Source: an uncultured Opitutia bacterium
Lineage (GTDB): Bacteria; Verrucomicrobiota; Verrucomicrobiia; Opitutales; Opitutaceae
NCBI GenBank assembly: GCA_903839035.1
Contig: CAIMAQ010000070.1
Coordinates: 1-51,237 of the forward strand
Direction of reading: 5' to 3'
DNA length: 51,237 nucleotides
In this document: one piece after another, positions 1-51,237 of the stretch
Position numbering within the stretch: position 1 is the first letter of the stretch
Layout of the letters: every line of letters starts with the position of its first letter
The notes under the pieces: generated by a model
The model's input: only the letters and a program-made list of their open reading frames with translations
The model's database searches: none
What the model was told of the DNA's origin: nothing
Made by a program: the position numbers and the translations under genes

Positions 1-2118
1 CGTACTGACCGGCACCGGCGTCAGATCGAAGTCGAACTCCCTCACCCTCGCGCCGCTGCGGCCGTCGAGGCTGATGTGCACGCTCTTCGGCATGTCCTTC
101 TCCTTGTCGGCGATGTCGAGGTAGATGAGCTTGGATCCTTCGCTCTTCGCCAGGGGATAGAGTTTGTCCCGGCTCAGGCCGCCGATCTGGAACTTCTTCG
201 CGTACGATTTTCCCTCCGGGCCGTCCCGGTAGATCAGCGTGTAGAACTTCGTGTCGCCTTCCTTCGGCCAGATTGAGACGCAACGGATGTCGCGGCCCAT
301 GAAGGTCTTGTCGGCCACCTTCGTGACCTTCAGCGACGCGTCACCCATGATCGTCAGCACGCTGTCCAGGATCGTGCACTCGGTCACGAACTCGTGCTGG
401 CGCCAGTTCAGGCCGATGAAGCCGTCCTCGCGGTTCACATACAGGCGCTGGTTGGCCGACACGACCGCCGACGCGTCAATCTGCTCGATCTCGTCGTAGC
501 TGGTCTTCCGCTTGATGCCCTTGCCGTACTTTTCCTGCAGCATCTCGAACCACGCGATCGCGTACTCGGTGAGCTTCTTGAGGTTGGCCTTCGTCTCCTT
601 GATCCCCTCCTCGATCTTCGCCATGGCCTCGTCGGCCTGGAAGCGGTTGTAGGCGGAGATGCGCTTGATGCGGATCTCGGTCAGCCGGACGATGTCGTCG
701 TCCGTCACCTCGCGGCGGAGTTGCTTGAGAAACGGCTTCAGGCCGCCGCGGATCTCGGCGAGCACGCTGTCCCAGGTCTTCGACTTCTCGATCAGCCGGT
801 AGATGCGCTCCTCGATGAAAATGCGCTCAAGCGAGTCCCAGTGCCACTGTTGCTCCAGCTCGGCCAACTTGATCTCCAACTCGCGTTTGAGAAGTTCCTT
901 CGTGGCTTCCGCGCTCGTTTTGAGGATGTCGCGGACACCGACAAACTGCGGCTTGTCGGCGCCGGTCTTGGCATTGCGCACGATGACGCACGCCGCCGGG
1001 TTGAGCTGCACCTGGCAGCTGGTGAACACGTATAGCTGCTGGATGACCTTGTCGGGCTCCGCGCCCTGCGGCAGGTGCACAAGGATCTCGACCTTGTCGG
1101 CCGTGTTGTCGTCCACGTGCTTGACCTTGATCTTGCCCTTCGCGTTGGCCGCGAGGATCGACTCGATCAGCGACTCGGTGGTGACGCCGTAGGGCAGCTC
1201 GGTGATGGCGAGGAGGTATTTGGAACGCTCCTCGATCTTCGCACGGACCTTCACCTTGCCGCCACGCTCGCCGTCGTTGTATTCCGCGAAGTCGGCGGTG
1301 CCGCCCGTGGGAAAATCCGGGAGGATGCGGAAGGTTTTCCCCTGCAGGTGGTTGATGGCCGCGCGGCAGAGGTCGTTGAAGTTGTGCGGGAGGATCTTGG
1401 TCGAGAGGCCGACGGCGATGCCGTCCGCGCCCTCGAGGAGGACGATCGGGAACTTGGCCGGGAGCGTGATCGGCTCCTTGTTGCGGCCGTCGTAGCTCAG
1501 CTGCCAGCTCGTGGTCTTCGGGTTGAAGAGCACGTCCTTGGCGAAGTTCGTCAGGCGGGCCTCGATGTAACGGGGCGCGGCGGCATCGTCGCCGGTGAGC
1601 ACGTTGCCGTAGTTGCCCTGCGGCTCGATGAGCCACGCGCGCTGGCCGATGGCCACGAGCGCGGCGCCGATGGAGGCATCGCCGTGCGGGTGGAGCTTCA
1701 TCGTCGCACCGACGACGTTGGCGACCTTGTGGAAACGGCCGTCGTCCATGTCCCAGAGCGTGTGCAGCACCCGGCGCTGCACGGGCTTCAGGCCGTCGTC
1801 GATGTGCGGGACGGCGCGGTCGAGGATGACGTAGCTCGCGTAGTCGAGAAACCAGTTGCGGTAGGCGGCCGCGAGGGGCGCCGGGTCATCCTGGACCTTC
1901 TGGCCCTTCTTGCGCTGCGGAGGCGAAACCGCCGCGTCGCCGGCGGCCGGGCCCGGGGCGATGGGCGATGGGCGAGAGGGTTCGGAGGCCGCTGGGCCAA
2001 GTGCGGAGGTCTTGCCCATCGCCTCTGGCCCCTTGCCCATTGCCTCTTGGGCTGGCGCATCGCCGCCCAACGGGAGCTCCGCCTGGTCGCTTTTCTTGGA
2101 GGATTTCTTCTTGGCCAT
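1..2118 (-). CDS. parC: Type IIA DNA topoisomerase subunit A (ParC/GyrA-like), 3' end beyond the window
   Basis: This is the DNA-cleaving A subunit of a type II topoisomerase, partner of the ParE-like protein encoded upstream. The start codon is at 2118, and 706 codons are visible before the reading frame leaves the window at base 1. Residues 86-110 carry the conserved entry into the breakage-reunion domain (FLDYASYVILDRAVPHIDDG). EPQGNYG at 165-171 is followed by DDAAAPRYIEARL, whose Tyr184 matches the catalytic tyrosine. About 80 residues of Lys-, Ala- and Pro-rich linker precede the domain. Part of that linker (residues about 26-56) is encoded by repeated GGCGATGGGC-type words in both orientations. 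Verrucomicrobiota may carry a separate gyrase, so ParC is preferred over GyrA from the pairing with ParE, although subtype cannot be settled without the C-terminal domain. Confidence 0.9.
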   Translation of the reverse strand, partial: MAKKKSSKKSDQAELPLGGDAPAQEAMGKGPEAMGKTSALGPAASEPSRPSPIAPGPAAGDAAVSPPQRKKGQKVQDDPAPLAAAYRNWFLDYASYVILDRAVPHIDDGLKPVQRRVLHTLWDMDDGRFHKVANVVGATMKLHPHGDASIGAALVAIGQRAWLIEPQGNYGNVLTGDDAAAPRYIEARLTNFAKDVLFNPKTTSWQLSYDGRNKEPITLPAKFPIVLLEGADGIAVGLSTKILPHNFNDLCRAAINHLQGKTFRILPDFPTGGTADFAEYNDGERGGKVKVRAKIEERSKYLLAITELPYGVTTESLIESILAANAKGKIKVKHVDDNTADKVEILVHLPQGAEPDKVIQQLYVFTSCQVQLNPAACVIVRNAKTGADKPQFVGVRDILKTSAEATKELLKRELEIKLAELEQQWHWDSLERIFIEERIYRLIEKSKTWDSVLAEIRGGLKPFLKQLRREVTDDDIVRLTEIRIKRISAYNRFQADEAMAKIEEGIKETKANLKKLTEYAIAWFEMLQEKYGKGIKRKTSYDEIEQIDASAVVSANQRLYVNREDGFIGLNWRQHEFVTECTILDSVLTIMGDASLKVTKVADKTFMGRDIRCVSIWPKEGDTKFYTLIYRDGPEGKSYAKKFQIGGLSRDKLYPLAKSEGSKLIYLDIADKEKDMPKSVHISLDGRSGARVREFDFDLTPVPVST

Positions 2119-2136
2119 TTACAAAAGGGGATTTGA

Positions 2137-2165
2137 TTTCACGCAGAGGCGCAGAGACGCGGAGA
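2137..2165. repeat. Period-8 purine-rich repeat arm (CGCAGAGA family), left side of the GxxExxY gene
   Basis: The arm reads TTTCACGCAGAGGCGCAGAG then ACGCGGAGA, an eight-base word repeated with small changes. It lies between the parC start and the GxxExxY stop. It faces an inverted copy at 2666-2693, so the pair encloses the whole GxxExxY gene. Confidence 0.85.
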
Positions 2166-2170
2166 GTGGA

Positions 2171-2578
2171 TTAAAAATCGCTTACGATGCGTTTGACTCC
2201 ATCTTTGAGCAACGGGGCGCCAAAATTGATCAGCAGACCGAGGCGGCAATCCATCAACCTGAGGTAGGTCAGCAGCTGCTTGCCATGGACCGGTGCCATG
2301 GTCTCGACGGACTTAAGCTCTACAATCACGGATTTCTCCACGATCAGATCAGCGCGGAAACCCTCCTCGAAGCGAATGTCGTCATAGGTAATCGGCACCG
2401 GCACCTGGCGTTCCACGGTCAGGCCGCGCTTTTCGAGTTCATAGGCCAGTACACGCTCATAAACTGACTCAAGCAGCCCGGGTCCCAGCCGCATGTGAAC
2501 ATGAACCGCCGCATCAACGATCTGCCCCGAAGTGTTATTCAGATCCCTCTGCGCCTCCCCGTCTCCGCGTGAGTCCAT
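2171..2578 (-). CDS. GxxExxY family protein (PD-(D/E)XK nuclease-like)
   Basis: The 135-residue protein carries the family signature GLLESVY at residues 34-40. Asp77 in RADLIVE and the Glu87-x-Lys89 pair in IVELKSVE have the spacing of a PD-(D/E)XK nuclease core (Pfam PDDEXK_3). The biological role of the family is unknown. I chose ATG 2576-2578 because the longer open frame upstream only translates period-8 repeat sequence. The gene interrupts an otherwise simple parE-parC arrangement. Inverted repeats of one family lie on both sides, and a second facing pair flanks its start codon. This suggests that it arrived as a cassette, but no transposase is present and mobility is inference. Confidence 0.85.
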   Translation of the reverse strand: MDSRGDGEAQRDLNNTSGQIVDAAVHVHMRLGPGLLESVYERVLAYELEKRGLTVERQVPVPITYDDIRFEEGFRADLIVEKSVIVELKSVETMAPVHGKQLLTYLRLMDCRLGLLINFGAPLLKDGVKRIVSDF

Positions 2579-2693
2579 GGGGTTCACGCAGAGACGCGGA
2601 GGCGCGGAGATGGAGGCGGAGCCCGTAAAAAAACGGCAACGATCTGATCCGAAAACCCATTCAGGTCTCTGCGTCTCTGCGTCTCGGCGTGAG
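2549..2693. repeat. Cluster of facing CGCAGAGA-family arms at the GxxExxY start and parE stop
   Basis: Three arms are visible. CTGCGCCTCCCCGTCTCCGC at 2549-2568 faces TTCACGCAGAGACGCGGAGG near 2583-2602, with the GxxExxY start codon in the short loop between them. A third arm at 2666-2693 (TCTCTGCGTCTCTGCGTCTC then GGCGTGAG) lies ten bases from the parE stop and is inverted relative to the arm at 2137-2165. The pairs could form stem-loops in RNA. Confidence 0.8.
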
Positions 2694-2703
2694 CTCATCA
2701 TAA

Positions 2704-4545
2704 TCACGCCTCGATCAGGTCCTTCTCGACCTTGAGGTTGTCGATGATGAAGTCCTGCCGCTCCGGGGTGTTCTTGCCCATGAAGAACGAGAGCAATTCA
2801 TCGCTGCTGTAGAGGTGGTGGAGATTCACCGGGTCGAGGCGGATGTTCTCGCCGATGAAGTCCTTGAACTCGCCGGCGGAGATTTCACCGAGGCCCTTGA
2901 AGCGCGTGATCTCGTGCGTGGCGCCGAGCTCGGCCACCGCGGCCTGCTTCTCGGCCTCGGAGTAGCAATACATCGTCTTCTTCTTGTTCCGCACGCGGAA
3001 GAGCGGCGTGTCCAGGATGAAGAGGTGGTTGTTGCGGATGAGATCGGGGAAAAACTGCAGAAAAAACGAGATCAGCAGCAGGCGGATGTGCATGCCGTCC
3101 ACGTCGGCGTCGGTCGCGATGACAACCTTGTTGTAGCGCAGGCTGTCGAGCCCCTCCTCGATGTTGAGGGCGGACTGGAGCAGGTGGAATTCCTCGTTCT
3201 CGTAGATGACCTTCTTCGACAGGCCGTAGGTGTTGAGCGGCTTGCCCTTCAGCGCGAAGACCGCCTGCGTCTGCACGTCGCGCGTGGCGGTGAGCGAACC
3301 GGCGGCGGAGTCGCCCTCGACGATGAACAGCGTGCTCTCCTCGGCGCGCTCGTTGCGGTCACCGAGATGCAGACGGCAGTCGCGGAGCTTGCGGTTGTGC
3401 AGGGAGGCCTTTTTCGCGCGGTCGCGGGCGAGATTGCGGATGCCGGCGAGCTCCTTGCGCTCCAGTTCGCTCTCCTCGATGCGTGACTTGATGCGGTCGG
3501 CGGTCTCCTTGTTCTTGTGCAGGTAGCCGTCGAGCGACTGCTGCACGAACTTGCCGATGAATTCCTTGATCGTCAGGCCGCCCGGCGCGATCTCGCTGGA
3601 GCCCAGCTTGGTCTTGGTCTGCGACTCGAACACCGGCTCCTGCACGCGGACGGAGATGGCGGCGAAGATGGACTGGCGGACGTCGGCGGCGTCGTAGTCC
3701 TTCTTGAAAAAATTGCGGACGGTCTCGACGAGCGCCTCGCGGAAGGCCGCGAGGTGCGTGCCGCCCATCGTGGTGTGCTGGCCGTTGACGAAGGAGAAGT
3801 ACTCCTCGCCGTAGTGCGCACCGTGGGTGAAGGCGATTTCGATGTCCTCGCCCTCGAGGTGGATCACCGGGTAGAGCGGCTCGCCGCTGAGCTCCTTTTC
3901 GAGCAGGTCCTTCAGGCCGTGCTCCGACCTGAACGCCTTGCCGTTGAACGTGAGGGTGAGCCCGCGGTTGAGGAAGGCGTAGTTCCAGAGCATGTCCTCG
4001 ATGAACTCCGCGCGGAACTTGAAATCCTTGCCGAACAGCGTCTCGTCCGGCGTGAACTCGATGAGGGTGCCGTTGCGCTCGTCGGACTTGGTGACCTTGT
4101 AGTCCTTCTTCAGCTTGCCCTTCTCGAACTCGACCACCTTGGTGTCGCCCTCGCGCACGGACTGCGCGCGGAAGCTGGAGGAGAGGGCGTTGACGGCCTT
4201 CTGGCCGACGCCGTTGAGGCCGACGGATTTCTGGAAGGTCTGGCTGTCGTACTTGGCGCCGGTGTTGATGATCGAGACGCAGTCGATGAGCTTGCCGAGC
4301 GGGATGCCGCGGCCGTAGTCGCGCACGCGGAGGGTGCGCTCGGTCAGTTCGATCTCGATCTTCTTGCCCTGCCCCATCGCGAATTCGTCGATGGAGTTGT
4401 CGATGGTCTCCTTGAGCAGGACGTAGATGCCGTCCTCGGCGTGGGTGCCGTTGCCGAGGCGCCCGATGTACATGCCGGGACGCAGGCGGATGTGCTCGAG
4501 GGACGAGAGGGTCTTGATGCTGGCTTCGGTGTAAGCTTGGGCCAT
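2704..4545 (-). CDS. parE: Type IIA DNA topoisomerase subunit B (ParE-like)
   Basis: This is the ATPase subunit of a type II topoisomerase (613 residues, close to the 630 of E. coli ParE). The GHKL ATP site is complete: ETIDNSID at 46-53 with catalytic Glu46, RDYGRG at 75-80 and GLNGVG at 109-114. The TOPRIM domain shows EGDSAAGS at 410-417 and the metal-binding DADVDG at 479-484. The N-terminus [20 protein letters not shown] matches the usual start of the family, so the start is secure. It lies upstream of the parC-like gene in the same direction, with the GxxExxY gene between them, and the two subunits should form an A2B2 enzyme. ParE rather than GyrB is suggested by the length and the lack of a GyrB-type insertion. 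Confidence 0.93.
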
Positions 4546-4713
4546 GTGGGGGTGTTGGGCGCACGCTGTCCCGGTGCAGCGCGACGTGACAAGCGAAATT
4601 GCCAGCGGGGCGGCCGGGAAAATTTTCGCGAGAACGGCAGGCGGAGCCCGGTGACGGACACATTCACCGCATTTGCATCGACGGCTCGCGGGCGGCGCGT
4701 TGCGCTGGTGGGC

Positions 4714-5376
4714 ATGAAAATCACCTATTACCTGGAGGTCCTTTCATCGTGGTGCACGTGGGTCGAACCCACCTGGGACGCGCTCAAGGAGCGGTATGCG
4801 GGACGCGCCGAGTTCGAGTGGAAAATCGCGCTGATGAACCCGGGCGACTTCCCGGGGTCGCGCGAACAGTGCGATTGGTTTTACCGCCGCAGCGGCGGGA
4901 CAGTGATGGGCTCGCCGTTCATGCTGAACTCCGGCTGGTTCGAGGCGTCCCGCAAGGGCGTGTATCACGCGCCCAACCTGGTCGCCGAGGCTGGGCGGGA
5001 TTTTGGCTTTTCCGGTGACGAACTTCGCCGGGCGATCGCCCACGCCGCCGTGCGCGAAGGCAAGAAGGTCGGCGACATGGCCGTGGCGGTCGCGGTGGCG
5101 GCCAAGGCCGGCCGGCTCAACCCGAAGAAACTCCGGGCCGCGGCCGAATCCCCCGCGGTGCTGGCACGCGTCCAGGCGAGCACGCAGGAGTTCCACGCCC
5201 ACCAGATCAACCAGCGCCCCGCGTTTATCCTCACCGATGCCATCGGGGACAAAGCTGTGTTTTCCGGCCTCGTGCGCCCCGAACCCCTCATCGCCACGAT
5301 CGACAGCATGCTCAGCGACACCGCCGCCTACGCCGCCCACGCCGCGCACCACAATCCATATGGGGTCAGCCCCTAA
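4714..5376 (+). CDS. DsbA-family thioredoxin-fold protein (2-hydroxychromene-2-carboxylate isomerase-like)
   Basis: The 220-residue protein begins [20 protein letters not shown], typical of the DsbA/HCCA isomerase/FrnE superfamily. A single Cys in SSWCTW replaces the CxxC of true disulfide oxidases, so isomerase or glutathione-type chemistry is more likely than thiol oxidation. An all-alpha insertion and a C-terminal thioredoxin half with the cis-proline segment QRPAFIL follow. There is no signal peptide. I chose ATG 4714, where similarity to the fold begins. The last four residues (GVSP) and the TAA stop are encoded by the left terminal repeat of the RAYT element, so the native C-terminus was probably replaced or trimmed. 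The exact substrate is unknown. Confidence 0.75.
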
Positions 5377-6411
5377 CTCTTGTGGTCAGCCTGTTGTTTA
5401 CAAGTTGTGCTTCAGGTCTTTGTGATTTTTTAAGCTCACCGACGTAGCGGCTAACGGCATCGGGTGGCCCCATGCCCAGGTGGTCGGTTAGCCAGCGGTT
5501 GCTGACACTACTGCGCTGCTTCAGCCAGGCGGCCACCGCAATTTTCCACGGCGCGGACTTGGGCTCCGCATGGGCCATCGCCAGATCGCGCTCCAAGGTG
5601 CGCAGGGCCCGGTCGAGGAGTTTCTTCCACTCGATCCGGTTGATTTCCCCGATCTCCGTGCCGCCCCAATCCTGGGCATTGGGCATGCGCTTGAACTTGC
5701 CCAGCAGGTTTTTCTGGAAGGCGTCGCCGCCGTACACCCAGCCGCGGCTCATGCGCTCAAAGGCCGCGTCCTTCTGCCGGCCTTCGTCCGCCATCAGCCA
5801 CGCGAGATGGTCGTGATAGGTTCGCCAGCCTTGCGGCGTGTCGGTGAGCCCGCCCTTCTCCTGCAACCAAGCCTCACAGAGGAGAAATGGCGGACGGGCG
5901 GCTGTGTCCCGCAGGAAATAACGGTAACTCGACCAGCGGAATTGCGCGAGCTGGTCCAGCGTCACGACCTTGGCCCGCACGGGATTGAGATGGATGTAAT
6001 CAACCAGCTGCGCCAGGTGCCGGCCGGGTTCCACGAGGATGGCCTGGTAGCGTCCCTGAAACGCGCGGCCATGCTCCCCGCGGAAACGGTTGAAGCGGTT
6101 CCCAAACGTGCTCTGCAGCCAGTGCACACCCGTCACCAGGTTTCCCTGCGGCGTCTCCACCGCGAGGTGATAGTGATTCCGCATCAGACAGAACGCATGC
6201 AGCCGCCAGCCCATGCGCTCGCAGGTTTGAAACAGGCACTCGATAAACGCCTGCGCCGCCCCGGCGGAATCGAACAGATCCGCCTTATAATTGCCCCGGT
6301 TCAGTACGTGGTAAATCGCACCGGTAAACTCTATGCGGGGCTTGCGTGCCATAAATAACTCACATCATGCCACTAGCATAAGTACAACCACAAAGGTTAG
6401 GGGCTGACCCC
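5362..6411. mobile_element. RAYT element bounded by 25-base terminal inverted repeats
   Basis: The left end (5362-5386) reads GGGGTCAGCCCCTAACTCTT then GTGGT. The right end (6387-6411) is its inverse with 23 of 25 bases identical. The element carries one gene, a REP-associated tyrosine transposase. It sits between two convergent genes, and both of them, as well as the transposase, take their stop codons from the terminal repeats. A third terminal-repeat copy lies at 50985-51009 without a transposase. Each end contains the self-complementary word GGGGCTGACCCC, or nearly so, as expected of a REP hairpin recognised by Y1 transposases. Confidence 0.8.
5366..6352 (-). CDS. REP-associated tyrosine transposase (Y1_Tnp/RAYT)
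   Basis: The protein has 328 residues. Its N-terminal Y1 domain begins MARKPRIEFTGAIYHVLNRG, carries the metal-binding HUH motif in MRNHYHLAVE (residues 57-66) and the likely nucleophile Tyr102 in FQGRYQAILVE, followed by IHLNPVRAKVV, a hallmark of RAYTs. About 200 residues follow the catalytic domain, including a C-terminal helical region (about 265-310) that resembles a DNA-binding domain. RAYTs nick single-stranded DNA at REP hairpins and are usually domesticated as single copies. The frame is intact and all key residues are present, so the enzyme may be active. Its stop codon lies in the left terminal repeat and overlaps the end of the DsbA-like gene on the other strand by 11 bases. Confidence 0.9.
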   Translation of the reverse strand: MARKPRIEFTGAIYHVLNRGNYKADLFDSAGAAQAFIECLFQTCERMGWRLHAFCLMRNHYHLAVETPQGNLVTGVHWLQSTFGNRFNRFRGEHGRAFQGRYQAILVEPGRHLAQLVDYIHLNPVRAKVVTLDQLAQFRWSSYRYFLRDTAARPPFLLCEAWLQEKGGLTDTPQGWRTYHDHLAWLMADEGRQKDAAFERMSRGWVYGGDAFQKNLLGKFKRMPNAQDWGGTEIGEINRIEWKKLLDRALRTLERDLAMAHAEPKSAPWKIAVAAWLKQRSSVSNRWLTDHLGMGPPDAVSRYVGELKKSQRPEAQLVNNRLTTRVRG

Positions 6412-7308
6412 GTGGCCTTTGTAGTTCTTCTCGCCGGCGGTGATAGCGATGGGGAGCTGGTTTTCCTTGGGGGGCAAGGGGCAGGTCGCGAAGGGGGTAA
6501 AGGCACAGGGCGGGTTCTGCGCCTGGTTGAAATCGAGGATGACTTTGCCGTCTCCGGGATGGTCGGCGTACAGGAAACGCGCCGCGGCATACGTGGTGTC
6601 CCCGCTCGTCTGGTCGGAGATGACAAAAAACAGCGGCGCATCCGGGTCTTCCTGAATCGGCATCAACTCATAGGTGTGGCCGTTGCGGGTAAAGACCGCC
6701 TTTCCCAGGATCATGGCCGGCGCCACATGGCCCAGGATGTTCCGGATCGGGACTTCGAGCGGCTTTTCAAACGGCACCCACTGCGCCTCAATCCGCCATG
6801 AGGGATCGATCGGGTAATAATCAAGCCCGAGGAAATGCGTGCGTGAGTCCGCCTCGCTGTCCTTCACCCGCAGCGCCTTTTTCCCGTCCCGGTCGATCAC
6901 GTACAGGCTGACCGTCCCCACCGTCACGATCGTCGGTTTGCCATGCGTGTCGTCCCGCAGATTCACCGACAGCACCGACTGGTCGTCCACCTTTACCTCA
7001 ATGCCGGGATTGAATGCCGCCTTCACCAGTCCGTTCGGCGCCAGCGTGAACGCCCCGAGGTGCGCCGGCCCCTTCGCCAGTACCACGGAATTGTCCGCCG
7101 CCGAGCCCACGGTGTTTTCCCCGGGCGCCAGGAAATGCAGACCAATCAGGGTCAGCCAGCCGTTCGGCTTCGTCAGGTTCGCGGCGCGCTGCGCCTGCCA
7201 GGCCTGGATCTCCTGCACGTAGGGATCCGGCGCGACGTCGGCCGCCGTCAAACCCAATCCGCCCACCAGCAATCCCGCCGCCCACCCCGCCCAAGTCATG
7301 AATTTCAT
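6397..7308 (-). CDS. Secreted DUF1684 family protein
   Basis: The 303-residue protein begins with a signal peptide (MKFMTWAGWAAGLLVGGLGL, cleavage near residue 23). The DUF1684 core follows, with GWLTLIGLHFLAPGENTVGS near residues 50-69 and the very conserved C-terminal segment FNQAQNPPCAFTPFATCPLP. Members are exported in many bacteria and their function is unknown. The normal family end (ITAGEKNY) is present, so the protein is essentially complete. The last residues GVSP and the TAA stop come from the right terminal repeat of the RAYT element, giving it the same tail as the DsbA-like protein on the far side. Confidence 0.85.
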   Translation of the reverse strand: MKFMTWAGWAAGLLVGGLGLTAADVAPDPYVQEIQAWQAQRAANLTKPNGWLTLIGLHFLAPGENTVGSAADNSVVLAKGPAHLGAFTLAPNGLVKAAFNPGIEVKVDDQSVLSVNLRDDTHGKPTIVTVGTVSLYVIDRDGKKALRVKDSEADSRTHFLGLDYYPIDPSWRIEAQWVPFEKPLEVPIRNILGHVAPAMILGKAVFTRNGHTYELMPIQEDPDAPLFFVISDQTSGDTTYAAARFLYADHPGDGKVILDFNQAQNPPCAFTPFATCPLPPKENQLPIAITAGEKNYKGHGVSP

Positions 7309-7409
7309 GGTGGCGCACGGTACCCATCCCCGCCCGCGCCGCCAGCCCGGAAGATATTTTTATCCCCGGCATTTTACTTTGCCCCCGGTCCCGCCTAGCC
7401 TGACCGCAC

Positions 7410-8399
7410 ATGAAGCAACGCGCCCTCGGGAAAAACGGCCCCCTCGTCTCCGCCCTCGGCCTCGGCTGCATGGGCATGTCGGATTTCTACGGGGCGCGCG
7501 ACGATGCGGAGTCCTCCGCCACGATCCACCGGGCCCTCGACCGCGGCCTCACCTTCCTCGACACCGCCGACATGTACGGCTTCGGCGACAACGAGGAGCT
7601 CGTCGGCCGGGCCATCGCCGGCCGCCGCCACCAGGTGTTTCTCGCCACCAAGTTTGGCATCGTGCGCAGCCGCACCGACGCGACGGTCCGCGGCATCAAC
7701 GGGAAGCCCGACTACGTGCGCGCCGCCTGTGAGGCCAGCCTGCGGCGCCTCGGGGTCGAGACCATCGATCTCTACTATCAGCACCGCGTGGATCCGAATA
7801 CGCCCATCGAGGAAACCGTCGGCGCGATGGCGGAACTCGTCCGCGCCGGTAAGGTCCGCCACCTCGGCCTCTCCGAAGCCGGTGTCGACACGATCCGCCG
7901 CGCCCATGCGGTGCATCCCATCACCGCGCTGCAGTCGGAATACTCCCTGTGGACGCGCGACCCGGAGGACGGCGTGCTGGCCACCCTGCGCGAGCTGGGC
8001 ATCGCCCTCGTCGCCTACAGCCCGCTCGGCCGCGGTTTTCTCACCGGCCAGATCAAGCGCTTCGAGAATTTCGCCGCGGATGACTACCGGCGCCAGTCCC
8101 CGCGTTTCCAGGGCACCAACTTCCAGCTCAACCTCGAGCTCGTCGCACGCGTCGGCCAGCTCGCTGCCGCCAAGCACTGCACGCCCGGCCAGCTCGCGCT
8201 AGCATGGGTCCTCGCGCAGGGCGGCGACATCGTGCCGATTCCCGGCACCAAGCGCCGCACCTACCTCGACGAGAATCTCGGCGCGCTCGATGTCACCCTC
8301 ACCCCCGCCGACCTCGCATTAATCGGTTCCAGCTTCCCGAAAAACGCCGCCGCCGGGTTGCGTTATCCCGCGCCCATGATGAGCGCCGTCGGACGGTAA
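7410..8399 (+). CDS. Aldo/keto reductase
   Basis: This is an NADPH-dependent aldehyde/ketone reductase of the AKR superfamily (329 residues, full length). The catalytic tetrad is visible: Asp51 and Tyr56 in DTADMYG, Lys81 in ATKFG and His125 in YYQHRVD. The cofactor site near the C-terminus reads PIPGTKR. The N-terminal [20 protein letters not shown] with [10 protein letters not shown] places it in the IolS/AKR13-like group that acts on small aldehydes or sugars. It starts about 100 bases from the divergent DUF1684 gene. The substrate cannot be read from sequence. Confidence 0.9.
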
Positions 8400-8440
8400 A
8401 ATTCCGCCGGCAGCGACCACCGCCCGGCCCCTGGGTCCCG

Positions 8441-9700
8441 TTATACTCCCGGGACCGCGACCGGGACCGCGAGCTTCCCCGCGGTCTCGTCGCGCTTGAA
8501 ACTGCGGATGGCAAGCCCGAGGGCCAGCAGCGTGAGGAAGGCCGCCTCGAAGAACGCGATGCCCGGCAGGTGGAACTTGCGCTCGGGGGCGATGGCCCAG
8601 CCAAAACTGTACAACGCGATGAATGGACCCGGGATGCTCGCGAGGCTTTGTAGGCCGGCGAAAACCCCCTGCACCGCACCCTGCTCGTCCGCCGGGATGT
8701 GCTTGGTCGTGTAGGACTGCAGGGCCGGTCCGGCGATGCCGGCGAAACAGCCGACGCAGATGACCGCGTAAAGCGCCCAGCCGTGCGAGGCGAGGCCGTA
8801 GCCAATGAAGGCCACAATGGAAATGCACATGCCGACGATGACCGATCGGGTATCGCCCAACTTGGGCACGATTTTCTTGACCAACGTGGCCTGCACCAAG
8901 CCCGTCGCCACGCCCACAAACATGAGGGACAGGCCGATGTGCAGGGGATTCCAGCCGTAGCGCTCCTCGGTATAAAGGGCCCAGGTCGTCTGCAACATCA
9001 CCTGCGCCAGCGTGAGGATGAAATAGCACTCGACCAGCCCCAGCACCGCGGGGAAGCGCCGCATCGCGAGGAAAGCCCCGACCGGGTTTGCGCGCTTCCA
9101 GGAAAACGCGCGGCGGTTCTCGGGTTTGAGCGATTCCGGAAGCATAAAATAACCCCACAGCCAGTTCAGGCCGGAGCAGCCGGCCGCAAACCAGAAGGGC
9201 AGGCGGATATCATATTGTCCCAGCAGGCCGCCAACCACCGGTCCAATGATAAAGCCGATGCCAAAAGCCGCCCCGAGCAGGCCGAAGGACTGAGCCCGCT
9301 TCTCCGGCGGGGTCACATCAGCAATATAGGCGTTCGCCGTGGCGAGGACGCCGGCCGTGGAGCCCGCGATCACCCGGGCGATAAAAAACCACGTCAGCGT
9401 GGGCGCATTGGCCATGATGAGGTAGTCAATGGCCGACCCCGCGGTCGCGATCAGGATGATGGGGCGGCGGCCAAAGCGGTCGGAGAGCGATCCCAGGATC
9501 GGCGAACTGACGAACTGCATGAACGCGTAGATGCCGACGATCCACTTCAGCGTGTTGGCCCCGTCCGTGAAATCCCCGCCCTCGAATTGCACGATGAGCT
9601 TCGGCAGCACGGGAATCAGGAGCCCAAAACCCACAATCGAGAGGACCAGGGTCACAAAGATGAAACTGATGGCGGGCTTCCGGGCTGACAGGTTGCTCAT
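8441..9700 (-). CDS. MFS transporter, TetA-like drug/proton antiporter group
   Basis: The 419-residue protein has twelve predicted membrane segments. The Major Facilitator motif A appears in the loop after segment 2 as GSLSDRFGRRP, and motif C-like glycines lie in segment 5 (GAAFGIGFIIGPVVGGLLG). The layout and the segment-1 sequence (VGFGLLIPVLP) resemble the TCR/TetA(G) subfamily of H+-coupled exporters. Substrate and resistance phenotype cannot be assigned. ATG 9698-9700 is preferred over an upstream ATG because it places the hydrophobic segment at the expected distance. The gene converges on the aldo/keto reductase with only 41 bases between stops. A small membrane-protein gene diverges from its start. 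Confidence 0.88.
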   Translation of the reverse strand: MSNLSARKPAISFIFVTLVLSIVGFGLLIPVLPKLIVQFEGGDFTDGANTLKWIVGIYAFMQFVSSPILGSLSDRFGRRPIILIATAGSAIDYLIMANAPTLTWFFIARVIAGSTAGVLATANAYIADVTPPEKRAQSFGLLGAAFGIGFIIGPVVGGLLGQYDIRLPFWFAAGCSGLNWLWGYFMLPESLKPENRRAFSWKRANPVGAFLAMRRFPAVLGLVECYFILTLAQVMLQTTWALYTEERYGWNPLHIGLSLMFVGVATGLVQATLVKKIVPKLGDTRSVIVGMCISIVAFIGYGLASHGWALYAVICVGCFAGIAGPALQSYTTKHIPADEQGAVQGVFAGLQSLASIPGPFIALYSFGWAIAPERKFHLPGIAFFEAAFLTLLALGLAIRSFKRDETAGKLAVPVAVPGV

Positions 9701-9780
9701 GCCGTCATCTTTGGGGCCGACCGGGGCTTGGCGAGCCTGCAAACACCGGGCCCGCCCGCAACCCGGGCCCTGTCCCCACC

Positions 9781-9912
9781 ATGAGCTTCGACAAAAATGA
9801 CGGCACCCCGATCGTGAATGTCCACAAGCGGACGACCAAGGTGAACATCCGGATGGTCATCATGATCGGGGCCTTCGCCGGCTTCGGCGTCTTCACCTTT
9901 CTGTCCCTTTAA
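9781..9912 (+). CDS. 43-residue single-span membrane protein
   Basis: A short frame opens with MSFDKNDGTPIVNVHKRTTK and continues into one hydrophobic segment (VIMIGAFAGFGVFTFLSL) that ends at the TAA stop at 9910-9912. A polar, basic N-terminus followed by a C-terminal helix is the pattern of bacterial tail-anchored small proteins. It starts 80 bases from the divergent MFS gene. I know of no family, and conservation in relatives would be needed to confirm it. The frame, start and hydrophobic pattern argue against chance. Confidence 0.55.
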   Translation: MSFDKNDGTPIVNVHKRTTKVNIRMVIMIGAFAGFGVFTFLSL

Positions 9913-10043
9913 GCCGGGTCCCGCGACCGCGCTGCGGGTTTCCGGGATAAAAAAACGCCCGTGGTTGAGACCTCGCCGCCTGGCCGGCGTCATTGACTCC
10001 GATGGAACAATTTCCCCGAATTATTCGTCCAAAGGATCCGACC

Positions 10044-10556
10044 ATGAATACTGCCAAACCCTTCTTAACCGCCCTCGCCCTCACCGGCCTCCTGACCGGC
10101 TGTGTCGGCACGGGACCCAACACCCAGCAGGGCGTCGTCGGTGGCGCCGCCCTCGGAGCGCTCGCCGGTGCCATCATCGGCAACAACAGCGGCAACCATA
10201 ACGGTGCCTCCGGGGCGCTCATCGGCGCCGCCGCCGGCGGCCTGCTTGGCGGCACCATCGGCAACAGCCTCGATCACGAGCGCGGCACGCTGTACACCTC
10301 GCAGGCACAGGCCACGACCAACGTCGTCATGGTCCAACCCCCGGCGCCCCCGCCGCCGCAGCGTCAGGTGGTCGTTTATCAACCTGGCCCCGACTTTGTC
10401 TGGATCGACGGTTACTGGGCCTATGACGGCGCCCAATATGTCTGGATCGGGGGCCGCTGGGCGCGTCCGCCGCATCGCCGCTACCACAGCTATTATGCCC
10501 CGCACTGGGAACACCGCGGCGGCAGCTACGTTTACATCCAGGGTTACTGGCATTGA
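10044..10556 (+). CDS. Glycine-zipper lipoprotein with YXWGXW-like repeats (copy 1)
   Basis: The 170-residue protein has a lipoprotein signal with lipobox LTGC (Cys near residue 18). A glycine-zipper region follows (GGAALGALAGAIIG and GALIGAAAGGLLGGTIG) that could form a membrane-inserting hairpin. A Pro-rich linker leads to two aromatic repeats, WIDGYWAYDGAQYVWIGGRW and a final HWEHRGGSYVYIQGYWH, of the YXWGXW type. I chose ATG 10044 because it gives a compact signal peptide. A close paralogue lies at 16563-17087. The glycine-zipper part resembles outer-membrane SlyB/OsmB-like lipoproteins. A structural or envelope-stress role is inference. Confidence 0.85.
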   Translation: MNTAKPFLTALALTGLLTGCVGTGPNTQQGVVGGAALGALAGAIIGNNSGNHNGASGALIGAAAGGLLGGTIGNSLDHERGTLYTSQAQATTNVVMVQPPAPPPPQRQVVVYQPGPDFVWIDGYWAYDGAQYVWIGGRWARPPHRRYHSYYAPHWEHRGGSYVYIQGYWH

Positions 10557-10573
10557 GCCCGACCGGGTATTCG

Positions 10574-10632
10574 TCGGTCGGGCTTTACGCCCGATACGCT
10601 TTCTCCGGATGCCGGGGGTAAACCCCGACCTG
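10574..10632. repeat. REP-like element, GTCGGGCTTTACGCCCGA family (copy 1)
   Basis: The first hairpin reads GGTCGGGCTTTACGCCCGA and a second facing stem ends GGGGGTAAACCCCGACCT. A second copy with the same order lies at 17868-17920. The unit sits 18 bases after the stop of the glycine-zipper lipoprotein gene. The imperfect palindromes and gene-end position match bacterial REP/BIME elements. Confidence 0.85.
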
Positions 10633-10643
10633 CGCTGACGTAT

Positions 10644-10680
10644 TTCAAAAACGAAAAAGCCCCGCCGTGAGGCGGGGCTC
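10644..10680 (-). terminator. Rho-independent terminator of the small secreted protein gene
   Basis: Read on the minus strand, a nine-pair stem AGCCCCGCC / GGCGGGGCT with the loop TCAC is followed by TTTTTCGTTTTTG. It lies 26 bases after the stop of the gene at 10706-10969. On the plus strand there is no U-run after the stem, so it mainly serves the minus-strand transcript. Confidence 0.8.
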
Positions 10681-10705
10681 GCGCGGCCCCGGTTGACCGG
10701 GGATT

Positions 10706-10969
10706 TTATTTCTTCGGCTCGGTGGCTTTCACCATCGCTTCGGCCTCCGAGTCGCTCAGCACCAGCCCGCTGTGATGGGCCTTGGCGTGCTCCTGGAGGA
10801 GCGCGACAACCTCCGACTTGTCGTGGCTCTTCACACTGAAGCTGCAGGGCGACTTGCACTTGGCCGAGTACATCGGCGGCTTGGGTTCATCGGACTTGGC
10901 GGCGACGAGCGTCGTGACGGCGAGGCCGCCGGCCAGCGCGAACAGCGCGACGATCAGGTTTCTCTTCAT
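10706..10969 (-). CDS. Small secreted protein with DUF1059-like domain
   Basis: The 87-residue protein starts MKRNLIVALFALAGGLAVTT with a clear signal peptide ending near VAA. The mature part has the pattern CKSPCSFSVKSHDKSEVVAL then LQEHAKAHHSG, which resembles the small DUF1059 domain (two cysteines followed by a helix with H-A-x-x-x-H). DUF1059 proteins are usually cytoplasmic, so a secreted version is unusual. A purine-rich GGAGAAAT lies just ahead of ATG 10967-10969 and supports this start over a longer frame. Function is unknown. A strong terminator follows. Confidence 0.7.
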   Translation of the reverse strand: MKRNLIVALFALAGGLAVTTLVAAKSDEPKPPMYSAKCKSPCSFSVKSHDKSEVVALLQEHAKAHHSGLVLSDSEAEAMVKATEPKK

Positions 10970-11135
10970 GGTATTTCTCCTTGGGTTGTTTGGTTTTGGG
11001 CAGCGTTGCGGCTGCCCGTTTGACTGCAGGTTGAGGGCCGGTGAGCCGACAGACACTGGACACGCACCGGCCTTTACTGCGGGCCATGTTTCGTGATGCT
11101 GGGGCCGCCGGGGAGTTTACCCGCGTAATTATTCT

Positions 11136-11963
11136 GTGATTATCTGCCTCGTAACCGACATGGAGGGACTCGCCGGCGTCAGCGACTGGGAGCAGTGCTA
11201 CGCGCAGGATGACCACGCGCCGGAGTACAGCCACGGGCTCGCGCAGCTCGCCGCCGACACCAACGCCACCATCGCCGGTTGCTTCGACGCCGGCGCCACC
11301 GAGGTGAGGGTGTGGGATGGACACGGCCGCAACCGCCAGTCGGCCTTCACCCGCGTCCCGCTCGATCCCCGCGCCACTCTGCGGAAGCTGGAACCTGCGG
11401 TGCCCCTCCGGTTCGGCGGCCTGGATGAGGCCGTCGCTGGCGTCGTGATGGTCGGCCAGCATGCGATGGCGGGCACGGTGAACGGATTTTTGGACCACAC
11501 CCAGATTCCCAAGGAGCTCTGCCGCTTCCGGATCAACGGCGACGAACATGGCGAGATGAGCCAGTTCGCGCTGTTCACGGGCGCGTTCGGTGTGCCGCTG
11601 CTGCACGTGTCCGGCGACGAGGCGCTGTGCATCGAGGCGCACCGGCTGTTCCCCTGGGTGGCGACCACCGCCACCAAGCGCGGCACCGGCTGGGCGACAT
11701 GCGAACTTTACCCGGTCGCTGACGTGCGTGCGAATATCCGGCGCGAGGTCGCCGCCGCGATCACGAACCGTGCCGCCGCCCACCCCTGGCGGCTGCCCAT
11801 GCCGGCCGAGGTGTCGGTTGAATTCGCCTACAGCGGACTCGCCGACCCGCTCGCCGCGATCCCGGGTGTCCGGCGTCCTCACGCCCGCACTGTGGCGTGG
11901 AACATCCCCGACGCGCGCTACATCTACAACTGGCCCGCGGCGGACTGGCACCCGGCAAAATAG
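11136..11963 (+). CDS. M55 family D-aminopeptidase (DppA-like)
   Basis: This is a zinc peptidase that releases N-terminal D-amino acids, as Bacillus DppA does for D-Ala peptides. The 275-residue protein starts at GTG 11136. Metal ligands match the family: Asp8 and Glu10 in TDMEG, His63 in WDGHG, His109 in VGQHAM and a Glu in GDEHGE (135-140). His121 in FLDHTQ corresponds to the catalytic histidine. There is no signal peptide, so it acts in the cytoplasm, probably on cell-wall-derived peptides. No peptide transporter gene is adjacent, unlike the dpp operon. The TAG stop is the first three bases of a TAGGGCGGGTCTTCGACCCG repeat arm. Confidence 0.85.
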   Translation: MIICLVTDMEGLAGVSDWEQCYAQDDHAPEYSHGLAQLAADTNATIAGCFDAGATEVRVWDGHGRNRQSAFTRVPLDPRATLRKLEPAVPLRFGGLDEAVAGVVMVGQHAMAGTVNGFLDHTQIPKELCRFRINGDEHGEMSQFALFTGAFGVPLLHVSGDEALCIEAHRLFPWVATTATKRGTGWATCELYPVADVRANIRREVAAAITNRAAAHPWRLPMPAEVSVEFAYSGLADPLAAIPGVRRPHARTVAWNIPDARYIYNWPAADWHPAK

Positions 11964-12080
11964 GGCGGGTCTTCGACCCGTCCTTGCCGAGGTGGGACCA
12001 CTTGGCTCGCCGCTCTAGTGTGGGTTGCGCGCGAGCACGCCACCCACATGGAAACCAGGGCGGGTCGAAGACCCGCCCTA
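11961..12080. repeat. Facing pair of GGGCGGGTCTTCGACCCG hairpins
   Basis: The left arm (11961-11983) starts TAGGGCGGGTCTTCGACCCG, and the right arm (12058-12080) is its inverse with 22 of 23 bases matching. Each arm is itself a small hairpin (GGGTC-TTC-GACCC), and the inner sequence also pairs (TGTGGGT with ACCCACA). The left arm contributes the stop codon of the M55 peptidase, and the right arm ends ten bases from the stop of the GH78-like gene. Confidence 0.85.
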
Positions 12081-12090
12081 CCCCAGCAGC

Positions 12091-14223
12091 TCACCGCCGC
12101 TTCTTCGCCGCCAGCTGGTCGATCAGCACGGCCACATACGACGTGAAGCCGTGGTTGCAGCTCACGGTCTTCTGGAAGAGCTCCCAGAGCGTGCCCGTCG
12201 TCTTCGCCATCGGCAGGTAGCTCTTCATCAGCTCGCGGCGTGCGGCCTCGAACTCGCCGTTTTCGATCAGCAGCTGGAAGCGCATGATTTTCCCGACGAA
12301 GACGTTCGCCGGATGGAGGGTGCCGTAATCGGCCCGCACCAGCCGCTGCCATAGCGCCTTCTCCCGGCGCGGCGACGCGAGCCCCGTGAAAAAGGCGTAG
12401 TACTGGCACACCTCGGTGGCGTCATTGCGTACGACGAGCTGGCCCTGGTGGTCGCGGACCGCATGGTCGAGGAACACGCCGTCGCGCCAGGCCAGCTCGC
12501 GAATCGTCGCATCAATCCGCGCCGCCTGCGCGGCCAGCTTCGGCTCGCGCAACAAGCGCGCGGCCGAGCGCAGCGTCATCGCGTAGAGCATGTTCGTCGG
12601 GAAATTGACCTCCTTGACGAAGTCATTCGCCTTCGACCACTCGACGAAGATCCAGCTTTCCAATTTTTCGAGGAGTCCGCGCTCGTTTTCGAATTTCCGG
12701 AAATAGCCCATCAGTCCCTCCACGCAGCGCCGGATCAGCGGCTGCCACTCGGCGGGCAGCCGGCGGACGCGCCGGGCCTCGTCGAGCTGGATGACCAGGA
12801 ACATCGCCCAGTTCGGGATAAACTGCTTTTGCAGCGCCTCCGCCGGGTAGCACATCGGCACCATGCCCTTTGGCAGGTCGGCGAAGGCGGCCGGCACCAG
12901 GTAGTTTTCCAGGAAGGCCCGCTCGATCTTGTTGTCGCCCGTGAGGTGCCACTCGGCGCGCGCAGTGAACAGGCTGTCGCAGAGCCACCCGGCGCGCTCC
13001 CGCCCCGGACAGTCCATGAAAATATCGAGGGCGTTCTGCCGGAAGCTCGCCAGCGCCGCCCGGCGCACCCGCGCCGCGGCGGGCGTCAGCGAACGGGGCC
13101 CCTCGCGGAGCGCCGTGCCGTTCTGGTAATGGCGCAGGCGAAGGGCCGAGACCTCCACCGTGCCCGACCAGGCGATGACCTGCAGGTGTTGGAACGTGTA
13201 GGGTTCGAACGCCTCGAAATCCACCGTGGCCCCGGGCGCCAGGTCGAACCAGATCACGTTTTCACAGGACGAGCGGTCGAACTTGATCTGGCCGTCCACC
13301 AGGATCTCGTCGAACACGAGCAGCAGGCGCGCGCCCTTCCGGCTGCTGGCACGCACCGCGGGAAAGCCCGTGCAGTCCCGGCCAAAATCCGCGCGCACCC
13401 ACGTGCGCGGCTGCAGCGTGAGAGGTACCCCGGCCTTGAGCCGCGCCGTGCCGGTGGACTGGAACGTCGTGCCGGCGAGCGGCGTGTAAACCGGCCAGTC
13501 CAGCTGCTGGATCGTAAAGCCGGGGGAAGTTTTCGGTACGTCGAAGATGTGCCGCCATTTGTCGGACTTGGCGAACACCGCGGCGCTAAACGGCCGGGCG
13601 CGCCCGGTCACCGCCGCCGCGCGGGGCCGGGCGACGGTCAGGTCCGGATTCGCCACGCCCCGCGCCAGCCAGGTCCGGGCAAAGTTCACCCGGGCCAGCG
13701 GGAGCGGGCGCTTCGGCGCGTAACCCGGCTCGCGCCAGGTGAGCCCCGCAGCGCCAAACCGGTAGGCCTCGGCAAAGGCGCGCTGGTAGCTGAAGCGCTC
13801 GACCTTCTGCACGCGCTCCCGGCGCTGCTCGGCCATGAAGCCGCCGTCGCGCGGGGCGGTCCACGCCACGACTTTCTTCCCCTGCACCACTTCCGCGCAG
13901 CAAAACGCGGGCTCATTCGTCGAGCAGAACGTCGGCACGCCGTATTCCATCACCTCGATGACGAGGCGCAGCAGTCCGGTGGCGTCGGCCGACACCGGCC
14001 ACTCATCCACGCGGGCGTGCCGGTGCGCCGTGCGCGCCGGGCCGCGTCCGATGACCGCGCCATTCGCCCACACGCGGTAGGCCTGGGCCGCGGCGACGCG
14101 CAGCGTGGCGCGGGGGCCGGAGAGTTCCACGCGCGCGTGGAAGCTCACCCAGGTGTTCATCCGGCCGGCCAGTTGGGCGGGCCAGACGGAAATTGCGCGG
14201 GCGAAGGGACGGTGGGATTTCAT
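12091..14223 (-). CDS. Alpha-L-rhamnosidase-like glycoside hydrolase (GH78-related)
   Basis: The 710-residue protein has beta-domains at the N-terminus (to about residue 350) and a six-hairpin barrel after it. The active-site segment DCPGRERAGWLCDS resembles the GH78 motif DCPxRDERxGWxGD, whose acidic residues supply the general acid. Near the C-terminus, WELFQKTVSCNHGFTSYVAV matches the conserved W-E...NHG segment of the family. GH78 enzymes invert the linkage of terminal rhamnose on plant or microbial glycans. No signal peptide is present, so the substrate would be an imported oligosaccharide. ATG 14221-14223 is chosen because the N-terminal beta domain starts there. Related unsaturated-sugar hydrolases share the fold, so specificity is uncertain. 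Confidence 0.78.
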   Translation of the reverse strand: MKSHRPFARAISVWPAQLAGRMNTWVSFHARVELSGPRATLRVAAAQAYRVWANGAVIGRGPARTAHRHARVDEWPVSADATGLLRLVIEVMEYGVPTFCSTNEPAFCCAEVVQGKKVVAWTAPRDGGFMAEQRRERVQKVERFSYQRAFAEAYRFGAAGLTWREPGYAPKRPLPLARVNFARTWLARGVANPDLTVARPRAAAVTGRARPFSAAVFAKSDKWRHIFDVPKTSPGFTIQQLDWPVYTPLAGTTFQSTGTARLKAGVPLTLQPRTWVRADFGRDCTGFPAVRASSRKGARLLLVFDEILVDGQIKFDRSSCENVIWFDLAPGATVDFEAFEPYTFQHLQVIAWSGTVEVSALRLRHYQNGTALREGPRSLTPAAARVRRAALASFRQNALDIFMDCPGRERAGWLCDSLFTARAEWHLTGDNKIERAFLENYLVPAAFADLPKGMVPMCYPAEALQKQFIPNWAMFLVIQLDEARRVRRLPAEWQPLIRRCVEGLMGYFRKFENERGLLEKLESWIFVEWSKANDFVKEVNFPTNMLYAMTLRSAARLLREPKLAAQAARIDATIRELAWRDGVFLDHAVRDHQGQLVVRNDATEVCQYYAFFTGLASPRREKALWQRLVRADYGTLHPANVFVGKIMRFQLLIENGEFEAARRELMKSYLPMAKTTGTLWELFQKTVSCNHGFTSYVAVLIDQLAAKKRR

Positions 14224-14296
14224 GGGGAAAACAGGAAACCGGGCCGCGCGCCGCGAAAATTTCGCGGTCGCGAACGGGCGGCTTCTCCGTCCGGCC

Positions 14297-15331
14297 TCAG
14301 GCATTCACCGGCTTCAGCGGACCGGAGTTCGACGGCAGTTCGGCGACGTACTGGTAGGCCGGCTCGCGGGCCTGGCGCTGCAGGACGGAGATGATGTGGC
14401 GCCAGGTTGCGACCAGGCCGTCGGGTGCGGGCGGCACATCGTAGCGGATGGCCTGATGGAGCTGCTTGAGGTTGTAGCAGGGCACCGCGGCGAACATGTG
14501 GTGCTCCATGTGGTAGTTCATCTGCCAGAACAGAAACGCCGCCACGGGATTCAGGAGCACGGTGCGGCAGCACAGACGGAAATCCGGCACCTTGTCCTGC
14601 AGGCCGATGTGCTGGGTGTTGTTGCAGAGGAAAAACAGCCAGCCGCCATACATCGGCGTGAGCGAGGTCAGCACCGGGATGATCCACAGCCCGTAGTAGA
14701 GCGAAACCGCGGCGATCAGCACGTGGCCGGCGAGCACAACGCGCGCCCAACGGATCGGAAGACGGCGCGTCTGCAGCTGGTCGGGTGGATAACACACGAG
14801 TTCCCACGCGCCGGTGAACCGGCCGCAGGCGAGGCGCAACGTGTAGAGGAACATCCATTTCATCCCGCGCGGGTTGAAGAAGGCCTGCTCGAGGAAATGC
14901 TTCACCATGAGCTTGGTGGGCAGCACCACTTCCTGGTCGTCGGGCGGGTGCAGCGTGTAGCGGTGGTGCCGCTGGTGGCTGGCGGTGAACACGTCCGGAT
15001 GGAGCCAGCCAAGAAACGAGATGAGGCGGAGAAATAATTCGTTGAAGAACTTCGTCTTGAACACCGTGCCGTGCCCGAGCTCGTGCATGGCGTTGGTCAG
15101 GAAGCTCGCCACCGTGCCGTGCGCGAAGACCAGCAGTACCGTAAGGTACCAGGGCGCGTGGTGCCGCCACGACAGGAAGGCCAGCGTGGCCGTGGTCGCG
15201 TAAACCGCGAGGTAGCCGAGCGTATAGACGAACGCCTTGGCGTCGCTCCGCTGGTGCAACCGTTTAAAGACGTCCGTCGGGATCGGCGTGCGGTACCAGT
15301 CAACGACGGGTGGGGTGTGCGGCTCGGCCAT
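14297..15331 (-). CDS. Membrane fatty acid desaturase
   Basis: This is a di-iron acyl desaturase or hydroxylase in the cytoplasmic membrane. The 344-residue protein has the three histidine boxes of the family: HELGH at 83-87, HQRHH at 119-123 and HMEHH at 274-278. Pairs of hydrophobic segments separate the boxes in the normal order. I chose ATG 15329-15331; another in-frame ATG at 15362-15364 would add eleven residues. Neither has a convincing ribosome binding site. The third-box spacing favours a phospholipid or sphingolipid-type desaturase, but regiospecificity cannot be predicted. It is followed in the same direction by the GH78-like gene with 73 bases between them. Confidence 0.88.
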   Translation of the reverse strand: MAEPHTPPVVDWYRTPIPTDVFKRLHQRSDAKAFVYTLGYLAVYATTATLAFLSWRHHAPWYLTVLLVFAHGTVASFLTNAMHELGHGTVFKTKFFNELFLRLISFLGWLHPDVFTASHQRHHRYTLHPPDDQEVVLPTKLMVKHFLEQAFFNPRGMKWMFLYTLRLACGRFTGAWELVCYPPDQLQTRRLPIRWARVVLAGHVLIAAVSLYYGLWIIPVLTSLTPMYGGWLFFLCNNTQHIGLQDKVPDFRLCCRTVLLNPVAAFLFWQMNYHMEHHMFAAVPCYNLKQLHQAIRYDVPPAPDGLVATWRHIISVLQRQAREPAYQYVAELPSNSGPLKPVNA

Positions 15332-15402
15332 ACAGTGTCGGGTATTGGGAACGCCGCCATGCATGGCAAGCCCGTTGCCGCTGAATAAACTCGCCGCCTT
15401 GC

Positions 15403-16083
15403 CTAAGCCTCGGCGTCACGCGCGCGGTGCCGGGCAAGCTCGTCCAGCAGCTCCGGAAAGGCCGCGCGCACGGGTGATTCGGCCAGGTATTCCGCCGCCT
15501 TCGCCTTGGCGCCGCGCGAGCAGAGCCCCGCGTACACGTGAAGCTCGAACTGCAGCCGCAGCCGGGCGTGGACCTGCGTCAGGCCGAGTGCCGCCAGCAG
15601 GAACAACAGCGCCTCCATCGTACAGAATTTCCCCTCCCCCGCCTGGGAGCGGAGCCAGTAGCGGCTCACGCCGGTCATGGGCAGGGCGATCCGCCGGCCC
15701 CACGACTCGACCCCGCGCATCATCTCACCCGCCTGCCGCCACGTGCCGTCGAGCAGCAGCACCTGCAGGTCCGCCGGCGGCGGATGATCCAACGGGAGCG
15801 GTTCGCCGAGCGGGTGCAGGATCCAGAGGGTCTTGCCGGGCTGGAGGATCGTCGCCGGCGCGAGCGGACGCTCGCGCCGGTACAGGTGCACGTGCGCGGT
15901 CGGGATCACCCGTTGAATGAGATGACCCGTGCTGCTCGGCCGCCAGTTTTCCATGTGGTGCATGAGGACATCCACCTTGACCGGGCAGTCCACCGTCTCG
16001 ACGCCGGCGCAGATGCACCACCGGGGCGGCAGCTGGCAGCAGCCGCACCGCAGGCTTTTTTTGAGGACCACGCTTCGTGCCAT
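15403..16083 (-). CDS. DTW-domain tRNA-uridine aminocarboxypropyltransferase
   Basis: This enzyme transfers the 3-amino-3-carboxypropyl group of SAM to a uridine in tRNA (acp3U; TapT/DTWD family). The 226-residue protein shows the namesake motif as DGTW at 112-115, followed by RQAGEMM. Its N-terminal cysteine cluster (CGCCQLPPRWCIC, residues 13-25) is the usual zinc-binding site of the family. GVSRYWLRSQAGEGKFCTME matches the conserved RxxxxxxxxCTxE region. No export signal is present. It is transcribed toward the desaturase with 71 bases between, and diverges from the DUF3892 gene. Confidence 0.88.
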   Translation of the reverse strand: MARSVVLKKSLRCGCCQLPPRWCICAGVETVDCPVKVDVLMHHMENWRPSSTGHLIQRVIPTAHVHLYRRERPLAPATILQPGKTLWILHPLGEPLPLDHPPPADLQVLLLDGTWRQAGEMMRGVESWGRRIALPMTGVSRYWLRSQAGEGKFCTMEALLFLLAALGLTQVHARLRLQFELHVYAGLCSRGAKAKAAEYLAESPVRAAFPELLDELARHRARDAEA

Positions 16084-16218
16084 CGGGCCCCATCCGGCAA
16101 GACAAAGCCCCGCCGGTCAACCCGGAGTTCGCCGGCGCGGAGGTTTAATTCGCTAATGGCGCAATCCGCGAGTACGGTGCGGGCTCCCGCAGAGATAAAT
16201 TTCAACGAAAACACTCCC

Positions 16219-16509
16219 ATGGCCCGCCCTGTTCACCGCCGCACCATCACTTTTGCCCAAAAGGCCTACAGCTACGATCCGCATGAGCGCATCGAGTCCA
16301 TCGGCGGGCTCAACTCCGACAAGAGCCGCTGGAAGCTGTCCCAGCAGGCCGCCATCTCCGCGATCGAGTCGGGCACGGACGAGTTCGTCGTCGTCACCAA
16401 GGAGCGCACCGAGCGCATTGTCGTGGTGACCTACGCGGGCCAGAAATATCTCAAGACGGAGCACGAGGGCAAGGGGCCGGACAGCCTGCTCGCCCTGCCC
16501 TCCAGCTGA
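16219..16509 (+). CDS. DUF3892 domain protein
   Basis: The 96-residue protein has the DUF3892 pattern: a first strand with HERIESIGGLN (near 19-29), the W-x-L-S-x-x-x-A-I-x-x-I-E-x-G helix (KSRWKLSQQAAISAIESG) and a strand pair EFVVVTKERTERIVVVTYAG. The family is small, widespread and of unknown function. ATG 16219 starts the protein; the longer open frame upstream is antisense to the DTW gene. A terminator-like hairpin lies just downstream. Confidence 0.78.
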   Translation: MARPVHRRTITFAQKAYSYDPHERIESIGGLNSDKSRWKLSQQAAISAIESGTDEFVVVTKERTERIVVVTYAGQKYLKTEHEGKGPDSLLALPSS

Positions 16510-16510
16510 C

Positions 16511-16552
16511 AAAAAACGCGGCGGCCCGGGAACAGGAACCGCCGCGTCGTAA
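16511..16552 (-). terminator. Rho-independent terminator for the glycine-zipper/secreted protein operon
   Basis: On the minus strand the stem ACGCGGCGG / CCGCCGCGT is followed by a run of six T residues (TTTTTTG). It lies between convergent stops and directly after the gene at 16563-17087. On the plus strand the hairpin follows the DUF3892 stop but has no T-run. Confidence 0.8.
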
Positions 16553-16562
16553 GGCAGGGAGC

Positions 16563-17087
16563 TCAGCGCCAGTAACCGCGCACAAACACGTACACGTTGT
16601 CGCGGGTTTCCCAGTGCGCCGCGATGTAGCTCGTGCTCATCGGCGGCGGGATTTCCCAGCGCCCGGCGGACCAGGTGTAGCCCGTGCCGTTGAAATCCCA
16701 GTAGCCCGGGATCCACAGCGCGTTGGCGGCCGGGGCGGGCGGAACCACCTCGGAGATTGGGGCCGGCGCCGCAGGCGGACCCTGCTGGATCACCTCGTTG
16801 CGGTAATAACCGCGCCGCTGCGGCTGCTGATAGGTGTAGAGGGTGCCTTCTTGGTTGTCCTTGGCATTGCCCAGCGTGCCGCCGGCCAGCGCCCCGGCTA
16901 GGGCGCCGATGGCGGCCCCACCGGCGCCATTGTGGCTGCCGCTGTTGTTGCCAATGATCGCGCCCGCGAGCGCGCCAAGGGCGGCGCCGCCGACGGCGCC
17001 CTGCTGGGTATTCGGCCCGGTGCCCACACATCCGGTCAGGAGTGCGGTCAGGGCGACAGAGGAAAGAAGGATGCTTTTGCGGTACAT
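16563..17087 (-). CDS. Glycine-zipper lipoprotein with aromatic W/Y repeats (copy 2)
   Basis: This 174-residue protein is a paralogue of the lipoprotein at 10044-10556. The lipobox LTGCVG and the following TGPNTQQG are identical, and the glycine-zipper section is nearly so. The C-terminal half has diverged: a PAAPAPISEVVPPAPAA linker, then WIPGYWDFNGTGYTWSAGRW and HWETRDNVYVFVRGYWR. The start at 17085-17087 gives a short basic n-region (MYRK). It lies 43 bases downstream of another secreted-protein gene in the same direction, and a strong terminator follows. An envelope role is inferred from the lipid anchor and the zipper. Confidence 0.85.
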   Translation of the reverse strand: MYRKSILLSSVALTALLTGCVGTGPNTQQGAVGGAALGALAGAIIGNNSGSHNGAGGAAIGALAGALAGGTLGNAKDNQEGTLYTYQQPQRRGYYRNEVIQQGPPAAPAPISEVVPPAPAANALWIPGYWDFNGTGYTWSAGRWEIPPPMSTSYIAAHWETRDNVYVFVRGYWR

Positions 17088-17130
17088 GGTGAAGAGAGTT
17101 ACCTGAACGACGTTGAGGCTTGCCGCTAAG

Positions 17131-17709
17131 TTACCGTCCGTGGCGGCCGTGACCGCCGCCGTGCCAGCTGCCACCGCCATGCCCGCCGGAGTGGTAGCCG
17201 AGGCCAAAGCCCACGCTGAGTGCGACCGGCGCATACCATCCGCTGTAATAGGAGGGATAGTAGAAGGGATCGTAGTAGTAGACCGGCGCCGGAGCCGGCG
17301 CGGGGGTGTAGTAAACGACCTGAGTGGTGGGGGCCGCCGCATAAACCACCTGCGGGGCAGGCGTGGCCGGGGCTGAAACCACAGTCGTGGTCTGGGCCAC
17401 GGGGCTGCCGGCCGACGGCAGCAGCACATAAGCGACGGTGTTCGTCTGCCCGCTGGCGTTGCGATAAACCACCGTCATCTGCGACGTAGTCTGCACGATC
17501 TTGTCAATCGTCAGGCCTTGGGCGCCAGCCACGTTGGTGAGCTCGACCGCCGAGGGCAGCCGGGGCGTATAGACGAGCTGGCTGGGCTGCAGGGCGACCT
17601 GGATGTCAGCGGCCGGCGCGAGCGGCGTCGGCGTGGCCACCTGGGCGCTGGCGCCGAGGGTGATGAAACCCGCCGCGAGGACAAAAACAGGGAAAGGTTT
17701 GGTTTTCAT
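17131..17709 (-). CDS. Secreted Pro/Tyr-rich protein with Gly/His-rich tail
   Basis: I do not recognise a family. The 192-residue protein has a signal peptide (MKTKPFPVFVLAAGFITLGA, cleavage after ASA near residue 22). A short folded region follows, about residues 38-98. A Pro/Ala/Val-rich low-complexity linker leads to the tyrosine-rich stretch VYYYDPFYYPSYYSGWYAPV, one hydrophobic segment, and a tail of Gly, His and Arg ending GGHGRHGR. The tail could bind metal or polyanions. It is the first gene of a two-gene unit with the glycine-zipper lipoprotein, which suggests a shared envelope role. Confidence 0.7.
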   Translation of the reverse strand: MKTKPFPVFVLAAGFITLGASAQVATPTPLAPAADIQVALQPSQLVYTPRLPSAVELTNVAGAQGLTIDKIVQTTSQMTVVYRNASGQTNTVAYVLLPSAGSPVAQTTTVVSAPATPAPQVVYAAAPTTQVVYYTPAPAPAPVYYYDPFYYPSYYSGWYAPVALSVGFGLGYHSGGHGGGSWHGGGHGRHGR

Positions 17710-17867
17710 GGTGGAGTGGAATGGACCGATATTTCGATTGGACCGTGGAAAAGTTTAAAAAGTGCCGTGATTTTTTACGCGGAAGGAACTGGATGGCTGA
17801 TTGATACCAATCTAGTCCCCTCCCGGGGTTTTGCAAATCCGACCCGGATCAAAAGGCTGGCATGACG

Positions 17868-17920
17868 TAGGTCGGGCTTTACGCCCGACACTCCGGATGT
17901 CGGAGGTAAACCCCGACCTA
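17868..17920. repeat. REP-like element, GTCGGGCTTTACGCCCGA family (copy 2)
   Basis: This copy reads GGTCGGGCTTTACGCCCGAC followed by a facing stem that ends GGTAAACCCCGACCTA. It repeats the order seen at 10574-10632. Its last bases form the TAG stop codon of the zinc-ribbon gene on the minus strand. Confidence 0.85.
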
Positions 17921-18082
17921 GGCCGAAGTGAGGTGCCAGTGCTGGCAGAGCGGACAGAGGTAGGCTTTTCGCTGACGCTCCGTTCCCGCCAGCAGGGCGG
18001 CATCGAGGGCATCCCCCTGGCTGCGGTATCTCCGCTTGCTCGTGCACTGGCGTTTTTTCTCCCCGGCGGTGGGCTTCTTCAT
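17918..18082 (-). CDS. 54-residue zinc-ribbon-like protein
   Basis: A short frame encodes MKKPTAGEKKRQCTSKRRYR followed by a helix with the spacing SQGDALDAALLAG and ends AYLCPLCQHWHLTSA. The pattern K/R-rich start, Y-x-S helix and C-P-x-C-x-x-W-H-L-T-S is found in many small zinc-ribbon proteins of phages and bacteria. Cys13 with Cys43 and Cys46 plus a nearby His would bind one zinc. It may bind nucleic acid, but no function is known. The TAG stop lies in a REP-like element, so the gene and the repeat overlap. Confidence 0.7.
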   Translation of the reverse strand: MKKPTAGEKKRQCTSKRRYRSQGDALDAALLAGTERQRKAYLCPLCQHWHLTSA

Positions 18083-18220
18083 GGTCGGAACGGCGAAAAC
18101 ACGCTGGCCCGCCCCGCTTCATGGCACAAGCCGGGCCTTATTTTCACCCCCAAACCCAACCACCCTCCCTTTTAGCTGTCCATGCCACGTCCCCAACATC
18201 CGCCTCAACCTTCCCACACC

Positions 18221-18376
18221 ATGGCTCTACTCTTCCTGGCCATCTTCCTGATCGTCTTCGGCCTGAACATCATCGTGGGCCTGTCCATTCCGAGGTGGGT
18301 CATCGGCATCCTCGCCCTCGTCGCCGGACTTCTGCTGATCATGGGTCACTTCCGGGGCCGCGTGGACAAGAAATAG
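18221..18376 (+). CDS. 51-residue two-span membrane protein
   Basis: The peptide starts MALLFLAIFLIVFGLNIIVG, has a short polar turn (LSIPRW), a second hydrophobic segment (VIGILALVAGLLLIMG) and a basic tail ending RVDKK. This hairpin shape is typical of small inner-membrane proteins of unknown function. ATG 18221 is used because it opens directly into the first membrane helix; an in-frame ATG 39 bases upstream would add a polar Pro-rich stretch. Confidence 0.65.
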   Translation: MALLFLAIFLIVFGLNIIVGLSIPRWVIGILALVAGLLLIMGHFRGRVDKK

Positions 18377-18450
18377 CCCTCACGCCGCGCGCGGTGGAGG
18401 CAATTGCTGCGAGTCCATGAACCAGCCCGCAGTAGGCCCGCCAGAACAGA

Positions 18451-18561
18451 CCGTTGAAAGGTGAATGTTGAAGGTTGAAAGCCGTGACGTCCCTACGACC
18501 GCAGCTGTGTCCACCTGCCTTGCCTCCGGCCTGCAACTTTCACCTCTCAACTTTCAACGGC
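18451..18561. repeat. Facing GTTGAAAG-family repeat arms
   Basis: The left arm (18451-18481) reads CCGTTGAAAGGTGAATGTTG and continues with the same word. The right arm (18531-18561) is its diverged inverse, ending CAACTTTCAACGG. The words recur about every eight bases. The right arm supplies the TGA stop of the PLP decarboxylase gene (CGT TGA AAG on the minus strand). Confidence 0.75.
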
Positions 18562-19909
18562 GCGCCGCCGCCGCGGCCCGCACGATCGCCGCCACACTGC
18601 GGTCCACATCCGCCTCGGTCGTGGCCCACGACGACACGCTGATGCGCATCGCGGTCCGGCCCTGCCAGACGGTGACACCGCACCAGCACGTGCCGTCAGC
18701 CTGCACGGCGGCGATGACGCGGTTGGTTTTCTCCGCGTCGCCAAACGCCACAAGCACCTGGTTGAGCACGACCTCGTTGAGAATCTCGCAGCCCGCCGCC
18801 GCCAGCTTTGACGCGAAGCGCTGCGCCTGCGTGCAATTGCCCTCAATCAGGCGGGCGATGCCGTCGCGGCCCAGCGAGCGCAGTGCCGCCCAGACCTCGA
18901 CGCCGCGGGCGCGCCGGGAAAGCTCCGGCGTGAAGTCCGCCGGGTTGCGAAACTCGCTTTGCGTAGGGAGATATTCCGCCGTGATCGCCATCGCCGCCTG
19001 CAGCGCCAGCGGGTCCCGCACCAGCGCCAGCCCGCAGTCGTAGGGCACGTTCAGCCACTTGTGCGCGTCCGTTGCCCACGAATCCGCCCCAGAGATCCCC
19101 GCCGTCAGATGCCGGCGCGCCGGCGTGGCCGCGGCCCACAGGCCGAACGCGCCATCCACATGCACCCACGCCCCCGCGGCATGCGCCGCGCGGCAGACCT
19201 GCTCGATGGGATCGAACGCGCCGGTATTCACGTTGCCGGCCTGGACCACGACGATCGTGGGCCCCGAAATCTTCGGCAGCTGGTCGGCGCGCATCCGGCC
19301 CTGGCCGTCCACCGGCACCTTCACGACGCGGGAACGCCCGAGCCCGAGGATGCCCAGCGACTTCGTCACCGAGGGATGCACCTCCGCGCCGACAATGACC
19401 GTGATCGGGGGCGCGCCGAAAAGGCCCTGCGCCTCGACGTTCCAGCCCGCGGCCTTGAGCACGGCATGACGCGCCGCCGCCAGCGCGCAGAGATTCGCCA
19501 CCGTCGCGCCCGTCACAAAGGCCCCGCTGCATTCCGGCGGCAGTTGCAGGACCTCCAGCAGCCACCGCAGCGCCACCTGCTCGACAAACGCCGTGCTCGG
19601 CGTGGCGCGGTAATACGCGGTGTTCTGGTCCCACGCGCCGGCCAGCCAGTTCGCCGCGAGCGAGACGGGCAGTGAGCCACCGATGACGAAGCCAAAAAAA
19701 CGCGAACCCGCCATCGCCATCGTCGCCGGGGAGCCCACCTCATCAAGCAGCCGCAGGGTCTCGGCCGGGTCGCCCGACTTCGCGGGCAGAGGTTCATCCA
19801 GCACGCGCAATTGCGCCATCGCCGCGGCGGAGGGCGCGACCGCGCGCGTTTCCAAACCCTCGAGATAACGGATCGCGCGCCCGGCGGCATCGGTCAGGAT
19901 TTCTTTCAT
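18554..19909 (-). CDS. PLP-dependent group II decarboxylase
   Basis: This is an amino-acid decarboxylase of the glutamate/aromatic-L-amino-acid decarboxylase family (451 residues). The PLP lysine is Lys284 in TDAHKWLNVPYDCG. His178 in VGAEVHPS stacks on the cofactor, and Asp252 in HVDGAFGLWA pairs with the ring nitrogen. SGAFVTGATVANLCAL matches the phosphate-binding region. I chose ATG 19907-19909; the longer frame upstream encodes an Arg-rich segment unlike the family. The substrate (aromatic amino acid, aspartate or glutamate) cannot be told from these motifs. It follows the flavin oxidoreductase gene with 93 bases between. The stop codon lies in a repeat arm. Confidence 0.87.
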   Translation of the reverse strand: MKEILTDAAGRAIRYLEGLETRAVAPSAAAMAQLRVLDEPLPAKSGDPAETLRLLDEVGSPATMAMAGSRFFGFVIGGSLPVSLAANWLAGAWDQNTAYYRATPSTAFVEQVALRWLLEVLQLPPECSGAFVTGATVANLCALAAARHAVLKAAGWNVEAQGLFGAPPITVIVGAEVHPSVTKSLGILGLGRSRVVKVPVDGQGRMRADQLPKISGPTIVVVQAGNVNTGAFDPIEQVCRAAHAAGAWVHVDGAFGLWAAATPARRHLTAGISGADSWATDAHKWLNVPYDCGLALVRDPLALQAAMAITAEYLPTQSEFRNPADFTPELSRRARGVEVWAALRSLGRDGIARLIEGNCTQAQRFASKLAAAGCEILNEVVLNQVLVAFGDAEKTNRVIAAVQADGTCWCGVTVWQGRTAMRISVSSWATTEADVDRSVAAIVRAAAAARR

Positions 19910-20002
19910 GCGGGCGAATATCCGGGCCCGCCGGGAGGGCGTCAATCCGCGGTGCGCCGCCGGATTCCGGGGCCATTCCAGCTTGCCTCGCGCCAACCGC
20001 AC

Positions 20003-21013
20003 CTAGGCCTTGGACCCCTTCGCCGGCAGCGCCTCACGGGCCTGCGCGACGAGTTCGAACGAGCGCAGTCGCGCCGCCTGGTCGTAAACCGCCGCGGTCA
20101 CCATCAATTCGTCCACGCCCGTGCGCTCGAGGAACGCCGCGATTCCCCGCTGCACCGTCGCCGGCGAACCGATCACCGCCTCGCTAAACGTATGCTCAAC
20201 GCCCGCCCGCTCGACCGGCGTCCAGAGTTTATCCATGGATTTGACCGGCGGCGGCAGCGGACCCGGCGTGCCGCGGCGGAGGTTGAGAAAATTCTGCTGG
20301 AGCGACGTGAACAGATGCGCGGCCTCCGCGTCCGTGTCGGCGGCGTAAACCGCAATCGCCGCCATCGCGTACGGCTTTTTCAGCGCCGCGGTCGGGCGAA
20401 AATCATGGCGGTAAAGCTTGAGCGCATGGGCGAGGTGATCCGGCGCGAAGTGCGACGCGAAGGCAAACGGCAGCCCCAGCGCCGCCGCGAGTTGCGCGCT
20501 GTACAGGCTCGAGCCCAGCAGCCAGACCGGCACGTCCTGACCCGCGCCCGGCACCGCCTGCACGATCTGGCCCGCCACCGCCGGGTGAAAATAGGACTGT
20601 AGCTCGACGACGTCCTGCGGAAACGTGTCCACGGGGTCCGGTCGCCCCCGGCGCAACGCCCGCGCTGTCGGCTGATCCGTGCCCGGCGCGCGGCCGATCC
20701 CGAGATCAATCCGCCCGGGAAACAGCGCGTTCAGTGTGCCGAACTGCTCGGCGATCACCAGCGGCGCGTGGTTGGGCAGCATGATGCCGCCTGCGCCAAC
20801 CCGGATGGTGGACGTGCCCCCGGCGACGTGGCCGATGACGACGGCGGTCGCGGCACTCGCGATGCCAGGCATGTTGTGGTGCTCCGCGAGCCAGTAGCGG
20901 CGGAAGCCCAGGCGCTCGGCGTGCTGCGCGAGTTCCAAGGTGCGCTGCAGCGCCTGCGTGGCCGTGCCACCCTGGATGATCGGGGAAAGGTCGAGAACCG
21001 AGAAGGGAACCAT
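20003..21013 (-). CDS. LLM-class flavin-dependent monooxygenase (YhbW/luciferase-like)
   Basis: The 336-residue protein is a TIM-barrel flavin enzyme of the bacterial luciferase superfamily. It begins [20 protein letters not shown], then [20 protein letters not shown] with the H-H-N/M-P-G-I segment that marks the group without the luciferase insertion, then [11 protein letters not shown] and [16 protein letters not shown], which bind FMN. Such enzymes use FMNH2 and oxygen on small organic substrates. ATG 21011-21013 is chosen because the longer frame would overlap the upstream gene and encode an Arg-rich region. It lies between the unrecognised membrane protein gene and the decarboxylase, all in one direction. 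Confidence 0.88.
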
Positions 21014-21068
21014 GTACACTATGTCCGGATGCGACAAATTGCCAACGACGCGACGGCGGATGCCCCGC

Positions 21069-21836
21069 TCACGCCTGCCTCGGCCCGCCCACCCAGCGGG
21101 CGAGATCCCCGTCAAAACCGTGCGACTCGATGCGGCGCGCGACCGCATAATAGAAATCGGGATACTTGAAGCCTTTCTGCACCGGCAGGAATTCCTTGCG
21201 GGCGGCGGCCAGCGCGGGGGAGTTGCGGCGCACGAGGTCGGCGTTGAGATCGAGGTAGATCGCGGAATTCCACGGGGCGGACTGGCGCACGTCGCGGTTG
21301 CTCTTCAGCGCGGTGTAGGAGAGCGCCACGACGGTGGTGAGCAGGCCGACGTGGTAGAGCACAAACGGGTCGAACGTGCCCACCGCGGGGTTTTCGCGCG
21401 CAAACAGGAGAGCCACCAGCAGCGTGCCACCCCAGGCGTAGGCGAGCGAGGTGACATAACGCGTCGGGGAGAACCACGGGAGATGCTGGAGCTTCGCATT
21501 CGGCACGCAGCGGCCGAACATTTCGGCCACGGCGTTGTGCGGATATTCCCGCTCGCCGATCAGGATCGGGGCGTTCGACCCGCGGGTGTGGCGGAGGATC
21601 TCATGCGTCCGGAAAAACGTCGCCGGACCCTCGAGGAATTTCCGCCGGTCCTGCTGCTTCAGGTTGAAAAAGGTGATGGTGCCGCCCGCCAGGATCTCCG
21701 CCACGAGGGGATTTTCCGCGGCCTCGTGGGAGAAGTACGTCACCTTGTGCGAGGTGATTTCCGCGACCTGCTCCGCCGTGAAGGGCGGGGCGTGGTGGTT
21801 GTCGGCGGAGCGGCAAAGCGTGTAGAGGGTGTCCAT
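21069..21836 (-). CDS. Unrecognised 255-residue protein with two membrane segments
   Basis: I do not recognise a family. Residues 1-120 are soluble, rich in aromatic and charged residues ([33 protein letters not shown]). Two hydrophobic stretches lie near 127-147 and 160-178, followed by a soluble C-terminus ending in [16 protein letters not shown]. With no signal peptide, both ends would face the cytoplasm. It starts a same-direction run with the flavin monooxygenase and decarboxylase, separated by 55 and 93 bases. Codon use matches the neighbours. Confidence 0.72.
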
Positions 21837-22012
21837 GCGAGGGGTGAACTCCTGTCAGCGGACTGGGCGTTGAACTGAAAGGCGGCCAGCGGCGGCGACC
21901 CTTGCGGGCGCGTCGCAGCAGCGCAAGGCGCTTCCGGCGCACCGGCCAAAAACCGACGGGAATCCGCCCGGCCGTTTGCAAACCGGGGCGGGCCTCGGGT
22001 GCTTGTGCCGCC

Positions 22013-22297
22013 ATGAAACGCTCCGCCTCCGCCGTCTGGAACGGCTCCCTCAAAACCGGCACCGGCAGTCTCACGACGCCGGGCAGCGCCTTTTCGTCCA
22101 CGCCCTACTCCTTCAACTCGCGCTTCGCGTCCGGTCCCGGCACGAACCCCGAGGAAATGATCGCCGCCGCCCACTCCGGCTGCTTCGCGATGGCCCTGTC
22201 CGCCACCCTCGGCATCGTCCCACCCCCCGGCTGGACCGTCACCGCCCCGCGTCTCATCCTGACCGCCAAGGTCACGCCCAGCGCCACGCTGGCCTGA
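22013..22297 (+). CDS. OsmC-like protein, shortened, lacking the second redox cysteine
   Basis: The first 65 residues match OsmC/Ohr peroxidases: MKRSASAVWNGSLKTGTGSL and TNPEEMIAAAHSGCFAMALS with the first catalytic Cys. Family members are about 140 residues, but this one ends at 94. The segment after SATLG jumps to a strand-like tail (TAPRLILTAKVTPSATLA). That tail looks like the final OsmC strand, so about 45 residues, including the CPxS cysteine, seem to have been deleted. I see no frameshift that restores the missing part. It is probably not an active peroxidase and may be a decaying gene. Confidence 0.65.
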   Translation: MKRSASAVWNGSLKTGTGSLTTPGSAFSSTPYSFNSRFASGPGTNPEEMIAAAHSGCFAMALSATLGIVPPPGWTVTAPRLILTAKVTPSATLA

Positions 22298-22362
22298 GCA
22301 AAATCATCCGGCCGGGTCCTTTGCCCTCGCCCTGCCCGCCCCCGGCCCGCTAGCTCTGGGGG

Positions 22363-22884
<522 letters not shown>

Positions 22885-22897
22885 TTCTGGCAGTGGC

Positions 22898-23007
22898 TTG
22901 AGGTGGGCAGGCACGTCCCGTGCCTGCATGGGTGCGACCCACGCGGAACTACAAGTCCCTGCTCTCGATCCGAATGCGGGCACAGGGACGTGCCCGCCCA
23001 CCTCAGG
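22898..23007. repeat. Facing TGAGGTGGGCxGGCACGTCC repeat arms
   Basis: The left arm (22898-22928) starts TTGAGGTGGGCAGGCACGTC, and the right arm (22976-23007) is its inverse with few changes. The GGCACG...CGTGCC core gives each arm its own hairpin. The pair fills the space between the YchJ-like gene and the small convergent gene. The right arm supplies that gene's TGA stop codon. Confidence 0.85.
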
Positions 23008-23206
23008 GGTGGTCCGCCCCGCGTCCGCCCTGCTCCGTCTCAACCTGCCGGCGCAGCGCCGCCATGTTGTCCACGAGGTTGGGATAACGGCGGCTTGCCG
23101 CTTTCGCCCGGGCCTTGGCCCAGGCAATGCTCGCCGGCGTCAACTTGACCTTCGTCCCGCTTTTCGGGCGGGGCTTTCTCCACGGGGGTATGCGATGGGT
23201 GGCCAT
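23003..23206 (-). CDS. 67-residue basic protein of unknown function
   Basis: The protein reads MATHRIPPWRKPRPKSGTKV, then a Lys/Ala-rich helix (TPASIAWAKARAKAASRRY) and PNLVDNMAALRRQVE. The basic N-terminus, helical centre and NLVDNM motif suggest a real small protein, perhaps nucleic-acid binding, but I know no family. The final residues (GADHP) and the TGA stop come from a repeat arm. It ends 45 bases ahead of the dehydrogenase gene on the same strand, measured start to stop. Confidence 0.55.
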   Translation of the reverse strand: MATHRIPPWRKPRPKSGTKVKLTPASIAWAKARAKAASRRYPNLVDNMAALRRQVETEQGGRGADHP

Positions 23207-23250
23207 GAGTAAGTCTGTCTCTCCACTTCTTCCTTCTTAATTCTGTCTTC

Positions 23251-24330
23251 TCACTTTCCGTCTGCCCAGTCCATCGGCGCCGGCGGGACGAAGCTGGAGG
23301 TGACCGCCACCGGCCCACCGTCGCGCATCGAGGTGCCCATGGCCTCGAGAATTTCCACCACATGCGCCGCCTGCGCGCCGCTCGCCCGTTGCGGCCGGCC
23401 GGCGATCATCGCCTCCGCCATTTCCTCCACCGCGCGAGCGAACTCGGTGCCCTTGAAGCCCGGACGCACCAGCGGGACGGTTTCGAACGCGGCCCCGAGC
23501 GGCGCATACTCCACCGTCGCGTCGAAGCCCTGGAAATCCCCGAGATACACGCTGCCGAGGTCGCCCGAAAACTCGAGACCGCCCCGCTGCTTGCCGCCCT
23601 GCACATAGAAATTTGCCGAGAGCCGCGCGGTCAGGCCCTCCTCGAACTCCAGCATCGCCAGCACGAAGTCCGGCGTGGTGAGGCTGAACTTCCGGCCCTC
23701 CTTGGTGACGCGATCCGGGTAAACCACCTTGCCCGTCGCCGTTACGCGCCGCACCGGGCCGAACATCGTGGTCAGCAGGGTCAGCGGGTACACGCCCACA
23801 TCCCACTGGATGCCGACGGCGTAAAACGGCTCCGGATTCGGATGCCACGCCTCGATGCGCCCGTGGTTGATGTCGGCGTAAACCAGCCGCACCCGGCCGG
23901 CCTTCCCGCTGCGCAAGATCCGCCACGCCGTCTGCTGGGCCTCGCCCATGTAGGTGACCGGCGCACTGCCCAGCCGCAGCCCGCGCGCGGCGGCCAGCTC
24001 CACCAGTTCCTTCGCCTCGCTGTAGCGGATCGCGAGCGGCTTTTCCGTGTGCACGTGCTTCCCAGCCAGCAGGCACTGCTTCACGACCTCGTAATGCGCA
24101 AAGTGGATCGTGAGGTTGACCACGAGTTCGATGGTCGGGTCCGCCAGCAGCTCCGTGAGGCTCGCGTAAGCCCGGCCGCCGTACTTCGCGGCAAAGTCCT
24201 TCGCCCGGGCGGGATCGAGGTCGCAGAAGCCCACGAGCTCGCAGGCGGCGTAGGTCTGGATGCGGTCGGCGTAGCGGTTGGCGATGTTGCCGCAGCCGAC
24301 GATGGCGACACGGATTTTTCGGGAGGACAT
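23251..24330 (-). CDS. Gfo/Idh/MocA family oxidoreductase
   Basis: This is an NAD(P)-dependent dehydrogenase of sugars or cyclitols (359 residues). The N-terminal Rossmann fold begins KIRVAIVGCGNIANRY (GCGNIA at 12-17). The family signature TEKPLA is at 95-100, with the catalytic Lys in it. Further on, WDVGVYPLTLL carries the conserved Asp-x-G-x-Y/H-x-x substrate region. ATG 24328-24330 is preceded by GGAGGAC-rich sequence on the coding strand and begins at the fold. With the sugar isomerase upstream it likely forms a unit for oxidising an unusual sugar, but the substrate is unknown. Confidence 0.88.
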   Translation of the reverse strand: MSSRKIRVAIVGCGNIANRYADRIQTYAACELVGFCDLDPARAKDFAAKYGGRAYASLTELLADPTIELVVNLTIHFAHYEVVKQCLLAGKHVHTEKPLAIRYSEAKELVELAAARGLRLGSAPVTYMGEAQQTAWRILRSGKAGRVRLVYADINHGRIEAWHPNPEPFYAVGIQWDVGVYPLTLLTTMFGPVRRVTATGKVVYPDRVTKEGRKFSLTTPDFVLAMLEFEEGLTARLSANFYVQGGKQRGGLEFSGDLGSVYLGDFQGFDATVEYAPLGAAFETVPLVRPGFKGTEFARAVEEMAEAMIAGRPQRASGAQAAHVVEILEAMGTSMRDGGPVAVTSSFVPPAPMDWADGK

Positions 24331-24390
24331 GGGGGACGGAGAAAGAATAAAGGAGCAGGGAGTGAGGGTGACGGGAGAAAAGCGGCCTAT

Positions 24391-24485
24391 GTTGTCATAC
24401 TGAGCGGAGCGAAGAATCCAGTTGGATCGGATCGAAGCGAGCGGCGCAATCTCACTGGATTCTTCGCTGCGCTCAGAATGACAAC
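24391..24485. repeat. Facing GTCATTCTGAGCG-family repeat arms
   Basis: The left arm (24391-24422) reads GTTGTCATACTGAGCGGAGC then GAAGAATCCAGT. The right arm (24454-24485) is its inverse with 30 of 32 bases identical. CTGAGCGNAGCGAAGRATC is a word I know from intergenic repeats in many bacterial phyla. The right arm supplies the TGA stop of the sugar isomerase gene (TTG TCA TTC TGA). Confidence 0.9.
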
Positions 24486-25216
24486 CCGGCGGCGACTTTC
24501 TGCACGCAGTGGGCGAGGGCCGGACCGGGGTCGGCGATGTCGCCTTCGTACTCGATGATGACGCTGGCCGTGTTTTCATTCGCCGACAGCAGCGCCAGCA
24601 GTTTCGACAGGTTGAGATTGCCGTCGCCGAGGATGACATCCGCCGGGCGTCCGGCACGATCGAAGACGAAGTCCTTCAGATGCACACCATACAGCCGGTC
24701 GGCGAATTTCTCCGCCATTGCCACCGGATCCTCGTGCGCGTCGAGCGCCCAGGCGGTGTCGAGGCAGAGGCCGATGCGCGGCGAGGTGCTGGCGAAGACC
24801 TGCGCGAGCATCTGCGAGTTGCCGAGCCAGTGACGCCCGCCGTGGTTGTGGATCGCAAGGCGCAGATCGAACTCGTCGGCGACCCGTTCGGCGGCTCGCC
24901 AGACCTCGGGCCCGGCTTCCGGGGCGAAATCCACGGCGATCACCGACGCACCCGCCGCGCGCATGAATTCCGCCAGCCGCCGCTCCCGGGCGAGGTTGCC
25001 GGAAAATCGTTCCACGCCGATGCTCGCGATACGCACCCCGGCCGCGCGGCACTCGGCGATGATCGCGTCGGCGGCGTGGGTGAAGTCACCATGCACGCCG
25101 CTGAGCTCGACGGTGGCGACGCCACAGGCCTTGAGCCGGGGCAGGACCTCCGCGAGGGTTTTGAAGCCGCGGAAGCAGTAACTCTGGATGCCAATCTGGG
25201 CCGCGAGGTTTTTCAT
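24473..25216 (-). CDS. Sugar phosphate isomerase/epimerase (xylose isomerase-like TIM barrel)
   Basis: The 247-residue protein has the AP-endonuclease-2/xylose-isomerase fold. IGIQSYCFRGF opens the barrel, VELSGVHGDF follows, then LRLAIHNHGG with the histidine pair, IGLCLDTAWAL, RLYGVHLKDF and VIIEYEGD, which provide the metal-binding acidic and His residues. Such proteins isomerise sugars or cyclitols and often sit beside Gfo/Idh/MocA dehydrogenases, as here. The last residues (GLSF) and the stop lie inside a CTGAGCG-family repeat arm, so the C-terminal end may have been altered by repeat insertion. No signal peptide is present. Confidence 0.85.
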   Translation of the reverse strand: MKNLAAQIGIQSYCFRGFKTLAEVLPRLKACGVATVELSGVHGDFTHAADAIIAECRAAGVRIASIGVERFSGNLARERRLAEFMRAAGASVIAVDFAPEAGPEVWRAAERVADEFDLRLAIHNHGGRHWLGNSQMLAQVFASTSPRIGLCLDTAWALDAHEDPVAMAEKFADRLYGVHLKDFVFDRAGRPADVILGDGNLNLSKLLALLSANENTASVIIEYEGDIADPGPALAHCVQKVAAGLSF

Positions 25217-25326
25217 GGGGCAGCGAACGCGGGCTTGGTGCTACCACGTTCCCTCCCACTTGCAATCCCACCAGCTCCCACCCTCTCCCTGCAGCCCCCT
25301 CCGGGTCGGCAACCGCCCTCCGTCGC

Positions 25327-25345
25327 TTTCACTTAATAAGTGAAA
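25327..25345. promoter_or_regulatory. 19-base palindrome, candidate operator
   Basis: TTTCACTTA and TAAGTGAAA form nine-base inverted arms around a single A. This is an AT-rich island in GC-rich sequence. It lies between divergent genes, about 95 bases ahead of the glutathionyl-hydroquinone reductase start and 110 from the sugar isomerase start. The size and symmetry fit a dimeric repressor of the MarR, HxlR or TetR type, but no regulator gene is adjacent. Confidence 0.5.
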
Positions 25346-25439
25346 ACGACCCGGGCTCCGATCGAAGGGGAACGGCGCGTTCCTGCTGGAATTCAGTTCC
25401 CCGCCTTGCCTGATGCGAACGCGCGCGCACACTTTCCCC

Positions 25440-26354
25440 ATGGCCACGAGCGCGCAGTTTCCCGAGGAGAGCAGCGAGGAGGGGGAATTCGAGCGGCAGG
25501 AGGATGCGTTTCGCGGCTGGGTCCGGGCCGACGGCTCCACGCCCTACGCGCCCGCGCCCGGCCGGTATCACCTTTATGTGTCACTGGCCTGTCCCTGGGC
25601 GCATCGCGCGCTCATCGTGCGGCACCTCAAGCGGCTGGATGCGGCGATTGGCTGCACGGTGGTGGACCCGGTCCGCGACGAACGCGGCTGGGCGTTTCGC
25701 GAGGGCGCCGGGTTTTCGCGGGATCCGGTGAACGGCTTTGCCTTTCTCCGCGAGGCTTACCGCGCCTCCGCGCCGGATTTTCGCGGGCGCTGGACGGTGC
25801 CGGTGCTCTGGGACAAGCAGACGAAACGCATCGTGAACAATTCCGAGGACGACCTCTGCCGGATGTTCAACTCGGAGTTCCCCGCGAGCGCACCCGGCAC
25901 GCCGGACCTGTTTCCGCCGGAGCTCGCCGCGGAGCAAGCGGCGCTGAGCCAGCTCATCTACGAACGGGTGAACAACGGCGTGTACCGCGCGGGCTTTGCC
26001 ACGAAGCAGGCGGTCTATGAACGGGCCGCGCGGTTGGTTTTCGCGACCCTCGATACGCTGGAAGCCCGACTCGCCGGCCGGCGGTACCTGTTCGGCGATC
26101 GCATGGTGGAGACCGACTGGCGCCTCTTCTGCACCCTGATCCGGTTCGACGCGGTCTACCACGGCCACTTCAAGTGCAACCTGCGCCGCATCGTCGACTA
26201 CCCGAACCTGCTGCGTCTCCTCCGGGATCTGTACCAGACCCCCGGCATCGCCGAGACCGTCAATTTCGACCACATCAAGCGCCACTACTACGTCACCCAC
26301 ACCGAGATCAATCCGACGCAAATTGTCCCCATCGGTCCCGAACCCTATTTATGA
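25440..26354 (+). CDS. Glutathionyl-hydroquinone reductase (Xi-class glutathione transferase)
   Basis: This enzyme removes glutathione from glutathionyl-hydroquinones (YqjG/ECM4 family). The 304-residue protein has the diagnostic active-site segment LACPWAHRALI with Cys51, the later VPVLWDKQTKRIVNNSEDDL and, in the C-terminal helical domain, ETDWRLFCTLIRFDAVYHGH then FKCNLRRI, a family hallmark. ATG 25440 gives the usual N-terminus. Its TGA stop overlaps the start of the next gene (ATGA), so the two are translationally coupled. The palindrome about 95 bases upstream may control the pair. Confidence 0.92.
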   Translation: MATSAQFPEESSEEGEFERQEDAFRGWVRADGSTPYAPAPGRYHLYVSLACPWAHRALIVRHLKRLDAAIGCTVVDPVRDERGWAFREGAGFSRDPVNGFAFLREAYRASAPDFRGRWTVPVLWDKQTKRIVNNSEDDLCRMFNSEFPASAPGTPDLFPPELAAEQAALSQLIYERVNNGVYRAGFATKQAVYERAARLVFATLDTLEARLAGRRYLFGDRMVETDWRLFCTLIRFDAVYHGHFKCNLRRIVDYPNLLRLLRDLYQTPGIAETVNFDHIKRHYYVTHTEINPTQIVPIGPEPYL

Positions 26355-27373
26355 AAACACTCATCATTGGTGGGACGGGGCTCATCTCCACGGGCATAGT
26401 GAAGGCGCTGCTGAAGCGCGGGGCGGCCATCACGGTGTTCAACCGCGGCCAGACCGAAGCCCGGCTGGGCGGCGGAGTGAAGCACCTCGCCGGCGACCGT
26501 AACGACTTCGCAGCCTTCGAATCCGCCATGGCCGCCGCCGGCCCGTGGGATGTCGTCATCGACATGATCTGCTTCCGCCCCGAGCAGGCGGAAAGCGACG
26601 TCCGCGCCTTCGCCGGGCGCTGCGGGCACTTCATCTTCTGCAGCACCGTCTGCACCTACGGCAACACCCAGACCGGCCTCCCCACCCTCGAAACCACGCC
26701 GCAGGCGCCCCTCTCGGCGTACGGCCGGGACAAGGTCGCCTGCGAACAGGTTTTCCTGCGCGCCCACGCGGCAAAAAAAATGCCCGTCACGATTTTCCGC
26801 CCGTCGCACACCTACGGCCCCGGCGGCAATGTCATCAACAACCTCGGCTGGGAGGCGACCTTCATTGACCGCCTGCGCCAGGGCCGGCCGATTGTCGTCA
26901 GCGGCGACGGCCACGGGCTGTGGCAGAGCGCGTATTCCGAGGATGTCGGCGTGGGTTTCGCCCATGCCGCGGGCAAACCCGCCTGCTTTGGCGAGGCCTA
27001 CAACATTGTCGGTGACGAGATCGTGACGTGGGACGAATACACCCAGCGCACCGCGGCGGCCATCGGCGCGCCGGCCCCGCGCCTCGTGCACATCCCCACC
27101 GATCTGCTGCTCACACTCGACCGTGCGCGCTACGCCGCGCTCGAGGAAATCTTCCGCTTTCACGGCGTCTACTCCAGCGCGAAGCTGAAACACGACGTGC
27201 CCGAGTACCGCTCCGCGATGCCGTATGCCGAAGGCGTGCGCCGCACCGTCGCATGGATGGATCAGCACCGGAAAATCGCGGCGGCCGACAGCGACCCGCA
27301 GGAGGACCGCCTGGTCGCGGTGTGGGACCAACTCTCCCGCGACCTGCAAAAACAGCTCGGGACCCGGGCGTAA
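26351..27373 (+). CDS. NAD-dependent epimerase/dehydratase (extended SDR)
   Basis: The 340-residue protein opens with the Rossmann motif MKTLIIGGTGLISTGIVKAL. FIFCSTVCTYG precedes YGRDKVACEQ, where the extended SDR usually has Y-x-x-x-K; here the Tyr is in SAYGRDK, so the pair is complete. RPSHTYGPGG matches the substrate region. The atypical SDR group with this layout includes chloroplast-type isoflavone-reductase and UDP-sugar epimerase relatives, so the substrate is uncertain. The start codon overlaps the stop of the glutathionyl-hydroquinone reductase gene by four bases. Confidence 0.85.
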   Translation: MKTLIIGGTGLISTGIVKALLKRGAAITVFNRGQTEARLGGGVKHLAGDRNDFAAFESAMAAAGPWDVVIDMICFRPEQAESDVRAFAGRCGHFIFCSTVCTYGNTQTGLPTLETTPQAPLSAYGRDKVACEQVFLRAHAAKKMPVTIFRPSHTYGPGGNVINNLGWEATFIDRLRQGRPIVVSGDGHGLWQSAYSEDVGVGFAHAAGKPACFGEAYNIVGDEIVTWDEYTQRTAAAIGAPAPRLVHIPTDLLLTLDRARYAALEEIFRFHGVYSSAKLKHDVPEYRSAMPYAEGVRRTVAWMDQHRKIAAADSDPQEDRLVAVWDQLSRDLQKQLGTRA

Positions 27374-27400
27374 ATGGCCCCCGCGCCCACGATCCGGCGC

Positions 27401-28873
27401 TTACCCCGTCGCCTCGAGGTCGATGTACCCGCGAAACACGTCCGTGTAGACCAGTTGCACGCGGAGACGGTCGCCGACTTTCAAGCCGGCAAAGCCGTTG
27501 ACCAGCTTTCCTTCCACCGGGGGATGGGCCAGGCGGACATAGGTGCCCTTGTCGGACGCACCGGTGACGGTGGCGTCGAATTTTTCCCCGATCCGCGGAG
27601 TGAGCAGCATCGCGGCGGCGGATTTCACCACCTGCCGCTCCACTTTCTTCGCCGCGTCCTCCTGCTCGGTGCAGTGCAGGGCGAGGGCGGTCAGTTCGTC
27701 GTTCGGATAGGGCACGGACTGGTGCGCCAGCGCGGCCTTGAGCAGACGCTGGGTCAGCAAATCCGGAAACCGGCGGTTCGGCGCGGTCGAGTGCGCGTAG
27801 TTTTTCACCGCGAGGCCGAAGTGCCCCGGCGCCGTGCCGCCGGGAAATTCCACGACGTACTCCCCCGCGCCCAGCAGCTTGATCACGCTGAGGGACAGGT
27901 CCGGGAAATACGCCGGGTCCGCATCCTTCGCCGCCAGCAGGAATTTTTCGAGGGCGAGGCCGTCGGCCGCCTTGGGCAGGGTGAAATTCCGCGCCGCGGC
28001 CAGCTCGACGATCCGGTCCCAGTGCGCCGGCGTGCGCACCACGCGCCGGACCGAGGGAAATTTTCGGGCGGCCAGAAACAGCGCCGTCACGCCGTTGGCC
28101 GCGACCATCAGCTCCTCGATCAGGTTCTTGGCGACGTTGCTCTCGTCCGCCCGCAGGTCCTGCAGGATGTCGCCGACAAACACCGGCCGGGCTTCGATCG
28201 TCTGGAGTGAGAGCGCGCCGCGCATGTGGCGGCGCGTGCGTAGCAGCTGCGCCGTGCGGTGCTGGAGCCGGAGGTTTTCCTCGAGCCCGGGCACCGCGCC
28301 GATCGCAGGCGGCCGGGGCCCCGTGCCATCGAGCCACGCGGCCACGCTGTTGTACGCCAGCTTGGCCTGGTTGCGCACGACCGCCTCGAACACGTCCGAC
28401 CGCACCATCTCGCCTTCCGGCGAGAACACCATTTCCACGATCACGGCGAGCCGCTCGGTGCCGAAATTGAGCGAGGTCAGGTTCGTCGACAGCTTCTCCG
28501 GCAGCATCGGAAAGATCTGGCCCGCGGTGTATACCGAGGTGGTGTTTTCCCGGGCGTGCGCGTCGATCGCCGAATTCTGCCTGACCAGCGCAGCCACGTC
28601 CGCGATCGCGACCCGCAGCATGACCTCACCGCCGGGCAACGCCTCGGCGACGGAGAGCTGGTCAAGGTCTAGCGAGTCATCGTTGTCGATCGAACACCAC
28701 AGCAGCGCCCGCAGGTCGCGCGTCGCGGCGGTTTTCACCGCCGGGCCGTGGATCGCGGCCAACTCGAGCAGCGCCGCGGGGGAGAAATCCGGCTCCAGGC
28801 CCCGCTCGATCATCACGCGGTGGGCAATCCGTTGCAAAACGACGCGGGACTGTCCGGAGGAGGGAGTGGTCAT
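27401..28873 (-). CDS. RNB-domain exoribonuclease (RNase II/R-like)
   Basis: This is a 3'-5' exoribonuclease of 490 residues, shorter than RNase R (about 750) or RNase II (644). The catalytic aspartate cluster is SIDNDDSLDLDQLSV (61-75). IFPMLPEKLSTNLTSLN and later HSTAPNRRFPDLLTQRLL match RNB motifs II and IV. The N-terminal cold-shock domains are absent. About 70 C-terminal residues (ATVTGASDKGTYVRLAHPPV onward) resemble an S1-type RNA-binding fold. This short architecture also occurs in plant-chloroplast and cyanobacterial-like RNB proteins. It converges on the epimerase gene with 27 bases between stops. Confidence 0.9.
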   Translation of the reverse strand: MTTPSSGQSRVVLQRIAHRVMIERGLEPDFSPAALLELAAIHGPAVKTAATRDLRALLWCSIDNDDSLDLDQLSVAEALPGGEVMLRVAIADVAALVRQNSAIDAHARENTTSVYTAGQIFPMLPEKLSTNLTSLNFGTERLAVIVEMVFSPEGEMVRSDVFEAVVRNQAKLAYNSVAAWLDGTGPRPPAIGAVPGLEENLRLQHRTAQLLRTRRHMRGALSLQTIEARPVFVGDILQDLRADESNVAKNLIEELMVAANGVTALFLAARKFPSVRRVVRTPAHWDRIVELAAARNFTLPKAADGLALEKFLLAAKDADPAYFPDLSLSVIKLLGAGEYVVEFPGGTAPGHFGLAVKNYAHSTAPNRRFPDLLTQRLLKAALAHQSVPYPNDELTALALHCTEQEDAAKKVERQVVKSAAAMLLTPRIGEKFDATVTGASDKGTYVRLAHPPVEGKLVNGFAGLKVGDRLRVQLVYTDVFRGYIDLEATG

Positions 28874-29048
28874 GGGCTATTTCCTGAGTGCCAGCTGCCG
28901 CTGGCGTGGTCAATGAAGGCCTTTCCTTGGTCCCGAACACGCCGGAAAGGTTGCGGCCGGAGTGATTTCCGTCCGCGCGGATTGACAGGGACCGGTGCGG
29001 GCCGGTTGGCTGCTGTGGTCAGGAGCCCAGCGTGGTCACCCCGCCCGC

Positions 29049-30158
29049 ATGAACCAAACCCGCCGCACCTTCCTGAAACACGCCTCCCTGCTCGCGGCCA
29101 CCGTGCCGCTCGCACGCCTGGGCCTCACCGCCGCCGTACCAATGCCGGATCCCGCGCCCCGGCGCCGGCCGCTGATCACCGGCAGCTTTCTCGACATCCA
29201 GCACGTCAACACCTGGGACGCCCAATACTGGATCGACGAGTGCCGTGAGTGGCGGGAGGGAAACTGGGCCGCACTCATTGCCGAAATGAAGGCCGCGGGG
29301 CTCGACACCGCCATCCTGACCAACTGCGCCCTGTGGGGCCGGCCGCTTTATCCCGCGAACCCCCGGACCGTCGGCCGCCAGCTGCCCGTGCCGTGTCCGG
29401 ATCCCGTGGGCGCGATCGTCCGCGCCTGCGAGCAGCACGGCCTCGGGCTTTACCTCGGGCTCGGCGCCTTCGGCCGCTACTCGCTCAACGCCAATCCCGA
29501 CCTCACCCCTGAGCACGACACCTGGCTGGCCGCCCTGGCGGAGGACCTGCGCGAAAAATACGGGGCCTCGCCCGCGTGGCGCGGATTTTACCTCTCCGCC
29601 GAGGCGCACGCGGTGAAAGGCGGCGACCTCTTCGAGCCGGCGGACTGCGCCAAGACTGCGCGTTTCGTGAAATCCATCCGTGAGCACGTCCCAGAGGCGA
29701 AGCTCATGATGTCCCCCGCCCACCTCGGCCGCCCGCGGCCGGAGCAACTCGACCCGCTCCAGCGCCAGCTGGAGCAGCTCAACGTGGACATCGTCGCCTA
29801 CCAGGACCATGCCGGTTTCGAGAAACTTTACCCGGACCTGAATTTCAACGAGGCCGCGGCCGGCTACGCGCTGATCAAGCCCCTCCATGAAAAAGCCGGC
29901 CAGCAGCTGTGGGTGAACTGCGAGGTGTTCGAGTACACCGAGAAACGCCCCGACGGCCGCCGGGTCTGCACGCCCTGTCAGTTCGAGCGGCTCGAGCGCC
30001 AGCTGCTGGCCGCGGCGCCGGTCGCGGACAAGATTATCATTTACCAGTACCAGGGCCTCATGAACCTGCGGTCCGAAAAAGTGAACATCGGCGCCCCGGG
30101 CACGGTTGAGTTGCACGACGCCTACCTGAAATTCCGCGCCGCGCAGCTCGCCTCCTGA
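29049..30158 (+). CDS. Tat-exported DUF4434-type TIM-barrel protein
   Basis: The 369-residue protein has a twin-arginine signal (MNQTRRTFLKHASLLAATVP). The mature part opens LITGSFLDIQHVNTWDAQYW then AALIAEMKAAGLDTAILTNC, the DUF4434 pattern of glycosidase-like TIM barrels. Glu and Asp residues in GFYLSAEAHA (barrel strand 4) and in VDIVAYQDH and LWVNCEVFEY are placed like acid residues of family-5-type hydrolases. Activity is not established for the family. The following gene encodes a protein with almost the same Tat signal, just eleven bases downstream, so the two probably act together outside the membrane. Confidence 0.8.
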   Translation: MNQTRRTFLKHASLLAATVPLARLGLTAAVPMPDPAPRRRPLITGSFLDIQHVNTWDAQYWIDECREWREGNWAALIAEMKAAGLDTAILTNCALWGRPLYPANPRTVGRQLPVPCPDPVGAIVRACEQHGLGLYLGLGAFGRYSLNANPDLTPEHDTWLAALAEDLREKYGASPAWRGFYLSAEAHAVKGGDLFEPADCAKTARFVKSIREHVPEAKLMMSPAHLGRPRPEQLDPLQRQLEQLNVDIVAYQDHAGFEKLYPDLNFNEAAAGYALIKPLHEKAGQQLWVNCEVFEYTEKRPDGRRVCTPCQFERLERQLLAAAPVADKIIIYQYQGLMNLRSEKVNIGAPGTVELHDAYLKFRAAQLAS

Positions 30159-30169
30159 CCTCCCCCGCC

Positions 30170-31666
30170 ATGAACCAGACCCGCCGCCGCTTTCTCCAAG
30201 CCTCCACCCTGCTCGCGGCGGCGCTCCCGCTGGCGAAGCTCCGGCTCGACGGCGCCGGGCCCGCGGCTGCGCCGGCCGGGGTCCCGCCGGTTGGGACGCC
30301 GGCGGGGCTGTTGCGCGAGATCCTCTTCACCCCCGGCAACACCGCGGAGCGGAAAAACAGCTACGACCGCTTCGAGCTGATGCAGAAGTCCGCCTTGAAC
30401 CCCGTCTTCACCGCCGAGCAGCCGTGGGAGGAGAGCGGCCTCGACTGGGGGAGCGTGATCCGCTCGCGGCTCGACGGGAAATTCAAGTTTTTCTACAGCA
30501 CCGAGTTTCCCGGCCACGTCGAGGGCGCCGTCCTCATCGACAACTCGATGCAGGGCAAAAAACAGTGCGTCGTGTGCTACGCCGAGTCGGACGACGGCCT
30601 GCACTGGCGCCGACCGGCGCTGAACCGGTACTTCGCCGAGCAGTTTCCCGGCAACAACATCATCCTCCACTGGCCCGCCTACTTCAACGACTCCGTCTCC
30701 GTCATCGAGGACTGGCATGAGCGCGATCCCGCGCGGCGTTACAAGATGCTGATGTACCACCATGACGTGGCGGACCTCGACCAGCGCGGCGGCTGCCTGC
30801 TGGTTTCGCCCGACGGGCTGCAGTGGACGCCCACCGGCACCGTCCTGCCCTCGCAGGACGCGGAGTCGCTCTGGCAGGATCCGGCGGGCCGCTACTACGG
30901 CTTCCTCAAGGACCGCCTGGCCGACCAGCGCAGCCGGACGCTGGTGCACAGCGACGACTTCAAGACCTGGAGCGAGCCGCAGTGGATCATCACGCCCGAC
31001 CACGGCGACAACGCCGGTACGAATTTCTACAACCAGACCGCCTTCACGCTGGCCGGCCGCACGCTGGGATTCCTCAACGTGTTCGATGTCGCGAGCCAGA
31101 CCACGTGGATCGAGCTCCTGGAGAGCGGCGACCCTCTCAACTGGCGCCGCATGCCCTCGCGTCCCCGCCTGCTCGGGCCTGGCGCCCCCGGCTCCTACGA
31201 TGGCGGCGGGACGTATCTCGGTCTGGCCGAGCCCATCCTCGTCGGCGACGAGCACCGTTATTATTATTACGCGTCGGCCGACCGGCACGATGACGCCGCC
31301 GCCGGGCGGCTCGCCGCGCTGAAACCGTCGCTCGCCTTCGCCACCTTCAAAAAGAACCGCCTCGTCGGCCAGCAGACCGAGGGCGACGGCTATTTTTCGA
31401 CCCTGCCCTTCATCTGTCCGGGCGGAAAACTATTCCTCAACTTCGTCGGCGCCGAGGACGTCACCGTGTCCATCAAGCGCGCCGGCTATGGCATCGAGTA
31501 CGAGGGCTTCGCCCAGCCGGACTGCCATCCCGTCACCGGTGACCAGCCGCACGCCGCGATCACCTGGAAAACGAAGGCCACCCTCGACGAGCTCAAGGGC
31601 AAGTACATCCGCCTCCGCGTGCACGGCCGGAACCTCTCGGCCTACAGCGCGGTGTTCGAGGCCTGA
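30170..31666 (+). CDS. Tat-exported beta-propeller glycosidase-like protein
   Basis: The 498-residue protein starts MNQTRRRFLQASTLLAAALP, a Tat signal nearly identical to that of the preceding gene. The mature protein has repeated blades with W-x-R, D-x-x-R-Y-K and G-R-Y-Y-G patterns (ARRYKMLMYHHD, LWQDPAGRYYGFLKDRL, DFKTWSEPQWI), as in GH32/GH43/GH130-type five-bladed propellers. The C-terminal region after residue 380 resembles a small beta-sandwich (KLFLNFVGAEDVTVSIKRAG and later KYIRLRVHGRNLSAYSAVF). The substrate is unknown. It ends nine bases from the convergent transporter gene. Confidence 0.8.
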   Translation: MNQTRRRFLQASTLLAAALPLAKLRLDGAGPAAAPAGVPPVGTPAGLLREILFTPGNTAERKNSYDRFELMQKSALNPVFTAEQPWEESGLDWGSVIRSRLDGKFKFFYSTEFPGHVEGAVLIDNSMQGKKQCVVCYAESDDGLHWRRPALNRYFAEQFPGNNIILHWPAYFNDSVSVIEDWHERDPARRYKMLMYHHDVADLDQRGGCLLVSPDGLQWTPTGTVLPSQDAESLWQDPAGRYYGFLKDRLADQRSRTLVHSDDFKTWSEPQWIITPDHGDNAGTNFYNQTAFTLAGRTLGFLNVFDVASQTTWIELLESGDPLNWRRMPSRPRLLGPGAPGSYDGGGTYLGLAEPILVGDEHRYYYYASADRHDDAAAGRLAALKPSLAFATFKKNRLVGQQTEGDGYFSTLPFICPGGKLFLNFVGAEDVTVSIKRAGYGIEYEGFAQPDCHPVTGDQPHAAITWKTKATLDELKGKYIRLRVHGRNLSAYSAVFEA

Positions 31667-31674
31667 CCCCCGGA

Positions 31675-32370
31675 TCACGAGATCCAGTGGGCGATGGCAA
31701 ACGCCGCCGCCGCCGCGAGGCCACCAATGATCGTGGTCTGCAGCGCGCTCCGGATGACCGGCACGCCCGTGAAGCGGCCCTTGATCCCGCCGAAGATCGC
31801 CAGCGCCAGCAGCGTCACGGTCACCGAGACCTTCAACGCGCTGTGCGCGTCCGGCAGGACCAGATAGGCGCTGAGCGGAATGATGCCGCCGACGATGTAC
31901 GCGCTGGCAATCGTCAGCGCGCTCTTCCAGGCGCGATGGGGATTCGGCTCCTCCAGCCCGAGTTCAAAGCGCATCATGAAGGTCACCCAGTCCTTCGGCC
32001 GCTTCCGCAGCGACTCGACGACCGTGTGGCATTCCTCGTGGGTGAGGCCGTAGGTCAGGAAAATGTCGCGGACTTCCTGGGCCTCGTCCTCGGCCCGCGT
32101 GATGATCTCGGTTTCCTCGCGCACCTTCTCGCTCGCATAATGCTCGGCATCGCCGCGCGCCGCGAGATAGCCGCCGAGGCCCATCGCGATTGAGCCCGCC
32201 GCGATCTCGGCGAAGCCGGCCGTGACGATCAGTTGCGTCGAGGAAATCGCCCCGGTGAGCCCCGCCGCGAGGGCGAACGGCACCGTCAATCCGTCGGACA
32301 TGCCAATGACGATGTCCCGGACGGACGCCCCGGCCGTGAAATGCTTCTCGATGTGTGGTTCGCTGGGCAT
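31675..32370 (-). CDS. VIT1/CCC1-family iron/manganese transporter
   Basis: The 231-residue protein has five predicted membrane helices. The conserved first-helix region VRDIVIGMSDGLTVPFALAA includes the metal-selective D and M residues, and SIAMGLGGYLAARGDAEHY contains the second-helix GGYLA motif. Between helices 2 and 3 lies the cytoplasmic metal-binding domain, rich in Glu (REETEIITRAEDEAQEVRDI). These proteins exchange Fe2+ or Mn2+ for protons. ATG 32368-32370 is chosen over an upstream start because the latter adds a non-family segment. It diverges from the amine oxidase gene. Confidence 0.9.
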   Translation of the reverse strand: MPSEPHIEKHFTAGASVRDIVIGMSDGLTVPFALAAGLTGAISSTQLIVTAGFAEIAAGSIAMGLGGYLAARGDAEHYASEKVREETEIITRAEDEAQEVRDIFLTYGLTHEECHTVVESLRKRPKDWVTFMMRFELGLEEPNPHRAWKSALTIASAYIVGGIIPLSAYLVLPDAHSALKVSVTVTLLALAIFGGIKGRFTGVPVIRSALQTTIIGGLAAAAAFAIAHWIS

Positions 32371-32514
32371 GGCGCAGGATGAGCCGGGGGCGGATTGTGT
32401 TGCAAGCGAGCAAGTGCGTAGCACTGGATCTGCCCCGGTGGGGCCCGGATCAAATCAGGCGAGTCCCCCGCCTGCTTCCCCGCCTGCTTCCCCGCAACCC
32501 GTCCCACCCGCACC

Positions 32515-34422
32515 ATGGCCACCTTCCTTCATCCCCTCGAACCGTTGAGTGCCGCGGAGGTCCAGCAGGCCGTCGCGCTCCTCAAGTCCGCCGGCAAGGT
32601 CACGCCGACCACCCGCTTCGTGTCCGTCAGCCTGGAGGAGCCCGCCAAGGCCTTCGTGCACGCGTTCACCGGCCGGGAAGCGGTCACCCGCGAGGCCTTC
32701 GCCGTCCTCTTCGATAACGGCACCAACTCCTGCTACGAGGCCGTGGTGTCACTCACCGACCGCAAGCTGCTCTCCTGGCAGCACCTCCCGGGCGTCCAGC
32801 CGAGCATGACTGCCGACGAGCAGATCGAGTGCGAGCAGGCCGTGATCAACAGCCCCGAGTTCAAGGCCGCGCTGAAACGCCAGTACGGCATCGAGGACAC
32901 GAAGCTCGTCATGGTGGATATCTGGAGCGCCGGAAACTACGGCTCCGAGGAGGACCGCACGATGCGGCTCGCCCGGCCGCTGTGTTTCCTGCGCATGGAC
33001 CCGACCGACAACGGTTACGCCAAGCCCATCGAGGGCCTGCGGCCCGTCGTGGATCTGAATACGATGAAGGTCATCCGCGTGGACGAGCACGGCCACTGGC
33101 CGCTCCCGCCGCAGTCGGCCAACTACGCCGCCGACCGCGTCAAGAATCTGCGCACCGACATCAAGCCGCTCAGCATCATGCAGCCCGAGGGCCCGAGCTT
33201 CACCGTTGAGGGCTACCAGGTGAGCTGGCAGAAATGGAGTTTCGTCATCGGCTTCACCGGCCGCGAGGGACTGGTCCTCAATCATCTCTGCTACCAGGAC
33301 GGTGCGAAAAAACGCTCCGTGCTGTACCGCGGCTCACTCTCGGAAATGGTCGTGCCCTACGGCGACCCGGCCCCGCAGCAGGCGCGCAAGAATGCCTTCG
33401 ACGCCGGCGAGTACGGCCTGGGCTATTGTGCCAACAGCCTCGAGCTGGGCTGCGACTGCCTCGGCTTCATCAAGTATTTCGACGGCCAGCTCTGTACCAG
33501 CCGCGGCGAGCCGCTCACGATCAAGAACGCGGTCTGCATGCACGAGGAGGATTATGGCATCCTCTGGAAACACACCGACCGCCGCCTGGCGACGCCCGAG
33601 GTCCGCCGCTCGCGCCGGCTGGTCATCTCGTCCATCGCGACCGTCGAGAACTACGAGTACGGCTTCTTCTGGTACCTGTACCAGGACGGCAACATCCAGT
33701 TTGAGATCAAGCTCACCGGCATCCTCTCCCTCGGCGCGCTGCCGCCGGGCGTCAAGTCTCCCTACGGCGCGATGATCGCGCCGCAGCTGTACGCGCCAAA
33801 TCACCAGCATTTTTTCAACATGCGCCTCGACCTCGATCTCGATGGCACGGCCAACTCCGCCTACCAGGTGGATGTCGTCCCCGACGCGCCCGGGCCGGAA
33901 AATCCCTTCGAGAACGCCTTCCGCGCGCAGGCCCGCCTGCTGCAAACCGAGCAGGAGGCACGCGCCAACCTCAGCGTCGAGACCGCCCGCATCTGGAAAT
34001 TCACCAACCCCGCCGTGCTCAACGCCGTCGGCGAACCCGTCGCCTACAAGTTCATGCCGGGCGACAACTGCTGCCCCTTCGCCTCGAAAAAAGCCTGGTG
34101 GCGCAAGCGGGCCGGTTTCGTGGACCACCACGTCTGGGTGACGCCCTACCGCAAGGAGGAGCGCCACGCCGCGGGGAACTTCCCCAACCAGAGCTCGGGC
34201 GGCGACGGCCTGCCTCGCTGGACCGAGGCCAACCGCTCCATCACCGGCACCGACCTCGTGCTCTGGTACACCTTCGGCCACACGCACCTGCCGCGGCCAG
34301 AGGATTACCCGGTCATGCCGGCGGCCTACATCGGCTTCATGCTCAAGCCGACCGGCTTCTTCACCGAGAACCCGGGCAACGACGTCCCGCCCTCGATGTC
34401 GCATCACCAGCCCATGGCGTGA
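32515..34422 (+). CDS. Copper-containing primary amine oxidase
   Basis: This enzyme oxidises primary amines to aldehydes, H2O2 and ammonia. The 635-residue protein has the topaquinone motif TVENYEY at 376-382, with Tyr380 as the cofactor precursor. Copper ligands are His430 and His432 in PNHQHFF, and a third His in FGHTHLPRPEDYPVMP. Asp296 in NAFDAGEYGLG is the catalytic base. There is no signal peptide, as in the intracellular Arthrobacter-type enzymes, so amines would be taken up first. The start at 32515 fits the N2-domain beginning. It is flanked by an inverted repeat pair downstream. Confidence 0.95.
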   Translation: MATFLHPLEPLSAAEVQQAVALLKSAGKVTPTTRFVSVSLEEPAKAFVHAFTGREAVTREAFAVLFDNGTNSCYEAVVSLTDRKLLSWQHLPGVQPSMTADEQIECEQAVINSPEFKAALKRQYGIEDTKLVMVDIWSAGNYGSEEDRTMRLARPLCFLRMDPTDNGYAKPIEGLRPVVDLNTMKVIRVDEHGHWPLPPQSANYAADRVKNLRTDIKPLSIMQPEGPSFTVEGYQVSWQKWSFVIGFTGREGLVLNHLCYQDGAKKRSVLYRGSLSEMVVPYGDPAPQQARKNAFDAGEYGLGYCANSLELGCDCLGFIKYFDGQLCTSRGEPLTIKNAVCMHEEDYGILWKHTDRRLATPEVRRSRRLVISSIATVENYEYGFFWYLYQDGNIQFEIKLTGILSLGALPPGVKSPYGAMIAPQLYAPNHQHFFNMRLDLDLDGTANSAYQVDVVPDAPGPENPFENAFRAQARLLQTEQEARANLSVETARIWKFTNPAVLNAVGEPVAYKFMPGDNCCPFASKKAWWRKRAGFVDHHVWVTPYRKEERHAAGNFPNQSSGGDGLPRWTEANRSITGTDLVLWYTFGHTHLPRPEDYPVMPAAYIGFMLKPTGFFTENPGNDVPPSMSHHQPMA

Positions 34423-34440
34423 AGGGATCCCAATCTGTTC

Positions 34441-34567
34441 TTACAGGAGGCAACCGAGGGAACGGAGGAAGGGGCGCAGGAGACCGACCCTCGTTTTGCA
34501 GGCCGCGAGCTTGCGCGCGCTTCAAAGAGCGCCTGTACCTCTCCGTTCACTCAGTTACCTCCTGTAA
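34441..34567. repeat. Facing TTACAGGAGGtAAC repeat arms
   Basis: The left arm (34441-34468) reads TTACAGGAGGCAACCGAGGG then AACGGAGG. The right arm (34540-34567) is its inverse with 24 of 28 bases matching. The spacer of about 70 bases holds a GC-rich hairpin (GCGAGCTTGCGCGCGC). The pair fills the gap between the amine oxidase and PhyH genes. Confidence 0.8.
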
Positions 34568-34625
34568 AACTGTCTTGGTTTACGAAGTGACTCCGGAGGC
34601 TGCCCTGCCGTAGTTTCCCGCTCCC

Positions 34626-35465
34626 ATGAGCGATTTCCGCCTGACCCGGGAGCAACTGGCCCAGTTCAACGCCTTCGGTTACCTGAGTTTCCCGGGGCTG
34701 CTCGCCGACCGCATTGACCGCATCATCGCGGAGTTCGAGATCCTCTGGCAGGCGCAGAACGGCGGGCATCACGGCCAGGCCCATGACGGCAAGCGCCGCT
34801 CCTGCATCGCGCCCTGCGTCGACAAGAGCGTTTACCTCAGCACGCTGCTCGACGACCCGCGGTTGCTGGGCATCGCGACGAGCATCCTCGGCGACGACTT
34901 CAATTACATGGGCTCCGACGGCAACCTCTACGCCGGCGACACGCCCTGGCACTCCGACGGCTGGCACCCGGAGCAGGTCCATATCAAGATGGCGTTCTAC
35001 CTCGATCCCGTGGCCAAGGACACCGGCTGCCTCCGCGTGATTCCCGGCAGCCACAAGATCGGCGACAAATTTGCCGACGCCCTGCAGACCGAGATTTACG
35101 ACTGCGAGAAGAACTGGGGCGTCCACGGGCGCGACGTGCCCTGCGTGGCGCTCGAGACGAAGCCCGGCGACGTGGTGATGTTCAACCATAACACCAAGCA
35201 CTGCGCGTTTGGCGGCAGCGCGCGCCGCCGGATGTTCACGATGAACTGCTGCCAGCGCTACCCGGACTCCAAGCTGCAGGACCTGCGCGACTATCTTGCG
35301 GGCGGCGCCCGTTTCTGGGTCGAGCGGGCTTACGGTGACGCGATGATCCGGACCGCGACCCCGGCGCGCAGGGTCCACCTCGAGCAGAACCTCGCCAACG
35401 ACGGCCACCTCAAGGCTCTCGCCGACAAAGCCCGCCTCGAGATGAGCGAGCCTTCGCGGGGTTAA
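34626..35465 (+). CDS. Phytanoyl-CoA dioxygenase (PhyH) family oxygenase
   Basis: This is a non-haem iron, 2-oxoglutarate-dependent dioxygenase of 279 residues. The iron ligands are His109 and Asp111 in TPWHSDGWH and the distal His192 in NTKHCAFGGSARRR, followed by arginines suited to bind 2-oxoglutarate. FYLDPVAKDTGCLRVIPGSH then KIGD matches the conserved middle of the family. There is no signal peptide. PhyH members act on lipids, ectoine, phosphonates or natural products, so the substrate is open. The next gene starts 51 bases on, in the same direction. Confidence 0.88.
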   Translation: MSDFRLTREQLAQFNAFGYLSFPGLLADRIDRIIAEFEILWQAQNGGHHGQAHDGKRRSCIAPCVDKSVYLSTLLDDPRLLGIATSILGDDFNYMGSDGNLYAGDTPWHSDGWHPEQVHIKMAFYLDPVAKDTGCLRVIPGSHKIGDKFADALQTEIYDCEKNWGVHGRDVPCVALETKPGDVVMFNHNTKHCAFGGSARRRMFTMNCCQRYPDSKLQDLRDYLAGGARFWVERAYGDAMIRTATPARRVHLEQNLANDGHLKALADKARLEMSEPSRG

Positions 35466-35516
35466 ATCCTAATTCCTCCACTTGCGGACTTTCGCCCCAC
35501 CCCTCCCTTCTCCCTC

Positions 35517-36425
35517 ATGAAGCCTTCCTCCCTCTCCATCGGCCTCGTGCTTGGTCTTGCTCTGCTCTCGCGCAGTTTCGCGGGCGAAGTCGCTCCCGCC
35601 CCTTCGCCCGCCGCCACCGAGCTCACGGCCCTGGAGACGCGCGTCTCGGCAATGGAAAAAGCCGGCAGGGAAAAGCTCGCCGACTTCACGGCGGAATTTG
35701 CGGCCTACGATGCCTTGCTCGCCAAGTACGCAGGCCAGCAGACCGCGGAGGTCGCCGACATCGCGCTGTCCCGGGCCATGCTTTACTGGGACCTGGGCGC
35801 CACGCCGGACGTGCAGGAAAAACAGTTCCGCGCCGTCACGGAGGGCTTTCCCGGCACCAAGGCCGCGTCCACCGCCGCGCGCATCATGAAGAACAACGCC
35901 ACGATGGCCGCCCTCGTCGGCCGGCCCGCGCCGGAACTTCACTTCCTCTGGTCCTCGACCGGGAATCTCCCCACCCTCTCCGCGCTCAAGGGCAAGGTCG
36001 TCGTGATCGATTTCTGGGCGACATGGTGCGGGCCCTGCCTCCGCGCCTTCCCGGAGGTCCGTGAAAACGCCGCGCGTTTTCAGGCCTCGCCCGTGGTGTT
36101 CCTCGGCGTGACGAGCCTCCAGGGCCGGGTGAAAAACCTCGAGCCCAAGAGCATCGACACCAAGGGCAAGCCGGAGCTCGAGACGTCCCTCATGCCGCGC
36201 TTCATGGCGCACAAGGATATGACCTGGCCGGTCGCGTTCAGCACGGAGAACGTGTTTAACCCCGACTACGGCGTCAGCGGCATCCCCTACGTAGCGATCA
36301 TCACCCCCGACGGCATCGTCCGCCACGCCGGCATCAACCCCGGCGACCCGCACGCCGACATCGGCGGCAAGATCGAGGCGATCCTCCGCGAATACCACCT
36401 CCCGGCCCCGGCCCCGAAGGGCTGA
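35517..36425 (+). CDS. Secreted TlpA-like thioredoxin-fold protein
   Basis: The 302-residue protein has a signal peptide (MKPSSLSIGLVLGLALLSRS, cleavage near FAGE). An N-terminal helical region, residues 30-130, is followed by a thioredoxin fold with the redox motif WCGPC (Cys171 and Cys174) in VVVIDFWATWCGPCLRAFPE. Gly-Ile-Pro-Tyr (SGIPYVAIITPDG) gives the cis-proline. It would reduce or shuttle disulfides outside the cytoplasm, as in TlpA/ResA, for instance in cytochrome c maturation, but that is inference. A long insert (about 208-245) is unusual for TlpA. Confidence 0.88.
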   Translation: MKPSSLSIGLVLGLALLSRSFAGEVAPAPSPAATELTALETRVSAMEKAGREKLADFTAEFAAYDALLAKYAGQQTAEVADIALSRAMLYWDLGATPDVQEKQFRAVTEGFPGTKAASTAARIMKNNATMAALVGRPAPELHFLWSSTGNLPTLSALKGKVVVIDFWATWCGPCLRAFPEVRENAARFQASPVVFLGVTSLQGRVKNLEPKSIDTKGKPELETSLMPRFMAHKDMTWPVAFSTENVFNPDYGVSGIPYVAIITPDGIVRHAGINPGDPHADIGGKIEAILREYHLPAPAPKG

Positions 36426-36436
36426 TCTTCAGAACT

Positions 36437-36590
36437 AATCGCGGAAACGCGAAAGAGCGGAAACACAGAATTCGATCCGCAGCAGAAGGATTGTTTCGCA
36501 ATTCTGTTTTCAGCCCTGCCCTCCTAGCCTTGGCGAAGACGGGGCTTCCGTGATCAAAAGCATTAATCTTCGCGTCCTTCGTGGTTAAAA
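36437..36590. repeat. Short-period repeat arms (GCGGAAACGCG and CTTCGCGTCCTTCGTGG types)
   Basis: The gap of about 210 bases ahead of the L,D-transpeptidase gene holds CGCGGAAACGCGAAAGAGCG near 36440-36459, a facing AATT-CTGTTT stem near 36500-36515, and AATCTTCGCGTCCTTCGTGG near 36566-36585. The last is the inverse of the widespread CCACGAAGGACGCGAAG word. All show an eight- or nine-base purine rhythm. I see no promoter that can be told apart from the repeats. Confidence 0.6.
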
Positions 36591-36633
36591 ATACGCCGCG
36601 ATTGGCTGGCACCAAGCCGGGTTTTTGCTGACG

Positions 36634-37671
36634 ATGGGGTCGATGAATCTCCGGCAACTCGTCCCCCGGGCAGGCTTGTGCCTGCTGTTGGGTCTCTTGC
36701 TGGGCGCGTCTCTCCGGGTGGCAAACGCCGCCCCCAAACCGGCCGGCCCCACCGCGGCGCCGGTGTTGAAGGTCGGCCTGCCGCCCCCGCCACCGGGGAG
36801 CGAGGGTGATTTCCCGCGGTCGGTGACATCCTGGCTCGAGGCCCAGATCGCCCTCGCACGTGAGGGCATTTCCAGCGGGTCGATCGATGGCGTGCCCGGC
36901 GCACAAACCGTCGCCGCCCTGCAGGCGTGGCAGGAGCGCGAGGGCCTGCCCTCGTCCGGCGCCCTCGATGCGGCGACGCGGGAGCAGCTCCAGCTCACGA
37001 CTCCGCCGCTCGTCTGGATGATTCTGTCGCAGGAGGAACTGGACCGGCTGCAGCCGCTGAGCCCGACGTGGCTCGGCAAATCCCAACAGACCGCGCTCGA
37101 CTACGAAACCGTGCTCGAACTCGTCGCCGAGCGGACCCACGCGTCGCCCGGGCTCATCCAGCGGCTCAATCCCAAGGTGGATTGGAAACAGGTGCACGCC
37201 GGCACCGTCCTCACCGTACCCTCCGTCGCGCTGAACGCCCCGCTGCGCAATGTGGTTCTGATTCACATCAGTTTGTCCCAGCACACCCTCGAGGGCCGGG
37301 ATGCGGAGGGTCGGCTTGTCGTGCATTTTCCAGTGAGCATCGCGCGCATGGTGGAGAAGCGTCCGGCGGGCGAGTTGAAGGTGACCGTGGTCATTGCGGA
37401 CCCGAACTACACCTTTGATCCGGAGGTGATTCCCGAGTCCGCCGAGGGCCGCGAACTCGGCCGGAAGCTCATCCTTCCGCCCGGCCCGAACAATCCCGTG
37501 GGCGTGGCGTGGATCGGCCTGGACCGCACCGGCTACGGCATCCACGGGACGCCGCTGCCGGAGTTCGTCGGCCGCACCGAGTCGCACGGCTGCTTCCGTT
37601 TGGCGAACTGGGATGCCCGCACGATGCTCGACCTTGCCTGGGTCGGCCAGCGGGTCGTGGTCGAACCATGA
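36634..37671 (+). CDS. L,D-transpeptidase (YkuD) with peptidoglycan-binding and LysM regions
   Basis: This exported enzyme cross-links or edits peptidoglycan by L,D-transpeptidation. The 345-residue protein has a signal peptide (MNLRQLVPRAGLCLLLGLLL, cleaved near VANA). A peptidoglycan-binding helix bundle follows (SGSIDGVPGAQTVAALQAWQ). A LysM-like part (YETVLELVAERTHASPGLIQ) comes next, then the YkuD domain with YGIHGTPLPEFVG and the catalytic SHGCFRLANWD. ATG 36634 is used; TTG 36625 and ATG 36643 are alternatives. Its TGA stop overlaps the start of the membrane glycosyltransferase gene (ATGA). Confidence 0.9.
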   Translation: MGSMNLRQLVPRAGLCLLLGLLLGASLRVANAAPKPAGPTAAPVLKVGLPPPPPGSEGDFPRSVTSWLEAQIALAREGISSGSIDGVPGAQTVAALQAWQEREGLPSSGALDAATREQLQLTTPPLVWMILSQEELDRLQPLSPTWLGKSQQTALDYETVLELVAERTHASPGLIQRLNPKVDWKQVHAGTVLTVPSVALNAPLRNVVLIHISLSQHTLEGRDAEGRLVVHFPVSIARMVEKRPAGELKVTVVIADPNYTFDPEVIPESAEGRELGRKLILPPGPNNPVGVAWIGLDRTGYGIHGTPLPEFVGRTESHGCFRLANWDARTMLDLAWVGQRVVVEP

Positions 37672-39629
37672 AAAAGGCCGGCGCACCCACCCTGGCGGCG
37701 GTTTTTCTGCTCGTCCTGTTTGGCTGGATGGCCGCGAGCGTGTCGCGGGAACACAGCACGACCGCCGACGAGATTTTCTACATCACGTCCGGTTACAGCT
37801 ACTGGAAACAGGGCGATTTCCGGCTGTCCCCCGACGCCGGCAACCTGCCGCAGCGCTGGGCCGCGCTGCCGCTGCTCGCCCGCGATGTGAAGTTTCCGAC
37901 GCTGGAGCAGCCGGCGTGGCTCAACGCGGATGTGGGCGCACTGGGGCACCAGTTTTTCTACGAGTCGGGCAACAACCCGGCGCGGATGCTCCAGGACGCA
38001 CGGATCATGATCGCGCTGCTCGGCGTGGCGTGCGGCGCGCTGGTGTTCGCGTGGTCGCGGTCGCTGTTCGGGCTCAAGGGCGCGCTCGTCTCCACCGTGC
38101 TGTTCGCCTTCTGCCCCAACCTGCTCGCGCATGCCGGGCTCGCGACGAGCGACATGGCGGTGACTCTCGGTTTCCTCGCCGCCGTGCTGGCCGGCTGGCG
38201 GCTGCTGCATCGCGTGACGCCCGGACGCATCGCCGCCGCCGGGGCGACGGCCGCCCTGCTCGGTCTGAGCAAATTCTCCGCCCCGCTGCTGGTGCCGATG
38301 CTGGGGCTGATGGCGCTGGCGCGAGTGATCCGCGGAGCGACGCTGCCGGTTCGGCTCGGCGGGTTTTATCAGCGGGTGCGCGGTTGGCGCGCGGGGCTGG
38401 TTTTGGTCGGAGCATTTTCCGCAGCCGCCATCTTGGGCGGAATCCTGATCTGGGGCGCGTATGGTTTCCGTTATGCCGGGGTGCACGGTGCGGGTTCGTA
38501 CAACCAGCCTTGGGACGAGGTTTTGCTGACCACGACGAATCCCGATCCGACGGCAGCGACGCTGTTGCATCCGGGCCCCGTACAGGCGGTCGTGCGTCCG
38601 CTGCGCGCGTGGCACGCGCTGCCCGAGCCGTGGCTCTACGGCCTCACTTTCGTGGACCGCTTCTCCCGCTTCCGGGTGGCTTTCTTTGACGGACAAATCG
38701 CCTCCACGGGCTGGGTCGGATTTTTCCCCACGGTTTTCCTCCTCAAGACGCCCCTGCCGGCCCTGGCCCTGTTCGCGCTGGCCGGCGGGCTGCTCGCAAC
38801 GCGCCTGCGGCCGAACTCTCGCCGCACCGGCCGGTTGTTCTATCGGCTCACGCCGCTCGCCGCGCTGGGTCTGGTGTATGCCGGGTTTGCGCTGACCAGC
38901 CACATCAACATCGGCCTGCGCCATCTCCTGCCGCTTTATCCCGTGCTCTACATCGGAGCCGGCGCCGTAGCGCTGGGCTTCCACCGTCGATGGCTGGCGA
39001 TCGCGACCGCCGCCCTGCTGCTGTGGCAGGCCGGGGTCTCGCTCGCGATCCGGCCGAACTACCTCGCGTATTTTAACCCGCTGCTCGGCGGGCCGCGTCA
39101 CGCCTACCAGCGATTCGTGGACAGCTCGCTCGACTGGGGCCAGGACCTGCCGGGTTTGAAGCGCTGGCTCGACACCCATGCGCGCGGCGAGGCGGTCTTC
39201 CTGTCGTATTTCGGGTCGGGTTCGCCCAAGGCCGAAGGAATCACGGCGACGCGCCTGGCCGACGGGAATTTCGACCGGAACCTGCGCCCGGTGGGTCCAT
39301 CGATGACGGGCGGCGTGTACTGCATCAGCGCGACAATGTTTCAGCAGATCTACACCCTCGTGCGGCACGGCTGGACGCCTGAGCATGAGCGCCGCTACGT
39401 CGCATTGAACGCATGGGGGGACGCCTGGAAGGCCGGCTACGACAACACGCCGCGCGACACCGCGCTGCAGTTCCTCGTCGAACTCGAGCACCTCCGCTTC
39501 GGCCGGCTCTGTGCCGGGCTGCAGGTGCGCGCGCCCGATGACGAGGTGGGTTATTCGATCCTCATCTTCCGCCTCACCGACGCCGAGGTGCGGGGGTACC
39601 TCGAAGGGCCGCCGCCCTTTGACCGCTAG
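37668..39629 (+). CDS. GT39/PMT-like membrane glycosyltransferase
   Basis: The 653-residue protein has about eleven membrane segments. The first luminal loop begins HSTTADEIFYITSGYSYWKQ; the Asp-Glu pair (DE) is the acidic catalytic site of ArnT/PMT-type GT-C enzymes. LGLSKFSAPLLVPML and TSHINIGLRHLLPLYPVLYI are typical of dolichyl/undecaprenyl-phosphate-mannose mannosyltransferase-like proteins. A soluble C-terminal domain follows (about 490-653). It probably moves a lipid-linked sugar onto a cell-surface acceptor. The start codon overlaps the stop of the L,D-transpeptidase gene, so both may be made together for envelope work. Confidence 0.85.
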   Translation: MKKAGAPTLAAVFLLVLFGWMAASVSREHSTTADEIFYITSGYSYWKQGDFRLSPDAGNLPQRWAALPLLARDVKFPTLEQPAWLNADVGALGHQFFYESGNNPARMLQDARIMIALLGVACGALVFAWSRSLFGLKGALVSTVLFAFCPNLLAHAGLATSDMAVTLGFLAAVLAGWRLLHRVTPGRIAAAGATAALLGLSKFSAPLLVPMLGLMALARVIRGATLPVRLGGFYQRVRGWRAGLVLVGAFSAAAILGGILIWGAYGFRYAGVHGAGSYNQPWDEVLLTTTNPDPTAATLLHPGPVQAVVRPLRAWHALPEPWLYGLTFVDRFSRFRVAFFDGQIASTGWVGFFPTVFLLKTPLPALALFALAGGLLATRLRPNSRRTGRLFYRLTPLAALGLVYAGFALTSHINIGLRHLLPLYPVLYIGAGAVALGFHRRWLAIATAALLLWQAGVSLAIRPNYLAYFNPLLGGPRHAYQRFVDSSLDWGQDLPGLKRWLDTHARGEAVFLSYFGSGSPKAEGITATRLADGNFDRNLRPVGPSMTGGVYCISATMFQQIYTLVRHGWTPEHERRYVALNAWGDAWKAGYDNTPRDTALQFLVELEHLRFGRLCAGLQVRAPDDEVGYSILIFRLTDAEVRGYLEGPPPFDR

Positions 39630-39743
39630 CCCATAACCGCTGATCCAACTCCTTTGCCTTGCCCGGACGTTGACGGCGCCGAACGCGGCCCTCAGCGTGG
39701 GAATGCAGGTCAGTCGTTTCAAACTTCAACCTCCCTGATTCCT

Positions 39744-40109
39744 ATGTCCACCGAGACTCCTCCCCCCGCCAACGTCCCCGCCGAAGATCGCACCGTCGCC
39801 ATCCTGACGTACCTGACGATCATCGGCTTCATCATCGCGATCGTCATCCACAGCAGCAAAAAGACCGCCCTGGGTTCGTTTCACCTGCGGCAGGGTCTCG
39901 GTCTGATCGTGTCCGGCATCGCCTTGGGCGTGTGTGGTGTCGTGCTGATGTTCATCCCCATCCTGGGCTGGCTCGCCGTTCTGGCGGCTTGGATCCTGTT
40001 CTTCGTCATGTGGCTGATGGGCCTGATCGCGGCCGCGACCGGCCAGCAGAAGCCCGCGCCGGTTCTCGGAGCCCAATACCAGAAGTGGTTCTCCGGGGCC
40101 TTTAACTGA
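39744..40109 (+). CDS. DUF4870-like membrane protein
   Basis: The 121-residue protein has a polar N-terminus (MSTETPPPANVPAEDRTVAI) and three hydrophobic segments, near 20-36, 52-72 and 75-97. ILTYLTIIGFIIAIVIH and SSKKTALGSFHLRQGLGLIV match DUF4870/Tic20-like proteins, with F-H-x-R-Q-G at the helix junction. Function is unknown. It lies 115 bases after the glycosyltransferase gene and a strong terminator follows. Confidence 0.8.
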   Translation: MSTETPPPANVPAEDRTVAILTYLTIIGFIIAIVIHSSKKTALGSFHLRQGLGLIVSGIALGVCGVVLMFIPILGWLAVLAAWILFFVMWLMGLIAAATGQQKPAPVLGAQYQKWFSGAFN

Positions 40110-40120
40110 GCTGAGCATCG

Positions 40121-40165
40121 ACGCCTGGCCTGCGGGGAACCCCGCACCAGGCGTTTCTCCTATTA
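40121..40165 (+). terminator. Rho-independent terminator after the DUF4870-like gene
   Basis: A long stem ACGCCTGG-TGCGGGG pairs with CCCCGCA-CCAGGCGT around an AA loop, with a CC bulge in the left arm. It is followed by TTCTCCTATTAC, a weak U-rich tail. It lies 12 bases after the stop. Confidence 0.75.
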
Positions 40166-40192
40166 CAAACGCTAGATACTGACCCCTTGGCC

Positions 40193-41188
40193 ATGAGTCG
40201 TTCGCCCGCAACTGAGTCCCCGTCCGAGTCCCGCAACGCCCGGGGCGAGTGGCGTCCCTCCTACCCGATCCGTTATGCGCCGCTCTTCGCGTGGCCGCTG
40301 CGCTTCGGGGCGACGCTGAAATGGCTCGTCTGGTATCCGGGCTTCATGTGGCCGCGCAATCTCCTGCTGCTGGTCGTCTCGGCCGCCTCCTGGTATTTCA
40401 CGCAACCCGCCCTGGCGCGGTGCGTTCACTTCGAGGCGGGTTGGATCGCTCAGATCTACGGACGCAATCTCGCGCTGATGTGGCTGTTTTACGGCGGCTA
40501 CCATCTCTACCTTTACACGCTCCGGCGCGAGGGCACGAAGCAGAAGTACGACCCCAACTGGCCGGCGGCGAAGAGCCGGGTGTTCCTGTTCGGCAACCAG
40601 GTTTACGACAATATCTTTTGGACCTCCGGCGTCGCGCTGCTGGTGTGGACGGCCTACGAGGTCGTGACGCTCTGGATGTTTGCCAACCACCGCATCCCGT
40701 ACCTCGACTGGGCGCAGCATCCCGTCTGGTTCGTGCTCCTGCTGATCGCCGTCCCCTTCTGGCGCGAGTTTCATTTCTACTGGATCCACCGGTTGATCCA
40801 TTGGAAGCCGCTCTACCGGCACGTCCACTACCTGCACCACAAGAACATCAACCCGATTCCCTGGTCGGGCATGGCGATGCATCCGGTCGAGACGATCCTC
40901 TACCTCAGCGTGGGCCTGATCCACTGGGTGGTGCCGTCGCACCCGATTCACTTCCTTTACGACATCCAGCACGCGGCGCTGGGCCCGTCGAGTTCGCACC
41001 ACGGCTTCGAGGGCCCGATCGCGAACGGCAAATGGCCCACGGGGTCTTATTTTCACTACCTCCACCACCGCTACTTCGAGTGCAACTACGGCGACGCCAC
41101 CATCCCGCTGGACAAGTGGTTCGGCAGCTTCCGCGACGGCCTCCCCGACGGCGCCGGGGCCAAGCTGGCCGAAGAGCACAAGCACTGA
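40193..41188 (+). CDS. Sterol desaturase/fatty acid hydroxylase family protein
   Basis: This is a membrane di-iron oxygenase of 331 residues. The eight-histidine pattern is present: HFYWIHRLIH, HVHYLHHKN, SSHHGFEG and YFHYLHHRYFECNYG. Four hydrophobic segments flank the boxes. The family acts on sterols, carotenoids, ether lipids or sphingoid bases, and bacterial members are seldom sterol enzymes, so a membrane-lipid hydroxylase is more likely. ATG 40193 is used over a TTG two codons upstream. A repeat of the CGCAGAG family follows 12 bases after the stop. Confidence 0.9.
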   Translation: MSRSPATESPSESRNARGEWRPSYPIRYAPLFAWPLRFGATLKWLVWYPGFMWPRNLLLLVVSAASWYFTQPALARCVHFEAGWIAQIYGRNLALMWLFYGGYHLYLYTLRREGTKQKYDPNWPAAKSRVFLFGNQVYDNIFWTSGVALLVWTAYEVVTLWMFANHRIPYLDWAQHPVWFVLLLIAVPFWREFHFYWIHRLIHWKPLYRHVHYLHHKNINPIPWSGMAMHPVETILYLSVGLIHWVVPSHPIHFLYDIQHAALGPSSSHHGFEGPIANGKWPTGSYFHYLHHRYFECNYGDATIPLDKWFGSFRDGLPDGAGAKLAEEHKH

Positions 41189-41200
41189 GCCGGATTGGGC

Positions 41201-41265
41201 CTCACGCCGAGGCGCCGAGTCGCAGAGCCCGGATCAAACTCGGCATCTTTGCGCCTCCGCGTGAG
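41201..41265. repeat. Facing CGCAGAGA-family arms, copy 3
   Basis: CTCACGCCGAGGCGCCGAGT then CGCAGAG (41201-41227) faces CTTTGCGCCTCCGCGTGAG (41247-41265). It is the same family as the repeats around the GxxExxY gene but carries no gene. It could act as a hairpin at the end of the hydroxylase transcript. Confidence 0.8.
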
Positions 41266-41336
41266 CCCGTCCATGGGCTTGCTCCCCAGTTTGGATTTGA
41301 CGCCGGCGGGCCGCCGCCCCGGCCTTGGCCTGCCGT

Positions 41337-43292
41337 ATGAAAAAGACCCTGCCCCTGGTAAGTGATTGGAAGGTGATGCATGCCGAACCGTGGCTGGGGC
41401 CCACCGTGGCCTGTTCCGCCCTGCCGCTGGACCAGCGCTGGGTGCCGGCCCAGGTGCCGGGCGACGTCCACCTCGACTACGAGCGCGCCGGTCTGATCGC
41501 CGATCCGTTTTTCGGCACGAATCACGACCACTGCCGCTGGATGGAGGATTGGGATTACTGGTATCGCACCGACCTCACCCCGCCCACCCCCGGGCCGGGT
41601 CAGCGTCTGCACCTGTTGTTCGAGGGTCTCGATGTCTTTGCCACCGTCTACCTCAACGGGAAGCAGGTCGGCAAAAACCAGAACATGTTCACGCCCCTGC
41701 GCGTGGATGTGACCGACCACGTGATACCCGGCGCCAACCGTCTCGAAGTCTGCCTGGGTTCGCCCGTCTCGCCCCCCGGCCGCCTGCCTTCGCCGGAAGT
41801 GCGGGGCTACGGCAACCCGCTCCGTCTGCAGGTGCGCAAGGCCCAGTCCTGCTACGGCTGGAATATCACGCCGCGCCTGGTGACGATCGGCATCTGGAAG
41901 CCGGTTTCGTGGGTTCTGGTGGACGCGGCCGAGCTCGCCGACGTCTTCGTCAGCACGGTGGCCGTCCGCCCGGACGGCGCGGCCGAACTCGAGGCGTTGG
42001 TAGAGCTGAAACACAATCACGGCGCGCCCGGCCCGCTGACGGTGGACCTCACGGTCGCCGGCCAGACCCGCACGCTGCAGTTCGCGGGCGATCCCGCCGG
42101 CGCTCGCCACGTGGAGCGATTCACCGTGCCGCAGGCCAAGCTGTGGTGGCCGCACAATCACGGGGCCCAGCCGCTCCATGACTGGGCTGCGACGCTGCGG
42201 CGCGACGGCCAGGAGCTCGACCGGCGGAGCGGCCGCTTTGGCATTCGCACCATCACGATCATCCAGGAGCCCGCCGCGGACGGCGCGACTTCGTTCATCC
42301 TGGCGGTGAACGGCCGGAAAATCTTCCTCAAGGGCATGAACTGGACGCCGGTGGACGCGATCTACGCGCGGATCACCGACGCCCGTTACCGCGAACTGCT
42401 CGACGCGACCAAGGCCGCCAACATCAACGCGCTGCGCGTCTGGGGCGGCGGCATCTATGAGCACGACTCGTTTTACGCGCGGTGCGACGAGCTCGGCATC
42501 CTCGTCACGCACGACTTCATGTTCGCCTGCGGCTGCTATCCGCAGGATCCGGAATTCCTCGCCGAGGCGCGGCGTGAAGCGGAGTTCCAGGTGCGGCGGC
42601 TCCGGCATTTTGCATGCATCGCCGCGTGGTTTGGCGACAATGAGAACGACGTTTTGGCCGACATGAGCTTCAACTACCCGGCCTACCGGCACAACCGGTT
42701 GAGCAAGGAAATCCTCCGCGACGTCGTGCTGGCCCACGCGCCGCTCACCCCGTACGTGCCGACCTCGCCCTATTCGCCGAGTGTGTACGACCAGAATTCC
42801 CCGCTCGAGGGCGACTGCCACCTCTGGGCGCACGGCCAGTCGTACAAGGCCGAGATCTTCTCCGGCGCGCGTCCGCGGATGGTGACGGAGATCGGCCACA
42901 TGGGCATGCCCGACCTGGCGGTGATCGAGCGGTTCGTCAGTCCCGACCAGCGCTGGCCGATTTGGAATGAGGAATACCTCACCCACGGCTCGGACTGCAC
43001 GCGGCTGGACCGCCGCGGCCTGCTCTACTCGATGTTCCAGAGTATCCAGGCGCGAGGCTGGGAGGAGCCGACGTCGCTGGCCGACCTGATCACCAAGATG
43101 CAGCAACTCCACTCGGAGGCCTCGCAATACTGGATCGACCTCTACGCCGGGCAGCCGGACTGCTGGGGCATCTTCCTCTGGAGCCTCTCCGACTGCTGGC
43201 CCCAGATCTCCCCCGCGTACATCGCGTACCCCTTCCATCCGAAACCCGCCCTCATCGCCGTCCGCGACGCCTACGCCCGGGTGAGGCGGTGA
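41337..43292 (+). CDS. Beta-mannosidase-like GH2 enzyme
   Basis: This glycoside hydrolase removes terminal beta-mannose or related residues (651 residues, shorter than the usual 820-850). The sugar-binding jelly-roll opens WKVMHAEPWLGPTVACSALP. DWDYWYRTDLTPPTP and GLDVFATVYLNGKQVGKNQN follow, then the barrel with LKGMNWTPVDA and RVWGGGIYEHDSFYARCDEL. The acid/base is Glu436 in WFGDNENDVLA and the nucleophile is Glu518 in MVTEIGHMGMP. The last beta domains are missing, although the barrel is complete. No signal peptide is present. The heparinase-like gene downstream shares its direction, with a repeat pair between them. Confidence 0.88.
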   Translation: MKKTLPLVSDWKVMHAEPWLGPTVACSALPLDQRWVPAQVPGDVHLDYERAGLIADPFFGTNHDHCRWMEDWDYWYRTDLTPPTPGPGQRLHLLFEGLDVFATVYLNGKQVGKNQNMFTPLRVDVTDHVIPGANRLEVCLGSPVSPPGRLPSPEVRGYGNPLRLQVRKAQSCYGWNITPRLVTIGIWKPVSWVLVDAAELADVFVSTVAVRPDGAAELEALVELKHNHGAPGPLTVDLTVAGQTRTLQFAGDPAGARHVERFTVPQAKLWWPHNHGAQPLHDWAATLRRDGQELDRRSGRFGIRTITIIQEPAADGATSFILAVNGRKIFLKGMNWTPVDAIYARITDARYRELLDATKAANINALRVWGGGIYEHDSFYARCDELGILVTHDFMFACGCYPQDPEFLAEARREAEFQVRRLRHFACIAAWFGDNENDVLADMSFNYPAYRHNRLSKEILRDVVLAHAPLTPYVPTSPYSPSVYDQNSPLEGDCHLWAHGQSYKAEIFSGARPRMVTEIGHMGMPDLAVIERFVSPDQRWPIWNEEYLTHGSDCTRLDRRGLLYSMFQSIQARGWEEPTSLADLITKMQQLHSEASQYWIDLYAGQPDCWGIFLWSLSDCWPQISPAYIAYPFHPKPALIAVRDAYARVRR

Positions 43293-43314
43293 GGCGTGGC
43301 GCTCCCTTTCCTGT

Positions 43315-43417
43315 CCACGGAACCCACCGATCACACGGAATGACTGCCCTCATTTTTTCGCAGGACGAGTGAGTTTCGTGCTCCCGATCTTTTCCGTGTA
43401 GTCGGTGTGTTCCGTGG
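43315..43417. repeat. Facing CCACGGAAC-family repeat arms
   Basis: The left arm (43315-43340) reads CCACGGAACCCACCGATCAC then ACGGAA. The right arm (43392-43417) is its inverse with 23 of 26 bases matching. CACGGAA recurs with a nine-base rhythm. A lone partial copy (CCCACGGAACCCACG) lies near 49735. Confidence 0.85.
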
Positions 43418-43498
43418 GCAATAATTTTCGTTTCAGGAATTTGCGGCGATTCGCATAATTCGCGGGCAATCTTCAACCGGTTTGGTTTTCGTGGGTTC

Positions 43499-45874
43499 AT
43501 GCGCACCATCCTGCTCAACAGCGCTGAGGCGGTCTTTGCTCCTTTTTTCGACCCGGCGCTCGCCGAGCTCGCCGATTGGACCGTCGACGCCCCGGGCGCG
43601 CAGGGCCTGCGGGTCACCCAGAGCTGGGCGTTCGTCATCGTTAACTGGGAACGCGCCGCCCCCGACGGCCTCGTTTTTCGCCTGCACCGCGACTACATGC
43701 GGCTCGATTGCTCCGCCTACGACCGGCTGCTGGTTTGCCTGAATCTCCCCGAGGACAGCGTCATCCACATGGCGGCGGAAACCGACGCCGGCCCGCGGCG
43801 TCGCACCGGCCGGGCCACCGGGCCCACCCGGCACGAGGAGTGGCTGCCGCTCGAAGGCGCGAAGTTCCTCACGTCGCTCACCATCGAGGTCCGGCACCCC
43901 GGCACGGCCGCGGCGTCCGCGTGGCTGCTGTGGCTGGGTTTCCAGCACTCCGAGCGCCTGCCCTTCCATCTGGCGCAATGGACCGGCTACGACGAGCGCT
44001 GGGAGAAGTACCTGCAACCGCCCGGGTTCACCCCCAGCTTCACTCCCACCTACGGACTGCTCGTCAACGCACAGGAACTGGAAGAGGTGCGGCGCGAGTT
44101 CGCGGACAACCCCGTCACCGCGGAGCTGCGCGCCCTGGCCGAGATCGCGCGCCGGGTGCAGCCCGAGAGCCTGATCGGCGAGGACCTGAAATATTGGAGC
44201 ACCAACGTCCTCCGGCGCGAACGCGACATCAACAAGATGCTCTCGCTCCACGGGCCGTTCGCCGCGCAGGCCGGGGTGCTCTGGCGGGATGCCGGGCTCT
44301 GCCGCCTCGCGGCCCGCTTTGCCCTCAGCATGGTGCACTGCGACCACTGGGAGGATGTCTTTTTCGCCCACTGCCGCGGCAGCGCGTGGGACCAGCGCGG
44401 GTTTCCCCAGGCCACGGCGACGTGGGATTGCACACTGATCCTGGACCTGTGCGGGGAATGGTTCACTCCGCTGGGACGCGACCTGATCCTGCGGCGGATC
44501 GCCTCCGACGCCCACGGCGCGATGTGCCAGGCCTCGTGGTGGTGGGAATACATGTACTACGGGAACCAGCTCGCGTGGATCTCCCCGGCGCGTATCTACG
44601 GTCTCCTCGTGCTGGAGCAGGTCATGCCGGCCCGGTGCGAGAATTACCCGCGGCCGCCGACGCGGGTGCGGCCCCACACCGACCTCGCGTGGGACAACCT
44701 GCAGGACAATCTGTCAAAGGCGCTCCTGGCCGACGGCGGCTACCTCGAGGGCGTGTCCTATTTCGCCTACACCGCCCGCCAGGCCTTCCTGTGCGTGCAC
44801 CTCTACGCCCGCGCCCGCGGGGTGGATCCGCGGTCGCTGGTCGCGCCCGCCCTGCTGCGCACGGAGCGCCTGGCTGAAATGCTTTATTCCACCGACGACC
44901 GCCAGGACCTGATCCTGGTCGCCGACGCCAACTTCGCGATCAGCGAGGGCCTCGCGTTTCTCGCCTGGCTGATGCCGCAATCCCACTGGGTCACGGTTTA
45001 CCGGAAATCGCTCAAACGCTCCGGTGCGGCGCCCATGCTGCTCGCGCTCCGCCTCGACCGGGACATCCCCGCCGAGGGACCGCCACTGGCGCCGTTCTGC
45101 TCGATGCCCGACACCGGGATGATGTGCTCGGTCCGCCAGCTGCAGGGCGAAACCGTGAAGCTCTTCATCATGGGCAACCGCTCGGGCGGCGATCACCAGC
45201 ATGAGGACAAGGGGCATTTCGTGCTCGAGTGCGCCGGCGACAGCTTCGCCTTTGATTTCGGGGTCATCGACTACGCCAATCCCGTCACCGAACAGCTCAA
45301 GCAGGCCCAGCGGCACAATATGCTGACGCCGTGGAGCGACGCAGAGCGGCCGAAACCCGCCAACCCGATTCACTCGGATCTCAAGCCGGTCGGTTCCGGG
45401 GATGCCGAGCGCTTCCACGCGACCATCGACGTCACCACGGGTTGGGCCGGCTGGTTCAAGCGCTGGCAGCGCACCTGGGATTCCCCGCGGCCGGATCTGA
45501 TTGTCATCACGGACGAATGGGCGGTCGAGAAAGGCCGCGGCGTGGTGTTTCACTGGACGACCCGCCTCCCCATGCGCCGGGAGGGCGACCGCATCGTGAT
45601 CGAAGGCCGGCGCGCCCGCGCCGAAATCATCATCCCGGCCGGGGTCACCGCCGAAATCGAACACCTGCCGCTGCAGGACCCACGGCGGACCAAAAACGAA
45701 ATGGTGTACCACGGCGCGAGTAACCGTTGCGTCGAATCGATCGAGGACGGCCGCGAAAACGGCAGCATTTACGGATGGCTGCACGCCCCGACCCAGCCCC
45801 GCCTCACCCTCCGCCAGCCCGGCACCACCGGCCTCCTACGCGTCGAAGTGAGACTGACCCTAAAAACGAACTAG
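43499..45874 (+). CDS. Heparinase II/III-like protein
   Basis: The 791-residue protein has an N-terminal beta region, a central alpha/alpha toroid (about 190-520; W-W-W-E-Y at SWWWEYMYYGNQLAWISPAR), and a heparinase II/III C-terminal beta domain. GGDHQHEDKGHFVLE with His566 and His568 matches the conserved G-x-H-x-H-x-D-x-G segment, and GDSFAFDFGVIDYANP follows. Family members cleave uronic-acid polysaccharides or alginate-type oligomers. There is no signal peptide, which suggests it acts on oligosaccharides in the cytoplasm. The last 54 bases of the gene are repeated at 51023-51076 as part of a segmental duplication. Confidence 0.85.
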   Translation: MRTILLNSAEAVFAPFFDPALAELADWTVDAPGAQGLRVTQSWAFVIVNWERAAPDGLVFRLHRDYMRLDCSAYDRLLVCLNLPEDSVIHMAAETDAGPRRRTGRATGPTRHEEWLPLEGAKFLTSLTIEVRHPGTAAASAWLLWLGFQHSERLPFHLAQWTGYDERWEKYLQPPGFTPSFTPTYGLLVNAQELEEVRREFADNPVTAELRALAEIARRVQPESLIGEDLKYWSTNVLRRERDINKMLSLHGPFAAQAGVLWRDAGLCRLAARFALSMVHCDHWEDVFFAHCRGSAWDQRGFPQATATWDCTLILDLCGEWFTPLGRDLILRRIASDAHGAMCQASWWWEYMYYGNQLAWISPARIYGLLVLEQVMPARCENYPRPPTRVRPHTDLAWDNLQDNLSKALLADGGYLEGVSYFAYTARQAFLCVHLYARARGVDPRSLVAPALLRTERLAEMLYSTDDRQDLILVADANFAISEGLAFLAWLMPQSHWVTVYRKSLKRSGAAPMLLALRLDRDIPAEGPPLAPFCSMPDTGMMCSVRQLQGETVKLFIMGNRSGGDHQHEDKGHFVLECAGDSFAFDFGVIDYANPVTEQLKQAQRHNMLTPWSDAERPKPANPIHSDLKPVGSGDAERFHATIDVTTGWAGWFKRWQRTWDSPRPDLIVITDEWAVEKGRGVVFHWTTRLPMRREGDRIVIEGRRARAEIIIPAGVTAEIEHLPLQDPRRTKNEMVYHGASNRCVESIEDGRENGSIYGWLHAPTQPRLTLRQPGTTGLLRVEVRLTLKTN

Positions 45875-46035
45875 AACCGGGACGGGCCCTCCAAGGCACC
45901 CCCACGTGCTACTCCGACTTCCACATCCGGTAAAACGTGATGCCCACAAAGAGCACCACCTGAGATAGAAAGACGCCGCCCAAACCCCAGTTGAGAAACC
46001 GCAACGCGAGTAACGAAGCGGCGAGGGACAGGGTG
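45821..46035. repeat. Segmental duplication, copy A
   Basis: This 215-base stretch holds the 3' end of the heparinase-like gene and the 3' part of the small membrane-protein gene. It recurs at 51023-51237 with about 14 differences and one single-base insertion. The first 70 bases are identical, and differences cluster in the membrane-protein part. Confidence 0.9.
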
Positions 46036-46133
46036 GCCCACAACACCGCCCAGCTTCGTTCCATCTGACCGGCGCGAAAGAAGACCAACGCGAAAACTCC
46101 CATGACGACGAGCTGGAGGTAGGGAATGGTCAT
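45909..46133 (-). CDS. 74-residue two-span membrane protein (copy A)
   Basis: The protein begins MTIPYLQLVVMGVFALVFFR and has two or three hydrophobic stretches, ending VLFVGITFYRMWKSE. ATG 46131-46133 is chosen over an upstream ATG because it opens in a membrane helix. I know no family. A second copy, cut by the window end, lies at 51112 with conservative changes only, which supports it being a real, selected gene. It converges on the heparinase-like gene with 34 bases between stops. Confidence 0.65.
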   Translation of the reverse strand: MTIPYLQLVVMGVFALVFFRAGQMERSWAVLWATLSLAASLLALRFLNWGLGGVFLSQVVLFVGITFYRMWKSE

Positions 46134-46263
46134 CGGGCAGGACCGGGGCTTGGGATGGGGTCCATTGGGTCGAATGGACCGACGGACCACAAACCCCAAA
46201 GCCTGACCCCTTCGGTCTAGCCTGTCCCGGGGCCTGACCTCTCCAGCATTCGGCTCGGCGGAC

Positions 46264-47916
46264 TTAAGTTGCCCCCGGCTCGCTGCCGCTCCCGGGCTTC
46301 TTTTTCGCCATCCGCTTCTGCCGCAACCGAACCAGCGCGATGGTCCCCAGCGCCGCGAGAAACAGCGGGCTCACCGCGCCGCCACCTCCGCCGCCCGAGG
46401 AGCTTGGCGTCGTGGTGGAGGTGGAGGTGGAGGTGGGGGGCGGAGTGGTTGGCGGAGTGACGGGTGGAGGTGTTACCGGGGGCGGTGGGGCGACGACTGA
46501 CTTGTCGAAGATCCCCAGCGGGGTGCGTCCGCCGAACCGGCTGCTGAAGGCCGGCAGCACGTAGTCCAGATTCGCATTGCTGACCCCGAACCAACCCAGG
46601 AGGTCGCGGGCGTATTCATCCACCGCCACTCCGGGAATGAGTCGTCCCTGCCCGGTGTCGATCGCCGCGGAATTCTGCAGGTCGGGGTAATAACCCGCCG
46701 CTTTGTCGCCGAAGACCTGGCCACCGGCGACCGCGCCGCCGAGCACGAAGTGATTGGCGCCCCAAGCATGGTCGGAGCCGTCGCCGTTGGAGGTCAGCGT
46801 CCGGCCAAAATCCGACGCGGAGAACAGCGTAACCTGGTCCTGCATCCCGATCTCGTTCAACGCCGACCAAAACGTGCTCACGCCTTTGCTGACCGTGCTC
46901 AACAAACCGGGATGGTTCGTCAAGAGGTTGTCGTGCAGGTCGAAGCCCCCGAGCATGACAAAGAAAATCTGCCGGCGGACGCCGAGCTTGGCGCGGGCGG
47001 CGATGGTTTTGGCCACCATCGCGAGGTTGGACGCGACGGAGTTGCCGGTGGGAATCACCGTGCTCAGCGTGATGCCGCCCAGGGCCGACGAAAACTGCTG
47101 GTAGGCGTCGATCGATTCGCGCGTCGTGTTCGCGTAGGTCTGCTCGAAGAGGCTGCGATACTGCTGCCCCAGCATCCCGTCGACCGCCTTGGACCGCTGC
47201 GCCGTGAGGCTGTTCACGGCGCCGGCGTTGTAGCCGGTCAGGGCCGTCGCCCCACTGGCGCCGATGCTGTAGGTGAAGGCGTTTTGGCCGGTGAGAAAAA
47301 TATTCTGCCCGGACAGCGAAATGTTCATCGAGACCAGGCTGGGATCGTTCAGGGAAGCGATGATGTCGGCGGCCCGCCCGCCCCAACCGATCGCCGTGCG
47401 CGCGTCCGGAATGCAGGTCTGCCACTGCTTTACCTGGTCGGCGTGCGAATAAAGCGACACCGGCAGCGCGGTCCCCGCGCGATATTCCGCCAGGGTGAGC
47501 GGACGGATGAGCGAACCGACGTTCGAGACAAACCCCAGCTTGCCCGCGTTGAAGAGGTCGCGCAGTTCCGGCATGGACGGATGCAGCCCGAGCGTGCGTC
47601 CACCCAGATTGTTGGGCGTAAGGTTCAGCGCTAGGTCCGATGCCACCGCGAGGTTGCCGCGGGCCTTCGCATAGGCGGCATACTCCCCGTTGGTAGTGGG
47701 AACGAGCATGTTCCACGAGTCGTTGCCTCCGGCCAGGAACAGGCAAACGAGCGCCTTGTAGTCCCCGGAGGCGGGCGCCGTCTGCGCCGAGAGGGAATTG
47801 GCGAGGCGTAGGGTCAGCAGCGTCGAGAACAGCGCCGACGAACCGACCGCCGCGCAACTGGCCTGGCCAAGAAATTGCCGGCGGCTGATCGGCGGGGCTG
47901 AGTGCGAGTTGCTCAT
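46264..47916 (-). CDS. DUF1501 family protein with GlyGly-CTERM-like sorting tail
   Basis: The 550-residue protein has a Tat-type signal with SRRQFLG at 11-17. The DUF1501 (sulfatase-like) core shows FLAGGNDSWNMLVP, the HADQVKQWQ segment, GGFDLHDNLL and DFGRTLTSNGDGSDHAWGAN then HFVLGG, which carry likely metal ligands. After residue about 480 there is a Pro/Thr linker (PPPPVTPPPVTPPTTPPP), then SSSGGGGGGAV, a hydrophobic helix (SPLFLAALGTIALV) and basic RLRQKR. This order matches GlyGly-CTERM-type sorting signals cleaved by a rhomboid-family protease. Its partner is the DUF1800 gene eight bases upstream, the usual pairing. Confidence 0.88.
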   Translation of the reverse strand: MSNSHSAPPISRRQFLGQASCAAVGSSALFSTLLTLRLANSLSAQTAPASGDYKALVCLFLAGGNDSWNMLVPTTNGEYAAYAKARGNLAVASDLALNLTPNNLGGRTLGLHPSMPELRDLFNAGKLGFVSNVGSLIRPLTLAEYRAGTALPVSLYSHADQVKQWQTCIPDARTAIGWGGRAADIIASLNDPSLVSMNISLSGQNIFLTGQNAFTYSIGASGATALTGYNAGAVNSLTAQRSKAVDGMLGQQYRSLFEQTYANTTRESIDAYQQFSSALGGITLSTVIPTGNSVASNLAMVAKTIAARAKLGVRRQIFFVMLGGFDLHDNLLTNHPGLLSTVSKGVSTFWSALNEIGMQDQVTLFSASDFGRTLTSNGDGSDHAWGANHFVLGGAVAGGQVFGDKAAGYYPDLQNSAAIDTGQGRLIPGVAVDEYARDLLGWFGVSNANLDYVLPAFSSRFGGRTPLGIFDKSVVAPPPPVTPPPVTPPTTPPPTSTSTSTTTPSSSGGGGGGAVSPLFLAALGTIALVRLRQKRMAKKKPGSGSEPGAT

Positions 47917-47923
47917 GGGGTCC

Positions 47924-49603
47924 TTATTTCTGGATCGCGAAGTCCGGCGAGGTCGCGACGAGGTAAATGGCGAGCCGGGTGCGGGTCTGCGCCAGCGTGC
48001 TGCCGTTGGGGACCATGGCCTGCGTCACCCCGTTGAGTGCGGTCAGGATGGTGGCCCGCGTCGTCGCGCTCAACGTGCCCGCCGTCAGCAGCAGATCCAC
48101 GTTGTCGAGCAGCGAAGCGGTGTCCGGCAGTGCCGTCTGGGCGCTGAGGTCGAGCGAAAAACTCCCGACCGCGCCGTTGGTGAGCGAGTAATAGAGGTTG
48201 GGCGTGGCGATGCCAAACACCGCATTCTGGATCTGGAATTCCGGGGCGAAGAGGCCGGCGTCACCGATCGGTCCCCGAGGCTGGTAGTCAGGCGCGTAAA
48301 AATTGAACACGGTCGGGGCCGCCAGGGGAAACTGGCCGAGGGTGTTTTCATTGGCGCCGCTGAGGTCGTAGGGCAACACGGTGCCCGCCACCTGATAGTG
48401 AAACGCGCGTAACAAGTGCGTCAGGCGCACAAAGGGCTCGCGCAACTTGCCGTGCTCCGGGTCGGTGATGAACGCCACCGACCGTGCTTCCGGGTCGAGC
48501 AGGATCGCCTTGATCACCGCCACCATGTCGCCCCGCTGGCCCTGGCCGTTGTTGACGAACACGGCGCTGACCCGCCCCACGTAGGCGTCCGAGGGATTCG
48601 AGGTCACCAGGCGCAGGATCAGCAGTCGGGAAATGAAGGGCGCCGTGTTGGGATGCTCCACGAGGTTGTCGATCGCATCGCTGATGTCCTGGTCGCCGGT
48701 CTGGCCCGCGGGCAGGTCGGGTTTGCGCGCGCCGGCGTAGTGGTGCAGCGACTTCGTGTTCACGTCGTGCTGGCCCGGCCACATTTTCATGGGCTCCGTG
48801 TAGTTGGGCTTGGCGGAGGGGAAGTCGGTCCGCCCCACGCCGGTGCCGACGGGGTTCGGGTTGTGATCCTCGTCGGTCAGCCCGGTGAAGACCTTCGCGA
48901 ACTCGGTGATCTGGGTGTTGGTGTAGGATTCGTAGGGCCGGCCGCTGGGATCGGTCACGTAGTTGCCGTCCGGGGTCAGCTGATAAAGTCCAATCGAGAA
49001 GAGCTGCTCGACCTCCCGGGCGTAATTCTCGTCGGCGCTGGTGTTCATCGCCGGGTTGGCCTTCCGGTTGCGATATTGGTTAAGATAGCGCCCCATCATC
49101 GGGCTGTAAGTGACGTCGACCAGCAGTTGGCGGAAGGTGGTGAAGCCGTCGCGCACGAGCAGGTCGTAATACGCGCAGGAACCCTCGGCGGCGCTGGAGA
49201 TGGCCGAGTTGTTGTCCGAGATGACAAAAATCTGAGAAAGCGAGTATGCCACGCGCTGACGCAGCTGGTCGCTGCCGCCGATCATGACCTGGTTGCGAGC
49301 GCGGCGGTTTTGCGCGTTGCCGATGGCGGTGATTCCCCCGGAAGCAAGCGCCGCGGTGACGAGCGGCGCCGAGTAGCTCGGGGTTTTCGCGATCTCGAGA
49401 TCGATCCAAGCGTTGAAATCGTTACCGGCGGCGCGCAGGGCGGCAATGGCCTCGGGCGTCGGGCCGAACGTGGCTTGCGCCAAAAAGCGCGACGCCAGCT
49501 GGTCGTTGCTCAGGTTCGCATTGGGCTGTACCGGGACCGCCGCGGCCGACCCCACCACCCACAGACTTGCGGCCAGAACGCAGAGGTGGCGGAAAAAAAT
49601 CAC
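47924..49603 (-). CDS. DUF1800 family protein
   Basis: The 559-residue secreted protein begins MIFFRHLCVLAASLWVVGSA. The DUF1800 signature is clear: ASRFLAQATFGPTPEAIAAL, LRQRVAYSLSQIFVISDNN, DENYAREVEQLFSIGLYQL and PFISRLLILRLVTSNPSDAY. These proteins nearly always pair with DUF1501 proteins, as here. The role of the pair is not established. It lies first in the operon, with the DUF1501 gene starting eight bases after its stop. The cytochrome c gene diverges about 230 bases upstream. Confidence 0.9.
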   Translation of the reverse strand: MIFFRHLCVLAASLWVVGSAAAVPVQPNANLSNDQLASRFLAQATFGPTPEAIAALRAAGNDFNAWIDLEIAKTPSYSAPLVTAALASGGITAIGNAQNRRARNQVMIGGSDQLRQRVAYSLSQIFVISDNNSAISSAAEGSCAYYDLLVRDGFTTFRQLLVDVTYSPMMGRYLNQYRNRKANPAMNTSADENYAREVEQLFSIGLYQLTPDGNYVTDPSGRPYESYTNTQITEFAKVFTGLTDEDHNPNPVGTGVGRTDFPSAKPNYTEPMKMWPGQHDVNTKSLHHYAGARKPDLPAGQTGDQDISDAIDNLVEHPNTAPFISRLLILRLVTSNPSDAYVGRVSAVFVNNGQGQRGDMVAVIKAILLDPEARSVAFITDPEHGKLREPFVRLTHLLRAFHYQVAGTVLPYDLSGANENTLGQFPLAAPTVFNFYAPDYQPRGPIGDAGLFAPEFQIQNAVFGIATPNLYYSLTNGAVGSFSLDLSAQTALPDTASLLDNVDLLLTAGTLSATTRATILTALNGVTQAMVPNGSTLAQTRTRLAIYLVATSPDFAIQK

Positions 49604-49831
49604 GGGGAGTGGCGGTTCGAGGGTGGCACGACGCGGATTCGAATCCGCAAAAAGCTAGGCGTCGCTTAGACCCCAAGACGAGGGGAATGGCAGGGAAGTT
49701 ACGCGATTTAACCTTTCTTAACGGGCCATCCATCCCACGGAACCCACGAGGCTCACGCAAAGAGCCTTGCCCCCTTGCCGCCGCTTTTGGTCCTTGGCAG
49801 TCCGCGACGGGACGTTGTGATCCACGGGCGA

Positions 49832-50833
49832 ATGACGCCCCCCGCCCGGCCCGCGCCGTACCTGATTTCGATTGCCGGCTGTCTCTTCGCGTTTTGGCTC
49901 GGCGCCTTGGCCGCGCCGCTGGCTGCGTCCGCGGCGAATCTTCCGGCGTGGGCTTACCCGGTGAATCCTCCCGCCGGCCACCCCGTGGCCGACGACGGTC
50001 ATGCGATCCACGTCCCGGACAGCACGGTCACCTTCACGCGGACCCAGATCACCAACCTGACGGGACCCGTTCCCGACTGGCACCCCGATGAGCACCCTGC
50101 GATGCCGGAGATTGTCGCCAAGGGCCGCGCCCCCCACGTGCTGGCCTGCGCCTACTGTCACCTACCGAACGGAGCCGGCCGCCCCGAGAACGCCAGCCTC
50201 GCCGGTTTGCCGGCGGGCTACATCAGGCAGGAACTGCGAGCCTTCCAGCATGGGGACCGCCCGGGCTCCGAGCCCAGGCGCCTCCCGCAGACGCTGATGA
50301 TCACCGGGGCGAAGGCCCTGACCGAACCCGAGATCGAGGCGGCGGCCGCTTACTTCTCGTCGCTCAAGCCGGCGTCGTTTGTCCGCGTCATCGAAACCGC
50401 CACCGTCCCCCAGACCAGGATCGCCGGCTGGGTGCTGACCCCGGCGCCGGGTGCCGGCACCGAGGCGATCCGCAACCGGATCATCGAGACGCCCGAGGAC
50501 TTCGAGCGCTTTGAGCACCGCGATTCCCGGACGCCCTACCGCGTCTACGTGCCCCGCGGCAGCATCCAGCGCGGCGCGGCCCTGGTCACCCAGACCCGCG
50601 ACGGCGGGACGGTGCCCGCCTGCATCACCTGCCACGGGCCCGAGCTGAAAGGCCTGGGCGACGTCCCCCGCCTGGCCGGCCGCTCGCCCAGCTTCCTGAT
50701 GCGGCAGCTCACGGACCTCCGCAGCGGCGTGCGCCAGGGGGCCTCGACCGACCTGATGAAGCCCGTGGTCGCGCACCTGACCGACGCCGACCTGGTCTCC
50801 CTCGTCGCCTACCTCGCCAGCCTCGAGCCGTAG
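49832..50833 (+). CDS. Dihaem class I cytochrome c (c4-like)
   Basis: This is a periplasmic electron carrier of 333 residues. A signal peptide (PYLISIAGCLFAFWLGALAA) precedes two c-type haem sites, CAYCH and CITCH, one in each half. Downstream of each is the expected sixth-ligand region with Met (QTLMITGAKALTEPEIEAAA and DLMKPVVAHLTDADLVSLVA). The two halves resemble cytochrome c4 but with a longer linker of about 60 residues. ATG 49832 is chosen over a longer frame. It might serve as electron acceptor for an oxidase or dehydrogenase; no such gene is adjacent. Confidence 0.9.
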   Translation: MTPPARPAPYLISIAGCLFAFWLGALAAPLAASAANLPAWAYPVNPPAGHPVADDGHAIHVPDSTVTFTRTQITNLTGPVPDWHPDEHPAMPEIVAKGRAPHVLACAYCHLPNGAGRPENASLAGLPAGYIRQELRAFQHGDRPGSEPRRLPQTLMITGAKALTEPEIEAAAAYFSSLKPASFVRVIETATVPQTRIAGWVLTPAPGAGTEAIRNRIIETPEDFERFEHRDSRTPYRVYVPRGSIQRGAALVTQTRDGGTVPACITCHGPELKGLGDVPRLAGRSPSFLMRQLTDLRSGVRQGASTDLMKPVVAHLTDADLVSLVAYLASLEP

Positions 50834-50984
50834 CCGGCGGAGCAAAGGCCACGTGCGCTGCAGCAAAGCTCAGGCTCTTGGACTTGGGGTAAATCGGAGG
50901 GGGGACCCCGGGGAGACCCCGAAGGCGAGTTGCCGAAGCGGGCAGCCTGACCACATCGGCTCGGCTCTCCCCTTCAACCAGACC

Positions 50985-51009
50985 ACCACAAGAGTTAGGG
51001 GCTGACACC
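50985..51009. repeat. Third copy of the RAYT terminal repeat
   Basis: ACCACAAGAGTTAGGGGCTG then ACACC matches the right end of the RAYT element (6387-6411) and the inverse of its left end (5362-5386), with one or three changes. No transposase is near. It lies 13 bases before the segmental duplication copy B. The words CTGACCCCTT near 40179 and 46201 are shorter relatives. Confidence 0.85.
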
Positions 51010-51022
51010 TTCGGCTCGGCCT

Positions 51023-51076
51023 GGCACCACCGGCCTCCTACGCGTCGAAGTGAGACTGACCCTAAAAACGAACTAG
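51023..51076 (+). pseudogene. Duplicated 3' end of the heparinase-like gene
   Basis: These bases match 45821-45874 without change, including the stop codon, but only 17 codons of the gene are present. Sequence upstream is unrelated and includes a RAYT-type repeat, so the fragment cannot be translated from a proper start. It marks the left edge of the duplication copy B. Confidence 0.85.
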
Positions 51077-51111
51077 AACCGGGACGGGCCCCTCCAAGGC
51101 ACCCCCGCGTG

Positions 51112-51237
51112 CTACTCCGACTTCCACATCCGGTAAAACGTGATGCCTGCAAACAGCACCACCTGAGCCAGGAAGACGCCGCCCAAGCCCCAGTTGAGAA
51201 ATCGCAACGCGAGCAACGAGGCGGCGATGGACAGTAC
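51112..51237 (-). CDS. Two-span membrane protein, copy B (5' end beyond window)
   Basis: The visible 41 codons end FYRMWKSE, as in copy A at 45909-46133. Changes relative to copy A (Ser to Ala, Val to Ala, Leu to Ile) are conservative and the frame is kept, so this copy may still be functional. The gene continues past the window end. Function is unknown. Confidence 0.7.
   Translation of the reverse strand, partial: VLSIAASLLALRFLNWGLGGVFLAQVVLFAGITFYRMWKSE

Follow-up and report, generated by a model that had tools for sequence, protein, structure and literature searches.

A GxxExxY gene paired with its own inverted repeat arms appears to be a slow mobile element of a type not yet described. 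In the window, a stretch of 51,237 nucleotides from an uncultured Opitutia bacterium, positions 2138-2697 hold two adjacent units, a GxxExxY gene enclosed by inverted CGCRGAGR arms and a palindrome without the gene, and this observation is confirmed and reaches well past the window. We regard it as probable that the GxxExxY nuclease and its cognate inverted arms form a minimal mobile unit, about 440-500 bp long and slow to move, that is accompanied by dispersed palindromes and resembles RAYT/REPIN systems, with an unrelated enzyme.

The unit between the topoisomerase genes and its protein

The GxxExxY gene, a member of the PD-(D/E)XK nuclease family, occupies 2171..2578 on the minus strand. 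Downstream of the unit lies a parC-like gene for a topoisomerase/gyrase A-type subunit (1..2118, minus strand; PF00521), which runs off the window edge, and upstream a parE-like gene for the B-type subunit (2704..4545, minus strand; PF00204, PF01751 and PF02518). The initial annotation of a GxxExxY gene inside a topoisomerase pair is thus borne out, with scores of 150.4 bits for TIGR04256 (curated cut-off 35) and 144.6 bits for PF13366. The reading frame stays open upstream as far as 2707 (ORF 2171-2707, minus strand). Translation probably begins at an ATG in frame at 2578-2576 and would end at the stop at 2171; since this ATG lies just beyond the inner arm, the first residues (MDSRGDGEAQR) would be encoded by the arm itself.

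On the 3' side of the gene, the arm TTCACGCAGAGGCGCAGAGACGCGGAGA (2138..2165, plus strand) consists of three CRCNRAG units and faces the 5' arm at 2547..2572 (minus strand). A ten-base spacer containing the ATG (2573..2582) separates this unit from the second one, a gene-less palindrome of about 115 bp (2583..2697) with facing arms at 2583-2610 and 2666-2697. The second unit retains a degenerate remnant of the 5' end of the gene at 2637-2670 (direct repeat 2515-2548 / 2637-2670, 74%), and its body is homologous at other loci, namely on contig C16 of G000 and at loci in G001 and G011. The facing arms that had been noted around the gene are therefore present, with the correction that the enclosing pair seen earlier (2138 to 2697) spans two units; likewise, the arms of the facing pair described at the start codon exist, as the inner arms of the two units, gene-bearing and gene-less, meeting at their junction. 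Two further gene-less palindromes are found in the window: one with CRCNRAG-like units at 41200..41265, and one with A-type units (CCACGGAA..ACACGGAA) at 43315..43417 that resembles the arms around L002/L141, the second GxxExxY gene of this genome. For arm complementarity, 4000 random stretch pairs drawn from the window served as reference, with a 99.9% point of 13 and a maximum of 15. Two arm pairs exceed this maximum, the outer pair at 22 and the pair of the gene-less unit at 19; the gene unit's own pair scores 14, inside it, which leaves the family-wide arm test as the basis of the case for the unit. The exact octamer CGCAGAGA is weakly over-represented in the window (6 occurrences vs 2.4 expected; 3 of 100 shuffles reach 6), and it is the inverted multi-unit layout, rather than the frequency of this octamer, that is the notable feature. 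A protein resembling Y1_Tnp and REP-associated transposases is encoded near the unit at 5366-6352 (minus strand; PF01797, 40.8 bits; NF047646, 58 bits at a cut-off of 80).

The catalytic residues are nearly invariant among 208 GxxExxY proteins: the aspartate is present in 207, its acidic partner is a glutamate in 189 and an aspartate in 18, and the lysine of ExK is kept in 206. Together with the restriction-endonuclease-like fold, these D ... (E/D)xK residues place the protein in the PD-(D/E)XK superfamily. The best solved match of the AlphaFold2 model (pLDDT 94.8) is 4ic1 (SSO0001, a Cas4 protein; Z 9.6, rmsd 3.8, 101 residues aligned), followed by 3ijm (Z 8.5), BpuSI (3s1s, Z 8.1), the Wolbachia CinB complex (7esz, Z 8.0), BamHI (Z 7.4) and Hjc (1gef, Z 7.0, rmsd 3.4, 87 aligned), where a Z below 8 may reflect a common arrangement and absence from the match list does not exclude a fold family. 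Foldseek gave no match at E <=0.001 and a sequence search of the PDB none at E 1. The predicted fold says nuclease and nothing more specific, and the likeness to Cas4, restriction enzymes and Hjc is one of fold only. In Pfam and NCBIfam at E 0.001, the window protein matches PF13366 and TIGR04256 only, with no transposase match.

Repeat arms and protein clades across the family

A profile scan of genome contigs yielded 80 loci from Planctomycetota, Bacteroidota, Chloroflexota, Cyanobacteria, Acidobacteriota, proteobacterial classes and archaea, among others (groups taken from record titles), of which 72 remained once 8 at contig ends were removed; 77 further Verrucomicrobiota places are part of a gene list from 79 genomes. 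Altogether, 208 of 229 genes were usable, after 4 without an intact domain, 12 at contig ends and 5 duplicates had been left out; 69 of them come from the multi-phylum scan and 139 from Verrucomicrobiota searches, and one is archaeal (L157). The arm test takes the best inverted match between the 250 bp upstream of the domain and the 250 bp after the stop, with a threshold score of 16. At this threshold, arms flank 162/208 GxxExxY genes and 11/216 neighbouring genes in the same loci, while swapped pairs reach it in 49/1245 cases and shuffles in 3/1040. Arms accompany 52/69 of the scan genes and 110/139 of those from the Verrucomicrobiota searches, leaving 46 of the 208 genes without them at score 16. 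The repeats that the initial annotation placed near GxxExxY genes of other genomes are thereby clearly enriched. Among the 140 genes with a score of at least 16 and arms of at most 60 bp, the left arm ends a median of 37.5 nt before the domain, the right arm starts a median of 9.5 nt past the stop, and 127 have a left arm whose inward strand is rich in purines.

The arm units follow the form C-R-C-N-R-A-x at a period of 8-10. The CGCAGAGA family to which the repeats had been assigned proved too narrow a signature once arms were listed by clade, and it was dropped: repeats are present around the genes, not solely of the CGCAGAGA kind, and each protein clade has its own units. In tree order, the arms appear clade-specific, with CRCNRAG in the LGPGLLES clade, CRCNRAT in the EKPYENAL clade and CRCGRAA in the GCGFLE..VYQEC clade; further units in this list are CAGGAT, AACGAAT, CGCGGAA/AGGAAA and CGCTTAA. 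A longer GxxExxY subfamily with open frames of about 260-276 aa (L371, L373, L374, L376, L377, L378 and L379) mostly carries arms of its own, such as ACAAAATCA or GCAGAATCATT, with none at threshold in L377.

Assignment to the G, T or A type was possible for 109 of the 208 genes (74 G, 24 T and 11 A). On the protein tree, the arm type needs 7 changes, compared with a mean of 32.1 and a minimum of 27 in 300 shuffles of the labels; for the Verrucomicrobiota searches alone, 6 changes stand against a shuffled 27.4 (minimum 20). The scan, whose peptide pattern favours one clade, was typed as 45 G and 1 T, so that across phyla the constancy of the G type alone was seen and the contrast between types was tested almost only within Verrucomicrobiota. 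Pairs of genes from different genomes are alike in arm type in 96% of cases at 50-60% protein identity and in 12% at 30-40%. Within genomes, 14 of 51 pairs share a type (L365-L381, 3 of which are typed, are excluded from this count) and G049 has all three types, which means that host taxonomy does not explain the arm type. Each of the four GxxExxY loci in the window's genome has arms of a different kind; besides the locus in the window they are L141, L003, which contains an internal stop, and L004. The arm unit is thus shown to follow the GxxExxY protein clade.

The arms are also more numerous where the gene is present. Among 79 Verrucomicrobiota genomes, 33 are gene-positive at E 1e-12 and 46 gene-negative; with the genes' own arms included, 538 T-type arms were counted in 27/33 gene-positive genomes vs 2 in 2/46 gene-negative ones, and 406 A-type arms in 24/33 vs 21 in 16/46, the reversed-pattern control being 0 for T and showing, for A, a stray 1 in 9 genomes. 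For G-type arms the search was limited to period 8; 22 gene-positive genomes have them, as do the gene-negative G081 (15) and G084 (1), and this evidence is weaker because the reversed control is high (288 vs 46 in G015; 20 vs 10 in G000). No GxxExxY gene was detected in G081 or G084 even at E 0.01, and for the 15 arms of G081 a lost gene or an assembly gap is suggested. G015 shows a strong arm expansion, with 288 period-8 G-type and 36 T-type arms, several of the listed places lying near contig ends. At least five T arms are present in 14/15 genomes with a T-clade gene vs 5/18 other gene-positive genomes (p 1.6e-4), and at least five A arms in 9/11 with an A-clade gene vs 5/22 others (p 0.0019); crosswise, A arms show no association with the T clade (p 0.73) and T arms lean to A-clade genomes (p 0.05), all of these being raw p-values that overstate independence by ignoring kinship, because the gene-negative genomes cluster in few families. 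The 5/18 and 5/22 gene-positive genomes carry T or A arms yet no fetched gene of the matching clade, where the clade lists comprise the tree order plus L004, and unfetched genes (e.g. one in G046) are absent from them. As shown by these counts, T and A arms are concentrated in gene-positive genomes and tend to match the clade that is present.

Gene-less palindromes and the history of the units

Palindromes that lack the gene are scattered through the same genomes. In the window's genome, the three-unit G-type pattern has 27 matches vs 4 for the reversed control, nearly all of them in hairpins as judged by eye. Under a strict definition, 274 kb chosen regardless of repeats contain 3 palindromes (one G, one T and one A) and 20 shuffled sets contain 0; single arrays in the same 274 kb are only about two-fold above shuffles. 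Gene-less palindromes avoid coding sequence: 6/19 lie deep inside a long open frame (any of six frames) vs 774/950 random points. One gene-less family has a homologous body at several unrelated loci in the window's genus. In addition, both the presence and the arm type of palindromes vary between species at orthologous intergenic sites. Two-sided changes that keep some stem pairing at such sites were counted in 18/471 cells vs 2/286 in slid alignments, a modest excess (11 sites; orthologs with >20% gaps in the stem skipped), and a covariation count over whole 260-nt folds was set aside, since it mixed in unrelated pairs. At the sites orthologous to L015 and L027, the arms drift to the genome-wide form (CGCRGAG in G000, CGCMAAG in G009) and the loops stay similar, hinting, by eye, at concerted change. 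In G049, T-type palindromes form tandem arrays with short repeated spacers between units (L425, L427 and L428), presumably comparable to BIME-like clusters. Dispersed palindromes of the window's genus at L233, L246, L252, L255 and L262 share a similar spacer, approximately AATTATGCTGTCCCATCNCCACCTGATGA, outside one arm or both, and this conserved spacer was counted against a mobile-unit reading. The conserved flanks of T-type palindromes in G015 were not used as part of a mobile unit; by eye they look like the start of a repeated gene family.

The ParE-ParC interval was obtained from 11 same-genus genomes, including the window's own; a twelfth, G003, has no ParE match. Four of the 11 hold the GxxExxY gene at this site (G000, G001, G010 and G008), four have gene-less palindromes only (G007, G009 and G011, plus a decayed one in G006), and in the interval of G002, G004 and G005 no gene or palindrome was recognised. 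The order in G001 is palindrome-gene-palindrome, the third unit being absent from G000, and in G007 the left arm of the first palindrome is, by eye, apparently fused to the body of the third unit; the layouts of G007 and G000 look as recombination between arms would give. The window gene has a dN/dS of 0.09 against G010 and 0.11 against G008, and gene pairs at dS 0.5-1.2 range from 0.07 to 0.11, and G000/G001, a close pair with dS 0.06, has 0.39; the gene is under purifying selection. Because it is kept in 4/11 congeners, the window copy is no fresh insertion, and a recent insertion at parE-parC is ruled out by four genomes holding the gene at the same site at dS up to 1.2. The unit at this locus is old, vertical and eroding. 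The initial annotation had named vertical conservation throughout the family as an argument against mobility, and this applies by half: four of 11 genomes keep the gene, with a dN/dS of about 0.1 in the more distant pairs, and the other seven have either gene-less palindromes only or nothing recognised.

Movement was seen elsewhere. Among 11 gene pairs at a nucleotide identity of at least 78%, ten share their flanks and are vertical. The eleventh, L281 (G043) and L287 (G040), comes from two species of one genus and combines a core that is 89% identical with unrelated flanks; the homology runs from outer arm tip to outer arm tip, giving units of 499 and 497 bp. In this sole relocated pair no target-site duplication is visible, its flanks hold no former palindrome by eye, and they match no other fetched locus apart from one weak match of 70 bases. 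This one case gives the clearest indication that the moving entity is the arm-to-arm unit, either within a genome or by transfer. The proposal of a mobile unit, initially made for the window copy, which is vertical, is partly supported, through the sharp-ended relocation at L281/L287. Carriage on plasmids or phages was considered and rejected, with matches in 8/72,556 plasmid records and 0/50,697 phage records (one query, L126, E 1e-5).

Proposed mechanism, rival explanations and known systems

In the proposed mechanism, the GxxExxY protein, probably in dimeric or multimeric form, would recognise the repeated arm units, perhaps where single-stranded DNA exposes a hairpin, and would cut at or near the arm tips, after which host repair or replication would finish the insertion at intergenic sites. 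Internal deletion would give rise to gene-less palindromes that are moved in trans, and the population would persist mainly by descent, with the slow turnover of RAYT/REPIN. We infer both the action of the protein on the arms (binding and cutting) and transposition itself.

An unlikely alternative is that the arms are regulatory, the protein or a pairing of the mRNA ends controlling the gene and the scattered palindromes serving as regulated sites or terminators. Such a role would suit the closeness of the arms to the gene (a median of 9.5 nt past the stop among the 140 genes), the mostly intergenic position of the palindromes (6/19 deep in a long frame vs 774/950 random points) and the stems that keep some pairing at orthologous sites (18/471 cells vs 2/286 slid), but it does not account for the homology of the relocated unit ending at the arm tips, the gene remnants in a gene-less family or the tens of arms or more in some genomes. 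It also finds no support in PHROGs, where four GxxExxY proteins gave no match, in PADLOC, where the same number matched 0 families, or in Rfam, which has no match across 7 loci.

We give little credence to a reading in which GxxExxY is cargo and the palindromes owe their movement to another enzyme, for instance the Y1/RAYT-like transposase at 5366-6352. The Y1_Tnp protein is encoded 0.8 kb beyond the B-type gene, and hairpin-ended units are compatible with single-strand transposition; however, the arm type tracks the GxxExxY clade, which is unexpected for cargo, and the local Y1 protein stays under the REP-transposase cut-off (58 vs 80 bits). Equally improbable is homing or self-protection, in which unprotected DNA or palindromes lacking the gene are targets of the nuclease and repair copies the gene into the palindromes that were cut. 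One intergenic site does hold gene-bearing, gene-less or other-type palindromes in different species, and gene and gene-less units alternate at parE-parC, yet internal deletion or recombination between arms gives the same pattern, and no trace of a former palindrome is seen by eye beside L281 or L287. That GxxExxY is an ordinary gene near common terminator-like repeats, as its vertical descent at the window's locus might suggest, is extremely improbable and is contradicted by the 162/208 vs 11/216 genes with arms and by the match between clade and arms.

The slow mobile unit of nuclease and arms has its closest counterpart in RAYT (TnpA-REP) and REPINs. Both comprise a chromosomal enzyme gene flanked by its own palindromic repeats, dispersed non-autonomous hairpins between genes and co-evolution of enzyme and repeat, and both show more repeats where the gene is present, (near) absence from plasmids and mostly vertical inheritance. 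In the available text on RAYTs, enzyme groups co-evolve with their repeats, inheritance is single-copy and vertical without plasmids, and E. coli carrying the gene have more repeats (PMC8266576, PMC8049555). REPINs are described there as derived from repeats that once flanked an ancestral autonomous element (PMC3116915), and the foot of the repeat is reported to bear a GTAG or CGTC tag (PMC3733652). The differences lie in the enzyme, which is PD-(D/E)XK and not HUH Y1, in the multi-unit arms with a period of 8-10, in the several arm types per genome and in the distribution over many phyla and an archaeon. By its enzyme family, the GxxExxY unit is not a RAYT. With insertion sequences and MITEs it shares a single enzyme gene enclosed by inverted terminal repeats, the occurrence of copies with internal deletions and, in one pair (L281/L287), inverted repeats that end the homology at a new site; unlike them, it has no known transposase, and no target duplication is visible in the one relocated pair.

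Rpn proteins (PF04754) and TnsA of Tn7 are likewise PD-(D/E)XK nucleases, and TnsA is linked to DNA mobility and depends on a partner transposase, which the GxxExxY unit lacks. The GxxExxY protein differs from Rpn in matching PF13366 and not PF04754 in Pfam. Rpn proteins are linked to DNA mobility and phage defence in the text available (PMC5350276, PMC10327210). The window protein itself belongs to the TIGR04256/PF13366 family, for which the searched open-access literature, with subscription papers largely outside it, held neither a function nor a repeat association; the arm sequences were not found in the searched open-access literature either. In the accessible portion of PMC8934634, GxxExxY is named merely as a neighbouring domain; the term also occurs in PMC12085832, and PF13366 occurs in PMC9756366. 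One paper that combines PDDEXK, palindromic repeats, transposase and intergenic has, going by its excerpt, CRISPR systems as its subject (PMC10910872).

To our knowledge, and within the literature searched, no known kind of unit combines a lone PD-(D/E)XK enzyme with cognate arms. More broadly, we see a slightly better than even chance that a lone PD-(D/E)XK nuclease moves the arm-to-arm unit and, in trans, the gene-less hairpins, as an unrecognised class of mobile element across bacteria and archaea with a readable protein-to-repeat code of one unit per clade; our confidence in this cross-domain code is lower because the type code was tested almost only in Verrucomicrobiota. Should mobility fail in vitro, the fallback would be an unusual regulatory or self-recognition pair. 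If the reading holds, a widespread protein family would gain a function, the short-period palindromes dispersed in genomes would gain an origin, and prokaryotic genomes would be seen to hold a second, independent combination of an enzyme with a persistent hairpin population, based on a nuclease chemistry unlike that of RAYT/REPIN. The pairing of clade and unit would then be ready data for reading nuclease specificity.
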